64,000 nucleotides of DNA from NCBI GenBank assembly GCA_937922045.1, contig CAKZXA010000068.1, forward strand, positions 1 through 64,000, read 5' to 3'. The notes under the pieces were generated by a model. That model was not told the origin of the DNA, did not search any database, and worked only from the letters and a program-made list of their open reading frames with translations. The number at the start of each line of letters is the position of its first letter. The first letter of the stretch is position 1. A program made the position numbers and the translations under genes. This document shows positions 1 through 64,000 of this stretch, piece after piece. This DNA is from an uncultured Acidimicrobiales bacterium (GTDB lineage Bacteria; Actinomycetota; Acidimicrobiia; Acidimicrobiales; SZUA-35).

Positions 1-27
1 TGGAGTGAGTACTGTTTTTCGCGGTGT

Positions 28-891
28 TCAGGCTGCGGTTTTGTTGGTGGTGTAGCTGGCTCGCCGGTTGGCGGGTGTCTGGTAATCGAGGCTCTGATGG
101 GGCCGTCGATGGTTGTAGAACACTTCAATGTAGTTGCCGACAGCGTCAACCGCTTTGGCCCTGGTGGGGAACACGGTCCGGTGCACGAGTTCTTTCTTCA
201 ACGAAGCAAAGAACGATTCGGCAACAGAGTTATCGTAGGCACAACCGACCTTACCCATTGAGGGCCGGATCCTGCCGTTTGCTTTGAGACATCCCCGGAA
301 ATCTCGTGAGGTGTATTCAGCACCCCTGTCGCTGTGGAACACCGCTCGGCGTCGGATCCGCCGGTTACGCCTGGCCATCACGATTGCTTCACACACGAGG
401 CTGGCTCGGTGATGTTCGGCCATAGCCCAGCCAACAACCTCACGGTTGTACAAATCAATCACGGTCGCCAAAAAGACGGGCCCTTCCCACGTGTCGATCT
501 GAGTGATGTCTCCAACCAGACGGACACCAGGCCGTGTCGCTGTGAACTCCCGGCCGATCAGGTCTGGTGCTGGTGGGGTCCCATCAGCCTTCGTGAGGTG
601 ACGCCATGGCGCTGGGTGGCACGAAACGAGGCCTTCTACGGCCATGATTTGGCGTACAACCCGGTCACAAACCTCGTGGCCTTCATCAGCCAGAACGGCA
701 TGGACTTTGCGGTAACCAAACACGCCGTTTGAGTCTTCGAAGACCCGGACGATGTGTCCGGTGAGGAACTCTCGACGCTGAGCGGTGATAGAGAGTTGAC
801 GGCGGGCCCAGGCATGAAACCCGGACTCAGACACCCCAACCCACGCACACATCCGACGGACAGGGTAGTTGGGCTTCTCCACAGCAATCAC
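28..891 (-). CDS. IS3-family transposase OrfB (DDE integrase core)
   Basis: Motifs GDITQIDTWEG, FHSDRGAEYTS, DNSVAESFFASLKKELVHR; GTGA overlap with upstream orfA. Confidence 0.95.
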   Translation of the reverse strand: MIAVEKPNYPVRRMCAWVGVSESGFHAWARRQLSITAQRREFLTGHIVRVFEDSNGVFGYRKVHAVLADEGHEVCDRVVRQIMAVEGLVSCHPAPWRHLTKADGTPPAPDLIGREFTATRPGVRLVGDITQIDTWEGPVFLATVIDLYNREVVGWAMAEHHRASLVCEAIVMARRNRRIRRRAVFHSDRGAEYTSRDFRGCLKANGRIRPSMGKVGCAYDNSVAESFFASLKKELVHRTVFPTRAKAVDAVGNYIEVFYNHRRPHQSLDYQTPANRRASYTTNKTAA

Positions 892-1214
892 TTCGAACCA
901 CGCCCGGGGCGTTGTTCCGCTGCGAAGAAGCCGGCCGCTTTTTTCAGGAAATCATTCTCCTGGCGAGCCCAATACAACTCGTCGCCCTGCTGTTTCAGTT
1001 CGAGACGGAGACGACGAATCTCGCCATCAGTATCGGACTCTTCGCGTTCAGCCATCTCCAACCCTTCTCGACGTGCCCGACGAATCCAGGTTCGCAGAGT
1101 CTCATCAAGAACCCCAAGCTCTGCTGCAACCTCACGGGTCGGTCGAGACAACTCTAAGACCTGACTGACAGCCCGAGCACGAAACTCAGGCGAATACTTG
1201 ATACCTCTTGGCAT
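888..1214 (-). CDS. IS3-family transposase OrfA (HTH)
   Basis: MPRGIKYSPEFRARAVSQVLELSRPTREVAAELGVLDETLRTWIRRAR, typical OrfA HTH. Confidence 0.93.
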   Translation of the reverse strand: MPRGIKYSPEFRARAVSQVLELSRPTREVAAELGVLDETLRTWIRRARREGLEMAEREESDTDGEIRRLRLELKQQGDELYWARQENDFLKKAAGFFAAEQRPGRGSK

Positions 1215-1274
1215 GTGATAATCGCTTCCTTCTCAGGCAGCTAACCACCGCGTCAAACCTTCCGCACTCCAAAG

Positions 1275-2494
1275 GGCTTGTCATGGGTAACGGTAGCAGG
1301 CTGGTTCGGTCACGGAAAGTGACTGGTGGTGGCGGCGGGTTGAGTTCACGGGCTGGTCTGTTGGTGATCAGTGAGGTCATGGATGGCACGGGGTTGACCG
1401 CTGGGTTCCAATACGCGTTCTCAGGGTGGGACCGACGCCGCCACGACCCCGGTATCGGGTTTGCCCAGGTCGTGACCGGTCTCATCGATAGGGCCAAAGC
1501 GATGACCGATGTGAGCGGGCCGGTGAACGCTGGTGGATTGTTCGATTAGCAGGCGTCGAACACAACGATGGCTGATCGGTTCAACCGGATCGCCTCAACC
1601 GAACTGGCCGGCGTTGGCCGGGCCAGATCTTCAGCACGAGCCAGGGCCTAGCAGGCGGGGGCCGGCCCATCAGGTAGTGAGTTGATCATCGATCTGGACG
1701 CCACCCTGATCACCGCAGTCGATAGCAAAGACGAGACCGGCCCGAACTACAAAGGTGGGTACGGGTTCAACCCCTTGGTCGCTCTGTGTGCTGAGACTGG
1801 TGAAGTGTTCGAGGTGATGGCTCCGGCCGGGTAACGCCGGATCCAACACCTCGAACACTGCATCGATTCCAACCTCGAGTTCTCCTTCGGGCTACCGATC
1901 AATGACCGGGTCCGTACCGGGCTGCTGTTGGCCCAGGAAGAACATTGGACCCCAGCGCGCAACACCGACGGCACGCCACATCGTGGCGCTCAGGTCCTGG
2001 AGATCACCAACTTGATCGAGGGTTCCTACGGTGACGGTGTCCGGGTGATCGCCCGGCGTGAACGGCCACACAAAGGAGCCCAACTCACCCTATTCGACAC
2101 CATCAACGGGTGGCGACACCAAGTGTTCATCACCAACAGCTGCGGTCGGACCGCAGGACTGGAGCGCCGTCACCCTCAACGAGGCACCGCGGAACGAGTC
2201 ATCGCAGATCTCAAAGCCTGCGGGGCGGCCAACCTGCCCTTCACCGACGCGGTATCTAACCAGGCCTGGATCACCGCCGCTGCCACCGCTGTTGATGTGC
2301 TCGCCTGGACCCGGGCCATCGGACTGGCCGGTCCGATGAAACAAGCCCGGCCCAAAACCATCCGCTACCGGCTCCTCCACGTCGCCGCCCGAATCACCAG
2401 CACCCGTCGAGTCCTCCACTACGACACCACCTGGCCCTGGACCCAACACATCCTCAAAGCCTCAACCCCATCGGTTGTGATTGCCTGGGCGTAG
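1275..2494 (+). pseudogene. Degraded IS1380-family transposase, interrupted by stops and truncated by the IS3 element
   Basis: Fragments in frame order: RSRKVTGGGGGLSSRAGLLVISEVMDGTGLTAGFQ..., ELIIDLDATLITAVDSKDETGPNYKGGYGFNPLVALCAETGEVFEVMAPAG*, then 1928..2494 HRGAQVLEITNLIEG...RGTAERVIADLKACGAANLPF; interrupting stops are TAG/TAA. Confidence 0.85.
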
Positions 2495-2550
2495 TGTTCG
2501 GTCTTGGCCATGTCGACCCCGACGAATACATCGGCATTGGGCCCGTCCAT
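2455..2550 (-). pseudogene. N-terminal fragment of an IS110-family transposase
   Basis: MDGPNADVFVGVDMAKTEHYAQAITTDGVEAL (DEDD N-terminal motif VGVDMAKxxHYA) then loss of homology into the IS1380 remnant. Confidence 0.7.
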
Positions 2551-2939
2551 TGGCTCCCCCTTCTGCGGTTCTTCTACCTCAGCCCGCCACGAGGGTGCAG
2601 CTGCCATCAACCACCTTACGAATCGGCCCCAACGGTGCATGTTCCTGTCAGAGGTCAACCACACCGACCACGACGGGCGACAACACCCCCCCCAGGCCAT
2701 CAAAGGTCACAGGGGGACTTCAGCCCTACCCGCCGTGTCGAGCGGTCAGCCCCAAGCATCACACAGGACCTACCAACAAGGTAAGGGGTCGAACCCCTAC
2801 GACGCTAGAGGGTGAAAACTCAGCCGACGTTGACACTCTGCCATGTTTGATGGATTGTGTCCCTGACGTCAGGGTTCAAGAACAGTTCCGCAACGCCCAC
2901 CATCTAGAACTAGCTGCGGCCTATGCAGTGGGCTTTATC

Positions 2940-3755
2940 TCACCCGCTGCGGCCGTAGAACGTCATTTTGGCCGACTCTGAAAGGCCGATACCCGGCTCG
3001 GTGTTGTAGGCGAACACGACCAGCACTCGCGGAACCGTGCCGCGGCTGGGGGTAACCCGGTGCATCGAGTTCCGGCCCCGAAACATCACCAGTGCGCCGG
3101 GATCGAATGCGAGGGATCGAATCCGACCGGGGGCCGCACCATCGAGTATTGCCTCGACCACGCCGACGTTGAGATCGCCCGCATCGGCATCACGCAGATT
3201 CGGAACATACTCGAAAGCCCCACCGGATTCCGCCGCCTGCATCAGCGACGTCACCGCGAACGCCGAGTTGTCGAAGTGCCATCCCAACTCCTGCTTATCG
3301 AGATGGAAATGAACGTTGATACCCGAAACCGTGTCGGCATAGGGGTGTACTGACCCAACATCGACGACATGGGCAACGAAACGACGGAACCGATCAGATT
3401 CGTACACGGTGCGCAGCGGCGACGACGATGGGACCTGATCGTGGGCCAGGCATCCCTTCGTGCTGACCACCTGACGATTGAAGGCGTGACCGGCGGGCAA
3501 ACCTTCATCAGGCGGGGTCAGGTAGACATTGTGGGTGCTATCGGTGGTGAAGAACGCCTCGCCGATCCGGGGAACGGAATCAGCCAACACATCATCGACC
3601 ATCTGATCGCTGAAGAAACCGGGGAGTACCAATGCTCCTTCGGCTTCGAGGCTCGCTCGGCACGCCGCCCTGAAATCAGGATCGTCGAGATCGTAGCGCT
3701 CTGGATCGATTGCCTCAAAGAGCTCATCGTCCCTTGGACCCGAAGCTTGTTTCAC
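2940..3755 (-). CDS. Fe(II)/2-oxoglutarate-dependent oxygenase, HalD/BesD-like or phytanoyl-CoA dioxygenase-like
   Basis: HxD motif in LGWHFDNSAFAVTSLMQ, distal His in NSMHRVTPSRGTVPRVLVVFAYN. Confidence 0.75.
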   Translation of the reverse strand: MKQASGPRDDELFEAIDPERYDLDDPDFRAACRASLEAEGALVLPGFFSDQMVDDVLADSVPRIGEAFFTTDSTHNVYLTPPDEGLPAGHAFNRQVVSTKGCLAHDQVPSSSPLRTVYESDRFRRFVAHVVDVGSVHPYADTVSGINVHFHLDKQELGWHFDNSAFAVTSLMQAAESGGAFEYVPNLRDADAGDLNVGVVEAILDGAAPGRIRSLAFDPGALVMFRGRNSMHRVTPSRGTVPRVLVVFAYNTEPGIGLSESAKMTFYGRSG

Positions 3756-3839
3756 CCTCTGAGCCTACTTTGTGGATCGCTTAGCGTTCGATGCGTGACC
3801 GATCCAAGGCTAGTAGAAGCCTGCGGTTGAAAGCAGGCG

Positions 3840-6317
3840 CTAGTCGTCGTTTCCTCCACGTCGGCGCCGCGTCGTGGTGGTGTCCTCAGCCTCGGTGGTA
3901 GTCGGCTTCTGCGTGGTTGTCGCCCGGGTGGTCGTCGGGGCTTCGGTGGTGTTCTGGGCCCTAGTCGTCGCCGTGCGACGAGTTGTGGCTGTCGTACTCG
4001 CCGTGGTCGGTCGAGCGGTGGTGGGCGGTTTCTTCGTCGTCGTTTGCTTCCGACGGGTGGTCGCTGGCTTGGCTGTTGTTGTGCTTCGCCTAGTGGTCGC
4101 TGGCTTGGCGGTTGTTGTGCTTCGCTGAGTGGTCGCTGGCTTGACGGTTGTCGTCGCCTTCCGCGCTGTCGTCGTCTTCTTGGCAGTGGTTGTCACCGTT
4201 GTTGGCGCCACCGTCGTAGAAGGCGCTCGGCGGGTTGTCGGCGGTCGTGTTGTGGTGGTGTGGGTCTGCGGGGCGTCAACGAAATACGGCACCTCAGTCT
4301 TCGACACGATCTGGCCACCGGCAACAATGGTCGTTGGCACCGTTCCATCCGTGGGTTTGACCGCGCTCGACGAAGCCTGAAATTCCTGGGCCGCCAGCAG
4401 CATCGAAAGCACGGCGACACCAATGACGACCAGAACTGCCATAAACGAAGCCAGGCTGCGGCGGTTTCTAATCCACATCGCCTCAAGCTTTGTGCCCCAC
4501 CCGACGTCCTGGCCGACGTAGCTGCGTTGGCGGGTGATGGGGATCTCGTCAATCGACTGTGGTTCGGGCCGTCTGAATCCAGTGTCTACTGACGCAGCGC
4601 GATCAAACGAGACACCTTCACGACCTCGATTTCCGTTCGTGCTCGGCTCGGCACCGTTCGAGCCTTCGTCAGTTGGCCTAGCGCCGTTCGACTCGTCGGC
4701 GCCTATTTCGCCACCGTGAATCTCGCCACCGTCTACCGCTCCGCTGTGTGGCCCAGAGCCGTTTGGCTCGTCGACATTGGGCGACTGAACGTGGCGCCCG
4801 ACGGGCTGGTTGTCGGAGACGCTGGTCGAAGGTTCTGACGTGAGGTCGGAAGTTAGAGACTCCTGCTCGGCATCTCTGAGAAGGAGCTCCAAATCACCCA
4901 GCGGGCCGCTTCCGATCGCTGCCTCCTCATACGAGTCGGCGATGGACGCAACTGGCTCAGGAGCCGGCATCGGGATGGGCGTCGGTGAGGGAAGCGCCTG
5001 CGCCTCTCCGATGGTTGCCAGGTCGATTTCGATCGTCTTGGTAAAGATCAGTGTCTCGTCCTCTTCAAACCAGTCTGGCTTCTGGTGCGCTGAGGTATCG
5101 TCGTCGAGCGCGTTCGAGATAGGGGCCGATTCTGATTCGAACGGCTCTGAATCCGGCAGTACAGCCTCATCGAGCGCAACCCCATCGTCGGGATCCGAGA
5201 TTTCACCAGAAGATCCGTTGGTGCGTGCTCGAAGTTTGGCGGCTTCGGCCAAGGTCGCTTCGTTGAGCTCAACGGTGACGAGCGCATCTTGTGCGGTGAC
5301 ACCCATGAGAGGCGCGGCATCTTCGCCCGAATCGTCATCGGTCGGCTCATCCGAGGTGTCAATCAGGACATGTTCAGTGGCGTCCGAGATCTCCACATCT
5401 TCCGGTTCGATATCGACATCGACAGCTTCCGGTTCGAACGGGTCGAGTCGTGAGGGAGACGAAATGTCTGCGGGCGACAAGTTGTAGGCGCTAGGAGGGT
5501 CGGGGGGAACGTCGAACTCATCGTCAGCCAATTCATCGTCGGCTGTGCGAGTAATGGCTCGTCGGAAGGCGGACGCATCGCGAAATCGCCTGCTCTTCAG
5601 ATCCGACATACCTTGCTCGATCGCATCGGCCACCTCGGTAGGGCATCCGAGCGAAAGAAGGTGCCTGATGTAGTCCTCGATGGATTCGCTGCGTTCCTTT
5701 GGACGACCGCTAAGGAGGGCGGCTAGAAGAGCAGAGAGAGAATAGACGTCAGCTACCGGCGTGACGGCTCGAACCTGGTCGCCATCGAGCTCAGGCGCAC
5801 GGAAGGTTGGGGTGCCATCGTCGAAGCGGCGAGTTGCAGACCCGTAAACCGAGAGTATCGGTTGCATGTCGTCGTCCAGGAGCACAGCACTGGGTCGGAT
5901 GTCTCCGAACGAGAGGCCGAGAACGTGCGCCTCCTGCACGATGTCGGCCACGTCAGCGACCAACTCGATGGCATGTTGGGCCTCAAGAGGACCGGATCGG
6001 AGCAAATCGGCGAGGCTGCCGTTCGCGTAGAACGGGGTTACGACGAAATCATGACCTGAGCGTGCCGTGCCGTGATCGAGCAACGGAACGATGCGATGGC
6101 CGTCGGCGATGAGCCCGTCCAGGGTCCGTCGGGATCGTACGAACCGGCGAGGCAATACCGGATCTTTGAGGCGATCGAGCAGCTTGACAAAAAGCCTCGT
6201 CTCAGCGGCGTCGCTTGCAGAGTCGACTGAACGGCGCGCAAGGTACGCTGAGTCGTCGGAGCCCAGTTGCTCCTGTAGCTCGTAATCTTTAATCCTCGGG
6301 TCCGTCAGTGTTTGCAA
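3840..6317 (-). CDS. Membrane-anchored Ser/Thr pseudokinase-like protein with Thr/Lys/Arg-rich C-terminal repeat tail
   Basis: Kinase-like N-terminus (FVVTPFYANGSLADLL, LSFGDIRPSAVLL, PTFRAPELDG, DVYSLSALLAALLSG) but degenerate Gly loop and DFG; single TM segment (SLASFMAVLVVIGVAVLSMLLAA); TTTAKPATTRRS repeats. Confidence 0.8.
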   Translation of the reverse strand: MQTLTDPRIKDYELQEQLGSDDSAYLARRSVDSASDAAETRLFVKLLDRLKDPVLPRRFVRSRRTLDGLIADGHRIVPLLDHGTARSGHDFVVTPFYANGSLADLLRSGPLEAQHAIELVADVADIVQEAHVLGLSFGDIRPSAVLLDDDMQPILSVYGSATRRFDDGTPTFRAPELDGDQVRAVTPVADVYSLSALLAALLSGRPKERSESIEDYIRHLLSLGCPTEVADAIEQGMSDLKSRRFRDASAFRRAITRTADDELADDEFDVPPDPPSAYNLSPADISSPSRLDPFEPEAVDVDIEPEDVEISDATEHVLIDTSDEPTDDDSGEDAAPLMGVTAQDALVTVELNEATLAEAAKLRARTNGSSGEISDPDDGVALDEAVLPDSEPFESESAPISNALDDDTSAHQKPDWFEEDETLIFTKTIEIDLATIGEAQALPSPTPIPMPAPEPVASIADSYEEAAIGSGPLGDLELLLRDAEQESLTSDLTSEPSTSVSDNQPVGRHVQSPNVDEPNGSGPHSGAVDGGEIHGGEIGADESNGARPTDEGSNGAEPSTNGNRGREGVSFDRAASVDTGFRRPEPQSIDEIPITRQRSYVGQDVGWGTKLEAMWIRNRRSLASFMAVLVVIGVAVLSMLLAAQEFQASSSAVKPTDGTVPTTIVAGGQIVSKTEVPYFVDAPQTHTTTTRPPTTRRAPSTTVAPTTVTTTAKKTTTARKATTTVKPATTQRSTTTAKPATTRRSTTTAKPATTRRKQTTTKKPPTTARPTTASTTATTRRTATTRAQNTTEAPTTTRATTTQKPTTTEAEDTTTTRRRRGGNDD

Positions 6318-6528
6318 TGTCTCGCCTCAAACGGTCCCAATGTCGGGACCTCTCGCCGTTGAAGCTTCGCGGCTGTCACACCTAAGCGAGCCGCCACTGT
6401 CGCCGTGGGGGAGTCGCTCTATGTCTTCGTACGCTACGCCGCGAAATTGTTCCGCTTGTAGATCATTGTAGCTGAAGATAGGGGAAGAATTCAGTTCGTC
6501 GTTGTGTAAAGCCTTGGCCGAGAAATGA

Positions 6529-7419
6529 CTAGTTCTCGGGCCCCAGAGTGAATAGAGCAGTCGTGCTCATACCGACGAAGTAGGTTTCGTGGCGGAGGAA
6601 GGCATCGCTCGACTCTGGCCATCTGTCAATCATGGCTCGCACGCCGCGGTTGGCCACGGCAACCCGCTGGTCGGAGGCCCGGAAGGCAGGGGTTTGAACG
6701 ACGACGAGACAGTGCCTGTCGAGAACGCCAACCACCACGCCGTAGGGCCGGTCTTGGAGGCGGTGTGGAACGTTCGGCGAACCGACGATGCTCATCAAAG
6801 ATCGTGGTTGATCGAGCAGCCACGTCACGTCGGTTCGACCCACAACCGTGAGGAGATCTCCGGCCGCAGCCACGCTGATCGGTGCCACGAGCAGTTTGTC
6901 GCGGGCACAGTTGGCGATGGCCGAAGACCACACCTCACAGGTCGATACGCCGGAAGACACCGCCCAAGCCTTGAGATGGGCATCTCGAAGCCGGGTTGTG
7001 CCGTAGCGTGACTCGAGCACCAGGTAGCTGCGTAGACGAGTGCTGAGCGGGCGGGATGCAAGCTCATCAGGCGGACCAGGCGTTCGCTGGTATTCGGCCG
7101 GCCGCGCAACGATTCGTAGCGATTGAGCTGCTGACGGCCAGCCGCCGACCTCGACCGGCCTCGTGAGCAGGTCTGTGACCGCGTCGACAAAGTCGGCGAC
7201 AACGGCTTCGATGTGCTGGCTCGGCCTCCCCGGGAGCACAGCTATCTCGTGTTGTAGCGGAGCAAGGTTGACCAAGTGCGGGCCAACCGAAAGGGCAGTG
7301 GCCGATTCCTGCCGGATCGGGTCTGCAAGCCTACGTTTCAGTTGCGAGATGACACTCTGGGTGATCGACGCTGCCAGATCCTCGCCGTGTTGGGGCGCGG
7401 TAGAACGGATGATGTGCAT
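6529..7419 (-). CDS. Conserved hypothetical protein
   Basis: Long ORF; likely ATG at 7419 (MHIIRSTAPQHGEDLAASITQSVISQLKRRL). Confidence 0.55.
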   Translation of the reverse strand: MHIIRSTAPQHGEDLAASITQSVISQLKRRLADPIRQESATALSVGPHLVNLAPLQHEIAVLPGRPSQHIEAVVADFVDAVTDLLTRPVEVGGWPSAAQSLRIVARPAEYQRTPGPPDELASRPLSTRLRSYLVLESRYGTTRLRDAHLKAWAVSSGVSTCEVWSSAIANCARDKLLVAPISVAAAGDLLTVVGRTDVTWLLDQPRSLMSIVGSPNVPHRLQDRPYGVVVGVLDRHCLVVVQTPAFRASDQRVAVANRGVRAMIDRWPESSDAFLRHETYFVGMSTTALFTLGPEN

Positions 7420-7673
7420 AACGGGGTATCCCTCTCGTGGCCGCCGCTGATGGCGGCTGGTTTGGAAAGGGCCCAACGGCACCGAGAGTCTCCCACCGTG
7501 GCTTCAATCCCTTTGTCGAGGGCTACTGGCTGGCGGGTAGATGCAGACCAACGCTACCGAGACCGTGTGACAGAGGGGGCTTGATAACCGCTAGCACCTG
7601 GGGTGTCGCCCGGGGAAGAAGAAGTTGGGGCAGATGGGACAGCTGTCCTCACGTGCTCTAGAGTACTCCGACT

Positions 7674-8291
7674 ATGAACATCGATTTCTGGGTAGACCCC
7701 ATTTGACCCTGGTGTTGGGTGACGGCTCGTTGGGTCGTCGACGTAGTAGCACTAGAACGAGATCTCACCATAACCTGGCAGCCGATCTCCCTGCTTGAGA
7801 AGAACCAGCCAGCGGAGGACAGCGACTACTATGCGCCCGTCGCTCAGACCCACAAGTACCTGCGTGTCATGGAATCACTCCGGGCGGCCGAAGGCGATGC
7901 TGTGGTTCGCGACTTCTACTGGGACCTAGGGGCTCGGATCCATCACGACAAAGAAGTCTTCTTCGATGTCGGCGATGCACTGAAGGCAATCGGTGCCGAC
8001 ATCGGCCATGCGTCTGCATTCGATGATGAAACGTGGGACGAAGAGATCCGACGACGAATGGGCGAAGGCTTGGCGTTGAGCGGGGACGATGTTGGCACGC
8101 CACTGATAGCCCTCGATGATGCCGATGGAACCCGAGTCGCGCTCTTTGGGCCCGTCATTACAAGGGTGCCTGATCGCGAACAGTCTCTTCAGCTGTGGGA
8201 CGGCTTTGTTGCTCTTGCTACCGTGCCGGGGTTTTGGGAGGTCAAGCGAACGAGGACCGAGCGTCCCGAGTTCGGTGACCGTCCAAACTGA
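7674..8291 (+). CDS. Candidate selenoprotein: DsbA / mycothiol-dependent nitroreductase (Rv2466c)-like oxidoreductase with UPWC active site, in-frame UGA at 7704..7706
   Basis: ATG 7674 gives MNIDFWVDPI-UGA-PWCWVTARWVVDVVALERDLTITWQPISLLEKN..., in frame with track ORF 7719..8291; family motif is DFWxDPxCPWxW; SECIS-like hairpin downstream of the UGA. Confidence 0.85.
7720..7740 (+). promoter_or_regulatory. Putative bacterial SECIS element
   Basis: GACGGCUC (7721..7728), loop GUU (7729..7731), GGGUCGUC (7732..7739): 8 bp including G-U pairs; loop G is 23rd nt after the UGA. Confidence 0.75.
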
Positions 8292-8294
8292 TCT

Positions 8295-8867
8295 CTAGTC
8301 GTCGAGGTCGATGACGTCGTCGTCATCGAGTCCGTCGGCGACGGGTCGCCCACCCATGTAATGGGTGATCGAGTCGTCGTCTTCGGTCATCAGGTAGCGG
8401 AATCCGTCACGCTGACGCTCTGCGAGATTGCCAAGGTCGATCGACAGGTCGTGCTCCCATGTCTTGGGGTCGACCTTGATGACGATGCCGGCCCCGAGAA
8501 CTCGCTCAGGGTCGACGAGGTCAATACGATCATCCTGCCAAATGACCTTGCTGGCCTTGACCCTCGCTTGCAACTGATCGTTGCAGCGGAGGTAGACCCA
8601 GCCACCTCGACGGAGGTAATGGGGGAAGACGCGGGCAGGCAGGGTGCTCTCGCCAATGAGGCCATCAGCGGTGCTTACCGGCATCGACATGTCGAGTGCA
8701 CCAGCAAGCGGAGAGATCTTGTCGGCGGCAGATCGCGGACTCTTGGTGGCTCGAGGGGTTGGCGGCGGCGGCGGCGTAATCTTCTTGGGCATAGCCAGGC
8801 ACTCAAGGCAAGCAACTGCTACCTCGTCGTGCTCACAGAAATCGATCGCTGCCGTTTGGGTCCCCAT
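8295..8867 (-). CDS. Conserved hypothetical protein with acidic C-terminus
   Basis: MGTQTAAIDFCEHDEVAVACLECLAMPKK (Cys/His N-terminus), Pro-rich linker, DDDDVIDLDD tail. Confidence 0.6.
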   Translation of the reverse strand: MGTQTAAIDFCEHDEVAVACLECLAMPKKITPPPPPTPRATKSPRSAADKISPLAGALDMSMPVSTADGLIGESTLPARVFPHYLRRGGWVYLRCNDQLQARVKASKVIWQDDRIDLVDPERVLGAGIVIKVDPKTWEHDLSIDLGNLAERQRDGFRYLMTEDDDSITHYMGGRPVADGLDDDDVIDLDD

Positions 8868-9130
8868 GCGTCTCCATCACCCTATTCTTGTCGCTTCGTA
8901 TTCCGGACGAGCCTGCTGGCATCGTCCTGCTCCACCGCTCCGACTGTAGACCCAGCTTGCTGGGCGAGGTCTGAGCCTCAACACAACTGCAAGAAAGCTT
9001 ACGAAATCGTCACGCGGCGTCGAATGATCCGCACGCATCATCGACCATGAGCATGATTCTTATCATCGACCGCTGAGATGGGTCGCGTCAGCGCGATGTC
9101 GAACCAGGATCTCCGATTGGTTGACCGCTG

Positions 9131-11338
9131 CTATTCCAGCGTCGTCACACTCAACGTGTTCGCAGCCGCCTGCTCGTCGCCGGCTGAGACGGTGACCGTG
9201 ATGGCATAGGTCGTGTCGGCGTCAAGACCGGTGATGGTGCGTTCAGCTTCGCTTACGCAACCGCCTGAGCTGTTAAATGCGTTCTGTTCGGTCGTCGTCA
9301 GATTCGTCCAGCCAATGCGGTACGACACGCAGGCATTGACCGTGAGCTTGATGGTGATCGAATCATCGGTGGTTGTGACGAGCGAACTCGAGACATCCAG
9401 AGGTTCGTCGATAGGGAGCTCTACGGTACGAGAAGGGGACGGATCTGATTCGTTGCCGCCGCGGACGACAGCGGTGACCTCATAGGTGTAGGTCATACCG
9501 GCGACCACGTTTGCGTCGGTGTAGGCGGTGTTGGACACGGTGGTGAGAACGACGTTGTTGCGGTAGATCTTGAAGCCGGTGGGTCGTGGGCCGTTTGTTG
9601 GACGCTCCCACGTCAGGGCCACCTCGCCATTATCGACTACCGCAGCCAGATTGACCGGGGTGCGTACTCGACCGATCGTTGTCGTCGTTGTCGTGGCTTC
9701 GGTCGTCGTCGTTGTGGCTTCGGTCGTCGTTGTTGTGGCTTCGGTCGTTGTCGTTGTGGCTTCGGTCGTGCTCGTCGTGTCGGCAGTCGTCGGTGTGCTC
9801 GTCGATACGGAGGTTGTTGAAGCTGTCGATGATGTCGAGCTGTCCGTGGTCGATGATGTCGAGGCCGAGGTCGGCACCGATGAACCAGTGGTTGTTACGC
9901 TTCCAACCTCGCTCGTTGAGGTAACGGCATCCTCACCATTCGAAGAGCTGTCAGAGCCAAAGTCCGACGCAGTTTGGCCAGAGCCGTCGACCGTAATCGA
10001 GGGATTCGCCGGGTCGGTTGTTGCGAGGTCAGTTGGCGCCACGGCGGTGTCTTCGGCGGCAACCGACTCATTCTCGTTGGCATCACCGCGGGTCAGAGCG
10101 AAGATGCTCAACAGGGCGATCAACGCCACCATGGCTGAGATGGCGAAGAAAGGGACCAAGCGGAACCGGTCCAGATCGACGACCGGCTCTCGTGGCGGCA
10201 AGGCAGCGGCCGGTCTCGCCATCGGACTGGCGCTCTCTTGCAACAGCCGTCGCCCGCCGTTCGGAGGTGGAGCCGCTGCTTCGGGGAAGAGATCCGAGCC
10301 GACCGATGCGAAGGCCTCTGTCGGTTCGGTTCCGATGATCCTGGCCGAGGAAATGCTTGGTCCTGGCGCGAGCAGAGCGCCAGGGTCGAGACCGGTGGTC
10401 TGAGGTGCTGGCGGAGCTGAAACCGTTGTTGCAGCGGCCGGTATCGATGAAACCGGATCGGGAAACAGGCCCGTTGGCTCGCGGCGTTCATCCGCTGGTT
10501 GAGGGCCACCCGCAGCAGCCGACGCTTGCATAAGCGCATCGCTGAATTGGCGGGCTGTGTGGAATCGCTGCTCGGGTCGCTTGGCCATCGCTCGTTCGAT
10601 GACGTCACAGATTGGAGCAGGGCACAGATGGCGAAGGTCTCCGACCGGGTTGTTCACAACCCGACCGATTACGGCCATCAAGTTGTTGTCATCGCCGGGG
10701 GCGAGGAAGGGTGGATAGCCCACGAGAAGTGCCCACAACGTGGCGCCGAGTCCGTAGACGTCGGAAGCGGGACTGGTAATGCCATCGAGGAAGGTCTCAG
10801 GAGCGCTGTACGCCGGCGTGAACGCGGTGCCTGTCGTGCGGGCGGTCGCGTTGGACGAGGTGAGTTTGGCGATGCCGAAATCCGCGATACGAGGCTGGTT
10901 GGCCTGAGTAAGCAGGATGTTCGCTGGCTTCAGGTCGAGGTGGACGACGCCTTCTTGGTGGGCTGCGGCGATGGTCTCGGCCGACACCTGCACATAGCGA
11001 ACAGCCTCTTGCCAGCCGAGGGGACCGCTGTCGATGCGATCCTGCAACGATCCGTTGGCATAGAACGGCATCACCAGGTAAGGCTCGCCGTTGGCGGTCA
11101 CACCGCTCGAGTACACCGGCACGATGCCCTCGTGTTGCGAGAGACGACCCATGGCCTTGCGCTCGCGATCGAATCGTCGAGCGACGTCGGGATCTTCACC
11201 TGAGTTGATGACCTTCACCGCGATCTCGCGATCGAGGTCAACCTGTCGAGCTCGGTAGACGCGCGACGAACCGCCTGTACCGATCTGTTCGACGTCCTGA
11301 AGGCCGTCAATGCCCAGGCTGGACACGTTTAACGTCAC
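9131..11338 (-). CDS. Ser/Thr protein kinase (PknB-like) with TM segment, Thr-rich linker and fibronectin type III-like extracytoplasmic domains
   Basis: IGTGGSSRVYRARQ, IAVKVI, HLDLKPANILL, IADFGIAKL, APE motif; FAISAMVALIALLSIFAL TM; TTTTTEA repeats; FnIII-like PTGFKIYRNNVVLTTVSNTAYTDANVVAGMTYTYEVTAV. Confidence 0.92.
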   Translation of the reverse strand: MTLNVSSLGIDGLQDVEQIGTGGSSRVYRARQVDLDREIAVKVINSGEDPDVARRFDRERKAMGRLSQHEGIVPVYSSGVTANGEPYLVMPFYANGSLQDRIDSGPLGWQEAVRYVQVSAETIAAAHQEGVVHLDLKPANILLTQANQPRIADFGIAKLTSSNATARTTGTAFTPAYSAPETFLDGITSPASDVYGLGATLWALLVGYPPFLAPGDDNNLMAVIGRVVNNPVGDLRHLCPAPICDVIERAMAKRPEQRFHTARQFSDALMQASAAAGGPQPADERREPTGLFPDPVSSIPAAATTVSAPPAPQTTGLDPGALLAPGPSISSARIIGTEPTEAFASVGSDLFPEAAAPPPNGGRRLLQESASPMARPAAALPPREPVVDLDRFRLVPFFAISAMVALIALLSIFALTRGDANENESVAAEDTAVAPTDLATTDPANPSITVDGSGQTASDFGSDSSSNGEDAVTSTSEVGSVTTTGSSVPTSASTSSTTDSSTSSTASTTSVSTSTPTTADTTSTTEATTTTTEATTTTTEATTTTTEATTTTTTIGRVRTPVNLAAVVDNGEVALTWERPTNGPRPTGFKIYRNNVVLTTVSNTAYTDANVVAGMTYTYEVTAVVRGGNESDPSPSRTVELPIDEPLDVSSSLVTTTDDSITIKLTVNACVSYRIGWTNLTTTEQNAFNSSGGCVSEAERTITGLDADTTYAITVTVSAGDEQAAANTLSVTTLE

Positions 11339-11579
11339 AATTCCTCCATCCGACTATTCAATGCTAGTGGGTTTGGGTGCGATGAGTCAGGCGCGTTCAG
11401 CGAAAAGCTGTCTGTCGAACCATCATGGGCCGCTCGTACTAGGGTCAAACTGGCGCTATCTACAGCGGTTTACGGTTCTCGGGCATGGGAGATAGGGGAC
11501 TTCACCCCGGTCTGGTAACCCCGCCCTATGTAGCCGACGTCACACCCACCGTGTTAGGGACGATTGGCAGGAGCTGGAC

Positions 11580-13559
11580 CTAGTTGGACGAGATGACGTT
11601 ATCGAGCCATTCGTCGAAGGTCGTGGCGCCAATTGTCAGCACCTTGTTTGGGGTCTCATCGCCGGCGAAAACCACGGCGACGACTCTTCCGTCGTGGTAG
11701 ACGGCGCTACCTGAAGCCCCCCGGCCGGTCGTCATCGTGGCAACGACCTGTCCGCGATGGATATCGCCATCACCCTCAGGGGCACAGGTCACACCAGGGG
11801 GAGCGTTATCGGGGATGTAGGTCTGCCAGTTTTTGTTGTCGCACGCAGGCCAGATGGCGAACGTGGTCGCTTCACCGATGACGGGTGCAGCGCTGGGGAG
11901 TGTGGCTGCGCCCGGGTCCCAGAACTGATTGGGGAATCCCACGCTGTAAAGCGGGTCTCCCAACGTCATATCTTCGGAGCTTCCCATCGAAACCGATGGC
12001 AAGCCGATGTCTCCAGCTTCACCGTCGATGACCGTGGCCTCGCCATCGCTGAACTCTGCCCGCCCGACGACTCTCATCACGGCAATGTCGAGGAAGGGGT
12101 GGAGCTCCAAGGGCTCGGCGACGTATTCGATGACCGCCGATTCGTCGATGTCACGAGTGACAGCCACGAACATGCGGTCCTCGGCCGAAATCACATGCTG
12201 GTTTGTCACGATGAGATCATCGGCCACAAAGAACCCGGAACCGACACTGTCTTCGCCGAGAAGCATGACCGACGAACGCTTAGCCTGTTCGAAGTTCTGG
12301 ACGGGCTCGTTTGAGCCGAGCACCGTCATCACGAGCCACGTCAAGAGGCCGAGAACGGTGAGGCCAGCTGCAATGGCGATCGGCACGGTGTAATCGCGAG
12401 GAGCCTGATGCTCGCCTGAGGTAATGATCCGCAGCGGCGTACCGGCTTTGGGGTCGCCCAACGAGGCAACGAAGGCGCCCTCAGCCCTGTAGGGGTCGCG
12501 CAGGCGTTTGCCGTTGACGAAGGTGCCTTTGGACGAGTGATCCTCAATCCACCAACCACCGTCGCGATGAACGATTTGAAGATGACGGCGAGAAACCAGG
12601 CTGTGACGTTCGTCGATGTAGACCATGCACGACGGATCTCGCCCGATCGTGACAGTCGTTCCAGGTTCGAATGAGTAATCGTGGCTATCAACGCTCAGGC
12701 GCAGTGTGCCCACGATGATCTGGGTGGACGCTGGATCGCCGGACGCTGGATCGCCGGACGCACTGTCGAGCGCTGATCCGGAGCCATAGGTCGCGTCTGG
12801 AGGATTGTTCTCCCCGACGAGAACGTTTTCGATGTCGTGCTGGTCGCCTGAGCGTTGAGGCGACAAGGCAGGGGGGCTTTCGCTCAGCGTCTGTTCATAG
12901 GTCTGCCCAGACCCTGCGTTGCCCCGGAGGTCAATCACCGCATCTTGCTGGAGATCGACTTGTTCGGGATCGATGACCTGCCCGCCCTGAAACACGGTTG
13001 TGGCGGAGTCCGCGCTGGCATCGGCGACGCCGGTCAATGAATCGTGTGCCAGATTCTCCGCCGGAAGGACACGCTGGGATCCAGCATCGTCGATCGACGA
13101 GAGCGAACCATGAGGGCCAGCAGGCTGGGCGGCGACGGCTTCATTTGCCTGCCCGGCAAGCACGCCCAGCCCAGCAGATGGAGGCACTGGGGGTGGCCGC
13201 AGATCGATCACGGTGTCGTCGTCTTCGCCCTCAGCCGGGATCCGCGTCATTCGTAGCGAACCCACGATCGGCCGAAGCAGGATCTCTTCGCCAGCGACAC
13301 CGCCCAAGCGGACGATGACGTCGGTACCTACCTTCCAAGTCGTGGTGAGTTTGACCCCGATGGGATCGTAGGTTCCATGGGTGGAGCGGTCGTTCGCCGT
13401 CCACGTGTTGTCACCCCACACCAGTTCGAGATGGAGGCGCGAAACACTTGGGTGCTGGAGTGGAACGTCGGCGGAGAAGGAACGGCCAATCTGGACCGGC
13501 GAGTCATCCGGCTTGAACCGGGCCGTGCCTGCAGGCCATGTGATTTCCAGATCGTGCAT
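11580..13559 (-). CDS. FHA-domain protein (two FHA domains) fused to TM segment and trypsin-like serine protease
   Basis: FHA motifs IGRSFSADVPLQHPSVSRLHLEL and IGRDPSCMVYIDERHSLVSRRHLQI...SSKGTFVNG; protease motifs LIVTNQHVIS, LDIAVMRV, GRGASGSAVYHDG. Confidence 0.9.
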   Translation of the reverse strand: MHDLEITWPAGTARFKPDDSPVQIGRSFSADVPLQHPSVSRLHLELVWGDNTWTANDRSTHGTYDPIGVKLTTTWKVGTDVIVRLGGVAGEEILLRPIVGSLRMTRIPAEGEDDDTVIDLRPPPVPPSAGLGVLAGQANEAVAAQPAGPHGSLSSIDDAGSQRVLPAENLAHDSLTGVADASADSATTVFQGGQVIDPEQVDLQQDAVIDLRGNAGSGQTYEQTLSESPPALSPQRSGDQHDIENVLVGENNPPDATYGSGSALDSASGDPASGDPASTQIIVGTLRLSVDSHDYSFEPGTTVTIGRDPSCMVYIDERHSLVSRRHLQIVHRDGGWWIEDHSSKGTFVNGKRLRDPYRAEGAFVASLGDPKAGTPLRIITSGEHQAPRDYTVPIAIAAGLTVLGLLTWLVMTVLGSNEPVQNFEQAKRSSVMLLGEDSVGSGFFVADDLIVTNQHVISAEDRMFVAVTRDIDESAVIEYVAEPLELHPFLDIAVMRVVGRAEFSDGEATVIDGEAGDIGLPSVSMGSSEDMTLGDPLYSVGFPNQFWDPGAATLPSAAPVIGEATTFAIWPACDNKNWQTYIPDNAPPGVTCAPEGDGDIHRGQVVATMTTGRGASGSAVYHDGRVVAVVFAGDETPNKVLTIGATTFDEWLDNVISSN

Positions 13560-13797
13560 AGGTCGGTCTCCGCTGACAAAATCAATCGGCGCACACGTCT
13601 GTGTTGGCGCCGATCATCCTCCGCAACAAACGTTAACGCAGATTGCGGGTTAAGCGACGCAACTCTTCGGGTCGACGACCGTTCGATGCGTAGCAGTTGG
13701 AGCGTCCAAGAAACCCGGCCAGAGTTAAACACTCGGGCGGCCTAGGCCGCTGCTTACAGTGTTTCAGCGCCCTCAGCCGGGCAAACGTGTCGCGAGA

Positions 13798-13974
13798 CTA
13801 GGCGGCAGAAATACTGTGTATGTCGCCCGGTCGCACGCGAACAACCTGTCGTTCGACGGCGATTGATACTCCCTTGGCTCCTACAGCCAGGATCGTTCCG
13901 TCGATAACTCCAGTACTGGTACGCACCCGAGAGTAACGTCCCAACATCATTGTGGGGTCGGTCGTGTTGTGCAT
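13798..13974 (-). CDS. Small (58 aa) hypothetical protein not in the ORF track
   Basis: MHNTTDPTMMLGRYSRVRTSTGVIDGTILAVGAKGVSIAVERQVVRVRPGDIHSISAA; AGGAG 9 nt upstream of ATG. Confidence 0.5.
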   Translation of the reverse strand: MHNTTDPTMMLGRYSRVRTSTGVIDGTILAVGAKGVSIAVERQVVRVRPGDIHSISAA

Positions 13975-14189
13975 TGCTCTTCACTCCTCGCCACTCTTCA
14001 TTGAGTGACTTGTGTTGAGAGATCAAGGTTCCTCGTTGAACCTGCTAACAACGATAGCTCATCGTCGTGCGTCTGAGAAGTAGTGGGGGGCAACTTATCC
14101 CACGGTTGGGTCGATTGGCTTGCTCGGTCTAGGTCCAAGGGTCCACCTTTGAGGGCGTGAGGCCATGCGACGCCGTCGTTCAGCGTTGT

Positions 14190-14807
14190 TTAGCGCCTTT
14201 GGAGGGACGCCCAAAGCCGAGCCACATCGGTTGCGAGATCTTCCAGGGAACCCTTGTTGTGGAGAATCGTGTCGGCAATCGATCGGCGCTGTTCGTCGCT
14301 TGCTTGGCTATCGATGCGGGCTTGAGCGTCGGACGGTTGCATGCCGCGAGTGGCCACGAGGCGATCAACCCGCTGGTCGAGAGGCGCCTCGACCACGACC
14401 ACGTAGGTATACATGCCTCGGCCGAGCGTCGACTCGGCCAGCACGGCCATGTCCAGAACGACCGGCGATGAGGGAGCGGATTCGGTTGACTGTTCGATGC
14501 GCAAGGCAATCTCGGCGTCTATAGCCGGATGCGTTAGAGCGTTGAGGTCGGTCAGGGCATCTGCGTCGGAGAATACGACTGAGGCCAGCTCGCCACGGTT
14601 GATTTCGCCTGCATCGTTGAGAATCGATGGTCCGAAGCGGTCAACGACCAGGTCGAAGGCCGAACCTGTCGGCTCGAGCACCAGGCGTCCAAGCTCATCA
14701 CAGTCAACGATGATGGCGCCGTGTTCAGCGAGCAAGGCAGCAACGGTTGACTTTCCAGCACCGATGCCTCCCGTGAGACCGATGACAAGCGGCTCATGGC
14801 TAGGCAC
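14190..14807 (-). CDS. coaE: Dephospho-CoA kinase
   Basis: VIGLTGGIGAGKSTVAALLAEHGAIIVDCDELGRLVLEP, ALTHPAI. Confidence 0.93.
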   Translation of the reverse strand: MPSHEPLVIGLTGGIGAGKSTVAALLAEHGAIIVDCDELGRLVLEPTGSAFDLVVDRFGPSILNDAGEINRGELASVVFSDADALTDLNALTHPAIDAEIALRIEQSTESAPSSPVVLDMAVLAESTLGRGMYTYVVVVEAPLDQRVDRLVATRGMQPSDAQARIDSQASDEQRRSIADTILHNKGSLEDLATDVARLWASLQRR

Positions 14808-15195
14808 GGCCGATGATCCGATCGACGGCGATCTCCAGAACAACTCGGTCGTCGCGCTCCTTTGGCTGGCGATAGCGCAGGGCGTATCGCCGAACCGCCT
14901 CCGCTACTCGATCAGGGTCGTTCGTGATCGTGGCCGAGCCGTAGATGGTGAGCCAACGGCCACCGTCGACCTGACACACCGCAACTTGCTGGCCCGGGGA
15001 GCGGGCGATGTTGCGCGCCTTGAAAGAATCAGCCCACGTGATGATGCGGGCAAGGCGAGCCTCAGGTTCGTAGGTGACCCCGACGGGCGTGACCTGCAAT
15101 GAATCATCGGGGAAGGTGGTTGTAAGCGTGGCGAGATGACGATCGGTAAGGAACGTGATCACGTCGGTTGAGAGATTGTCTAATTCAAACTGCAT
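14800..15195 (-). CDS. PPOX-class F420-dependent oxidoreductase
   Basis: LTDRHLATLTTTFPDDSLQVTPVGVTYEPEARLARIITWADSFKARNIARSPGQQVAVCQVDGGRWLTIYGSATI. Confidence 0.85.
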   Translation of the reverse strand: MQFELDNLSTDVITFLTDRHLATLTTTFPDDSLQVTPVGVTYEPEARLARIITWADSFKARNIARSPGQQVAVCQVDGGRWLTIYGSATITNDPDRVAEAVRRYALRYRQPKERDDRVVLEIAVDRIIGRA

Positions 15196-15226
15196 GAGGA
15201 ATCGACGCTAGCATCGGGCCTCGTCT

Positions 15227-16078
15227 ATGACAGTTTCTGATCCGGCTCAATCATCAACCTCATCCGATAGCAGCTATGCCTTCGATCGAGAAACCTTACT
15301 CGTTCCAGTCGACGGCGGGCGCTTCACTACCACGATCCATCCCGACTGGAACATCAACACGAATCCGAACGGTGGCTACGCCATCTCGGCAATGGTCAGG
15401 GCGGCATGTGCCGCCAACGAAGCCCACCCCGACCCCTTGTCGGTAACGACGCAATTCATGTCGTCGCCTGTGCCAGGGCTCGACACCGAGATCCGTTTGG
15501 AGCAGCTGCGAAGCGGGCGGCGTGTCACCTCATTACGTCTCATGCTTTACCAGCAAGACAAGCTGCGCCTCTCTGCTTTGGCCACGATGGGAGACCTCAC
15601 CGCTTCGAACGCCAGCTCCGACGGCGTCGAGCGTTCCCTCGTCAATGATGTGGCTCCCGACCTGCCACCCCCGGAGAGCTGCGCCGATAGATCAGCGCTC
15701 GATCAGGGCGTCGACCTGCCTTTGCTGTCCCGTGTCGACGTTCGCCTTGGTCCCGACTACGTCGAGCCTGGAACTGGTGCTCGTGCTCGTATGGCGGGCT
15801 GGATCCGCTTTCGTGATGGGCGCCCGCCAGACGCCAAATCCTTGCCGCTTTTCACCGACGCCTTCCCACCCTCAGTCTTCAGCCTCTGGGGTCAGATCGG
15901 CTGGGTTCCCACGGTGGAACTCACCACCCATGTTCGCCGGCGCCCCGCGCCAGGCTGGCTGAAGGCAAGCTTCGAAACCCGTGACCTCTCCAACGGCATG
16001 CTCATCGAGGATGGCGCTCTGTGGGATGAGAGCGGAGCACTGGTCGCCCGATCTCGCCAACTGGCCATCTTGATCTGA
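15227..16078 (+). CDS. Acyl-CoA thioesterase-like (hotdog) protein
   Basis: HPDWNINTNPNGGYAISAMVRAA...DPLSVTTQFMSSPVPG...RSGRRVTSLRLMLYQ. Confidence 0.8.
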   Translation: MTVSDPAQSSTSSDSSYAFDRETLLVPVDGGRFTTTIHPDWNINTNPNGGYAISAMVRAACAANEAHPDPLSVTTQFMSSPVPGLDTEIRLEQLRSGRRVTSLRLMLYQQDKLRLSALATMGDLTASNASSDGVERSLVNDVAPDLPPPESCADRSALDQGVDLPLLSRVDVRLGPDYVEPGTGARARMAGWIRFRDGRPPDAKSLPLFTDAFPPSVFSLWGQIGWVPTVELTTHVRRRPAPGWLKASFETRDLSNGMLIEDGALWDESGALVARSRQLAILI

Positions 16079-16208
16079 CCGACTCTCTCGTCGCGGTCGC
16101 CCAGGCCAGACTGCAAGGTCGCCCGGTTGGCGCAAACCGGTCGAAATCGTTCTATCGTGAAGGGGTATCCGAACCACAAGGGTTCGTATTCTGCAAGAAA
16201 GTAGTTCA

Positions 16209-16409
16209 ATGCCTACAGGAACCGTGAAGTTCTTCAATGCCGAGAAAGGCTTCGGCTTTATCTCTCGTGACGGTGACGACGACGTGTTCGTTCATTTCTC
16301 GAACATCGTCGGCGATGGTTACAAGAGCCTCGACGAAGGGCAGCAGGTCGAATTCGACGTTGCGCCCGGTCGCAAAGGTGACGAAGCCACGAACGTCCGC
16401 AAGCTTTAA
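16209..16409 (+). CDS. Cold-shock protein
   Basis: [33 protein letters not shown]; complete 66 aa CSD. Confidence 0.97.
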
Positions 16410-16453
16410 TCGAAAGTCCGTCAGCTTCTTCAAGCTGTAGGAAAAGATCGCAG

Positions 16454-16480
16454 CGAGCCACCGGCACTGTCGGTGGCTCG
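16454..16480 (+). terminator. Rho-independent-type terminator hairpin after the cold-shock gene
   Basis: GAGCCACCG GCACTGT CGGTGGCTC, then TCGCTTTCT. Confidence 0.7.
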
Positions 16481-16487
16481 TCGCTTT

Positions 16488-17930
16488 CTACGAGTCCTCG
16501 GCAGCGGGCAGCGGATCCAATAGCTTGCGAAGATCGTCCGACGACGAAATCGTCTTTTCGTTGACGTAGCGATCATGGTTCTGCTCGATCGACCGCAGTT
16601 CGTAGCGGTAGTTGATCATGATGCCGAGCCCGCGCTCCCAGCCGGTATCGGTGGGATTGGCGAGCCAGTTGAGCCGATCCGCCCTGGCGCCGTTGGAGAG
16701 GTGAAAATGAGTGACCGGATCGAGTGCTGTTGCCCGAGCCGCATGACGTTCGTTCAGCACGTACCGAGCGGCCAGTCGGAGCAGGGGCAGCTTGGCTGCT
16801 TGCAGCAGCGAGTGGTTGGCGGCCGGCAGTGGCCCGTCGACGAGATCGGCCAGAAGACTGTGGGCCGTGCCGGGAGCACCCGGCGCGAGGTGTTCAGACT
16901 CGCCGCCCTCAAGAACACGATCACCCGAAGCGAGTTGGGTCGACAGCCATGACCTGAAGCCAGGCAGCGGCGAGAGCGTTGCGAAGTTCTTGATGTTGGC
17001 CACCTCACCCGACAGATCCTCCACCACCGACTTGATGAGGAAATCGCCGAGCGACACACCAGCAAGACCACGGTGGCAGTTTGAAATCGAATAGAAGATG
17101 GCCGTGTCGGCGTCGTCTTCAGCCGTGGCCGGTTGTTCCATACCGTCGAGGTCGGTGGTGGCGGCGGTTAGAAAAGGGGTGACCGAGTCTGCCATGCCCC
17201 GGGTGAGAGCGACCTCGACGAAAATCAACGGGTCGTCCGGCATGCCCGGATGGACGAAGGCATAGCAGCGTCGATTGGGGCCGAGGCGGCGGCGGAGGTC
17301 GTCCCACGACTCAATGGCGTGGACAGCCTCGTACTCAATCAGTTTCTCGAGGAAGGAGGCGGGCGTGTCCCATGTGAGTTGTTCGAGACGCAGGAGACTG
17401 ACGTCGAACCACCGCTCGAGCACACGACGAAATTCCTCGTCGAGTTCGGTTAGCAGTGAGCTAGAACGTCGGTGAGCGATGAGGTGCTCACGCATCTCGA
17501 CCATGAAGGGAAGGCCACCGTCGATGCCGGCGAGGCGGCGCAAGAGATGCTCACGCCGGGGTCGCAGGGCGGTGCGCAACGCTGACTCCGCTCGACGACG
17601 GGTCTCGCTGTCAGACGCCTGGCGTACAGCGTCGATCGCCCGGTCGACACCGTCGTCGTCGTGCCCGTACTCGCCAGCTAGCAGTTCGAAGAACCGGCGG
17701 CGGCCCTTGTTGTTGAGGGTGGCGTAGGTGAGGCCGATAGATTTCGCTCGGCGGCGGGCCGCTACCTCGCCCCCTTTTGTTGCGATGGTCTCATCGAGCA
17801 GGACCCGCAAACGCTTCAGGTCGCCATCGGTCAAATCAGGCTTGACCGAGATGGCCTGGCCTGAAGTCGACGTGTCACGCCAGCGTCGAACACCCTGCAG
17901 CAGGCGGATCAGTCGAGCATTGGCCACCAT
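16488..17930 (-). CDS. Malonyl-CoA decarboxylase family protein
   Basis: CYAFVHPGMPDDPLIFVEVALTRGMADSVTPFL, FYSISNCHRGLAGVSLGDFLIKSVVEDL, LSPLPGFRSWL; start at 17930 avoids overlap with neighbour. Confidence 0.88.
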   Translation of the reverse strand: MVANARLIRLLQGVRRWRDTSTSGQAISVKPDLTDGDLKRLRVLLDETIATKGGEVAARRRAKSIGLTYATLNNKGRRRFFELLAGEYGHDDDGVDRAIDAVRQASDSETRRRAESALRTALRPRREHLLRRLAGIDGGLPFMVEMREHLIAHRRSSSLLTELDEEFRRVLERWFDVSLLRLEQLTWDTPASFLEKLIEYEAVHAIESWDDLRRRLGPNRRCYAFVHPGMPDDPLIFVEVALTRGMADSVTPFLTAATTDLDGMEQPATAEDDADTAIFYSISNCHRGLAGVSLGDFLIKSVVEDLSGEVANIKNFATLSPLPGFRSWLSTQLASGDRVLEGGESEHLAPGAPGTAHSLLADLVDGPLPAANHSLLQAAKLPLLRLAARYVLNERHAARATALDPVTHFHLSNGARADRLNWLANPTDTGWERGLGIMINYRYELRSIEQNHDRYVNEKTISSSDDLRKLLDPLPAAEDS

Positions 17931-17959
17931 CGTTGCGCTGAACCCGTTTCGGTCTGTCG

Positions 17960-18442
17960 CTAGCCGCCGACCGGTGTGCCACGGTACGGCGTTGGATCTC
18001 CAGGGCGGGGGATTATTGGCCGGGTCCATTGCAGCTGCTTAGACAGCTGAACTGCAAGGTTTCGCCAATCGGTGGGTTCCCATCCGTCGACGACCTCGGT
18101 CCAACCATCGCCTCGCACATAGACGAGTGCAGGCATACGTTCGACACCGAAAGCGCTCACAACGTCGCGATCCGGATCGGGGAACACGAGATAGCGATCG
18201 GCCCATTCACCGAGGAACTGGCGGCAGCCTTCCTCTGATGTCGTTGCGACCCAGCCGACTCGAACATCGGCCGGCGCGTAATGATCGAGAAGACGACCCG
18301 CGGTTTCGAGAATCCACGAGCTTTCGTGGGTGTAGGGATCGATTGCGACAAGCAGCATCGGGTAGGACGTAAGCCAATCGCGCAGGGCGTAACCCTCGCC
18401 GCGGAGCGAGTCGAGTACTAGTTCGGCAGGTGCTTCGGCCAC
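17960..18442 (-). CDS. Thioredoxin-like fold protein without CxxC
   Basis: LLVAIDPYTHESSWILETAGRLLDHY...FGVERMPALVYVRGDGWTEVVDGWEPTDWRNLAVQL. Confidence 0.5.
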   Translation of the reverse strand: MAEAPAELVLDSLRGEGYALRDWLTSYPMLLVAIDPYTHESSWILETAGRLLDHYAPADVRVGWVATTSEEGCRQFLGEWADRYLVFPDPDRDVVSAFGVERMPALVYVRGDGWTEVVDGWEPTDWRNLAVQLSKQLQWTRPIIPRPGDPTPYRGTPVGG

Positions 18443-18591
18443 GGCCGCTCAAACTAGCGTATTTGCGGCCAGACTCCGAACTCTGAGCCAAACAACACAA
18501 GAACTTGTCACAAAATCAGCGCTCTCCAGCCGACTTCCTTGCTCGATCGCAGGGTGGTTCCGGCGTCTGGCTGTGCAACACTAGGACCATC

Positions 18592-19392
18592 ATGCATCCC
18601 ATCGAGCAGCTTCGATTCGTCGCCCGCGCAACCGGTGCCGATGCCGGCCTCCTGGTGCAAGAGGCGGCATCAGCCCTCACCGTCTTTCGATCAGATCCGG
18701 CCGCCCTGGTGGTTGCTTGCAAGAGACTTCTCGCCCGGCAACCGGCTGTCGGACCTTTGTGGTGGCTTACGACTCGGCTGGTCTTGGCCAGCGACGTGTC
18801 GCAGTCGGCACGCGAGGCAATCGCAGAGTTGGACGGAGACCCAACGAGCCGTGAGCTGGCCCATCTGATCCCCGACGGCGCCTCCATAGCCATCGCTGGC
18901 TGGCCGTCACAGACGGTGGAGGCCCTCGTGCGCCGCGGTGACGTCTCGGTGCTCGTGCTCGATGTCGAAGGCCAGGGCAGCGCTGTCGCCCGCCGGCTGG
19001 AGCGCGGCGGTGTCGAGGCCGAAGCGGTCGAAGGTGGGCGTATCGCTGGCGTCGTGGCTGAAAGCTCGCTCGTCATCGTGGAAGCAGCGGCCGCCGGTGA
19101 GGCAGCCTGCCTCGTCGACCCAGGAGCCGCTGGTCTGGCCGCCACCGCTCGTAGCCTCTCAACGCCGGTCTGGTTGGTCGCTGGTGTCGGCCGACGCATA
19201 GCCGAGCCCTACTGGCACGCTCTGGTCGAACAGGTGGTCGACCTGGAGCTGCCATCCTGGTTGCAGAATCAGGAGGTGCTGAGCTACGGACTCGTCGATC
19301 GAGTGCTGACGCCGTCGGGCCCGACATCCACCGAGGCATGGACGCCAACCGACCTCGCCTGTGCCTCAGAACTACTCGGTCGGCCCGTGTAA
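18592..19392 (+). CDS. eIF2B alpha/beta/delta-like (NagB/RpiA superfamily) protein
   Basis: IPDGASIAIAGWPSQTVEALVRRGDVSVLVLDVEGQGSAVARRLE...PVWLVAGVGRRI; by-eye assignment. Confidence 0.45.
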   Translation: MHPIEQLRFVARATGADAGLLVQEAASALTVFRSDPAALVVACKRLLARQPAVGPLWWLTTRLVLASDVSQSAREAIAELDGDPTSRELAHLIPDGASIAIAGWPSQTVEALVRRGDVSVLVLDVEGQGSAVARRLERGGVEAEAVEGGRIAGVVAESSLVIVEAAAAGEAACLVDPGAAGLAATARSLSTPVWLVAGVGRRIAEPYWHALVEQVVDLELPSWLQNQEVLSYGLVDRVLTPSGPTSTEAWTPTDLACASELLGRPV

Positions 19393-19424
19393 AACTCGTT
19401 TGACCTATCAGCCCGTTGGGTGAA

Positions 19425-20336
19425 TCAGAAGGCGGCGAAGATCTCCTCGAAGGCCTTCATCTGACCGCCCGACGTCGAGGAGGGAACGAGGATCGGGGTA
19501 CCTACCCCAGCATCGACCCAGGCTTGCACACCTTCTGAGACCTCGCCGACCGATCCATACAGCGTGCAATCCGAAAGCCACCGATCGGACATGGCCTTCG
19601 TGAGCGCTTCGCTGTCCTTGGCCGCCAAGGCCGCCTCGGCCGCGGCCATCTCCTCTTCGTAGCCAGCATCCGACCAATAGTTGCGGTAGTTCGGCAACGC
19701 CACATAGCCGGTCAATGTCTTACGGTTTCGAGCTGCCCCAGCTTCACGGTCATCGTCGATCACGGTAGGAATCATGTTGCCGATGAAGAAGTCGTTGTCG
19801 GCCCCTGCGGTCTGAAGAACAGAGACGGAATGGGTCATGCGGCTACGAGCTGCGTTGGCCCACACGGCGCCTTCTGAAGTTTCGGCCGCGAGGTGCGCCA
19901 TCTTGTCTCGGAGGGTGGCCAAGGTAATCGGAGGCAGCGGGCCGACGGTTTCAGCGGCCTCGTGCATGGCCTCGACATAGGCGCGGGTGTCGGCCAGAGG
20001 CTTGCCGACCGAGACACCGAGCCGGTTGTGGACCGGGCCGTGCGTCACGCCGATACCCAGACGGAAGCGTTCGTTCGAGATCTCGTGAAGAAGGCTGGCC
20101 TGCATCGCCAGAGCCTGAGGATGCTGGAGATAGATCGGTTGAATCGCGGTGCCCAGCTCAAGTGTCGTTGTGGCCGTGGCCACGGCCAAGCACAGCCCCA
20201 TGGCGTCCCCAAAGCTTGGACAGTAGATACCGGAGAAGCCCGCTGCTTCGATCCGTTGAGCCAACTCAACGGTGTGATGGCGACGACCGGGCACCGCGGT
20301 GAGCGCAAGCGCCGGTAGGAGAGAAGCCGCCATCAT
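19425..20336 (-). CDS. LLM-class F420-dependent oxidoreductase
   Basis: LAQRIEAAGFSGIYCPSFGDAMGLCLAVATATTTLELGTAIQPIYLQHPQALAMQASLLHEISNERFRLGIGVTHGP. Confidence 0.88.
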   Translation of the reverse strand: MMAASLLPALALTAVPGRRHHTVELAQRIEAAGFSGIYCPSFGDAMGLCLAVATATTTLELGTAIQPIYLQHPQALAMQASLLHEISNERFRLGIGVTHGPVHNRLGVSVGKPLADTRAYVEAMHEAAETVGPLPPITLATLRDKMAHLAAETSEGAVWANAARSRMTHSVSVLQTAGADNDFFIGNMIPTVIDDDREAGAARNRKTLTGYVALPNYRNYWSDAGYEEEMAAAEAALAAKDSEALTKAMSDRWLSDCTLYGSVGEVSEGVQAWVDAGVGTPILVPSSTSGGQMKAFEEIFAAF

Positions 20337-21934
20337 GACACCTCATCGATGTTGCGAACCATGGAGCGTGCGATCACCTTGAGACAGAGGGTTTCGTCTG
20401 CGCCCTCGAAGATGGAAAGCACTCTCGCATCGACGAAGTAGCGGCTGACGTCGTATTCCTCGGCATAGCCCATACCGCCGTGAATCTGCATCGCTTCGCG
20501 CGTCACCCACTCGGCGGCCTTGCAGAGGTAGGCCTTTACCATCGATGCCTCCATCTGCCCCTCACCCTTTGCCATCATGCGGCCAACCGAATAGGCGAAT
20601 TGGCGACCGGCCTGAATGATGGCCGCCATGCGGGTCAGCTTGGCTCTGGTGAGTTGGTAGTCGGCGATGGCGACGCCGAAGACCTTGCGATCCTCGGCAT
20701 AGGCTTTAGCAGCCTCATAGGCGGCCTGCATGAGGCCGATCGCTCGGGCCGCTGTTTGCAGCCGCCCGTTCTCGAAGCCCGCCATCTGGTAGTAGAAACC
20801 GCGACCTTCACCTGCGGCGCCACCGATCAGGTTGTCGGCCGGAACAAACCAGTTGTCGAGAGCTAGTTCGTAGGAGTGCATCCCGCGATACCCAATGGTG
20901 TCGATCGGACGACCCTCCATCTTGCCGCCCTCATCTTGAGACAGCTCGAAGCCGTGACCGTCGCCTCGCTCCTTCGGCACGATGAAGATCGATAGACCCT
21001 TGTGCCCGAGGGAGCGATCAGGGCTTGTTCGGGCGAGCACCATGAGCACATCGGCTCGAGCCGCGAACGTGCACCAGGTCTTCACGCCGTTGAGCAGCCA
21101 GCCGCCTTCTGTCGGGGTAGCCATCACCTTGATGCCGGCCACATCCGAACCGAAGTCAGGTTCGGTAACAGCGACTGCGTTCATGATCTCGCCGGCCGCC
21201 AGCTTTGGCAGCCACGTTTGCTTCTGGTCTTCGGTGCCTCCGGCCTCGATGGCTCGGGCCAGAATCTCCGGTCGGGTGATGAGCGAACCGGCGGCCCCAA
21301 GCGACCCCCGAGACAGCTCTTCGGTTGCAATAATCATGCCGTAGTAGTCGGACTCGCCGCCGCCAGCGAAGCCCCCGTACTCCTCCGGTATCGAGAGGCC
21401 GAACAAGCCCATCTCGGCCAAACCCTCGATGAGCTCTTCGGGGATGTCCCCATTGCTGCGATGAATGTGTTCTGCCTTTGGCGAGATCTGCTCGTCGGTG
21501 AACCGACGGAAGGTGTCCTGCACCAGCTCGAAGTCTTGGTCGAGGTGTCGGGGCCCATCCTCATAGGCCAGATCGGCGAGGAGACCAGGATCCCGCCAGG
21601 TGGTGACGAAGCTGAGGGAGCTTGCCAAAGGGTCGCCTTGGACATTCCACAACGCCTCGCGGCCCCAGATCTTGGCTGCAAGGTCGGCGAGAACGTCAGC
21701 GACGAACACGCAGGTCAGCTTGGCTTCAACGTCGCCCTTGGCGCCGTAGTCGATCATCGATCGGGCGGTTTCGAGTGCGGCGGCGGCGTGGGCGAGGTCG
21801 TAGGCAAGAACCTGATCGACATCGATCGACCCTGCTTCTGCCAATTTCTTGGTGGCGCCTCGAACGACGGTGGATCCGGCTTCGATGGCCGAAGCAGCGA
21901 GCTGCAGGTCTGGTTCTGGCATGCTTGAGGACAT
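20333..21934 (-). CDS. Acyl-CoA dehydrogenase
   Basis: AVTEPDFGSDVAGIKVMATPTEGGWLLNGVKTWCTFAARADVLMVLART, QIHGGMGYAEEYDVSRYFVDARVLSIFEGADE; ATG at 21934 more plausible than track start. Confidence 0.92.
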   Translation of the reverse strand: MSSSMPEPDLQLAASAIEAGSTVVRGATKKLAEAGSIDVDQVLAYDLAHAAAALETARSMIDYGAKGDVEAKLTCVFVADVLADLAAKIWGREALWNVQGDPLASSLSFVTTWRDPGLLADLAYEDGPRHLDQDFELVQDTFRRFTDEQISPKAEHIHRSNGDIPEELIEGLAEMGLFGLSIPEEYGGFAGGGESDYYGMIIATEELSRGSLGAAGSLITRPEILARAIEAGGTEDQKQTWLPKLAAGEIMNAVAVTEPDFGSDVAGIKVMATPTEGGWLLNGVKTWCTFAARADVLMVLARTSPDRSLGHKGLSIFIVPKERGDGHGFELSQDEGGKMEGRPIDTIGYRGMHSYELALDNWFVPADNLIGGAAGEGRGFYYQMAGFENGRLQTAARAIGLMQAAYEAAKAYAEDRKVFGVAIADYQLTRAKLTRMAAIIQAGRQFAYSVGRMMAKGEGQMEASMVKAYLCKAAEWVTREAMQIHGGMGYAEEYDVSRYFVDARVLSIFEGADETLCLKVIARSMVRNIDEVS

Positions 21935-21962
21935 AGTTTCCCAGAATAGATCAGGACGTGTC

Positions 21963-22859
21963 GTGAGCAGCCAATTGGAGCCGCGCCAGGATTGGTGGAC
22001 CGAACTCTGCGGCGTCGACCTCGTCGACTGGTACAAGAGCCATGGCCGCGATCTGCCGTGGCGCCATAGCCGGGACCCGTGGGCGGTGCTGGTGGCCGAA
22101 GTCATGTTGCAGCAAACCCACGTCGACCGAGTGATGGCCCGGTGGGGTGGCTTCGTATCGGACCTTCCGGATGCTCGGACCTGTGCAGCCGCCGGCCGGG
22201 CTGAGATCGTGGCCCGTTGGCACGGTATGGGTTTCAATCGGCGGGCTGTCAATCTCCATCGGGCGGCCGAACAGATCGTGGCCGAGCACGGCGGCGCGGT
22301 CCCCGATGACCTCACCGCTCTACTCGCTCTGCCCGGTGTTGGGGCTTATACAGCCCGGGCCGTGCGCGTCTTCAGCTTTGAGCTGGTCGATGCCGTACTC
22401 GACACCAACGTGGCCAGGGTGCTTGCCCGCTCGGCTGGGGCCCGCCTGACGCAAGGGGCGGCCCAGGCCGCCGCCGACGCCATCGTCGACCGAGAACACC
22501 CATGGGCGTGGAACCAGGCGATGCTGGACGTGGGCGCCATGCATTGCCGCCCCAACCCCGAATGCGAAGGCTGCCCCTTCTTCGCCGTGTGCGCATGGGC
22601 TGGGTCCGGGTATGTCGAGCCCGACCCATCGATTCGGTCGGCTGGTGTTTCGGCCCCCCAGTCGCGTTTCGAAGGCTCGGACCGTCAAGGACGTGGTCGC
22701 CTCGTCGACGCCCTACGCAGAGGTCCGGTGGAGCCAGGCGATCTGGCTGCGGCTATGGGATGGCGTGATGATCCGGATCGAGCTCAACGGGTGGCTGGAC
22801 GCGTCATAGCTGACGGTCTGGCCACCCGACGCGACGATGGATCCTATGCGCTTGCCTGA
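21963..22859 (+). CDS. mutY: A/G-specific adenine glycosylase
   Basis: LPWRHSRDPWAVLVAEVMLQQTHVDRV, ALPGVGAYTARAVRVF, CRPNPECEGCPFFAVC (Fe-S loop). Confidence 0.9.
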   Translation: MSSQLEPRQDWWTELCGVDLVDWYKSHGRDLPWRHSRDPWAVLVAEVMLQQTHVDRVMARWGGFVSDLPDARTCAAAGRAEIVARWHGMGFNRRAVNLHRAAEQIVAEHGGAVPDDLTALLALPGVGAYTARAVRVFSFELVDAVLDTNVARVLARSAGARLTQGAAQAAADAIVDREHPWAWNQAMLDVGAMHCRPNPECEGCPFFAVCAWAGSGYVEPDPSIRSAGVSAPQSRFEGSDRQGRGRLVDALRRGPVEPGDLAAAMGWRDDPDRAQRVAGRVIADGLATRRDDGSYALA

Positions 22860-22881
22860 GGGGCCTTCGAGGCGTCAAGCC

Positions 22882-23439
22882 TTAGGCGGTGCCAGCCCCT
22901 ACCAGCCGGGCGACCAGAGCATCGAACGCCTCGTCGGCAATCGTCCGCATTTCCTCGTCGGTCCGATCCTGAATCGGATGTTGGACGAAGACGGAGTCCG
23001 GATGGAATCCGAGTGCGGTGCCCTGACGGTCGGCCGCGTCGACAAAGACATTGCTGGCCACAAAGACGGTGGGTACACCGCGACGCTCAAGATCGGTGCT
23101 GTCGTGCACACTGCACGACGTGCAACTACCTCAATCGGCTAACGCTTCGATGACGGCGTCGCAATTGGACGCGATCTCGTGGCGAAGGTCGACGGGTGCT
23201 GGTTTCGAGAAGGTCGGCTTCTGGTAGCGCTGAACGGTCGCTCCACTATCGGTCAGTCGCTGCTCAACCCTGTCGAGGAAGACGTCTCCGCGGGGCTTTG
23301 AAATATCGAGCAACCCGACCGTGAGGCCAGATAGGTTTGACGGTCGCTGAGACCTCGTCAAACGGTCGGCCGCTTTTCCGGCCGTCGGATCGAGCACGAT
23401 CATCGACGGTGTCGGTGAGGAAGAGGCTGGATTTGCCAT
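22882..23439 (-). CDS. Candidate UGSC-motif selenoprotein, in-frame UGA at 23131..23133
   Basis: Track ORFs 23131..23439 and 22882..23109 are in one frame: ...NCDAVIEALAD-UGA-GSCTSCSVHDSTDLERRGVPTVFVASNVFVDAADRQG...; AAGGAG upstream of ATG 23439; hairpin after the UGA. Confidence 0.92.
23101..23119 (-). promoter_or_regulatory. Putative bacterial SECIS element
   Basis: Perfect 8-bp stem GUCGUGCA / UGCACGAC with GUG loop; loop G is 20th nt after the UGA. Confidence 0.8.
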
Positions 23440-23475
23440 GCTGACTCCTTCAAATTGGTTCAGCTGCCGACAGAC

Positions 23476-24945
23476 TCAGTCGGCGAGTTCAACAGTAACC
23501 GGTTCGCTCCCTTTGGGTCCACCTAACCAACCGCCGAGGATTGCTGAGAACAGTCCAGCGTCGCCGCCAGCGTGGACTATCTGCAGGCCACCTGGGCGGA
23601 ATTTGGGTAGTTGGGTGCCGGCAAAATCTTGGGGTACGCCTTCGTCGATGCCGTCAACCCCGCGCAACAGTTCGTTGGCGTCGAGCGTCAACAACTGATC
23701 GAGTTCGGCTCGTAAACGCTGGCGATCCCATCCCGCTTCGCGGAAGATGCGCCCGTGTTCTGGAGAGACAACGAGCATGGCGTCGAAGCCGATGACGAGC
23801 TTGGGGTGCCCTGTTGAGCGCAGCGACTGGGCCATCGAGCGAACCAGCGATTCAGGCGAACGAGAGATCTGGTCGGTGACCGCGGTCGGACCATGGCCAG
23901 CGACGAGCGTGACTGCCGAGCGCCCGGGGGCGATGCCGCGCTCCACGGCCAACGGAGTGAAGGGGGAGTCATGCTCGCGCTCGGCGAAGCAGAAGCTGAG
24001 TTTGCCAGGCGAACCCATCATGCCCATGTCGATCTCGCCTGGGCGGCCGCCGCCGAGGTTGCGAACCACGAGCTGGAGGGCGCGACCGATGGTCATGTTG
24101 GCGCGGTTCCCCTGGCCGAACACGTTGTGGCCGGAGTTCATCCCGATGTGCTCTGCGATGGGTCCGTTCACGACAATGATCGGGCCGGAGAAATAGGTCG
24201 TGGCCAGGAGGCCGTGCATATTGAACTCGTCCGAGCACGCCGCCTCGACCGAGGCGAGAACGACGGGGAAGTATTCGGGTTTACAACCGGCCATTACCGC
24301 ATTGATAGCTACCTGCTCGACGGTGGCATCGGTTAGGTCTGGGGGGATAGAGGCGACGACGTCTTCGGGCGAGCGGTTTGTTCCCGCTAACATCGCCAGC
24401 ACCCTCGCCTCGGTGGGTGGCACGATCGGCAGGCCGTCGGTCCAGCCGCGATCGAAGGCGGCTTCGAATTCGTCCTCAAGCGAAGCGAACTCCACGCGCC
24501 GACTGTGTAGTCCGGCCCCGCCAAAGCGGGCTGCGAGTTCGTCGGTGAGCGATGGGTCGACCGAGAGCGAGCCGCATCCCGGACGATGCTCCGGAAGTTC
24601 GGCGCCGAGACTCGCCACCCCGGTGAACTGTTGCCACTGAGGCCGGGACCAGCCGACGATGCGCTCTTTCTCCTCACCGTTTTCGACTCGGATCAGGGTT
24701 GGCACCGTTTCGATGTCGTGATGCCAGGAGACAGACAGCGAGGTGTCATCGATGACAGCGTCAAGAGGAGGAAAGGCCGGATCATCTTGGGTGTAGATGG
24801 TGAGGCCGGTCTGTTCGCTAGCGAGGTCGGCCAGCACCGGCACGATGAGTTCACACGTTGCGCAATCCTTCTTGACGATGGCGGTAAGACCATCGGGTAG
24901 GAGCGGCGGTTGAGTGGCTGGGATCTCGGTCTTTGCTGACGTCAC
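23476..24945 (-). CDS. Thioredoxin-domain fusion protein with large uncharacterised C-terminal domain
   Basis: IVKKDCATCELIVPVLADLASEQTGLTIYTQDD (CxxC), VPTLIRVENGEEKERIVGW; C-terminal WTDGLPIVPPTEARVLAMLAG...; 36 nt upstream of the UGSC gene; GTG at 24945 preceded by GGAGG. Confidence 0.8.
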   Translation of the reverse strand: MTSAKTEIPATQPPLLPDGLTAIVKKDCATCELIVPVLADLASEQTGLTIYTQDDPAFPPLDAVIDDTSLSVSWHHDIETVPTLIRVENGEEKERIVGWSRPQWQQFTGVASLGAELPEHRPGCGSLSVDPSLTDELAARFGGAGLHSRRVEFASLEDEFEAAFDRGWTDGLPIVPPTEARVLAMLAGTNRSPEDVVASIPPDLTDATVEQVAINAVMAGCKPEYFPVVLASVEAACSDEFNMHGLLATTYFSGPIIVVNGPIAEHIGMNSGHNVFGQGNRANMTIGRALQLVVRNLGGGRPGEIDMGMMGSPGKLSFCFAEREHDSPFTPLAVERGIAPGRSAVTLVAGHGPTAVTDQISRSPESLVRSMAQSLRSTGHPKLVIGFDAMLVVSPEHGRIFREAGWDRQRLRAELDQLLTLDANELLRGVDGIDEGVPQDFAGTQLPKFRPGGLQIVHAGGDAGLFSAILGGWLGGPKGSEPVTVELAD

Positions 24946-25168
24946 TGCTGCCTCCAGAAGCTGGTTCGGTGTTAACGCTACATCTCGGCGGGAGGCGGAT
25001 CGAATCTTTCGGCTGGAGCGGGGCCGGTGCAAGACAATCGCAACGAGGTCGGTGCACGAGGATGAGACCTTGGTCGCACGGCTCGATGCTGTTGGCAGGG
25101 GTCAAGTAGCATCGATAAGGGAACCAGACCAAGGCAGGCCTGAAACGGATTGGCCTGAAACGGATTGA

Positions 25169-26023
25169 ATGCTCGACATTACGTTCTATGGCGTCCGCGG
25201 CTCAACGCCGTGCAGTGGACCGGAAACCCAAGAATTTGGCGGCAACACATCATGTGTACTTGTCGCGGTTGGGGACGAGCCCCCGATCATCTGCGATCTC
25301 GGCACTGGCGTGCGTCGGCTCGGCCATGATCTCTCAGCCGCCTCAACGGAGCCGGTGCGAGCCTCCGCCCTTTTGAGCCACCTGCACTGGGATCACGTTC
25401 AAGGTGTGCCTTTCTTTGCTCCGATATTGAAGACCGGTTCCTCACTCGACGTGTACGGCCCGGTCCAGAACGGTCGGAGCTTGCTGGAGATCGTCGAGGA
25501 GTTCGTTGCCCCGCCGTTGTTTCCCGTCAGCCTCAAGCAATTGCCCGGCTCGTGCTCCTTTACCGAGGTCGGCAACCAGACATTCGCGGTGGGATCCGCC
25601 ACGGTTACCGCCTTCGACGTCGAGCACGCAGGCCCAACGAACGGGTATCGGATCGATGCCGGCGGGGGATCGGTTGCCTACATCAGCGACTGTCAGGAGC
25701 CACTCGATGGCTCACGGATAGTGCCTGATGTGGTGCTCGAAGCTTGTGCTGACGTTGATGTTCTCATCCACGATGCCCAGTACAGCGCCGCTGAGCTAGC
25801 GCAGCGTCCGGACTGGGGTCATTGCACGCCCGACTATGCACTAGCGGTAGCGGTGGCGTGTCGGGCCAAGCGTCTCGTGCTGTTCCATCACGACCCCGCA
25901 CATGACGACACTTGGGTCCGCTCGGAGGTTGCTCGGCTCAGGGAGGCGGCTGCGAGCCTTGGCCACGGCGACGGTATCGACGTGCTCGCCGCCTTCGAAG
26001 GTCTGACCCTGCACTCCACGTAG
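25169..26023 (+). CDS. MBL-fold metallo-hydrolase
   Basis: MLDITFYGVRGSTPCSGPETQEFGGNTSCVLVA, LLSHLHWDHVQGVPFF. Confidence 0.88.
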   Translation: MLDITFYGVRGSTPCSGPETQEFGGNTSCVLVAVGDEPPIICDLGTGVRRLGHDLSAASTEPVRASALLSHLHWDHVQGVPFFAPILKTGSSLDVYGPVQNGRSLLEIVEEFVAPPLFPVSLKQLPGSCSFTEVGNQTFAVGSATVTAFDVEHAGPTNGYRIDAGGGSVAYISDCQEPLDGSRIVPDVVLEACADVDVLIHDAQYSAAELAQRPDWGHCTPDYALAVAVACRAKRLVLFHHDPAHDDTWVRSEVARLREAAASLGHGDGIDVLAAFEGLTLHST

Positions 26024-26089
26024 CCTCGACAGCGAGCAGCGGTATACGATCGGCAGCACGCGAAGTTGGTGCCACGAGAGGACAGAACC

Positions 26090-26584
26090 ATGGCCGACAA
26101 TGATCCAACGATTGACCCCGGTGACTTCCGGAACGTGCTCGGTCACTTTCCGACCGGTGTGACCGTGGTAACCGCAGCAGGTCCTGATCGCCCGATCGGC
26201 GTTGCCATCGGCTCCTTCGCCTCGATTTCGCTCGATCCGCCACTGGTCGGTTTCTTTCTTGGGACCGAGTCGGGAAGCTGGGAACCGATGAAAGCCAGCG
26301 GCCACTTCTGTGTGAATGTTCTCTGTCACGACCAGATGGAGCTGTGTGGCGTTATGGCATCCCGTTCCGATGACAAGTTCGACGGTGTCGATGTCGAACT
26401 TGCGGCCAACAGCGGGGCCCCGATCCTCCCCGACGTTCACGCCATCATCGACTGCCGTATTGACCAGGTGATTGAGCTTGGCGATCACAACTTGGTGGTC
26501 GGCCGGGTCTTGAGCCTTGAGCCTCGCCGTTCTGAACCACCCATGGTGTTCTACAAGGGGCAGTACGGCACGTTCGGTAGGTAG
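26090..26584 (+). CDS. Flavin reductase family protein
   Basis: FRNVLGHFPTGVTVVTAAGPDRPIGVAIGSFASISLDPPLVGFFLGTESGSWEPMKASGHFCVNVL. Confidence 0.9.
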   Translation: MADNDPTIDPGDFRNVLGHFPTGVTVVTAAGPDRPIGVAIGSFASISLDPPLVGFFLGTESGSWEPMKASGHFCVNVLCHDQMELCGVMASRSDDKFDGVDVELAANSGAPILPDVHAIIDCRIDQVIELGDHNLVVGRVLSLEPRRSEPPMVFYKGQYGTFGR

Positions 26585-26726
26585 TCGCTGGTGATTGGCG
26601 TGCCTGAAGGTATCGGCGCTCGTTAGGCCTTCTGGGCCCTGACCGGGCAAATGACCTTATCAAGTGCACCCAAGAGGCGGGGATGGGCCGTGGTTAGCTG
26701 AGATGTAGCTAGCCAGAGGAGGCCCC

Positions 26727-27743
26727 GTGGGAACAGTGGCGAGAACGCGCCAAGAAGGACAGGCACAGTTTGAGGCGTGGGCGAGGGAGACAACCCGTGT
26801 CGACGTTGCGACGGGGCCAAGCGACACCGATCGAGGCCCGTTCTCCATTCGGCTCGGACCTGTCGACATCCACCTCGGCTGGCTAGCGGCCGCCGTCCTG
26901 TCGATCTTCGCTCTCGGTGCTTTCCTGCCTGCCGGGCTCTGGCTCCTGGTGTTCCTTGGCGTCATCATCCTCACCCACGAGGGCGGTCATCTCCTGGCGG
27001 CCAGGGCGGCAGGAATGAAGCCGACCGAGTACTTCTGGGGATTTGGTCCGGAGATCTTGGCCGTCGAGCACAAGGGGTGCCGGTACGGCATTAAGACGCT
27101 TTCCTTGGGCGGCTATGTCCGGATTGAGGGGATGACGCCCAGTTCCGAGATTCCCGAGGGATTCGATGAGGCCGACACCTACCGCGCGGCGCGCCACCGA
27201 GGTCGGTTGGGTACGATCCTGGCCGGGCCGTTCACCAACCTCGCACTCGCTCTGGTCGCCTTGTCTGCGGCCGAGTTGAGGGCGGGCCGGGGATGGCTCG
27301 GCGCTGGTGCCGAGGCGTTGCGGGTACTGAACCTTGTGATCTCGGCCACCGTGATGGCGCTGTGGAGCTGGTTTGGCAACATCGGTGGCTACCTGCAAGC
27401 TGTCTTCGGCGATACGAGTTCGGCGCCGGTGCGCTTCTTGTCGCCGGTAGCGCAGGCTCAGGTAAGCGGCCAGGTAGTGGAGAGCGGCGTTGATGCCAGC
27501 CTGTACTGGTTCGCGATCCTCTCCTGCGCTGTCGGGATCATCAACCTCTTACCGTTGCCGCCCCTCGACGGCTCGCATGCTCTTGTCGCACTGACCGAGG
27601 GCCTGGTCGAGAAGCTGACGGGTCGACGCGTTTCCTTCGATGTGACACGACTGATCCCGCTGGCCTACGTGACCATCGGTGCACTGCTGGTACTGTCGCT
27701 CACGGCTCTTGTCATGGACCTGCGCGATCTCGCCGTGCTCTAG
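26727..27743 (+). CDS. M50-family (site-2 protease-like) membrane metallopeptidase
   Basis: VIILTHEGGHLLAARAAGMKPTEYFWGFGPE (HExxH variant HEGGH), NLLPLPPLDGSH. Confidence 0.88.
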   Translation: MGTVARTRQEGQAQFEAWARETTRVDVATGPSDTDRGPFSIRLGPVDIHLGWLAAAVLSIFALGAFLPAGLWLLVFLGVIILTHEGGHLLAARAAGMKPTEYFWGFGPEILAVEHKGCRYGIKTLSLGGYVRIEGMTPSSEIPEGFDEADTYRAARHRGRLGTILAGPFTNLALALVALSAAELRAGRGWLGAGAEALRVLNLVISATVMALWSWFGNIGGYLQAVFGDTSSAPVRFLSPVAQAQVSGQVVESGVDASLYWFAILSCAVGIINLLPLPPLDGSHALVALTEGLVEKLTGRRVSFDVTRLIPLAYVTIGALLVLSLTALVMDLRDLAVL

Positions 27744-27797
27744 CCACTGGTCGGCTGGGCTTCGATGGGTCGGTGCGACCCGCTAGGGTGAGCGCCC

Positions 27798-28319
27798 ATG
27801 GCGATCTATGCGCTCGGAGGCCTTGAGCCCCGTATCCACTCAACAGCCTTTATCCATCCGCAGGCAACCGTCATTGGCGATGTCACTATCGGTGCCGAGT
27901 CCTCCGTGTGGCCTAGCGCCGTGTTGCGGGGTGATGAGGGCGCAATCGTGGTAGGAAAGCGCACCTCGATCCAGGACTGTTCGGTGATCCACACCACCGC
28001 AGAGTGGCCGACAACGATCGGCGACCGTTGTGTGATTGGCCACATTGTGCACCTGGAGGGCTGCACGGTGGAGGACGAGGCGTTGGTCGGCAACGGTGCC
28101 GTCGTACTTCATCGGGCCATCATCCGAACCCACGCATTGGTTGGCTCGAACGCCGTCGTACCGGCCGATCTTGAGGTCCCGAGCCAAGCGATGGCCCTGG
28201 GCGTACCAGCGAAGATCCTGCCCGACTCAGTCGATCCTGAGGCCATGATTCTGGGTGGCGTCGAGAGCTACGTTCAGAAGGCGCTGCTTTACCGGTCGCA
28301 GCTGCGACGCCTCGACTGA
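27798..28319 (+). CDS. Gamma carbonic anhydrase family / LbH transferase-like protein
   Basis: FIHPQATVIGDVTIGAESSVWPSAVLRGDEGAIVVGKRTSIQDCSVIHT...IGHIVHLEGC. Confidence 0.88.
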   Translation: MAIYALGGLEPRIHSTAFIHPQATVIGDVTIGAESSVWPSAVLRGDEGAIVVGKRTSIQDCSVIHTTAEWPTTIGDRCVIGHIVHLEGCTVEDEALVGNGAVVLHRAIIRTHALVGSNAVVPADLEVPSQAMALGVPAKILPDSVDPEAMILGGVESYVQKALLYRSQLRRLD

Positions 28320-28329
28320 TCGTCTGTTT

Positions 28330-28370
28330 TCACTCCAATACACGGTCGTTGTCACTCCAATACACGGTCG
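28330..28370 (+). repeat. Two-copy direct repeat (19 bp, period 22)
   Basis: TCACTCCAATACACGGTCG at 28330..28348 and 28352..28370. Confidence 0.9.
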
Positions 28371-28489
28371 CCAAGATTCGGTGGTCTTTGACTCCCGCAA
28401 CACCGTCAAGGTTTGTTACTATCTAGGTAGTGTTAATTGCCCCTGGTGCGCCTGCTTGACGGCGGGTGGCTGCCACCTTAGGAGTGCCG

Positions 28490-29893
28490 ATGACGATCAC
28501 GCCCGACAATCTTGACCTCAGCCGCTACAAGCTCGGCTGGAGCGACCAGGAAGACTATGTCTTCAAGCCCAAGAAGGGCATCTCGGAGAACATCATCCGG
28601 GAGATGTCATGGATGAAGGGTGAACCGGACTGGATGCTCGACATGCGTCTCAAGTCCTTCCGGCACTTCGAGAAGCGCCCGATGCCCAACTGGGGCGGTG
28701 ATATGTCCGAGATCTTCTTCGACGACATCTTCTACTACATCAAGCCGACCGAGGGTCAGGTTGATAAGTGGGAAGATCTCCCCGACGCCATCAAGGACAC
28801 CTACGAGAAGCTGGGCATCCCCGAGGCCGAACGCAAGTATCTGGCCGGGGTGACCGCCCAGTACGAGTCGGAGGTGGTGTTCCACCGCAACCGCGAAGAT
28901 CTCGAACGTCTTGGCGTGATCTTCTGCGACATGGACACCGCGCTCCGGGAGTACCCGGAGTTGGTCAAGCCCTACTTCGGCAAGATCATCCCGATGAACG
29001 ACAACAAGTTCTCCGCTCTGAACACTTCCGTGTGGTCTGGCGGCTCGTTCATCTATGTTCCTCCCGGCGTTGAGGTCGACCAGCCTCTCCAGGCCTACTT
29101 CCGTATCAACGCCGAGAACATGGGCCAGTTCGAGCGCACCCTCATCATCGCCGACGAGGGTTCGAAGGTGCACTACATCGAGGGCTGTTCAGCTCCGGTC
29201 TACACGTCGGACTCACTCCATTCCGCCGTGGTGGAGATCGTGGTGAAGCCGAGCGCTCACGTTACCTACACCACCATTCAGAACTGGTCGAACAATGTGT
29301 TCAACCTGGTGACCAAGCGAGCTCGTGTCGAAGCCGAAGGTCACATGGAGTGGATCGACGGCAACATCGGCTCCCGCCTCACCATGAAGTACCCGGCCGT
29401 GTGGCTGGTTGGCCCCAAGGCCACAGGTGAGGTCTTGTCGGTGGCCTACTCCGGTGCCGGCCAGCACCAAGACACCGGCGCCAAGATGGTTCACGCCGCT
29501 CCGGAGACAACCTCCAAGATCGTGGCGAAGTCGATCTCGAAAGACGGCGGCCGGTCAAGCTATCGCGGCCTGATCCGGGTTGAGGACGACGCTTATGGCT
29601 GCAAGAGCCATGTGCAATGCGACGCCCTAATCCTCGACGATCATTCGATCAGCGATACCTACCCCTACATGGAGATCGGTGCGCTCGATGCTCAGATCGG
29701 CCACGAGGCGACGGTTTCCAAGGTTGCTGATGAGCAGCTCTTCTACCTGATGAGCCGTGGGCTCTCAGAGGAACAGGCGATTGGCATGGTCGTAAACGGT
29801 TTCATCGAGCCGGTGACCCGCACCTTGCCCATGGAGTACGCCGTGGAGTGGAGCCGACTCATCGAGCTCCAAATGGAAGGTAGCGTCGGCTAG
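28490..29893 (+). CDS. sufB: Fe-S cluster assembly protein SufB
   Basis: [83 protein letters not shown]. Confidence 0.97.
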
Positions 29894-29915
29894 TTCTACG
29901 CTCGCCGAGAACATT

Positions 29916-29941
29916 GCAGCCCACCCGTGAGGGTGGGCTGC
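29916..29941 (+). terminator. Terminator hairpin after sufB
   Basis: GCAGCCCACCC GTGA GGGTGGGCTGC then AGTCGTTTTA. Confidence 0.85.
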
Positions 29942-29997
29942 AGTCGTTTTATGCGACCGGTCGGGTCAAAAAACCCACCGACCTTGTCGAGCGAGGG

Positions 29998-30186
29998 CTA
30001 GGCCTCGCTGTCACCCATACCTGGAATCTTGTCGGCGATGCCTTCAGCCTTGTCGACGGCGCCGGTCACCTTGTCGCCCATGTCGCCCGGTAGTTTGCTG
30101 GCGTGCTCGTCGGCAAGCGCCTTGGCCTGATCGGTGCTGCCTTTGGCCATACCGAACATTTCCTTGGCCTTGTCCAAGAAGCCCAT
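29998..30186 (-). CDS. Small MT0933-like antitoxin-type protein (62 aa)
   Basis: MGFLDKAKEMFGMAKGSTDQAKALADEHASKLPGDMGDKVTGAVDKAEGIADKI; amphipathic Lys/Ala repeat. Confidence 0.6.
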   Translation of the reverse strand: MGFLDKAKEMFGMAKGSTDQAKALADEHASKLPGDMGDKVTGAVDKAEGIADKIPGMGDSEA

Positions 30187-30410
30187 GTGGCTCTCCTTCT
30201 CGTTGGTGAAGATGATTGTTGATGCGTATCGAAACGCGTGCTAAACCCTATCAAGTTCAGTACTTGTCGGTTGGACCTGTGGATTCTGAACGGCTCTGAC
30301 GGCGCGCCGACACGACCGGATCGGCGGGTCGGCGCGGGTTTGTGCGTCGTTTAGATCGCGAATTCATTACGTCGGGAACTTTCACGCCTGGTGGCGTCGT
30401 CTCAATCCAC

Positions 30411-32129
30411 ATGAGTTCGCCCCGGTTTGTCCACCATCCCTTCCCACAGCGAGCTGCTATCGGCATACTGCTGTCGTTGTTCGTCATGCTTGCCGCCTGT
30501 GGCAGTTCCAACGACGACAACGAGGCGACGGATGCCGAAGAGTCGTTCAACGATGTTGATACAGCCTCCGACTCGTCCGACTCCATAACCGACGATGCTG
30601 GCGATGCGATGGAACAAGATTCGAGCAGTGACGGCGATGGCGAAGCAGCCCTCATGGAAAGGGAAGAGGAAGCCGTCGACGACGCCATGGCTGATGCGCC
30701 GGAGGCCGTTTCAGCAGCATCCCGTGTCGCTGAGGACTCGGTGGCCGGCGGGTTCTTCGATTCAGAGCCTGAGGCTGAGCTGAAGGAGAGCAATACCTTC
30801 GAGGACTATGGTGTCCGACCTTTCGTCGAGACCGATGTCGACCCCAAGTCGACCTTCGCTCTTGATGTCGACACCGGTTCGTTCACGGTGGGCAAGCAAT
30901 GGCTTGAGAACGGGGAACTCCCACCGGCTGAGTCGGTGCGGGTCGAAGAATACGTCAACAGCTTTGACTATGACTACCCGGCGCCGAACGATGGCTTGAG
31001 CGTGGTAGCTGAGGGCGGCCCTTCACCGTTCGACGCGAACAATGTGCTGGTCCGGCTTGGCGTGCAGGCCGAGCAGGTCGCCAATGAAGAACGTCCCGAA
31101 GCGGCGCTGACCTTCATCGTTGACACATCTGGCTCTATGGATCGCCACGACCGACTCGGATTGGTAAAGGACTCGCTGACCACGCTAGTCCGAGAACTCG
31201 ATCGCGATGATTCGGTAGCAATCGTGACCTACAGTAACAACGCCGAAGTAATTCTCGAACCAACCAGCGTTGGTCGGAGCGATGAGATCGTTGCCGCCAT
31301 CGAGAGCTTGCAGCCCGACGGCTCGACGAACCTCGAAGCCGGGTTGTTCCGTGGATATGACCTGGCCAACGAGGCCTTCGTCGAAGGCGGGATCAACCGG
31401 GTCGTGCTCGCTTCGGATGGCGTGGCCAATGTGGGCTTAACCGATCCTGATCAACTGGCTGAAACGATTCGTGGCGATGCCGACAAGGGCATTCATCTCG
31501 TAACGGTCGGTGTCGGTATGGGCAACTTCAACGATGTAGTGATGGAGCAGCTGGCCGATCAGGGTGACGGTTTCTACGCCTATGTCAACGATCGCTCCGA
31601 AGCTGATCGCCTGTTCGGCGACGACCTGCTCTCAACCTTGCTCACGGTTGCGATCGACGGCAAAATCCAAGTCGAGTTCAGTCCTGAAGCCGTCGAGACC
31701 TACCGTCTAATCGGCTTCGAGAACAGGGCGGTTCTCGACAAGGACTTCCGCAACGATGACGTTGACGCAGGCGAGCTTGGCGCTGGGCATCAGGTCACCG
31801 CGGTCTATGAGCTACACCTCCACGACGAAACCCGGATCAGCGACTACCTGGGCACCGCTCAGCTGAGGTGGCAGGATCCCGGCTCGGGTGGTGTGATCGA
31901 GACTCGTCTTGAGCTCTCGGCCGGCATCATCGAGAAGAATTGGGCGAATACCAGTGAGGACTTCCGGCTCGCCGTGACTGTTGCATCCTTCGCCGAGTCG
32001 TTGCGATACAGCCCTTACGCAGAGTCGGTTGACCTGGAGCAAATTTTGGCCGAAGCCGAGGCGCTGTCCCATCGTGGGCGGGTGAATGAACTGGTCGACA
32101 TGATCGACCAGGCCAGGAGCCTCCGTTAG
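30411..32129 (+). CDS. VWA-domain (YfbK-like) lipoprotein
   Basis: Lipobox LFVMLAACGSS; MIDAS FIVDTSGSMDRHDRLGLVK; DVDTGSFTVGKQWLENGELPPAESVRVEEYVNSFDYDY. Confidence 0.9.
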   Translation: MSSPRFVHHPFPQRAAIGILLSLFVMLAACGSSNDDNEATDAEESFNDVDTASDSSDSITDDAGDAMEQDSSSDGDGEAALMEREEEAVDDAMADAPEAVSAASRVAEDSVAGGFFDSEPEAELKESNTFEDYGVRPFVETDVDPKSTFALDVDTGSFTVGKQWLENGELPPAESVRVEEYVNSFDYDYPAPNDGLSVVAEGGPSPFDANNVLVRLGVQAEQVANEERPEAALTFIVDTSGSMDRHDRLGLVKDSLTTLVRELDRDDSVAIVTYSNNAEVILEPTSVGRSDEIVAAIESLQPDGSTNLEAGLFRGYDLANEAFVEGGINRVVLASDGVANVGLTDPDQLAETIRGDADKGIHLVTVGVGMGNFNDVVMEQLADQGDGFYAYVNDRSEADRLFGDDLLSTLLTVAIDGKIQVEFSPEAVETYRLIGFENRAVLDKDFRNDDVDAGELGAGHQVTAVYELHLHDETRISDYLGTAQLRWQDPGSGGVIETRLELSAGIIEKNWANTSEDFRLAVTVASFAESLRYSPYAESVDLEQILAEAEALSHRGRVNELVDMIDQARSLR

Positions 32130-32172
32130 GCCGTTAGCTAGGCCGGCGACCCTGGGGAGAGACGCCGTTTAG

Positions 32173-32880
32173 CTAGCAAACAGCCCCGAGGACCAAACTG
32201 ATCATGTCGTCGAGACTGGTCTGACGGTCCTCGGGGCTCATCTGTGAACCGTCGGAGATGAGGTCGGTGACGGTTGCTACCGTCAGCGACTTGATGCCGT
32301 GTTCTGCCGCAACGCCGTAGAGGCCTGCCGCTTCCATCTCGACGGCGAGGAACCCATACTTCTGAAGCAGGTCGAAAGTGTTCCGACCCTCGGGTTCGTA
32401 GAAGAAGTCAGAAGTGAATATGGAACCGATCTGGGCGGTCAGTTTCATTTCGTCGGCCCGGTTGGCAATTGCTCGAAGCATCTCCCAGCTGGCGGTAGCT
32501 GGAAAGTCTCGCCCCCCGAATCGAGCGTTGTTTACGCCCGAGTCTGTGCCGGCGCTCATGGCCACGACGACATCACCCAACTTGATGTCTGGCTGCAGGG
32601 CGCCACACGACCCGATCCGGATGATGCGAGTAACCCCGAAATCCTTGATCAACTCGGTGGCGTAGATCTGGATGGAGGGTATTCCCATGCCTGATCCTTG
32701 AACCGAAACCGGTGTGCCGTTGTAGATGCCAGTGAAGCCCAGCATGTTTCGGATGTCGTTGACCTGACGTACCTCGTCGAGGTAGTTCTCCGCTATGTAC
32801 TTGGCCCTCAGCGGGTCGCCCGGCATGAGTACGATGTCGGCGTAGTCGCCGGGGTCGGCGGCGAGGTGAATGGTGCTCAT
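32173..32880 (-). CDS. deoD: Purine nucleoside phosphorylase
   Basis: MSTIHLAADPGDYADIVLMPGDPLRAKYIAENYL, RIIRIGSCGALQPDIKLGDVVVA, AVEMEAAGLYGVA. Confidence 0.95.
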   Translation of the reverse strand: MSTIHLAADPGDYADIVLMPGDPLRAKYIAENYLDEVRQVNDIRNMLGFTGIYNGTPVSVQGSGMGIPSIQIYATELIKDFGVTRIIRIGSCGALQPDIKLGDVVVAMSAGTDSGVNNARFGGRDFPATASWEMLRAIANRADEMKLTAQIGSIFTSDFFYEPEGRNTFDLLQKYGFLAVEMEAAGLYGVAAEHGIKSLTVATVTDLISDGSQMSPEDRQTSLDDMISLVLGAVC

Positions 32881-33016
32881 GATCTGGTCCTCCAGTAGTT
32901 GGCGGCTGATGGTGTGAGCGCTGACGCTACCGTCATTGCTCACTGTGTTCGAACCCACGCCGACGCGGCGCCAGCCTGCCTACCGATTGATGCCGATTCC
33001 GTGGCAAACTCGATGT

Positions 33017-33382
33017 ATGGCAATGCGGCAAGATTGCAAACACTTTCAGAGTCGAACGTACCCTAGCGGTGACACGATGCGGAAGTGTGCCCTCGATCTG
33101 GCACCCGAGGCCCCGTGGAAATGCCCAGAGGATTGCTCTCGTTTTGAGCGGCGCTTGGCCGATGTGAATTGGCGTCACGGGACGTTGGTTACTCCTCCAA
33201 CCCCTGATCCTCCGGCCTCGATCGGCGATGGTGATTCGATCGCCGCCCTCCTGGACGAGGCCGAGGACATCATCAATGCGGCCGGGCCTTCGATCCGGGC
33301 GGAGGTTGATGAGGAGCGCTGGAAAGAGGAGTCGCGCAAGAAGAAGTCGCGACCGAAATGGTGGCCGTTCGGTCGTCGCTAG
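33017..33382 (+). CDS. Small hypothetical protein with Cys cluster and basic C-terminus
   Basis: MAMRQDCKHFQSRTYPSGDTMRKCALDLAPEAPWKCPEDCSRFERR...KKKSRPKWWPFGRR. Confidence 0.6.
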   Translation: MAMRQDCKHFQSRTYPSGDTMRKCALDLAPEAPWKCPEDCSRFERRLADVNWRHGTLVTPPTPDPPASIGDGDSIAALLDEAEDIINAAGPSIRAEVDEERWKEESRKKKSRPKWWPFGRR

Positions 33383-33403
33383 CACCGTTTCGCACGCCGT
33401 CGG

Positions 33404-33467
33404 TTCACTGTGGCCAAGGCCAACGATTCACTGTGGCCGAGGCCAACGATTCACTGTGGCCAAGGCC
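33404..33467 (+). repeat. 23-bp tandem repeat, about 2.8 copies
   Basis: TTCACTGTGGCC(A/G)AGGCCAACGA at 33404 and 33427, partial at 33450. Confidence 0.9.
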
Positions 33468-33524
33468 TTGGTGTAGGGCTTCTGAAACCGAAGATTTCGC
33501 GGGTTCTGGCGGTAACCTGAAGGG

Positions 33525-34790
33525 GTGAATTCCCCCTTCTTGCCCGTTGATGACGAAGCGCTCCAACGGCTCGGTGATCGGTCAGATCGAAACGCTCTGG
33601 CCGCTGTCGCTGCAGCGATGTCACTGCCGACGACAGAGACCGAACAGTGGCGATACAGCCCGATCGGCGAGCTTGCGCTGGATGGGCTTCAGCCAGCAAC
33701 CGAGCCAACAGGAATAGAACCCCCGGTGTCGGTCATTGCGGGCGGCGCCGCCCGCGCGACCATTATCGATGGCTTCCTGATATCAGCTGAGGTTGCCGAT
33801 GGTTGGCAGGCCAAAGGCGTTTCCATCGCCATCGCTACCGACCGTCTCGTGGATCTCAGCCCCTCCTTGGATACGACATCCGACGATGTGATCGAAAGCT
33901 CCATTTTCGACGCCATGCATTCGGCCTTTTCGCCGGGAGCCATCGTGATCACCGTGCCAGAAGGGGTTGCTGTCGACGAACCCATCATCGTGCGTAACCA
34001 TCACGCAGGCGTTGGCGTCGCCAGTTTCCCGCATCTGATCGTGGAAGCAGGTGAAGCATCGTCGGTGGTGGTGATCGAGATTCAAACCTCTGTTGCCGGC
34101 AAAGCGCTCTCGGTTCCTGTGGTTGAGCTCAAGGCTGGCAAGGCTGCCAACCTCCGCTATGTGGCGGTACAAGAGCACGACACCGACCACTGGCAGATCG
34201 GTCGCCAACTATCGAACATCGACGGTCAAGCCACCTTGAACACCGATGTGGCCGCCTTCGGCGCTCGCTATGCCCGGATCCGCACCGACTCACGCCTGGC
34301 TGGCCGAGGAAGTACGGCCAAGATGTCGGCTGGGTACTACGGCGACGGTGACCAGATACACGACTTCCGAGTGTTCCAGCACCATGATGCACGAGACACC
34401 CGTAGCGATCTGCTGTTCAAGGGAGCGCAGGACGCTCGATCCGGTTCGATCTATACCGGCATGATCCACATTCACGAGGACGGCGCCGGCTCAAATGCCT
34501 TCCAAACGAATCGCAACGTGAAGTTGAGCGATGATGCGTGGGCCTGGTCGGTGCCAAACCTCGAGATCGAGAACAACGAGGTGCATTGTTCACACGCATC
34601 GACGGTAAGCCCGGTCGATGGGGATCAGCAGTTCTATCTACAGGCCCGTGGCGTGCCGCCCGTGGTCGCCGACCGGCTTATCGTGGCTGGGTTCTATCGT
34701 GAGGTAATCGATCGTATGCCGATGCAGGTTCGCGATGAGGTTCGACGCCTCGTCGATGAGAAACTCGACCGGCGAGATGGTGAGCGATGA
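33525..34790 (+). CDS. sufD: Fe-S cluster assembly protein SufD
   Basis: TTETEQWRYSPIGEL, YYGDGDQIHDFRVFQHHDARDTRSDLLFKGAQDARSGSIYTGMIHI, ENNEVHCSHASTVSPVDGDQQFYLQARGV. Confidence 0.94.
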   Translation: MNSPFLPVDDEALQRLGDRSDRNALAAVAAAMSLPTTETEQWRYSPIGELALDGLQPATEPTGIEPPVSVIAGGAARATIIDGFLISAEVADGWQAKGVSIAIATDRLVDLSPSLDTTSDDVIESSIFDAMHSAFSPGAIVITVPEGVAVDEPIIVRNHHAGVGVASFPHLIVEAGEASSVVVIEIQTSVAGKALSVPVVELKAGKAANLRYVAVQEHDTDHWQIGRQLSNIDGQATLNTDVAAFGARYARIRTDSRLAGRGSTAKMSAGYYGDGDQIHDFRVFQHHDARDTRSDLLFKGAQDARSGSIYTGMIHIHEDGAGSNAFQTNRNVKLSDDAWAWSVPNLEIENNEVHCSHASTVSPVDGDQQFYLQARGVPPVVADRLIVAGFYREVIDRMPMQVRDEVRRLVDEKLDRRDGER

Positions 34791-35101
34791 CTCGCCTCGA
34801 TGTGTGCGCTCTCGACGATCTCGAAGCCGACAGTGCCAAGCGATTTGATGTTGATGGTTACCGCTTCGCCGTTGTTCGCCTAGGCGACGACGTCTATGTG
34901 ATCGGTGACCGTTGTTCCCATGCCGATTTCTCCCTGGCTGAAGGTGAAGTCGACGTCAAGGAAAAAACCCTCGAGTGCTGGAAGCACGGTTCGACGTTTT
35001 CTCTTGTCGACGGTGAACCGACCTGTTTCCCCGCAATCAAACCTGTTCCCGTCTATGAAGCCGCGGTCGAAAAGGGCCGGGTTGTGGTGGTGGTGTCATG
35101 A
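34787..35101 (+). CDS. Rieske-type ferredoxin
   Basis: CSHADFSLAEGEVDVKEKTLECWKHGSTFSLVDG (CxH...CxxH). Confidence 0.93.
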   Translation: MTRLDVCALDDLEADSAKRFDVDGYRFAVVRLGDDVYVIGDRCSHADFSLAEGEVDVKEKTLECWKHGSTFSLVDGEPTCFPAIKPVPVYEAAVEKGRVVVVVS

Positions 35102-35886
35102 CAACGTCCGAACTCGTCATCTCAGGCCTGCGGGCTTCCGTTGGCAGTACTGAAATCCTCAAGGGCATCGATCTAACGATCCGTTCCGGTGAAGTGCACG
35201 CCATCATGGGGCCCAACGGTTCCGGTAAGTCGACGTTATCCCACGTCGTGATGGGCAAGCCGGGCTATGAGGTGACCGCCGGGTCGGTGACGCTGAACGG
35301 CGTCGAGATTCTTGGTCTCCCAACCTGGCAGCGGGCTCAGGCCGGGCTCTTCCTCGCCATGCAGTACCCAACCGAGGTTCCTGGAGTTTCTCTTAGCGAT
35401 GTTCTCTCGGTGGCCTACCAGGCAGGGGAGCGGTCGGCCGACGAGCTCGATGATGTGCTGAAGGCCGAAGCCGAACGAATTGGGTTTGACCATGATCTTT
35501 TGCGACGCTCTCTGAACGTCGACATGAGCGGTGGCGAGAAGAAGCGCAACGAGACCCTGCAACTCGGTGTGCTGAAGCCGAAGATTGCGATTCTTGACGA
35601 GCTCGACTCGGGACTCGACGTCGACGCGCTTCGTCAGGTGTCGCGGCGGGTCGAGGCCGCCACCGAAGAAGACGGCCTTGGTGTTCTTGTCATCACGCAC
35701 TACAGCCGGCTTCTCAACGAGCTTCGGGCCGATCGGATTCATGTCCTGGCCCAGGGGCGAATCGTCGACTCGGGAGGCCCGGAAATGGCTGAGGCGCTCG
35801 AATCTTCGGGCTACGCGGCCTATGGCGGAGATGCGGAAGCGGTTCCAGCGGCCGCCGCCGATCCGTTCGCAGATCCCTTCGCCTAG
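35098..35886 (+). CDS. sufC: SufC ATPase (copy 1)
   Basis: IMGPNGSGKSTLSHVVMG, MSGGEKKRNETLQLGVLKPKIAILDELDSGLDVDALR, VITHYSRLL; Ala/Pro-rich C-terminal extension. Confidence 0.95.
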   Translation: MTTSELVISGLRASVGSTEILKGIDLTIRSGEVHAIMGPNGSGKSTLSHVVMGKPGYEVTAGSVTLNGVEILGLPTWQRAQAGLFLAMQYPTEVPGVSLSDVLSVAYQAGERSADELDDVLKAEAERIGFDHDLLRRSLNVDMSGGEKKRNETLQLGVLKPKIAILDELDSGLDVDALRQVSRRVEAATEEDGLGVLVITHYSRLLNELRADRIHVLAQGRIVDSGGPEMAEALESSGYAAYGGDAEAVPAAAADPFADPFA

Positions 35887-35901
35887 TTCCGGTCGTCTCG
35901 G

Positions 35902-36564
35902 ATGCTCGCCGCCGCTATCGTCGTTGCTGCTGGAAGCGGTGAGCGATTCGGCGGCCTCAAACAGTTTCTTCTGATCGACGGTGAGCGTCTTGTCGACCGG
36001 GTTGTTCGCACCGCCTCGCAACATTGCGGGCAGGTGATCGTTGTGCTTCCCGAAGGAACTGAATGGGATGGACCTGAGGTAGCCGCTGTAGCTACCGGGG
36101 GAGCTCGTCATGCCGATTCGGTCCGGCGTGGCGTGGAGGCGATGATGCAGCTTGCGGCCATCTCAGGGTCGACCCCAGATGTAGTGGTGCTCGCCAGCTC
36201 TTCACATCCATTGGCGAGTGCTGGACTCTACGGCCGGGTGATCGGCGCGATAGCTGAAGGGGCTGACGCTGCGGCACCGATGGGTCTCCTGGCCGACGCG
36301 GTGAAGGAGCGAGATGGGGAGCGGGTGCTGCGCACGGTCGCCAAGGCGCAACTGGTCACGGCCCAGGCTCCCTGCGCTTTCAGCGTTGATGTGTTGAGAA
36401 CCGTGTTGGCATCCGGCGATTCAGCACCGGAAGAACTCGAACTGGTCGAGCGTTCCGGGGGAGTGGTCGTTCTGGTCGAAGGCGAGGCCACCAATATCCA
36501 TATAACAACCGAACTTGAGCTGGCGATGGCTCGACGCCTGGTCGGCCTCGTTGAGGCCGAGTGA
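35902..36564 (+). CDS. IspD-like cytidylyltransferase, divergent
   Basis: AAIVVAAGSGERFGGLKQFLLIDGERLVDRVVR; typical xHDAARP motif reads LASSSHPL; NIKxT reads NIHIT. Confidence 0.7.
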   Translation: MLAAAIVVAAGSGERFGGLKQFLLIDGERLVDRVVRTASQHCGQVIVVLPEGTEWDGPEVAAVATGGARHADSVRRGVEAMMQLAAISGSTPDVVVLASSSHPLASAGLYGRVIGAIAEGADAAAPMGLLADAVKERDGERVLRTVAKAQLVTAQAPCAFSVDVLRTVLASGDSAPEELELVERSGGVVVLVEGEATNIHITTELELAMARRLVGLVEAE

Positions 36565-36600
36565 GGCTGGAGGTGCAACGGGGCTTGGCGCTGAGCTCGC

Positions 36601-37302
36601 CTAGTGGCTGTGGAGCCCCGAGGTGCGAAGAAACGCGTTCTCGTTGAGCGATTCGATGACGCGGCGTCCGTCGGCGAACCGAACCCGATGGACCGAGGCG
36701 TGGGATGCTCGGAAGAACATGTCTACGCCGAGCCCCAGCAGCTCAGCGAGGTAGGCATTGATAACGCCGCCGTGGCAGGCAACGACGATCGTCTCGCCAG
36801 GGTGGCTTGTCACCGCGGCCTCAACGGCATAGCCAACTCGCCGTCTGAAATCGAGCGACGACTCGCTCTCGGGAAAGCTGTCCCAGCGCCGGGTCTGAGC
36901 GAACCGCTCGCGCGCCCCTTCCAGAATCTTCGGGCCCAGAATGTCGCGAGGCCGAGAGTCGAGAGGCAGCTGGCCGTAGAAATGAAACTCGGCCAGCTGT
37001 TCAACGACTTCGACGTCGAGATCGTGGTGCCCGGCGATGGGCAGGGCGGTGTTGTGAGCCCGCGAAAGGTTTGAGCTGTAGACCGCCGATACCGGCTCAT
37101 CGGCCAGGTAGTCGCCCACAGCCTGAGCCTGTTTGAGGCCGAGGTCTGAAAGTGGCGGATCGATCCAATCCCCGTTGGTCGAATTCTCTGGGTCGGGCCA
37201 GTCCTGCTGGCCGTGGCGAACGAGGATAAGCGAGCCGGCTTCGGGGTGGCCGCTAAGAAAGGCTCGTTCGATGGGGGAGATAGTTGGCTTAGGTTCGGTC
37301 AC
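36601..37302 (-). CDS. Histidine phosphatase (phosphoglycerate mutase-like)
   Basis: LILVRHGQQDWPD, AVYSSNLSRAHNTALPIAGH, VVACHGGVINAYL. Confidence 0.9.
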   Translation of the reverse strand: MTEPKPTISPIERAFLSGHPEAGSLILVRHGQQDWPDPENSTNGDWIDPPLSDLGLKQAQAVGDYLADEPVSAVYSSNLSRAHNTALPIAGHHDLDVEVVEQLAEFHFYGQLPLDSRPRDILGPKILEGARERFAQTRRWDSFPESESSLDFRRRVGYAVEAAVTSHPGETIVVACHGGVINAYLAELLGLGVDMFFRASHASVHRVRFADGRRVIESLNENAFLRTSGLHSH

Positions 37303-37342
37303 AGGTTCCTGGTATCGGCTCGCGCCATGGAGATGGTAAGCA

Positions 37343-37837
37343 TCATTGGGCGGTGTCGTTGCGTTGTTCGTCGATGGCCTGCGTCAACGTATTCCAGCCC
37401 AGGGTGGCACATTTGATGCGCACCGGAAATTTGACGACGCCTCGCAAGGCTTCAAGATCGCCGAGAGGAAGGTCCCTCGTAGCGCTGCTTTCTACGCTGG
37501 TGACACTGTCGTCGCCGCCGATGTCGGTCTCATGAATCGACATCATCGTCTTGAACGAGTTGGTCAACTCCTCGACCTCGGTCAGTGTTTTCCCCTTCAC
37601 CGCGGCTGACATCATCGAGGCCGACGCCTGCGAGATTGAGCACCCCTGGCCGCCGATCTTGATGTCGGTAACGGTGTCATTGTCGTCGACGTTGACGAAG
37701 ACGACGATCTCATCGCCACAGAGGGGGTTGAAACCCTCTGTCCGACGAGCTGGAGGGGCCGGAAGTTCTCCCTTGTTGCGAGGACTCCGGTAGTGATCGA
37801 GGATGATTTCTCGGTACAGGTCTTCGAGACCGGACAC
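37343..37837 (-). CDS. sufU: SUF scaffold / sulfurtransferase SufU
   Basis: LYREIILDHYRSPRNKGEL, NPLCGDEIVVFVNV, GQGCSISQASASMM, RIKCATLGWNTL. Confidence 0.95.
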   Translation of the reverse strand: MSGLEDLYREIILDHYRSPRNKGELPAPPARRTEGFNPLCGDEIVVFVNVDDNDTVTDIKIGGQGCSISQASASMMSAAVKGKTLTEVEELTNSFKTMMSIHETDIGGDDSVTSVESSATRDLPLGDLEALRGVVKFPVRIKCATLGWNTLTQAIDEQRNDTAQ

Positions 37838-37864
37838 GGTTGATACTGCCTTTCGAAAGCGGGC

Positions 37865-39115
37865 TTAGATAGCGAAGAAGTCTCGGGCTGCGACCAAAGA
37901 CTCGGCGAGGGCGTCGACGTCGTCTCGGTCGTTATAGAGATAGAAGCTGGCTCTTGCGGTGGCGGCAACGCCGAAGTGCCTCATCAACGGCTTGGCGCAG
38001 TGATGGCCGGGACGGATACACACCGCGTGTTCGTCCAGAATCTGGCTGACATCGTGGGCGTGGACGTTCTCCAACTCGATCGAGAGCACGCCGCCGCGCT
38101 CATGCGGCTCAGCTGGACCGAAAATCCGAATAGATGATCCAAGGTCGGCGGTGAGTTTGCGCAGAGCGTAGGCCGTGAGCTCAACCTCATGCTGGCGGAT
38201 GGCATCCATGCCGATCGATTCGAGGTAGTCGATGGCGGCGCCAAGTCCGATGGCTTCAACGATCGGCGGTGTGCCAGCCTCGAACTTTGCCGGGGCGACG
38301 TCTGGCGTGAATCCTTCGGTGGTCACGTTGAGGATCATTCCGCCACCGCCAAGGAAGGGAGGCATTGCGGCGAGATGCTCAGCCCGTCCCCAAAGGACGC
38401 CGATTCCGGTGGGGCCGAGCATTTTGTGACCGCTGAAGACCACGAAGTCGGCACCCATCGCGGTGACGTTGGTGGACATGTGTGGGACGGACTGACACGC
38501 ATCGACCACAACGATGGCGCCTGCGGCGTGGGCCGCTGAAACTAACTGATCGAGTTGTGTCAGGGTGCCGGTTACGTTGCTCATAGCGGTCACTGAAAGA
38601 GCTTTCGCCCCGTCGAGGAGGCGATCCAGCTCGGACAGATCCAGCCTGCCGTCATCGTGCACCGGGATCCATCGAATCTCGAGTTCACGCTCGGCCGCCA
38701 GCATCTGCCAGGGCACGATATTTGCATGATGTTCGAGCATCGAGAGCACGACAGCGTCGCCGGGCTTGAGGTTCGCTCGCCCCCAGCTGCCTACGACGAG
38801 GTTCAGTGCCTCGGTGGCGTTCTTTGTAAACACCACTTCGTCAGGGGACGAAGCGCCGATGAAGCCGGCGACCCTTTTCCGTGCCCCTTCGTAGAGATTT
38901 GTTGCCCGCTCGGCCAGCTGGTAAACGCCTCGATGCACGTTGGCATAGCTCGTAAGGTAGGCGTTGTCCATCGCGTCGAGGACCTGCTGAGGCCGTTGTG
39001 ACGAGGCGGCTGAGTCGAGGAAAACTAGCCGGCGTCCCGCTTGTGTCTGGTCCAGGATCGGGAAGTCTTTACGTATCTTGGCAACGTCAAACCCCGTGGA
39101 GTCAGACGATGTCAT
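37865..39115 (-). CDS. sufS: Cysteine desulfurase SufS
   Basis: FLDSAASSQRPQQVLDAM, VVVDACQSVPHMSTNVTAMGADFVVFSGHKMLGPTGIGVLWGR, IRPGHHCAKPLMRHF. Confidence 0.96.
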   Translation of the reverse strand: MTSSDSTGFDVAKIRKDFPILDQTQAGRRLVFLDSAASSQRPQQVLDAMDNAYLTSYANVHRGVYQLAERATNLYEGARKRVAGFIGASSPDEVVFTKNATEALNLVVGSWGRANLKPGDAVVLSMLEHHANIVPWQMLAAERELEIRWIPVHDDGRLDLSELDRLLDGAKALSVTAMSNVTGTLTQLDQLVSAAHAAGAIVVVDACQSVPHMSTNVTAMGADFVVFSGHKMLGPTGIGVLWGRAEHLAAMPPFLGGGGMILNVTTEGFTPDVAPAKFEAGTPPIVEAIGLGAAIDYLESIGMDAIRQHEVELTAYALRKLTADLGSSIRIFGPAEPHERGGVLSIELENVHAHDVSQILDEHAVCIRPGHHCAKPLMRHFGVAATARASFYLYNDRDDVDALAESLVAARDFFAI

Positions 39116-39888
39116 TTGAAACTCTCGTAGCCGTCTGTTTCGAGCTGTTTAGCGAGCTCTGGTCCACCGGAGGCAACGATCCGACCATCGACCAGGACAT
39201 GGACGTGGTCTGGTTCGAGATAGTCGAGGAGACGCTGGTAGTGGGTAATGGCCAGCACCCCGAGTTGAGGCCGCTCGGCCTGGATGGCCTTTACACCTTT
39301 GGCCACCGTCTGGAGAGCGTCGATGTCGAGGCCTGAATCGGTTTCATCCAGGATTGCGAGCTCGGGTTCGAGCACCGCCATCTGGAGAACCTCGTTTCGT
39401 TTCTTTTCGCCGCCAGAGAAACCTTCATTGACGTAGCGCTCCATAAAGGCGGAGTCCATCTCTAGGCGCTCCATCCAATCCATTAGAGAGAGTCGCAGCT
39501 CGAGCACGCTCATCTCGATGCCCTTGCGGGCGCTGAGCGCTTGGCGCAGGAAGTTGAGTACCGAAACCCCGGCGATTTCCTGCGGATACTGGAAGGCCAG
39601 GAAGATACCGGCCTTAGCCCGCACCTCGGTGTCCCAATCAGTGATGTCATCGCCCTGGTAGAGGAGCCGCCCATCTGTCACCTCGTACTCGGGCGAGGCG
39701 AGCAGCGTGGACGCGAGGGTGGACTTTCCCGAACCGTTTGGACCCATCAGAGCATGGATCTCGCCCGGTCGGATGGTGAGCGAGACCCCGTGCAGGATGG
39801 AGACCTGCTCGCCTGTCTCAGGATCGGGCTCAGCGGTGGCGGCATGGAGATCGTCGATCTCAAACAGAACGTCGTCGGACATGGCCAT
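39112..39888 (-). CDS. sufC: SufC ATPase (copy 2)
   Basis: LMGPNGSGKSTLASTLLASPEYEVTDGRLLYQG, FSGGEKKRNEVLQMAVLEPELAILDETDSGLDIDALQ. Confidence 0.96.
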   Translation of the reverse strand: MAMSDDVLFEIDDLHAATAEPDPETGEQVSILHGVSLTIRPGEIHALMGPNGSGKSTLASTLLASPEYEVTDGRLLYQGDDITDWDTEVRAKAGIFLAFQYPQEIAGVSVLNFLRQALSARKGIEMSVLELRLSLMDWMERLEMDSAFMERYVNEGFSGGEKKRNEVLQMAVLEPELAILDETDSGLDIDALQTVAKGVKAIQAERPQLGVLAITHYQRLLDYLEPDHVHVLVDGRIVASGGPELAKQLETDGYESFK

Positions 39889-39907
39889 ATTGTACGGGCG
39901 TTCGACC

Positions 39908-39941
39908 CCGAATTAACACAAGACGCGTAGTGTTAATTCGG
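39908..39941. promoter_or_regulatory. Putative operator for the sufC2-sufS-sufU operon
   Basis: Perfect 12-bp inverted repeat CCGAATTAACAC-N10-GTGTTAATTCGG; GTAGTGTTAATT recurs upstream of sufB at 28427..28438. Confidence 0.65.
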
Positions 39942-39977
39942 TCTCGCCGCCAGCGGTTTATGGCGCCCCTTTAACCA

Positions 39978-40607
39978 CTACCAACCGCGGTCGACCCACT
40001 GCTGCAACTGAGGTCGTTCGCTGCCAATCGTTGTGTTGTCGCCATGGCCCGGCAACACGATCGTGTCGGGTGGAAGAGTGAAGAGACGCTGATCGATCGA
40101 GTCGATGATGGTTGCGAAATCGCCACCGTCATAGTTGGTCGCTCCTGGCCCGCCAGGGAAGAGCGTGTCGCCGCTGAACAACAAGGGCTTATCTACCAGC
40201 TTGAAGCAGATCGACCCTGGCGTGTGCCCGGGGGTGGTTATCGTGTGCAGCTTGGCCCGTCCAACCTCGATCTGGACATCATCCTCCAGAAGGTAGTCGT
40301 AGCTGGGCAGCATCGCCGCGTCGGCTGCGGTCACCCCGACGAGGTAGCCGGCGTCTCGGACCTGAGGTACGGCCTGGATGTGGTCCCAGTGGCCGTGGGT
40401 TTCGAGGACGGTACGGACCCCGAGTGTCTCGCACAATTCGAGCAGCATCTCGTGTTCGTTGGCTGCATCGAGAAGAACGGCGTCGCCGGTATGGCGGCAG
40501 CGGATAACGAAGACGTTGTTGTCGACCGGTCCGACGACGACCTTGTGGACCTCGATGTCGGTGTCGCTCCAATGGAGGGTTTGGGCGGGTTGTGCGCTCA
40601 TAGACAA
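39978..40607 (-). CDS. MBL-fold metallo-hydrolase (glyoxalase II-like)
   Basis: VLETHGHWDHIQAVPQVRDAG, TTPGHTPGSICFKL, LFSGDTLFPGGPG. Confidence 0.92.
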   Translation of the reverse strand: MSMSAQPAQTLHWSDTDIEVHKVVVGPVDNNVFVIRCRHTGDAVLLDAANEHEMLLELCETLGVRTVLETHGHWDHIQAVPQVRDAGYLVGVTAADAAMLPSYDYLLEDDVQIEVGRAKLHTITTPGHTPGSICFKLVDKPLLFSGDTLFPGGPGATNYDGGDFATIIDSIDQRLFTLPPDTIVLPGHGDNTTIGSERPQLQQWVDRGW

Positions 40608-40610
40608 ACT

Positions 40611-40886
40611 CTACTCGGGCCAGACCACGGTCTTGAACTCGTTGATAACCACCGACTCGAAGAGCCCCGCTTTGGCGTAGGGGTCGTTCGCTGCGAAGGC
40701 CTCGGCCGCCGAGCGATCGGAAAGTTCAACGAGCAGACACGAGCCCGCCATGTCGCCAGCCTCGTTGAGCAGCGGGCCCGCCACTCGAATATCGAAATCG
40801 CGGATGTAGGCCAGATGGGCGTCCCTGTTGGCCTGTCGAATCGGAAGTCCGTCGGGTTTATCTTGACAATGGAAACACCAGATCAT
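40611..40886 (-). CDS. YciI family protein
   Basis: HLAYIRDFDIRVAGPLLNEAGDMAGSCLLVELSDRSAAEAFAANDPYAKAGLFESV. Confidence 0.88.
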   Translation of the reverse strand: MIWCFHCQDKPDGLPIRQANRDAHLAYIRDFDIRVAGPLLNEAGDMAGSCLLVELSDRSAAEAFAANDPYAKAGLFESVVINEFKTVVWPE

Positions 40887-40979
40887 GGCCGCACCGTAGC
40901 ATGGGCGACCCAGCGCTAGCCCGTCCTAGGTGGTGTTCCTGGTGCCAGACGGGGTTGTGCCCAGGCCGGGTTCGGCGTC

Positions 40980-41722
40980 CTAGTCGACGGCGATGAAGCC
41001 GACGGTTTCGCCTGCTTCGCCGATGAAGATGAGTCGTTGATCATTGATTGTGTAGCCGCTTGCGATGGCCACGCCCGACACGGCCGTATCGAGGTTGACC
41101 GTTTCGCTCTCCGATGAGTCCGGACAGGCAACGGCTGGGGGTGGATCGTCAAGCGAAAACGCTTCACCTGTGCCCTCCACATACGAGGCGGCGAGTCTTA
41201 GCTCAGGGCATGCACCGCTTGTAAACGTAATTGATTCGCCGTCGAGTACGACCACGACCTCGGGGGCCGACATCTCGGTCGTGGACGCCGAGCGTTCGAC
41301 GCCGGCGCCAGCGTAGACGGTGTCGAAAAGCCAGGCTGTTCCGATGAGTGGTGCCGGTTCTGGCGACGGCAATGGTTGGTAGACGGCGGCGAATGTTGAT
41401 CCGGTGAAGGTGATCCCCTGCGGATCGGCCGTCCAACCGGTGGCCTCCGCTAGCGCTCCGAGGTAGAGATGGTGAGTTCGCGCCCTGCGGGCAGCGCAAC
41501 CATCTCACCGTCGAGTTCGAAGCTGACGAGGCGCCAGCCGCCCGCCAGCGAGACGGAGGTGCCGCCAGCGGCGCTGCCACCATCCTGAGCAGCCGTGCTG
41601 AGGGTCGGCTCGGAGCCGGTGCCATCACCACCGGCATCGATCGAATCCTCGCCGCAGGCGCTTAGGAGAAGTAGCGGAGCGAGCGCCGTCAAGGAAAGTG
41701 CGATGGGCTGAAAACGGTTCAT
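40980..41722 (-). pseudogene. META-domain lipoprotein split by an apparent frameshift near 41450
   Basis: 41450..41722 MNRFQPIALSLTALAPLLLLSACGED...LAGGWRLVSFELDGEMVALPAGRELTIS*; other frame continues ALAEATGWTADPQGITFTGSTFAAVYQPLPSPEPAPLIGTAWLFDTVYAG... Confidence 0.55.
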
Positions 41723-41981
41723 GGGAGTTCCTTCCTACACCTATGACGACCAAGACGATGGTGCTGGTTCCCGAATCGACAAAGTTATGACGTCGCGTCG
41801 CCCCTGATCGGGAAGCCAGGGCGCCCTCGGCTGGCCAGGCCAAACGGCCTGTCTGCCATAAACATGCTTGCTCTGGATCGTGGCCTCTGTGGTATCTACC
41901 ATTTTCGTAGAGCGAGGACGCGGCCCTGGGCAGCGCAAAACGTAGCCAGAGAACCGGGCGTCGGCGTGATCGAGGAGATGG

Positions 41982-42293
41982 TTGACGATGCGACAGACGT
42001 TGCAGCAACGGGTACGACAAAGCGAAGAACCGGGCCTCGGGCAGGGGTTTGGTCAGGCAGCAAGGCCCTCCTTGGGTGAACTACTACGATCCACGAGGCT
42101 GACCGCTGTCCTGGCTTGGATCGGGCTGGTCGCCGCTGTGCTTCTCGGCTCATGGTGGACGGCCCAAGCGGTAGCCGCGGGAGCGATGGCCTCAGTGCTA
42201 CTCAGGCTCGCTCTTTCTGTCGGTGGTGGCACCTACTACCTGGTCATGTTCCGTGTTGCTCGTCGCAAGGATGCTGGCGCTTACCACGTGTGA
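41982..42293 (+). CDS. Small membrane protein
   Basis: Two hydrophobic segments (LTAVLAWIGLVAAVLLGSWW; AVAAGAMASVLLRLALSVGG). Confidence 0.45.
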   Translation: MTMRQTLQQRVRQSEEPGLGQGFGQAARPSLGELLRSTRLTAVLAWIGLVAAVLLGSWWTAQAVAAGAMASVLLRLALSVGGGTYYLVMFRVARRKDAGAYHV

Positions 42294-42348
42294 GCGTTGA
42301 GGGTGGGTTTCTCGTGGGAATTGGACCGGGATCTGGTGTACTTGGGCG

Positions 42349-43056
42349 GTGAGCGCAGATCTGAAGGTGGTTCGTGAAACCGCTCTTGCGAGGGGTGATC
42401 GTCGGTCATCGATGGTCATCTATCGGACCTTTCGAAGCTTTCTCAGACAGGTTGTGAACCGTTGGTTGCGCCTGCGGTCGGAAGGGACTGATGTTCTCGA
42501 CTTGCCCGGGCCAATGATTCTGGCGCCGGTGCACCGCTCCCATCTCGACAGCGTGCTCATCGCCACCGTTTCGAATCGTCGCATCCGCGCCTTGGGTAAG
42601 GAATCGCTCTTCACCGTGCCTGTGCTCGGCTATCTTTGTGCTGCGCTCGGCGCCATCCCGGTGCGCCGAGGTGAGGCGGCGAGTGATGCAATGAAGGCGG
42701 CTAAGGGCTTACTCGAACAGGGGGAGTCGATGATCGTCTTTCCTGAGGGAACCCGTCAGAGCGGCGACGATGTGGGTGAGCTTTTTGACGGAGCGGGATG
42801 GCTGGCGGCCCGGACCGGGGCTCGGGTGGTTCCCATCGGCATCGCCGGAACGAGGGAGGCGCTTCCCTCCGGAGCCAAGATGCTGAAACGATCGCAGGTC
42901 GTCATCGTCGTCGGCAACCCTATGGATCCGCCTTCGGCGGCGAATGGGCGGCGGGTCTCACGCGACGAGATAGCGGCCTACACCGTTCGGCTCGGCACCG
43001 AACTCCAGGCGGTTCAAACACGAGCAGTCGAGCTTCGTCGGTCTAACGTTCCCTAG
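42349..43056 (+). CDS. 1-acylglycerol-3-phosphate acyltransferase (PlsC-like)
   Basis: PVHRSHLDSVLIATV (HX4D), FPEGTRQSGDDVGELFDGAGWLAARTGARVVPIGIAG. Confidence 0.9.
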   Translation: MSADLKVVRETALARGDRRSSMVIYRTFRSFLRQVVNRWLRLRSEGTDVLDLPGPMILAPVHRSHLDSVLIATVSNRRIRALGKESLFTVPVLGYLCAALGAIPVRRGEAASDAMKAAKGLLEQGESMIVFPEGTRQSGDDVGELFDGAGWLAARTGARVVPIGIAGTREALPSGAKMLKRSQVVIVVGNPMDPPSAANGRRVSRDEIAAYTVRLGTELQAVQTRAVELRRSNVP

Positions 43057-43137
43057 CGTTTCTCCCGTCCTTGCAACCGTTGCCGGTGTCTTTACAACTG
43101 TTGCCGGTCGCAGCGTCGAGCTACCCTCAGAGAAGAC

Positions 43138-44835
43138 ATGCAGCGCCTGCTGAGGCGTTCGATGAATGGGAGAGTGAGTTCAGAAATGGCCCAAAGCGCA
43201 GCGAGCATCGACAGAGGACGGACCGACACCTCACTCCTTCGCCAAACCATTGGCGACAATCTCGCCGACACGGTTGCTCAGCATGGTGACCGTGACGCTC
43301 TGATCGTGCGCCACCAAGGTATCCGGTGGACCTATCAGGAGCTGGCGAACAAGGTCGATGAGGTTGCTCGAGCGCTTCTAGCCGCTGGTTACCGCAAAGG
43401 TGATCGGCTAGGTATCTGGGCGCCGAACTGCGCCGAGTGGGTACTGACCCAATTCGCCACCGCACAGATCGGCGTCATCCTCGTCAACCTCAATCCGGCC
43501 TACCGCACCCATGAGGTTCAGTACGCACTCGACCAGTCAGGTTGCAAAGGGCTCGTGGCCGCAGCCACCTTCAAGACCAGCGACTATGTCGCCATGGTCG
43601 ATGAGGTGCGGGGCGACCTACCCGAGCTCGAGGACGTCTACTTCATCGGGACCGAAAGCTGGGACGAGCTACTGGCCGGGGCCTCGGCGGTTACGAGCGC
43701 CGAGGTCGGCGCCATCAGCGCCACACTCGATTGCGACGATCCGATCAATATCCAGTACACCTCTGGCACCACCGGTTTCCCGAAGGGTGCCACGCTCAGC
43801 CACTTCAACATTTTGAACAATGCGTTCTATGTAGCCGAGGGTTGCGCCTACACCCACGAGGATCGCGTCTGTGTGCCGGTGCCGTTCTACCACTGCTTCG
43901 GCATGGTCATGGGTGTGCTCGGGTGCTCAACCCACGGTGCGTGCATTGTTGTGCCTGCCGATGCCTTCGATCCGGTCGAAACGCTGGCGACACTCGACGA
44001 GGAGGCGTGCACCAGTCTCTACGGCGTGCCGACGATGTTTATCGCAATGCTCGGTCACGTCGATTTCGACAAGACCGACCTCAGCGCCTTGCGAACCGGC
44101 ATCATGGCCGGGTCCCCCTGCCCGGTCGAGGTGATGAAACAGTGCATCGAGCGGATGCATATGGACGAAGTCACCATCTGCTACGGCATGACTGAGACGT
44201 CGCCGGTCTCGACCCAAACCGCGGTCGACGATCCGATCGACAAGCGGGTGCAAAGCGTCGGACGCGTCCACCCTCATGTCGAGATCAAGGTCATCGATCC
44301 CGAAAGTGGTGAGATCGTACCTCGGGGAGCCTCCGGCGAATTCTGCACCAGAGGCTACTCGGTCATGGTCGGCTACTGGAATGACGCTGAGCGTACGGCG
44401 CAGGCCATCGACGAGGACGGCTGGATGCACACCGGGGATCTGGCCGAGATGGACATCGATGGCTATGTCAACATCGTCGGGCGGATCAAGGACATGATCA
44501 TTCGAGGCGGCGAGAACGTGTATCCCCGAGAGATCGAAGAGTTCCTCTACGGCCATCCGAAGATCAAGGACGTGCAGGTGATCGGTGTTCCCGACGTCAA
44601 GTACGGCGAACAGGTAATGGCTTGGGTTCAAGTCGAAGATGGTCACGAGTTGTCCGAAGACGAGGTCAAGGAGTTCTGTCAAGGCAAGATCGCGCACTAC
44701 AAGGTGCCGCGCTACGTCCACGTGACCGATGAGTTCCCGATGACGGTTACGGGCAAGATCCAGAAATTCAAGTTACGCGACGATGCGATCGAACGACTCG
44801 GCTTGGCTGATGCGGCCGCGGTCGAGACAGCCTAG
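43138..44835 (+). CDS. AMP-binding acyl-CoA synthetase
   Basis: [83 protein letters not shown]; alternative downstream ATG possible. Confidence 0.95.
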
Positions 44836-45513
44836 TTGAACGCCTCCGTGCCATCACCGCAGGAATCGCCCGTCACAATCGAGGTCGATATTTGGTCCGA
44901 TGTTGTCTGCCCCTGGTGCTACATCGGCAAACGTCGATTCGAGAGTGCTGTCGCCCAATACACCGAACGACGCCCCGAGGTGGTCTTTGAGGTTCGTTGT
45001 CGAGCCTTCATGCTGGACCCGTCGGCACCTGAATCACCGGAATCGGTTCTGAAGATCTATGAACGCAAGTTCGGTGGCTCAGTGGCCGCCAGGTCGATGA
45101 TCGACCGGGTAACCGCTGAGGCCGAGGGGGAGGGCTTGGTCTTCAACCTTGATCGGGCTCAGCGGGCCAACACGTTGTCGGCCCATCGTCTCCTCGTCCT
45201 GGCCCGCGAACATGGTGTCCAAATGCAGATGAAGGAAGAACTGATGGCCGCCTACTTCACGGATGGTGTCGACATCGCCAACCAAGCCGACCTTGTGGCC
45301 CTTGCTGTCGAGGCGGGCTTGGACGAAGCGACCGTGGCAGCATGGCTGGCCGACGGCCAAGGGCGCAACGACGTGATCGCCGATCTGAAGACCGCGACAG
45401 AACAGGGTATTACTGGCGTGCCCGGGTATGTCTTCAACCGATCCGGTCTCGTTGCCGGCGCGCAGCCGGATGAAGTATTCATATCTGTTTTCGACCAATT
45501 GATCGGAGCTTGA
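44836..45513 (+). CDS. DsbA-family (FrnE-like) oxidoreductase, Cys form
   Basis: IEVDIWSDVVCPWCYIGKRRFESAV; ATEQGITGVPGYVFNRSGLVAGAQPDEVF; start TTG. Confidence 0.93.
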   Translation: MNASVPSPQESPVTIEVDIWSDVVCPWCYIGKRRFESAVAQYTERRPEVVFEVRCRAFMLDPSAPESPESVLKIYERKFGGSVAARSMIDRVTAEAEGEGLVFNLDRAQRANTLSAHRLLVLAREHGVQMQMKEELMAAYFTDGVDIANQADLVALAVEAGLDEATVAAWLADGQGRNDVIADLKTATEQGITGVPGYVFNRSGLVAGAQPDEVFISVFDQLIGA

Positions 45514-47507
45514 TGACCACCGAGTCGCCCCTGTGGGCGCCAACGCCTGAACAGATCGCCGCTACCCAGATAGACCGGTTCCGGCGGGAATGTTGGCCCG
45601 AGGCCTCAACCAGTCACGAGCTTTGGAAGGCATCGGTGGCTGAGCCTGGCCGTTTCTGGCGTTCGGTCTGGGAATGGTGCGACGTGCTTGGCGAACCCGG
45701 CGATCGAGACATCGAGCATGGGGAAACCTTTCGTCAGTCCACCTTCCTGCCCGACGCCACGCTGAACGTTGCCGAGAACCTGCTCGCCGAGCGCGAAGGC
45801 GCCGACGATGTTGCCATAATCGCCCTTGGCGAAGCGACGACACCGGGTGGGGCCCCAACCGAGGAGCACTGGAGCTGGCAGAAGCTACGAACCGAGACAG
45901 CATCGTTGGCCGCTGCTCTGCGCTCAGCCGGGATCGAATCGGGTGACCGGCTCGCGGCGTGGATGCCCCATCGGCCGGAAACCGTGGTTTCGTTCCTCGC
46001 CGCAGCCTCGATCGGGGCTGTGTTCACCTCAACGTCGGCTGACTTCGGTGTCGACGGGGTCGTCGACCGCTTTGGCCAAACCGAGCCTCGTGTTCTCGTG
46101 GCTTCCGTCGGGTACCGGTATGGCGGTCGCTTCTTCGATCTGACCGATCGCTTGGTAGAGATTGCCAGCCAGCTGCCGTCGGTTGAGATCGTGATCGTGG
46201 TCGGTGCCGATGATGAGGCTGTTCTTCCCTCTATCGATGGATGCAAGGTTGTCGGCTGGCAGGCGTTGGTTGGGGCTCACAGCGGCGCTGAGCCTCACTA
46301 CGAACCCTTGCCAACGAACCATCCCCTCTACGTCTTGTATTCGTCGGGAACGACGGGCAAACCCAAATGCATTGTCCACCGCAGCGGCGGTGTGCTGCTC
46401 AAACATCTGAGCGAGCAACGATTTCACAGCGACATCAGAGCCGGTGATCGAGTCTTCTACTTCACGACATGTGGCTGGATGATGTGGAACTGGCTCGTTT
46501 CGGCCCTTGGATGTGGGGCCACGATCGTCCTCTACGACGGAAATCCGGCCCACCCCGGGCCCTCGGTGCTGTTTGAGGCCGCCGAAAGGTATGGCTTCAC
46601 CCTCTTCGGTATCTCAGCAAAGTTCATCGATGCGGTGATGAAGAGCGGCTACCGACCTGTGGATCACGTCGAGCTGAATGAGCTGAGGAGTGTATGCTCC
46701 ACCGGTTCGCCGCTGAGCCATGAAGGCTTCAGCTGGATCTATGATGCTCTCGCTCCGGATGTGCACCTCGCGTCCATATCGGGCGGTACCGATCTTTGTG
46801 GCTGCCTGGTCCTGGGCGACCCGACCCGACCCGTCTATGCCGGCGAAATCCAAGCCAGCGCGCTTGGCCTCAAGATCGACGTCTACACCGACGAGGGGGG
46901 CACGGCGCCGGTCGGCGAAAAGGGAGAGTTGGTCTGTGTGAACCCCTTCCCGTCGATGCCTCTGCGGTTCTGGGGCGCAGATGGCGAGGAGCGCTACCAG
47001 GCTGCCTACTTTGACCGGTTCGCTGAGCTTGGTCCGGCCAACGTTTGGGCCCACGGCGACTATGCAGCCTGGACCGTCAACGGTGGCATGGTCATCTTTG
47101 GTCGCTCCGACGCCACGCTCAACGCGTCTGGTGTTCGAATCGGTACGGCCGAGATCTACCGCATCGTTGAACAGATGGACGAGGTGCAGGAGTCGATAGC
47201 GATCGCCCAGGAATGGGACGGCGACACTCGCATCGTCCTCTTCGTGCGGCTGACGCCGGGAATGCTTCTCGACGACGACTTGACGGCGCGTATACGGCGA
47301 GACCTGCGGGCGAAAGGCTCGCCTCGGCATGTGCCGGCCGTTGTCGTCGATGTCGAGGACATTCCCCGCACCCGTTCGGGCAAGATCGTCGAACTTGCGG
47401 TAACCGATGTTGTTCACGGTCGGCCGGTTAAGAACACCGAGGCGTTGGCCAATCCCGAAGCCTTGGATCAGTTCTCCAATCGGTTGGAGTTGGTGTCGGG
47501 TCCCTGA
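45513..47507 (+). CDS. Acetoacetate-CoA ligase
   Basis: [82 protein letters not shown]. Confidence 0.94.
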
Positions 47508-47527
47508 GCGGGCACACTTCTTGCTCG

Positions 47528-48094
47528 ATGGATCAACCTCAGATCGAAGCGTCCGTTCGTGCCATTCTTGCCGCCGTAGGAGAGGATCCTGACCGGGATG
47601 GTCTGCTCGACACGCCTGCTCGGGTAGCGCGAGCCTATGGCGAATTGCTGCGCGGCTACGCCGAAGACCCCGCTGATCATCTCGATCGGCAGTTCGATGT
47701 GGACCACGACGAGATGATTCTGGTACGCAACATCGCTTTCAGCTCGATGTGTGAGCATCACATGTTGCCCTTTATCGGCCAAGCCCACGTGGCCTACTTG
47801 CCAGGCGAAGGCGGCAAGGTCTGTGGATTGTCGAAGCTTGCCCGCGTGGTCGACGGCTACGCCAAGCGACTGCAGGTGCAAGAACGACTGACGAGCCAGA
47901 TTGCCGATGCCCTGGTCGAACGGCTCGATCCGGCAGGGGTTCTTGTCGTGCTCGAAGCCGAACATCTTTGCATGACCATGCGAGGTGTTCAGAAACCTGG
48001 GGCGGTTACGACGACATCAGGTGTTCGTGGCTTGTTCAAGCGAAACGCAGCCACTCGGGCCGAAGCTTTAGGACTTATCCAATCCAGTCGGTAG
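47528..48094 (+). CDS. folE: GTP cyclohydrolase I
   Basis: [90 protein letters not shown]. Confidence 0.96.
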
Positions 48095-48111
48095 CGACCG
48101 TCGGCCAGTGC

Positions 48112-48750
48112 CTAGATCGCCACGGGTCGTTGTCCATTGGCGAAACGTTCGGCCATCACCAACAACACCGTCCAGTAGCCCCCGATGGGCTTCACCAGAT
48201 CTGATTTCACGACAGTAATCGGCTCGATCTCGCCGCCGGGTACGTACTGATGGGCGTCGAGGTGTTCAACATCGTCGGCGAGCAGGGCCAGCAGGCCGCT
48301 GGCCGATGTCTCGGCGAGCCCCATCACCTCGTCTGGGTCGGGGTTGAACTGGTCCAGTGGGCGATCGTCCGAGAGGAAGAAGACATGGGCGAGCTCACGG
48401 TTGGTTCCCTCTCCGGCGTCGTCGGCGAGGAGGCGAACGCCGAGTGGCACGAGCAGGTCTTGGTCGACTTGGATGCCGACCTCTTCCTCCAGCTCCCGGA
48501 TGCCGTCGAGCGGCGATTCCCCGGCGAGCAGGTGACCGGCGGCTGAGAGGTCGAGCAGCCCGGGAAAGGCTCGTGCCTGTTGATGTCTCAGCTGGAGGAC
48601 GACCCTCGCCGGGGCTTCGGGGCGGATGATCAGACAATGAAAGACCTGGTGCCACTGGCCATCAGCGTGCACCTGTTCGCGGCTTGCAGTGTCCTCGTAG
48701 GCGCCGGTCGGTGAGACGATGTCGATCATTTCTGGAACGGGATCATTCAT
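48112..48750 (-). CDS. NUDIX hydrolase
   Basis: DLSAAGHLLAGESPLDGIRELEEEVGI (Nudix box). Confidence 0.9.
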   Translation of the reverse strand: MNDPVPEMIDIVSPTGAYEDTASREQVHADGQWHQVFHCLIIRPEAPARVVLQLRHQQARAFPGLLDLSAAGHLLAGESPLDGIRELEEEVGIQVDQDLLVPLGVRLLADDAGEGTNRELAHVFFLSDDRPLDQFNPDPDEVMGLAETSASGLLALLADDVEHLDAHQYVPGGEIEPITVVKSDLVKPIGGYWTVLLVMAERFANGQRPVAI

Positions 48751-49126
48751 GATGGCTTGCTCGTGTGGCGCTGGTTCTGGGCGGCTGCGGTCTCGACCAG
48801 TGGCCTCGACCACACCATCGACATCGCGGGCGATGACCCGGAGGCCTTCTCCGATGCGGTCGATGGCTTGATGAGGGGTTCAACGACATTGGCGATGTCG
48901 GCGCCGGAGCGGCGCCTGCCGGGCAGGCCGATGAGGGGCTTCGTCATAGTTTCTCAGACTGTATCGCGAGGCTGACAGCGGCGGCAGGGGCGGGCTGAAA
49001 GGAGGTCCGGGGCTAAGTTTTGCTGGCGAATGGCCGAGGGAGGGAAGCAGCCCTAGGGGCGAAGGCAATTGCTGCAGCGATCAGCCGTTGCCGGAGATTC
49101 CTAACTATCCGACACGGAAGGAAGAT

Positions 49127-50458
49127 GTGAACTCGGACGAACCAACAAGTGCCTATAGCCGGTACCGCGTTCTCTGGCCTGATCATCTCGGCCTCGCTCG
49201 GGGCAAGTATCTCCCGGCGCGCTCGGCCAGCGGTGGCACGTCGTTCTCCATCGGGGTCTTTCTTCAGAGCTACGACCGGGTGCTCTACGATGTTTCGTCT
49301 GGCATCGATTCGGTTGGTTTGCCTGATCTCGATGCTGTCTATGACCTGGAGCGGGCGCGTCCTGGTTGGGAACCGGGCACAGGCATTGTGATCGCCGACT
49401 TAGTCCTCGACGACGAGCCATTCGAAACGTCGCCTCGGCAGGTGTTGCGGAGGGCGATCGAGGCGTGGCGAGACCAGGGTTTCAGCCCGGTCGTCGGTTT
49501 CGAACTCGAGGCCTACCTTCTCCATCTGAATGAAGAAGACGATTGGGTTCCGGTGCCCTCGCCCTCGTCCTACCTCTACGGCACTGGGGCGCACGCTGAT
49601 TCGACCGGCGTGATCGATGAGATCATGGAGAAGGCCGAGGCAAGTGGCATCCCGATCGAGTCTGTGAACGGCGAGTTCGACGTGCCGCAGTTCGAACTCA
49701 CGCTCGAGTTCGCCGATGCGTTGACGGCGGTCGACAACGCCTTCCTCTTCAAGGAACTAGCGCGAGAGGTTGCACACGGCCATGGGCTAAAGCTGACGTT
49801 CATGGGCAAGCCGGTCGCCGAAAAAGCCGGTTCGGGGCTTCACATCAATCTTTCGATGGCCGACGATCAGGGAAACAACGCCTTCGCCGACGACTCGGAG
49901 GGGGATGGGTTGTCGAAGCTGGCCCGACAGGTCTTGGCGGGACTACTCGATCACCACGAAGCGCTGTCCGCCATGTGCGCTCCTACGGTCAACGCTTACA
50001 AGCGTCTTGTGGCAGGCGAGTTTGTTGGTCAGTGGGCCAATTGGGGATACGACCACAGAGCGGTTGCGGTCCGTGTCCCGCCTCAACGTGGGCTTCGGAC
50101 CCGCCTTGAGCATCGCCTCTCTGACGGTTCGGCCAATCCCTATCTGGCGACCGCTGCAATTCTGCAGGCGGGCCTTCTCGGAGTCGAGGATTACCTCTAT
50201 CCCGAAGAGGCCGAGACTGGCGATGGTCTCTCCAGCCGTTCAACGGAGAGACGATGCCCCGAGACGCTCGGCGCCGCAGTCGAAGCCTTGCTCGCGGACA
50301 CCGCGCTTGTAAACGCTGTCGGCGCCGACGCCGTGAACAATTTCTGCGACCACAAGACGATCGAGTGGCGTGTCTTCACCGAGGTCGAGCCCCATTGGCG
50401 CGACAAGTCGGACATGATCACGGCCTGGGAATACGAGACCTATCTGCCATTCCACTGA
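49127..50458 (+). CDS. Glutamine synthetase family protein
   Basis: GFELEAYLL, GLKLTFMGKPVAEKAGSGLHINLSM, RVPPQRGLRTRLEHRLSDGSANPYLATAAILQAGLLG. Confidence 0.9.
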   Translation: MNSDEPTSAYSRYRVLWPDHLGLARGKYLPARSASGGTSFSIGVFLQSYDRVLYDVSSGIDSVGLPDLDAVYDLERARPGWEPGTGIVIADLVLDDEPFETSPRQVLRRAIEAWRDQGFSPVVGFELEAYLLHLNEEDDWVPVPSPSSYLYGTGAHADSTGVIDEIMEKAEASGIPIESVNGEFDVPQFELTLEFADALTAVDNAFLFKELAREVAHGHGLKLTFMGKPVAEKAGSGLHINLSMADDQGNNAFADDSEGDGLSKLARQVLAGLLDHHEALSAMCAPTVNAYKRLVAGEFVGQWANWGYDHRAVAVRVPPQRGLRTRLEHRLSDGSANPYLATAAILQAGLLGVEDYLYPEEAETGDGLSSRSTERRCPETLGAAVEALLADTALVNAVGADAVNNFCDHKTIEWRVFTEVEPHWRDKSDMITAWEYETYLPFH

Positions 50459-50480
50459 ACGATCGTCTACCCTCGAAAGG

Positions 50481-51284
50481 GTGCGAGTACGGGCGCCTGG
50501 ATCATCGGCCAATATCGGTCCCGGTTTTGACGTACTGGGCGTGGCGGTTGCCCGCTACGCCTGGGTCGAAGACCATGGAGACGGCGAACCTTGCGCGCCT
50601 GGCCATATCGCCCGCGTCGCCTACGAGCACGCTGGAGGCACCGAGCCTATCTGGTTCGACTTCACCGTCGAACCGGCGCGCGGTTTGGGGTTCTCGGCTG
50701 CGGCTCGAGCCGCTGGGGCCGTGCTGGCCCGTTTGCAGGCCGGTTCGTCGCGGGAGCAGGCACAGCTCGAGGCCTACGATGTGGTTGCCGAGATCGAGGG
50801 CCACGGGGACAACGCTGCCCCTGCCGTCTTCGGAGGCTTTCATGTGATCGCCGGCGACGTACGCCATCGTGTTGCGGCCAAGTTGCCTGGGCAACTGTTG
50901 TTCTGGGTCCCCGACACCGCTACCGAAACAAACAAGTCTCGAGCCATGCTGGACCCGCTGGTCAGCCGGGCTGACGCTGTCTTCAACGTGGGTCGGGCCG
51001 CCTTGCTGATGGCCGCTCTCTACGAATCCCGGATCGACCTCTTCCGCACCGCTACCGACGATCGATTGCATCAGCCGGCCCGCTTTGACGACTGTGAGGC
51101 GTCCTATGATGCCTATCGCCGGGCCCTGGAGGCGGGGGCGGCTGCCGCCTGGCTCAGCGGCTCTGGGCCGACGGTTGGTGTCCTCGTCGACGAGAGCCAC
51201 GCCGACGCTGTTCGCCAGGCACTGCGCTCGACCGCAAACGTGCTAGACCTCGAGGTCGACGAGCAAGGCGCAATACCTATCTGA
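50481..51284 (+). CDS. Homoserine kinase-like GHMP kinase
   Basis: VRAPGSSANIGPGFDVLGVAV, ARGLGFSAAARAAGAVLA, GHGDNAAPAVFGGF, AAWLSGSGPTVGVLV. Confidence 0.85.
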   Translation: MRVRAPGSSANIGPGFDVLGVAVARYAWVEDHGDGEPCAPGHIARVAYEHAGGTEPIWFDFTVEPARGLGFSAAARAAGAVLARLQAGSSREQAQLEAYDVVAEIEGHGDNAAPAVFGGFHVIAGDVRHRVAAKLPGQLLFWVPDTATETNKSRAMLDPLVSRADAVFNVGRAALLMAALYESRIDLFRTATDDRLHQPARFDDCEASYDAYRRALEAGAAAAWLSGSGPTVGVLVDESHADAVRQALRSTANVLDLEVDEQGAIPI

Positions 51285-51308
51285 CACTGTCGATCTAGCA
51301 CTGTCGAT

Positions 51309-52250
51309 CTAGCCGTCACCGTCATCGGTGGTCGACCAGACGAGGTGGGATCGTTCCGCATCACAAAGGAAGCTCCCACCTGGCTCTGGTTCGTCCAGAA
51401 AGGCCGCGATTTCACGAGCCGAAACAGCCCACGACCGATTGCTGTCGCTGGTTGACACGGCAAAGAGCAGGCCGACCAAGGAATCCGCCCGGTAGAGACC
51501 GGCGCCGCTGTCGCCCTGGCCAGTGAGTGCGTCGACGATGTAGCCGTGTCGTAGCGAGCGGCCGGGCCTGCGGACGTTGTCCATCTCGATCAGGGTCACC
51601 TCGGACACGATGAAGGGAATCGTTCCCGATGAGGCACCCACGATGATGCCTCCATCGTCGATCGCCAGCATGTGCAACGGTGGGGCAGGAACCGGCTCAT
51701 CGGAGAGAGGCTCGACCTCCAGCATGGCCAGATCTCGTTCGGCGTCGAGGGATGCGACTGTCGCCCGCTGGCTGCTCCCGTTCCAGTCGACGACAACCGA
51801 AGCCGAACCGGCTACGACGTGGGCGGCGGTCAGCACAGAAGACGTTGTGACGCGGATACCCGAACCCATGCTGTCATTGGCGTCGCCACACCCTTTGGTC
51901 CTGATCGAAACGGCTCGGTCCACAGCCGCGACGGGGTCTGCGGGGGGAGATGCCTGGTTGGTACATCCGATAGTTAGCAGAACGAAGGTGGTGATCAGTG
52001 CGAGCACGGTTCGCCCCCGGCTCGTGTCCTGGCCTCGGCCAGTAGTCTTGGTCGTGTGCGGCGCGCTGTTCTCCTCCGATCCATCCAGCGACAGATCGAT
52101 GGCGAGGATGTTGTTCATGGTGCGGCCATGCTCTGGCGACGACATCCAAACCATCTCGCCATCATTATGCTTTCGGCGGCGAGTACGTGGCTTGTGGTGT
52201 CTCTGGCCACCGAAGCCGCACGAGCTGACCGGTTGCTTTGGGCCGCCCTG
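51309..52250 (-). CDS. Trypsin-like serine protease with N-terminal hydrophobic anchor; exact start uncertain
   Basis: TSSVLTAAHVVAG, LDAERDLAMLEVEPL, ALTGQGDSGAGLYRADSLVGLLFA (His/Asp/Ser triad). Confidence 0.82.
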   Translation of the reverse strand, partial: QGGPKQPVSSCGFGGQRHHKPRTRRRKHNDGEMVWMSSPEHGRTMNNILAIDLSLDGSEENSAPHTTKTTGRGQDTSRGRTVLALITTFVLLTIGCTNQASPPADPVAAVDRAVSIRTKGCGDANDSMGSGIRVTTSSVLTAAHVVAGSASVVVDWNGSSQRATVASLDAERDLAMLEVEPLSDEPVPAPPLHMLAIDDGGIIVGASSGTIPFIVSEVTLIEMDNVRRPGRSLRHGYIVDALTGQGDSGAGLYRADSLVGLLFAVSTSDSNRSWAVSAREIAAFLDEPEPGGSFLCDAERSHLVWSTTDDGDG

Positions 52251-52502
52251 GTCGGCGTTGTTGCGGCTGGGCTCACGACGAAAAGGTACATTCTGGCGGC
52301 GACCGACAAACAACTCGTTCTGCTGCGTGCATCACCGGTTCGCAACGTCGCTGTCTCCATTGATCGTCGGTTAGAGGCTGGTGCTGTCGTCCAGAGGGTG
52401 AGTGGCACCCTCGTGACCGTCGACTGGTCGATCGATGGCGCCGTCTACACGGCGACAAAGCATGCTGACAAAGACCTCGCCTCGCTCATCGCTGCAACCT
52501 GA
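52128..52502 (+). CDS. Small membrane protein
   Basis: MLWRRHPNHLAIIMLSAASTWLVVSL...LWAALVGVVAAGLTTKRYILAATDKQLVLLRAS; overlaps divergent protease 5' end if long starts are used. Confidence 0.5.
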   Translation: MLWRRHPNHLAIIMLSAASTWLVVSLATEAARADRLLWAALVGVVAAGLTTKRYILAATDKQLVLLRASPVRNVAVSIDRRLEAGAVVQRVSGTLVTVDWSIDGAVYTATKHADKDLASLIAAT

Positions 52503-52586
52503 GACAGGTCACGCGGTGTGTCGAGATCCAAACGACAAGAGGACCGACCATCAGGCCGGCCCTCCCATCACTTTGGTCGAGGATTC

Positions 52587-53819
52587 TTAGAGTGCGGTCT
52601 GCTGCGTTAGGTAGGAGCGTTCGGCCAAGCCGTGCCACTCGGAAATTCCTTCACGGAACTCGCGCCACGGTCCGAGGATGGCTGCGAACTTCTCGTCTTC
52701 GGCGGCTAGCTCGTCGAGCACGTTTTCGGTCTCGGCCTTGAAGGCAGCCATGAGTTCTGGTGAGAACTCCCGGATCTCGGCGAACTCCTTGACCTTCTGA
52801 AGATCGCGCTGGTTGAGCACGTCGTAGAGCGCCATGGTCTTCATGTTGGCGAAGGCTGCTGCGTTCTCGATTGCCGCCTTGTAGGTGTCGGGTAGCTCAT
52901 TCCACTTCTCAAGGCTGAACTGAACCTCAAGAGCGGTGCCTGGCTCCCACCAGCCGGGGTGATAGTAGAAGAGGTCGGTGCCGAGCTGGTCGAGGCCGAG
53001 GATGAGGTCGTCGGTCGGGCCGACGAACTCGGCAGCGTCGATCGCTCCGGTCTGGATCGAGGTGAGAATTTCGCCGCCAGGAATGGTGATCTGTTCGCCA
53101 CCCAGATTGCTGAGCACCTTGCCAGCAATACCCGGAATGCGCATCTTCAGACCCTGAAGGTCATCGACGGTGTTGATCTCCTTGGAGAACCAGCCACCCA
53201 TCTGGCAGCCGGTGGCGCCAGCGGGGAAGGCAATGACGCCATGTTCCTCAGCGTAGAACTCATTGAGGAGCTCGATACCGCCGCCTTCGTAAAGCCAGGC
53301 ATTCTGTTGACGCTGCGTCAGGCCGAAGGGCACCGCAGTACCGAACTGCTGCACCGGGCTGAGCCCGACGTAGTAATACGACGCCGTGTGGCCTGCCTCA
53401 GCACCGCCATCGCGCACGGCTGGCAGCACATCGAGTCCGCCTACGATCTCACCGGCTGGCTTTGGGTTGATCTTGAACTTGCCGCCGGTCAGGCGAGATA
53501 CCTCGGTGGCGAAGATCTGGGCCGACCCGAACAGGGTGACGAGCGACGTTGGCCAACTGGTGGCCATGTTCCACTCGAGTTCAGGAGCGTCGCCTTGAAC
53601 CTCAGTGACCGTTTCTGTTTCGGTAGCATCCGAATCGCTCTCGGAATTGTCGGCTGCAGTGCTGTCGGTGTTCGATGCAGCGTCGGTATCCACCTCGGTC
53701 GTCGAACAGGCAGAAAGTATGGCCGCACTAGCAGCGAAGCCAGCCACGCCAACTCCTGCTTGGCCTAAGAATGACCGACGGTTAAGCGTCGGTTCGTTGG
53801 ATTCATTTTCGGCAGTCAC
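52587..53819 (-). CDS. TRAP transporter substrate-binding protein (DctP-type, Tat signal)
   Basis: LNRRSFLGQAGVGVAGFAASAAILSACS; WNMATSWPTSLVTLFGSAQIFATEVSRLTGGKFKI. Confidence 0.92.
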   Translation of the reverse strand: MTAENESNEPTLNRRSFLGQAGVGVAGFAASAAILSACSTTEVDTDAASNTDSTAADNSESDSDATETETVTEVQGDAPELEWNMATSWPTSLVTLFGSAQIFATEVSRLTGGKFKINPKPAGEIVGGLDVLPAVRDGGAEAGHTASYYYVGLSPVQQFGTAVPFGLTQRQQNAWLYEGGGIELLNEFYAEEHGVIAFPAGATGCQMGGWFSKEINTVDDLQGLKMRIPGIAGKVLSNLGGEQITIPGGEILTSIQTGAIDAAEFVGPTDDLILGLDQLGTDLFYYHPGWWEPGTALEVQFSLEKWNELPDTYKAAIENAAAFANMKTMALYDVLNQRDLQKVKEFAEIREFSPELMAAFKAETENVLDELAAEDEKFAAILGPWREFREGISEWHGLAERSYLTQQTAL

Positions 53820-53844
53820 GCTTCGCGCCTCCTGTGTTGAATGG

Positions 53845-55557
53845 TTAGGGTCCGCCCAGCAGCTGTAACCAGCCTGCGGGTTTGGCCTCGTGTTCCTCCG
53901 AATAGGCACCCAAGGTGCTGTCGGCGTCGCCCTCATCGGAGCAAGCGCCACCCACAGCCTTGGAGTTGAAGAGGCAATACGAGAAATTGGTGATCCCCGG
54001 CAAGAGGCCGAGAATGATCAGGGCCACGATCTGAAGGCCCATGAAGGGGATCGCACCCTTGTGAATGTCTGCAGTCTTCACCTCGGGTGGAGCGACGCTC
54101 TGAAGGTAGAAGAGCGAGAACCCGACAGGTGGGGAGATGAAGGCGATGTTGAGGTTTACCGCCATCAGCACGGCGAACCAGACAATCTCGGGTTCGGTGA
54201 AGGCGAGCAGTTCCATGGCTGGAACGAAGATCGGAACAACGATAAAGGTGATTTCGAGGAACTCGAGGTTGATGCCGAGAAGGAATACAGCAACCATGGC
54301 CACGAGGACGAAGCCAGGCTTTCCGCCAGGAATACTGGAGAGCCATTGGGCCACCTGCGCTGAACCGCCGAGCTCTTGAAACATGAGCCGAAAGAAGAGC
54401 GAGCAGAAGAGCAAGGTCATCACCAGGATGGTGATGTTGGCCGTTGAGTTTGCCGCTTCTTTGAGGGCCGTCCAGGTCAGTTTCCACCGAGGCTGGATGT
54501 GGGTAGCCCCGTCGCGGCTGAGGATGCGGTCGAACACATAGTTGAGGACCGAAAGAATGAGGGCGCCGAACACGCCGACCGCCCCGGACTCTGACGGTGT
54601 GGCCAAACCCTGAAAGATCGAGACGAGCACGCCCATGATGAGCACGAGGATCGGAACGATCGAGACAAGGACTTCAGCGGTCAGCATGCTGAAGGTATTG
54701 ACGACGAGGAACGAGACGACGAATGTGATCGCCGCTCCGGTTAAAGCAACGTTGAAACCGATGAGCAGCATGGCCAAGAACACGATCGCTGCCAATGAGG
54801 TGGCGATGATGAGTGCTGAACGCGAGCTTGGGTTGCCCTCGAGCTGGCGTTCCTCTGCTGGCATGGCGGGGCCGACCTCGGGCCGGATGAGCGAGATACC
54901 GAGGGCGTAGAGGATATAGAGGCCGCTCAACAACAGCCCAGGGAGAAGAGCTCCTGAGAAGAGCCCAATGATGCCGACACCGAGTTCTTGTGCGAGCAGG
55001 ATCAGGACGATCGAGGGCGGCAGGAGCTGGGCCAGAGTGCCGGAGGCGATGATGGCTCCGGTAGCGAGTTTGTGGTCATAGCCAAGCCGAATCATCGCCG
55101 GTAGTGAGAGAAGCCCCATCACAATGACGGTGGCCGCCACAACACCGGTCGCCGCTGCCAACAAGGTACCCACCACGATGACGGCCGCAGCGACACCACC
55201 GCGGAGCGAACCCATCAACAAGCCAAAGGCGTTTAGCAGGCGCTCTGCCAGACCCGAGCGTTCGAGAATTGCGCCCATGAGCACGAAGAGCGGCACGGCC
55301 AGCAATTCGCCCGACTGAAGTGACTTGGCCCAGTTCGGAGGAAGCTGGCCCGACAAGGTGCCGGGATCGAAGGTATTGATGCTGATCACGTTGGCCATTG
55401 CTCCAATGAAGGAGAAGGCGAGAGCTGTCGCGGCGAAGGAGAAGGCCACGTTGTAACCGGTGAGGATGAGGAACATGAACACGAGGAACATCAGGAGTGC
55501 GAGGAAGACCCCGAGGTCGAGTCCAAGTATCTCAACGAGCTGAGCTGCAACCATCAC
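53845..55557 (-). CDS. TRAP transporter large permease (DctM-type)
   Basis: PLFVLMGAILERSGLAERLLNAFGLLMGSLRGGVAAAVIVVGTLLAAATGVVAATVIVMGLLSLPAMIRLGYD. Confidence 0.94.
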   Translation of the reverse strand: MMVAAQLVEILGLDLGVFLALLMFLVFMFLILTGYNVAFSFAATALAFSFIGAMANVISINTFDPGTLSGQLPPNWAKSLQSGELLAVPLFVLMGAILERSGLAERLLNAFGLLMGSLRGGVAAAVIVVGTLLAAATGVVAATVIVMGLLSLPAMIRLGYDHKLATGAIIASGTLAQLLPPSIVLILLAQELGVGIIGLFSGALLPGLLLSGLYILYALGISLIRPEVGPAMPAEERQLEGNPSSRSALIIATSLAAIVFLAMLLIGFNVALTGAAITFVVSFLVVNTFSMLTAEVLVSIVPILVLIMGVLVSIFQGLATPSESGAVGVFGALILSVLNYVFDRILSRDGATHIQPRWKLTWTALKEAANSTANITILVMTLLFCSLFFRLMFQELGGSAQVAQWLSSIPGGKPGFVLVAMVAVFLLGINLEFLEITFIVVPIFVPAMELLAFTEPEIVWFAVLMAVNLNIAFISPPVGFSLFYLQSVAPPEVKTADIHKGAIPFMGLQIVALIILGLLPGITNFSYCLFNSKAVGGACSDEGDADSTLGAYSEEHEAKPAGWLQLLGGP

Positions 55558-55563
55558 GATCTC

Positions 55564-56454
55564 CTATTCGACCCGCAATGGAGCGTCGACTTCTGCGACA
55601 TCGCCCAAATCATCCCGACCAGCCATTACAAAACCAGTCTTGATCATCTCGGCCACCACCTGCGCTATCCAAAGCATGAAGCCGACAAACAGGAAGGCTT
55701 GAATCGGGCCAACCGGTAGTTCGCCAGCGTTTCCCGAGACTTCCCAGCTCTCCCAGACTCGCCAACCCGAAGGCCAGGAGCCAGCACCGTCATTGGCGAA
55801 ACGGTTGAACCCGAGGGACCGGGCGGCGAACGGCTTGAGCACACGGATCCCGAGAATCAGGAACGGTAGGAAGAAGAAGGTATGCATCACGAAATCGAGC
55901 CAGGCCTTGCGCCGGGCCGACCAGTCTGCCCACCAGAAGTCGATGCGGGGATTGATCCCATCTCGAACCCCGTAGTTAACGCCGAGGAGGAACAACATGC
56001 CAAAGCTCATCCAGGCCAAGCTGAACGTCTGGTTGAAGAGGATGTCGCGCTCGAACCAGTTGTTGGCATAGCGAGTAACAACGTTGAAAAGTTGGAGGAA
56101 GAAGATCAGGACAGCGAAGATCATGGCCGCCACCCTGGTCACATCCGAGACTCTTTCGATGGCCGCTCGAATGGCATTGAGCGCTGTTGCCGAGGTGGAG
56201 ATCGCAATGGTGGCGATCGTTGTCAGCCACAGCCACCACGGCATCCGGGCTACGAGTAGATCCCAGCCGACGATGGTTGCGATGATGGCCAAGACCGTAA
56301 ACGCAGCCGCAACCCATCCGATTGGATGGGCAAGCCTAAAAAGACGGCCTACTTTGGAATCGCCAGACGTTGCGACCCCGTCTTCGTCCAACGGCGTTTC
56401 TTGACTGTCGGCAATCTGACCGTCAGCCATGAACATGCCGGTTGATTCGATCAA
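55564..56454 (-). CDS. TRAP transporter small permease (DctQ-type)
   Basis: Four hydrophobic segments, FSLAWMSFGMLFLLGVNYGVRDGINPRIDFW; adjacent to DctM. Confidence 0.88.
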   Translation of the reverse strand: MIESTGMFMADGQIADSQETPLDEDGVATSGDSKVGRLFRLAHPIGWVAAAFTVLAIIATIVGWDLLVARMPWWLWLTTIATIAISTSATALNAIRAAIERVSDVTRVAAMIFAVLIFFLQLFNVVTRYANNWFERDILFNQTFSLAWMSFGMLFLLGVNYGVRDGINPRIDFWWADWSARRKAWLDFVMHTFFFLPFLILGIRVLKPFAARSLGFNRFANDGAGSWPSGWRVWESWEVSGNAGELPVGPIQAFLFVGFMLWIAQVVAEMIKTGFVMAGRDDLGDVAEVDAPLRVE

Positions 56455-56583
56455 CTGTTCTTGTCACGTATCTCCCCCTGGTGATGCTTGACGGTTGCAG
56501 CATAGCGGCTTGTCGAACATGGGAGAAGTCAATGTGCTGAGCAGATGCCGACCCTGGCTCGTTGGTTGCTTGAAGCGGCTCGC

Positions 56584-57081
56584 TCAGTCGTCGAGATTCT
56601 CTTCGAGTTCAGGTCGCCGTGGTTGGTCGAGCAGGGCTGCTTGATCGAGGTCGGCAGAGACCTCGGAAGGGTCATCGATATGGAGGGCACCCGACACGAC
56701 GAGATAATTGGTGTGGGCTTCGATGATTGCGGCTGCTGTCTCCTCGCTCACCTTGAGACCGATGACAGCGGCCCGTTCCAACACGTAGGGCAGCGGGTCG
56801 TACTGCTCAAAGACGATGGGGATGGCATCTTGGCTGGACGGACTCCAATGGTACGCCTGTACCCACTCGAGGTGGAGGCGGTGAAGCCGGCGGAGTTCGT
56901 CGTAGCTGAGTTCCGCGGTGACCGACGAGGGAAGAGCCTCGGCACAGAACTCGATGGCCTCGGTGGCATCGATCACGATCTGGTCGGGCATTGCTTCGGT
57001 CTTGCCGACAGCGTCACCGACGAATATCAAGGCGATCACGACGACGAGAACGACCGCTATCGCGAGAATGAGAACAACCAC
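56584..57081 (-). CDS. Hypothetical protein, N-terminal TM
   Basis: MVVLILAIAVVLVVVIALIFVGDAVGKTEAMPDQIVIDATEAIEFCAEALPS. Confidence 0.6.
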   Translation of the reverse strand: MVVLILAIAVVLVVVIALIFVGDAVGKTEAMPDQIVIDATEAIEFCAEALPSSVTAELSYDELRRLHRLHLEWVQAYHWSPSSQDAIPIVFEQYDPLPYVLERAAVIGLKVSEETAAAIIEAHTNYLVVSGALHIDDPSEVSADLDQAALLDQPRRPELEENLDD

Positions 57082-57209
57082 GCCTCAACGATAGAGCCCA
57101 GCTGTCGACGCCAGGTCCAAAACGACCGATCGGCCCAAGCGGTTGCCCGCAAGGACCGATCGATTCGGTTGTCTGTCGATTCGGTTGTATGAGGTAGAAG
57201 AAGCGGCGC

Positions 57210-58322
57210 TTAAAGGCCGATCCGCTGAGCGAGAAGCTCGCGGTGGTAAGTCGGATCGCCAAACATGAGCTCTGAGCTCTTCGCCCGCTTGAAGTAGAGG
57301 TGAGCCGGATGCTCCCAGGTAAAGCCGATGCCGCCATGGATCTGGATGTTTTCAGCCGCTGCGTGGAAATAGGCCTCTGAGCAGTAGGCCTTGGCCAGCG
57401 ATGCGACCTCCGGCAGCTCGTCGTTCATCTCCGACGCGCACCAGAGGGCGTAGTAGGCGGCTGACTTGGCTGATTCAACCTCGAGCAGCATGTCGGCACA
57501 CTTGTGCTTGATGGCCTGGAAGGAACCGATCGGGCGACCGAACTGGACGCGATCCTTGGCGTATTGAACCGCCATCTCCAAGACGAACTGGGCGCCGCCG
57601 ACCTGTTCTGCGGCTAAGGCGACTGCAGCGAGGTCGAGCACCGTGGCCATGGTGCTCCACCCGGCGCCATCGGAGCCGAGCAGGGTGGCCGGTGTGTTGT
57701 CGAACGTGATTCGAGCCTGCTTGCGGGTCTGATCCATGGTGGCCAGAGATTCGCGGGCGATGCCGCTAGCACCGCCCGCCACCGTAAAGAGGCTTACGCC
57801 CGCTCCGGTGCGAGCGGCGACGACGAGAAGGTCGGCGAGGTGGCCGTCGATGACGAAAGACTTCGTGCCTGAGAGCGTATGGCCGTCGCCAGAGCTCGTC
57901 GCCTCCATGGTGACGCCGGCCTCGTCCCAGCGGCCGTTCTCCTCGGTGAAGGCCAGAGCGGCGATCGTCTCGCCGGAAGCGATGCCCGCTAGGTGGGCCT
58001 TTTTCGCATCGTCGTCGTCTGCGTGCATGATGGCGCTGCTGGCGAGCACACCGGAAAAGAACGGTGCACAGAGCAAGGAGCGACCCATCTCTTCGAGCAC
58101 GACGCCCAGTTCGACGAAGCCGAAGCCTTGGCCACCGTACTCTTCAGGGATGATCATGCTCTGGAGTCCGAGCTGCTCGGCCATCTGTGACCAAACGGCG
58201 TCGTCGTAGCCCTTCTCGGTTTCCATCTGCTCGCGTACCGCGGCCTCTGAGGACTTGTCTTCGAGGAAGGACCGCACGAATTCGCGTAGCTGCTCTTGTT
58301 CTTCGGTAAAGGCGAAATTCAT
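57210..58322 (-). CDS. Acyl-CoA dehydrogenase
   Basis: MNFAFTEEQEQLREFVRSFLEDKSSEAAVREQME, MIIPEEYGGQGFGFVELGVVLEEMGRSLLCAPFF, IQIHGGIGFTWEHPAHLYFKRAK. Confidence 0.95.
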   Translation of the reverse strand: MNFAFTEEQEQLREFVRSFLEDKSSEAAVREQMETEKGYDDAVWSQMAEQLGLQSMIIPEEYGGQGFGFVELGVVLEEMGRSLLCAPFFSGVLASSAIMHADDDDAKKAHLAGIASGETIAALAFTEENGRWDEAGVTMEATSSGDGHTLSGTKSFVIDGHLADLLVVAARTGAGVSLFTVAGGASGIARESLATMDQTRKQARITFDNTPATLLGSDGAGWSTMATVLDLAAVALAAEQVGGAQFVLEMAVQYAKDRVQFGRPIGSFQAIKHKCADMLLEVESAKSAAYYALWCASEMNDELPEVASLAKAYCSEAYFHAAAENIQIHGGIGFTWEHPAHLYFKRAKSSELMFGDPTYHRELLAQRIGL

Positions 58323-58425
58323 AGACTCGCACGGTACTTGTTGACGTCGAGACCGCGCAACTCCTAAAGTGTACGCGCGCGTACTCGTTGATGGGTGGCT
58401 TGGCGGAAGGCGTCCACGGCGGTGG

Positions 58426-59637
58426 TCATGACAAGATGAGGCGTTTCTGGTTCGGTGAAGGAAAGCGAGGTTTCACGACGGTGTCGCCGATGAACGCACC
58501 GATTCGATCCGTCTCGTCGGCCAGCAGTCGCTGATGGTGGACGCCCACCGGCCGGTAGATCTCGCTGACGAGCTCACCGTTTGGGCGTTGATTCCAGCCC
58601 CCTATCACTCGGCCATCGGCCCATACCGTTGGTCCGATGTTCCCATTTCGGTCGGTCACCTCCGACGCTACGTCGTCGTCGAGATACCAATCTCGATGCT
58701 TCCATCCCATCGCGGACGGATCGAGCCCTGGGAGTAGAGCGACCCAGGGCTCGGCCGCGCTTGCCTGCTCGGCTCCAGCGGCGACCGCGGTGTCGGCGCC
58801 ACTGAGCCAGCCGGTGCCGGAAGCAAGATCTACCTCCTGAGCGCCAGTGTCGCTCAAAGCGTTTCGGACATCGGTTTTGGTCATCCCCGTCCACCACGAG
58901 ATATCGGTCTCGGTCCCTGGCCCAAATCGAAGAAGCCAGCGCTCGACCAGGTCAGCCTTAGCTTCGCGCTGCCGGGTCGGATCGGTGCCCATCGACGAAA
59001 GATCGTGATCGTGCCAAGCCCCGGCCGCCACCCAGGCATAGGTCGACGCCGTCCACGAACCGACTGGCCGAGTTCGGCAGAGCTTTCCCTCGAATCCACC
59101 CTGCACCACGACTCGCGTGTGGGCCCTAACCGTTGCCGGGTGCTTTGTGGCCGAGCCTACGGTCACCTCAAATGCGAGGTGGGGGAGTAGCTGGCCGATA
59201 GTGCGAGTCTGGCTCGGCCCATGCTCACGCGTGAGAGCCGCGATCTCTTCGATCGCAGCATCGAGCCACCGGTCGTTGCGGTCGAGAACGTTCAGCAATC
59301 TACGGCGTTCGGCCTGCGCGATCTTGAGGGTCGTTGAACGGTGAGCGACCGGGAGTACGGCGTGGCTCATCACCCAGATCGTGCGCCGCATTGCGTGGTG
59401 CCGGACGAGACGGCGGCTTTCGTAAAGGCTTGATGCCACCGCATCCACCGAAGGTTCGTTGAGGCGAGCCGCCGCGGTCAGATAAACGGTTGCAGGGTCG
59501 CTGGCGTGAAGGGCCACGACATCGTCGGCGATCGTCGCCAAGGACTCGGGTTCGGCTGCGCTGAGGCGCCGACCGGGCACAAGCCGATGGCGGCTGGCCA
59601 AGCGCTGTCTTCGCTCCGCATCCGAAACGCTTGTCAT
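58426..59637 (-). CDS. Winged-helix DNA-binding (AlkZ-like) protein
   Basis: VVALHASDPATVYLTAAARL, LVRHHAMRRTIWVMSHAVLPVAHRST, GPGTETDISWWTGMT, LLPGLDPSAMGWKHRDWYLD. Confidence 0.85.
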   Translation of the reverse strand: MTSVSDAERRQRLASRHRLVPGRRLSAAEPESLATIADDVVALHASDPATVYLTAAARLNEPSVDAVASSLYESRRLVRHHAMRRTIWVMSHAVLPVAHRSTTLKIAQAERRRLLNVLDRNDRWLDAAIEEIAALTREHGPSQTRTIGQLLPHLAFEVTVGSATKHPATVRAHTRVVVQGGFEGKLCRTRPVGSWTASTYAWVAAGAWHDHDLSSMGTDPTRQREAKADLVERWLLRFGPGTETDISWWTGMTKTDVRNALSDTGAQEVDLASGTGWLSGADTAVAAGAEQASAAEPWVALLPGLDPSAMGWKHRDWYLDDDVASEVTDRNGNIGPTVWADGRVIGGWNQRPNGELVSEIYRPVGVHHQRLLADETDRIGAFIGDTVVKPRFPSPNQKRLILS

Positions 59638-59744
59638 CGGTGGCGCCTCTCTGCTGGATCCCCCGGCCGTGTCGCCCGCCCGAGCCTAACACCCAAAGCG
59701 GCGATGATCGGCGGCTCGGTAGCCGCTGGTGATATAAAGCTGGT

Positions 59745-60068
59745 GTGGACCAGATCGACCCATCAGCCAAGCGTGAGCAGGCCTCGTCATCGACGACGGT
59801 TGGGGCCCGAGAGCTTCGGCGATCCCTATCATCGCTGGTACACCGCGCCGCCAAAGGTGAACGCATCGTCGTGACCCTCGACGGCGAGCCCGTGGCTCAG
59901 CTTGGGCCGCTCGAACCGTCGGACAAAGGCGTCGAGCTCGCAGACCTCGCAGCCGCCGGTCTTGTCGAACGCCCGCAGCGATTCGACCGACCCGATGCCA
60001 CCGACCCTCTTCTCGGTGCAGCCGAGGTGAGCCTCGACCGGCTCGTCGACCGATTGCGCGGCCGATGA
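59745..60068 (+). CDS. Phd/YefM-type antitoxin (VapB-like)
   Basis: VGARELRRSLSSLVHRAAKGERIVVTLDGEPVAQLGPLEP; ATGA overlap with downstream PIN toxin. Confidence 0.88.
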   Translation: MDQIDPSAKREQASSSTTVGARELRRSLSSLVHRAAKGERIVVTLDGEPVAQLGPLEPSDKGVELADLAAAGLVERPQRFDRPDATDPLLGAAEVSLDRLVDRLRGR

Positions 60069-60547
60069 CGGGCCAGGAGACGCCACGACCAACCGGCGTT
60101 TTGATCGTCGATTCCTCGGCTCTGCTGTGCCGTTACTTAGGCGACTCCCGTCGTTCGCTTGTGCTCGATGTGATGGCGTTGGCGACCGACGTGGTGGTCA
60201 CAGCCTTGGCTCGAACCGAAGTCTTGATCGGTCTTCACCACATCGTCGATGATCGAACGAAACGCGAGACTCTGTGGCGAGCGGTAAGCGGTGATTGGGA
60301 TGCGTTCTGGCAGATACCAACCGACGATCGGTGCCTCAGCCTGGCCTCCGACCTCGGTGTTCGCTATGGGCTTGGGGTCACTAACGCTCTCCACCTTGCC
60401 GCTATCGATCGGTTGCCACGGCCGGCCACGCTTCTGACCTTTGATCGCGAGCAGGTGGCTGCAGCGTCGGCAATGGGATTTGAAGTGTTCACCGCTTCCT
60501 CGGGTGCCCATGGCGGCGCCCACGGATTACTCGCTGATCCTTCCTGA
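60065..60547 (+). CDS. PIN-domain toxin (VapC-like)
   Basis: VLIVDSSALLCRYL, TALARTEVLIGLHHI, YGLGVTNALHLAAIDRL, LLTFDREQVAAASAMGFEVF. Confidence 0.88.
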   Translation: MTGQETPRPTGVLIVDSSALLCRYLGDSRRSLVLDVMALATDVVVTALARTEVLIGLHHIVDDRTKRETLWRAVSGDWDAFWQIPTDDRCLSLASDLGVRYGLGVTNALHLAAIDRLPRPATLLTFDREQVAAASAMGFEVFTASSGAHGGAHGLLADPS

Positions 60548-60590
60548 GGCATACCTGCGTTTGCTTGCAGCCCATCTGCCGACGCGAGCT

Positions 60591-61424
60591 CTAAAGCTTT
60601 GGCGCTATTGCATCACCGGGCAGCGGGCCGTCCGGGTAGAGGGCGGTTTGAAAGCGGCGCATACCGCCGAGCCAGCGGTCGATATCGGTCGCCTTTCGCT
60701 CAACATAGTTGGCTACCTCGGGGTGAGGAAGTACCCAGAACCGTTCCTGCGCTATCGCCTCGAAACAGGACACAGCAACATCGGCTGACGAGAGCACTCC
60801 GTCGCCGCCCGCTACCCCTCCACCGAGATCGGCACCCTGGTCTCGCAGGGTTGGGCTGTTGGCGATGATGTTTGTCTCGACCGCCTGGGGGCAAAGGACA
60901 GAAACGCGAACACCCTGGTGGTGGTGCGTAATCGACAGCCATTCAGCCAGAGCGACCGCCGCGTGCTTCGTGATGGTGTAGCCGACCGAGCCGATTTGGG
61001 AGAGCAGACCAGCGGCTGACGCCGTGTTGAGCAGGTAGCCCTCGCCCCGAGTGATCATCGATGGCAACACGGCGCGGGCGGCGTAGATGTGCGACATCAC
61101 ATGGACTTCCCACATCTTGTTGATGATCTCGTTTGACTCCTCGATGCCGGCATTGGTGACGAACCCTGCATTGGAGCAGAACAGATCGATGGGACCGACG
61201 GAAGATTCGGTGCGCTCAACCAATGCGGCCACGGCGGCCTCGTCCGACACATCGAGGACTTCGGCTGTACCGCCGATCTCGTTGGCGACACGGCGAGCTT
61301 CGTCGCCGTTGAGGTCGGTGACGACGACGTGGCGGGCACCGTTGCCGGCCGCGTGGCGGCATAGCGCTTCGCCGATGCCGGATCCAGCGCCGGTGACTAC
61401 GATTACTCGATCCTGTGGGTCCAT
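60591..61424 (-). CDS. Short-chain dehydrogenase/reductase
   Basis: VVTGAGSGIGEALCRHAAG, CSNAGFVTNAG, NTASAAGLLSQIGSVGYTITKHAAVALAEWL. Confidence 0.95.
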   Translation of the reverse strand: MDPQDRVIVVTGAGSGIGEALCRHAAGNGARHVVVTDLNGDEARRVANEIGGTAEVLDVSDEAAVAALVERTESSVGPIDLFCSNAGFVTNAGIEESNEIINKMWEVHVMSHIYAARAVLPSMITRGEGYLLNTASAAGLLSQIGSVGYTITKHAAVALAEWLSITHHHQGVRVSVLCPQAVETNIIANSPTLRDQGADLGGGVAGGDGVLSSADVAVSCFEAIAQERFWVLPHPEVANYVERKATDIDRWLGGMRRFQTALYPDGPLPGDAIAPKL

Positions 61425-61534
61425 GGAGGCACCCTAATTCGACCGCGCTACTGGCACCAACCCGACCGCTCTGGCACGCTTTGGCCTATGTGTTTCGCCA
61501 TGATGATTCCGCCAGCCGGTCGACAACGAGGTAG

Positions 61535-62680
61535 GTGCACATGCGGATAGCCGTTGTTGGTGGTGGTATCGCTGGCGTGTCGGCAGCCTTTGCCCTTGCC
61601 ACGAGCGGAGCTGAGCCCGACGTGGTTCTGATCGAAGCCGAGCAGGAGCTGGCGGCTCACACCACCGGTCGGTCAGCGGCTCAATACATCAAGAACTATG
61701 GGGTTGACACGGTCAAAGCGCTCACTCTGGCCAGCTACGAGTTCCTCGCCAACCCGCCATCGTCTCTGGCCGACCATTCCCATCTTTCGCCCCGGGGTCA
61801 GCTGACGGTGGCCGATGCTGCTCAGGAGGACTACTTCCAGCAGCTGCTCGTTGACGGGCAGCACTATGACGACACGATCGCCGAGATCGATATCGCCGAG
61901 GCCTGTCGTCTCTTTCCCCCCTTGCGGCCTGGCCGTTTTACCCGAGCGATGGTCGAACCGAACTCGGCCGACATCGATGTCGCTGGCCTGCACCAGACCT
62001 TCGTACGAGGTTTTCGTGCCGCCGGGGGTGAAATACGGACGAATTACCGGCTCGATGCTGCCACCCGGGCTGGCTCGGGTTGGTCGGTGGAGACCACAAG
62101 CGGCATTGTCGAGGCCGATGTGATCGTGAATGCCGCTGGAGCCTGGGGCGATGTGGTAGCTCGCCGGGCCGGTGTCGCCCCGATTGGGCTTCAACCCATG
62201 CGGCGCACAGCGTTCATGGTCGGCCACGACCATCCCGAGATGGGCCAATGGCCGCTGGTGGCATCGGTTGAGCACAGCTGGTATCTCAAACCCGACGGCC
62301 CGCAGTTGCTCTGCTCGCCGGCCAACGAAGACCCTATGGAACCATGTGATGTCAAGGCGGAGGAGCTCGATGTGGCTCTAGCGATAGAGAGGATCAACGA
62401 CGCGACGACCCTCGGGATCAGGTCGGTCCGCAGTTCGTGGGCTGGCCTGCGCACCTTCACGTCCGATCGCTCCATGGTGGTTGGCGCCGACGATGCCGAG
62501 CCGTCGTTTATCTGGTGTGTTGGGCAGGGCGGCACAGGCATCCAAACGGCGCCTGCGGTTGGACGACTCGTAGCCGATCTTGTTGGCGACGGTGCGCCCG
62601 GAGCATGGTGTGGCGATGTCGGTCTCGATCCGTCGAGTCTCGGTGTAGCCCGTCTCCGCCGTTCGGATAACCCTGCATAG
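61535..62680 (+). CDS. FAD-dependent oxidoreductase (DAO family)
   Basis: MRIAVVGGGIAGVSAAFALATSGAEPDVVLIEAE, VIVNAAGAWGDVVARRAGV, VRSSWAGLRTFTSDRSMVVG. Confidence 0.93.
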   Translation: MHMRIAVVGGGIAGVSAAFALATSGAEPDVVLIEAEQELAAHTTGRSAAQYIKNYGVDTVKALTLASYEFLANPPSSLADHSHLSPRGQLTVADAAQEDYFQQLLVDGQHYDDTIAEIDIAEACRLFPPLRPGRFTRAMVEPNSADIDVAGLHQTFVRGFRAAGGEIRTNYRLDAATRAGSGWSVETTSGIVEADVIVNAAGAWGDVVARRAGVAPIGLQPMRRTAFMVGHDHPEMGQWPLVASVEHSWYLKPDGPQLLCSPANEDPMEPCDVKAEELDVALAIERINDATTLGIRSVRSSWAGLRTFTSDRSMVVGADDAEPSFIWCVGQGGTGIQTAPAVGRLVADLVGDGAPGAWCGDVGLDPSSLGVARLRRSDNPA

Positions 62681-62942
62681 GGAAATCGCCCTAAATGGCT
62701 AAACCCTCACCGAAAATCTGTGCCACACTTGGCTCACCAAGAGGAAGGAGGTGGTCCAACTGTTTGACAGAACGAAAGGGATCTTGGAGGTGGCTGGCCG
62801 TTAGCGGTTAGCTGGGCCGCTCGCGAATAGCGACCGGCCACCGCCCTGCTGGTACTGCCCAACCCTCTGATCGGGTGGATGAATCCCGTCCGCCTTGGTT
62901 GTGGTAGTCCGCTGGGTGTCCCAGCAATTGTCGAAAGACAGG

Positions 62943-62969
62943 TTCAGGACGGGTTCTGCCCGTCCTGAA
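62943..62969. repeat. Strong palindromic hairpin (11-bp perfect stem)
   Basis: TTCAGGACGGG TTCTG CCCGTCCTGAA. Confidence 0.85.
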
Positions 62970-63053
62970 TCGCGTCTGGGTCCACCTTCGAAACCGATGT
63001 CGGGCTCTCGAACCATTGCACTCGTTCCTACCTGAATCGGGTAGCGTAAGGTC

Positions 63054-63261
63054 CGTGGAACGCCCAGGAAAATTTGAACACTTCCGCTGGGTTGGTGACA
63101 AGCGGACACAGGTCGTCTACGACGTCGACAACCTCGTAGATTCAAGCATCATCGACGAGCTCATGGAATCGAGCAGCTATACCTGCTTCGGGCCTGACAA
63201 TCTTGCCGAAGCCCGCAATCGTGGCTATCGACCGTTTAATGGCACAGGAACAGACACCTAG
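63054..63261 (+). CDS. Small hypothetical protein
   Basis: VERPGKFEHFRWVGDKRTQVVYDVDNLVDSSIIDELMESSSYTCFGPDNLAEARNRGYRPF; GTG start; overlaps next gene. Confidence 0.5.
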
Positions 63262-64000
63262 CGTCCTCGAGGACGCCTCGATTCGCTCGTCGGACGGAGT
63301 CGTACTCGAAGGTCGGCTGACACAGGTCCACCAGGCTGAGGGAAGCTTGCGCGACAACGCTGTGTTGTTACTGCACGGTTTTCCATCCGGCGATGTTAGA
63401 GCCGACAAGATCGGTGGCGACATGCCACAGCTGTGTGAGCGCATCAGCGCAGAGTTGCGCTGGAACGCTCTCGCCATTCGGTTTCGGGGCTGTGGAGAGT
63501 CACAGGGCAACTTCAGTCTTGCTGGCTGGTGCGATGATGCCTCAGCAGCGATCGACTTCCTCCACGAGAGCCTGAAGCCCCGGAACATCTGGGTAGTGGG
63601 TTTCGGAACTGGCGGCACGGTCGGTCTCGTGGCTGCGGCCCGGTCACCGCGAGTAGCGGGAGCGGCTGTGGTTGGATCACCGGCTGACTTCCACGACTGG
63701 GCCGACAATCCGGAACGATTGCTCCGCCATGCCCGAGAGGTTGGTGTCATCAAAGACTCCTCCTACCCCGACCAACCAAAGAGCTGGCAATCCGAGCTTC
63801 GGAACGTGCGAGCCGATGAGGTAGCGGAGTATTTCCCACCGCGCCCTCTGCTCATCTTGCATGGCAGCGACGACGATGCGGTGCCTCATTTCGATGCCCG
63901 TCTTCTCGCCGACCGCCACGGTGATGCCGAGCTGAGAATCATCAGCGGCGGCGGACACCAGCTACGTCACGATCCGCGAGCTATCTCCATTCTCCTGGGC
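63239..64000 (+). CDS. Alpha/beta hydrolase, truncated by the window end
   Basis: MAQEQTPSVLEDASIRSSDGVVLEGRL...NAVLLLHGFPSGD, VVGFGTGGTVGLVAAARSPRVAGAAVVGSP, LLILHGSDDDAVPHFDARLLAD; no stop before window end so absent from the ORF track. Confidence 0.88.
   Translation, partial: MAQEQTPSVLEDASIRSSDGVVLEGRLTQVHQAEGSLRDNAVLLLHGFPSGDVRADKIGGDMPQLCERISAELRWNALAIRFRGCGESQGNFSLAGWCDDASAAIDFLHESLKPRNIWVVGFGTGGTVGLVAAARSPRVAGAAVVGSPADFHDWADNPERLLRHAREVGVIKDSSYPDQPKSWQSELRNVRADEVAEYFPPRPLLILHGSDDDAVPHFDARLLADRHGDAELRIISGGGHQLRHDPRAISILLG

Follow-up and report, generated by a model that had tools for sequence, protein, structure and literature searches.

SufR proteins control the genes for iron–sulfur (Fe–S) cluster assembly in several bacterial groups. 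The SufR box of Streptomyces avermitilis and cyanobacteria is CAAC-N6-GTTG (PMC11995493, PMC8593673). In Mycobacterium tuberculosis, SufR (Rv1460) is a suf repressor with a leaderless start and three essential cysteines, C203, C216 and C244 (PMC6034842). The characterised SufR proteins repress their targets (PMC6034842, PMC8593673), and it is the holo-form that represses (PMC8593673). The canonical position of the SufR gene is directly 5' of sufB. A literature search, with subscription journals outside its coverage, found no paper naming both SufR and Acidimicrobiia. The stretch of DNA analysed here (the window) comprised 64,000 nucleotides of an uncultured Acidimicrobiales bacterium.

The suf genes of the window were arranged in three arms (28466–39115). 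The first was sufB (28490–29893, forward strand; TIGR01980, 706.7 bits vs a cut-off of 346.4). The arm sufC2-sufS-sufU was encoded on the reverse strand and started with sufC2, the gene of a second SufC ATPase (39112–39882; TIGR01978), followed by the cysteine desulfurase gene sufS (37865–39115; TIGR01979) and sufU (37343–37837; TIGR01994), all over the cut-off. The third arm, on the forward strand, consisted of sufD (33525–34790; SUFBD_core), a gene for a Rieske-type [2Fe-2S] protein (34787–35101; PF00355, over the cut-off) and sufC1 (35098–35886; TIGR01978, over the cut-off). Two different sufC genes were thus present, one with sufD and the Rieske gene and one with sufS and sufU. Unrelated ORFs, a long lipoprotein-like one and a purine-phosphorylase-like one, separated sufB and sufD.

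An earlier note on this DNA proposed that an inverted repeat upstream of sufC2 is a suf operator. The repeat CCGAATTAACAC-N10-GTGTTAATTCGG (34 bp, with 12-bp arms) was located at exactly 39908–39941, and the 12-mer held to be common to the sufB and sufC2 promoters, GTAGTGTTAATT, was indeed present at both 28427–28438 and 39927–39938. Perfect inverted repeats of at least 12 bp occurred twice in the window vs 0.2 expected per 64 kb in first-order Markov simulations; a bare 12-bp inverted repeat is only mildly unusual and by itself weak evidence. The half-site TAGTGTTAATT was found three times in the window at up to one mismatch, vs 0.12 expected, and all three copies were located at the two suf promoters. 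The half-site common to the sufB and sufC2 promoters is therefore not there by chance. In the 4.88-Mb genome, the repeat at 39908–39941 was the sole match of AATTAACAC-N10-GTGTTAATT at up to three mismatches. The other perfect repeat of the window, TGCAGCCCACCC-N4-GGGTGGGCTGCA followed by GTCGTTTT (29915–29942), was located 21 bp past the sufB stop codon and is probably the sufB terminator. The sequence TCACTCCAATACACGGTCG occurred as two identical copies, separated by 22 bp, 5' of the sufB operator (28330–28370).

Comparison with relatives defined a 26-bp palindromic operator with the core consensus ATTAnCACTAY-N4-RTAGTGnTAAT, or ATTNNNNCTAY-N4-RTAGNNNNAAT when sites at other promoters were included. 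Upstream of sufC2-sufS-sufU it occupied 39912–39937, the core of the 34-bp repeat; the CCG/CGG at the outer ends of the 12-bp arms falls outside the conserved element. At the sufB promoter it occupied 28412–28437 (TTTGTTACTAT-CTAG-GTAGTGTTAAT). The two sites had two mismatches and one mismatch, respectively, to the wider consensus. The sufC2-side core was imperfect near its centre, with CTTG in place of rTAG, and the rTTG form was also found in the closest relatives. The position weight matrix scores were alike, 27.7 for the sufC2 site and 28.0 for the sufB site, so the proposed ranking into a strong and a weak site has no ground. The left half of the sufB site, which had been considered the poorer one, is ATTGTTACTAT; it resembles an extended −10 and is conserved in that form throughout the order. 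The two arms named in the earlier note both carried sites, but that description was incomplete, as it left out the arm sufD-Rieske-sufC1, where no operator was detectable upstream of sufD (best match with six mismatches).

Among 397 genomes of the order, the pattern TTAACACTAY-N4-RTAGTGTTAA was found at up to two mismatches in 33, vs one for the reversed-pattern control. The matches that were fetched were located 5' of sufC2-sufS, sufB or sufD, with few exceptions. Matches of a loose first pattern away from suf genes (L008–L012, L015) were taken as chance. For a set of 80 sufC2 loci chosen by protein similarity alone, 77 had usable upstream sequence. The element was present 5' of sufC2, within approximately 220 bp of the start, exactly in 28 of these, with up to one mismatch in 64 and with up to two mismatches in 72, vs 0/1,396 control windows of equal size at up to two mismatches. 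The sufB test covered 27 loci from 30 genomes, most of them without a match in the earlier narrow search, and yielded the element at up to two mismatches in 19 loci vs 0/506 control windows. Some of the tested loci overlapped the set used for building the consensus; the controls, however, were drawn from the tested loci themselves. An operator 5' of sufD was present in relatives (L055, L056, L146, L156, L158–L160, L163 and L164). In genomes searched as a whole, most sites were at sufB, sufC2, sufD or mrp/sufR. Relatives thus keep the operator 5' of their suf genes, and it is almost absent from other places. A random genome-wide distribution, or a lack of conservation at suf genes, had been named beforehand as counting against the operator; the idea survived on both points, and the conservation at the suf genes of relatives (72/77 sufC2 loci, 19/27 sufB loci) supports an operator common to the sufB and sufC2-sufS-sufU promoters. 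Judged from sequence conservation, the inverted repeat is a genuine control site in the DNA and is found in front of Fe–S assembly genes throughout a bacterial class.

A few sites were found at other genes. In one family, the operator was located approximately 10 bp 5' of a gene for an FTR1 iron permease (L013, 1501–1524; genome G109). In two families, it preceded a gene for a two-domain rhodanese-type sulfurtransferase (L014, 1501–1524, and L148, 1501–1526; genomes G125 and G007). These genes may be lineage-specific additional members of the regulon. A gene between the MBL-fold gene and sufC2 in two relatives (L005, L006) was considered as a divergent regulator and rejected; it reads as a fatty-acid desaturase gene and is on the same strand.

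The lead to a regulator came from an operator match in a genome of the window's own family (L045, G556), located between mrp/apbC and a divergent gene for a 242-aa helix-turn-helix (HTH) protein. The orthologue in the window's genome (contig C32, 107845–108567) was also divergent from mrp, and its product combined an HTH_20 domain with MetOD1 at the C-terminus. A C-X12-C-X32-C arrangement was present in nearly every orthologue, with C192, C205 and C238 invariant in the alignment. A palindrome of the same class (up to one mismatch), usually of the form CCTAY-N4-RTAGG, was present in the interval between mrp and the regulator gene in 19 of 30 regulator loci. Elsewhere in those 106 kb, no match was found even at two mismatches. 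In further regulator loci, the interval contained the palindrome in 14 of 23; over a third of the regulator loci were without a clear site. The operator was not found in the mrp–regulator promoter of the window's genome (best match with six mismatches), nor in those of two genomes of the same genus, so autoregulation was not seen in the window's genome. Hybrid sites with one CACTA and one CCTA half (e.g. L089, L102, L163) suggest that both forms are read by one protein. The AlphaFold model of the regulator was of moderate quality (pLDDT 72), and searches of the PDB by sequence and fold yielded generic ArsR-type HTH matches only, the fold matches at weak E-values. The SufR-like HTH_20 protein encoded divergently from mrp is the most likely binder of the operator. 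In other genomes (L118, L122, L124), the gene divergent from mrp encoded a protein that also has conserved cysteines but belongs to another HTH_20 clade, and the mrp interval of L124 contained a different palindrome (GCACGGT/ACCGTGC).

Beside nearer paralogues, a profile of the regulator matched genes directly 5' of sufB in other actinobacteria (E 1e-7 to 1e-17). The alignment of the regulator with canonical actinomycete SufR extended over nearly the full length (hhalign, 99.5%, E 1e-22, 26% identity), and all three regulator cysteines matched the canonical cysteines one-to-one. The protein thus has a SufR-type N-terminal winged HTH with full-length homology to sufB-adjacent SufR, and counterparts of the three C-terminal cluster-ligand cysteines of SufR. 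In an unrooted tree, the Acidimicrobiia proteins formed their own supported clade; other HTH_20 families separated it from canonical SufR, so that these proteins are outside the canonical actinomycete SufR clade. The regulator was below the TIGR02702 equivalog cut-off (23.2 vs 178.8 bits); this model describes cyanobacterial SufR and was passed in only 1 of 14 control genomes, so it is not decisive for actinobacteria. The TIGR02702 search for SufR yielded sub-threshold matches only, among them L058, which was subsequently recognised as the regulator. CAAC-N6-GTTG was seen 5' of canonical sufR in L126 and L130, and the operator described here has different inner blocks, ACTA/CCTA-N6-TAGT/TAGG. 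From these alignments and the tree, the regulator is homologous to SufR, not canonical SufR, and it probably works like SufR. In another actinobacterial family, SufR-like genes were divergent from sufB (L106, L108; genomes G578, G645), and the interval was without a clear palindrome.

The system shares several features with SufR of S. avermitilis and cyanobacteria: an HTH protein with C-terminal cysteines, suf genes as targets, a site at the regulator's own promoter (here in many relatives), a spacing of N6 between inner four-base blocks (ACTA-N6-TAGT) and, at some promoters, an operator that covers the −10. It can be distinguished by its inner blocks (ACTA/CCTA vs CAAC), its separate clade, a regulator gene beside mrp rather than 5' of sufB, and suf genes divided among arms that have separate sites, save for the sufD arm of the window. 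The system also resembles that of M. tuberculosis SufR: the first two of the three cysteines are likewise 12 residues apart, a leaderless start is predicted and suf would be repressed. The second spacing differs (C-X12-C-X32-C vs C-X12-C-X27-C in Rv1460), and in M. tuberculosis a single suf operon begins with the SufR gene.

The distribution of site and regulator was compared in the 27 genomes with a sufB locus. The sufB site was present in 19 of 22 genomes with the regulator and in none of five without (Fisher p = 0.0007), a value to be read with the facts that two of the five (G001, G027) were picked knowing of the absence and that related genomes are not independent; the three blind regulator-lacking genomes alone gave p ~0.009. 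Incompleteness of metagenome-assembled genomes can hide a gene, which bears on the counts of regulator absence. Two of the sufB genes (L279, G027 C1:2011581; L280, G087) had 43% identity to sufB of the window, and this distance makes G027 and G087 less informative. In these genomes, other SUF genes seem to have taken the place of the native ones. G027 also had neither the regulator orthologue nor any operator, and its sufB was adjoined by a gene for an HTH protein of the SufR-like superfamily. No site was found genome-wide at one mismatch in G027, G001 and 11 actinobacteria outside the class, while regulator-bearing genomes contained one to six sites in the same search. Three of the contrasts fell within families (f2, f19 and f63), which suggests independent losses. 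The sufB sites track the regulator gene. One regulator very probably serves both arms, as the earlier note had proposed.

The position of the operator relative to the promoters bears on the mode of action. The sufC2 ATG at 39882, where a putatively leaderless transcript would start, was preceded at a distance of 6 nt by a putative −10, TACAAT (39889–39894, reverse strand). A TAnnnT hexamer was present 4–9 nt before the sufC2 start in 73/73 operator-bearing promoters of relatives (6–7 nt in 65/73) vs 3.4% of controls, a spacing as expected of leaderless transcripts. The hexamer began at the operator end in 27 cases and 12–16 bp beyond it in 42, which places the operator between −35 and −10, or over the −35. 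At sufB, a simple consensus promoter scan found nothing; a putative extended −10, TGTTACTAT (28414–28422, forward strand), is located inside the left half of the operator, and relatives had the corresponding TGnTACTAT at their own sufB sites. TAGAAT, likely the −10, was contained in the operator's right half in many regulator promoters. The operator thus appears to overlap the promoter in varying registers, which suits occlusion of RNA polymerase better than activation. The same SufR-like protein could instead bind as an activator in its apo-form, and the operator over the −35 region in many sufC2 promoters is indeed at the spot used by class II activators. We consider this unlikely, as an activator would need a constant register, whereas the operator of other relatives is between −35 and −10 and its left half at sufB contains the apparent −10; the SufR proteins characterised so far are, moreover, repressors.

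The binder might also belong to the Rrf2 family, whose members govern suf/isc genes in many bacteria. The IscR and RirA proteins of this family likewise exert Fe–S-dependent control, but they are unrelated to the SufR-like protein and their operators differ in sequence. The genome encodes one clear Rrf2 protein over the cut-off (contig C42), which resembles the IscR, CymR and Xanthomonas SUF regulator models below their cut-offs and retains, from a reading of its sequence, two of three IscR-type cysteines. Its gene is linked to neither suf nor mrp, and no site was seen by eye in its promoter. None of the sites examined adjoined an Rrf2 gene, whereas many adjoined the SufR-like gene, which makes an Rrf2/IscR-type binder improbable. 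Of the SufR/Rrf2-type regulator suggested in the earlier note, the SufR-type part fits the protein on C32, and the Rrf2 part found no link to suf or mrp.

The location of the repeat between two same-strand genes, and the mild rarity of bare repeats this long, would agree with a chance repeat, or with a transcription terminator or an RNA hairpin that belongs to the MBL-fold gene upstream. This is very improbable: no T tract follows 39908–39941, the same element occurs at sufB and in many other, unrelated upstream contexts, and the predicted sufC2 transcript starts downstream of the repeat, which would therefore act as DNA. A CIRCE-like element bound by HrcA (CIRCE is TTAGCACTC-N9-GAGTGCTAA 5' of groES or dnaK) is hardly credible, since, despite the resemblance of the half-site TTAGCACT and the TTAGCACTA half-sites in many relatives, the half-sites are 3 bp closer than in CIRCE, A and not C follows ACT, halves of the CCTA and TTACTA types are tolerated, and the genes downstream of the sites are suf genes rather than groES or dnaK.

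We therefore favour, with a probability of roughly 0.83, a reading in which the repeat serves as operator for a SufR-like, Fe–S-sensing repressor through which both arms are co-induced. The sequences themselves show the element, how well it is conserved, that it is placed over promoter elements and that it co-occurs with the regulator gene; binding, repression and sensing we infer. A dimer of the HTH_20 protein encoded divergently from mrp/apbC would bind the 26-bp palindrome and so cover the core promoters of sufB and sufC2-sufS-sufU. The three conserved cysteines probably carry an Fe–S cluster. By analogy with characterised SufR, the holo-protein would block RNA polymerase when clusters are plentiful; when clusters are short, under iron limitation or oxidative or nitrosative stress, it would be released and both arms would be induced together.

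At about even odds, this control extends across the Acidimicrobiia, with a distinct clade of Fe–S sensors paired with mrp/apbC and a non-canonical operator, half-site types (CACTA, CCTA, TTACTA) that tune the arms and the regulator, and an extension to the rhodanese-type sulfurtransferase and FTR1 in some lineages. A regulator, its operator and its regulon can here be named for an entire class of actinobacteria, most of them uncultured, and the regulator–operator pair offers naturally occurring operator variants in which to follow how a SufR-type protein shifts its DNA specificity.
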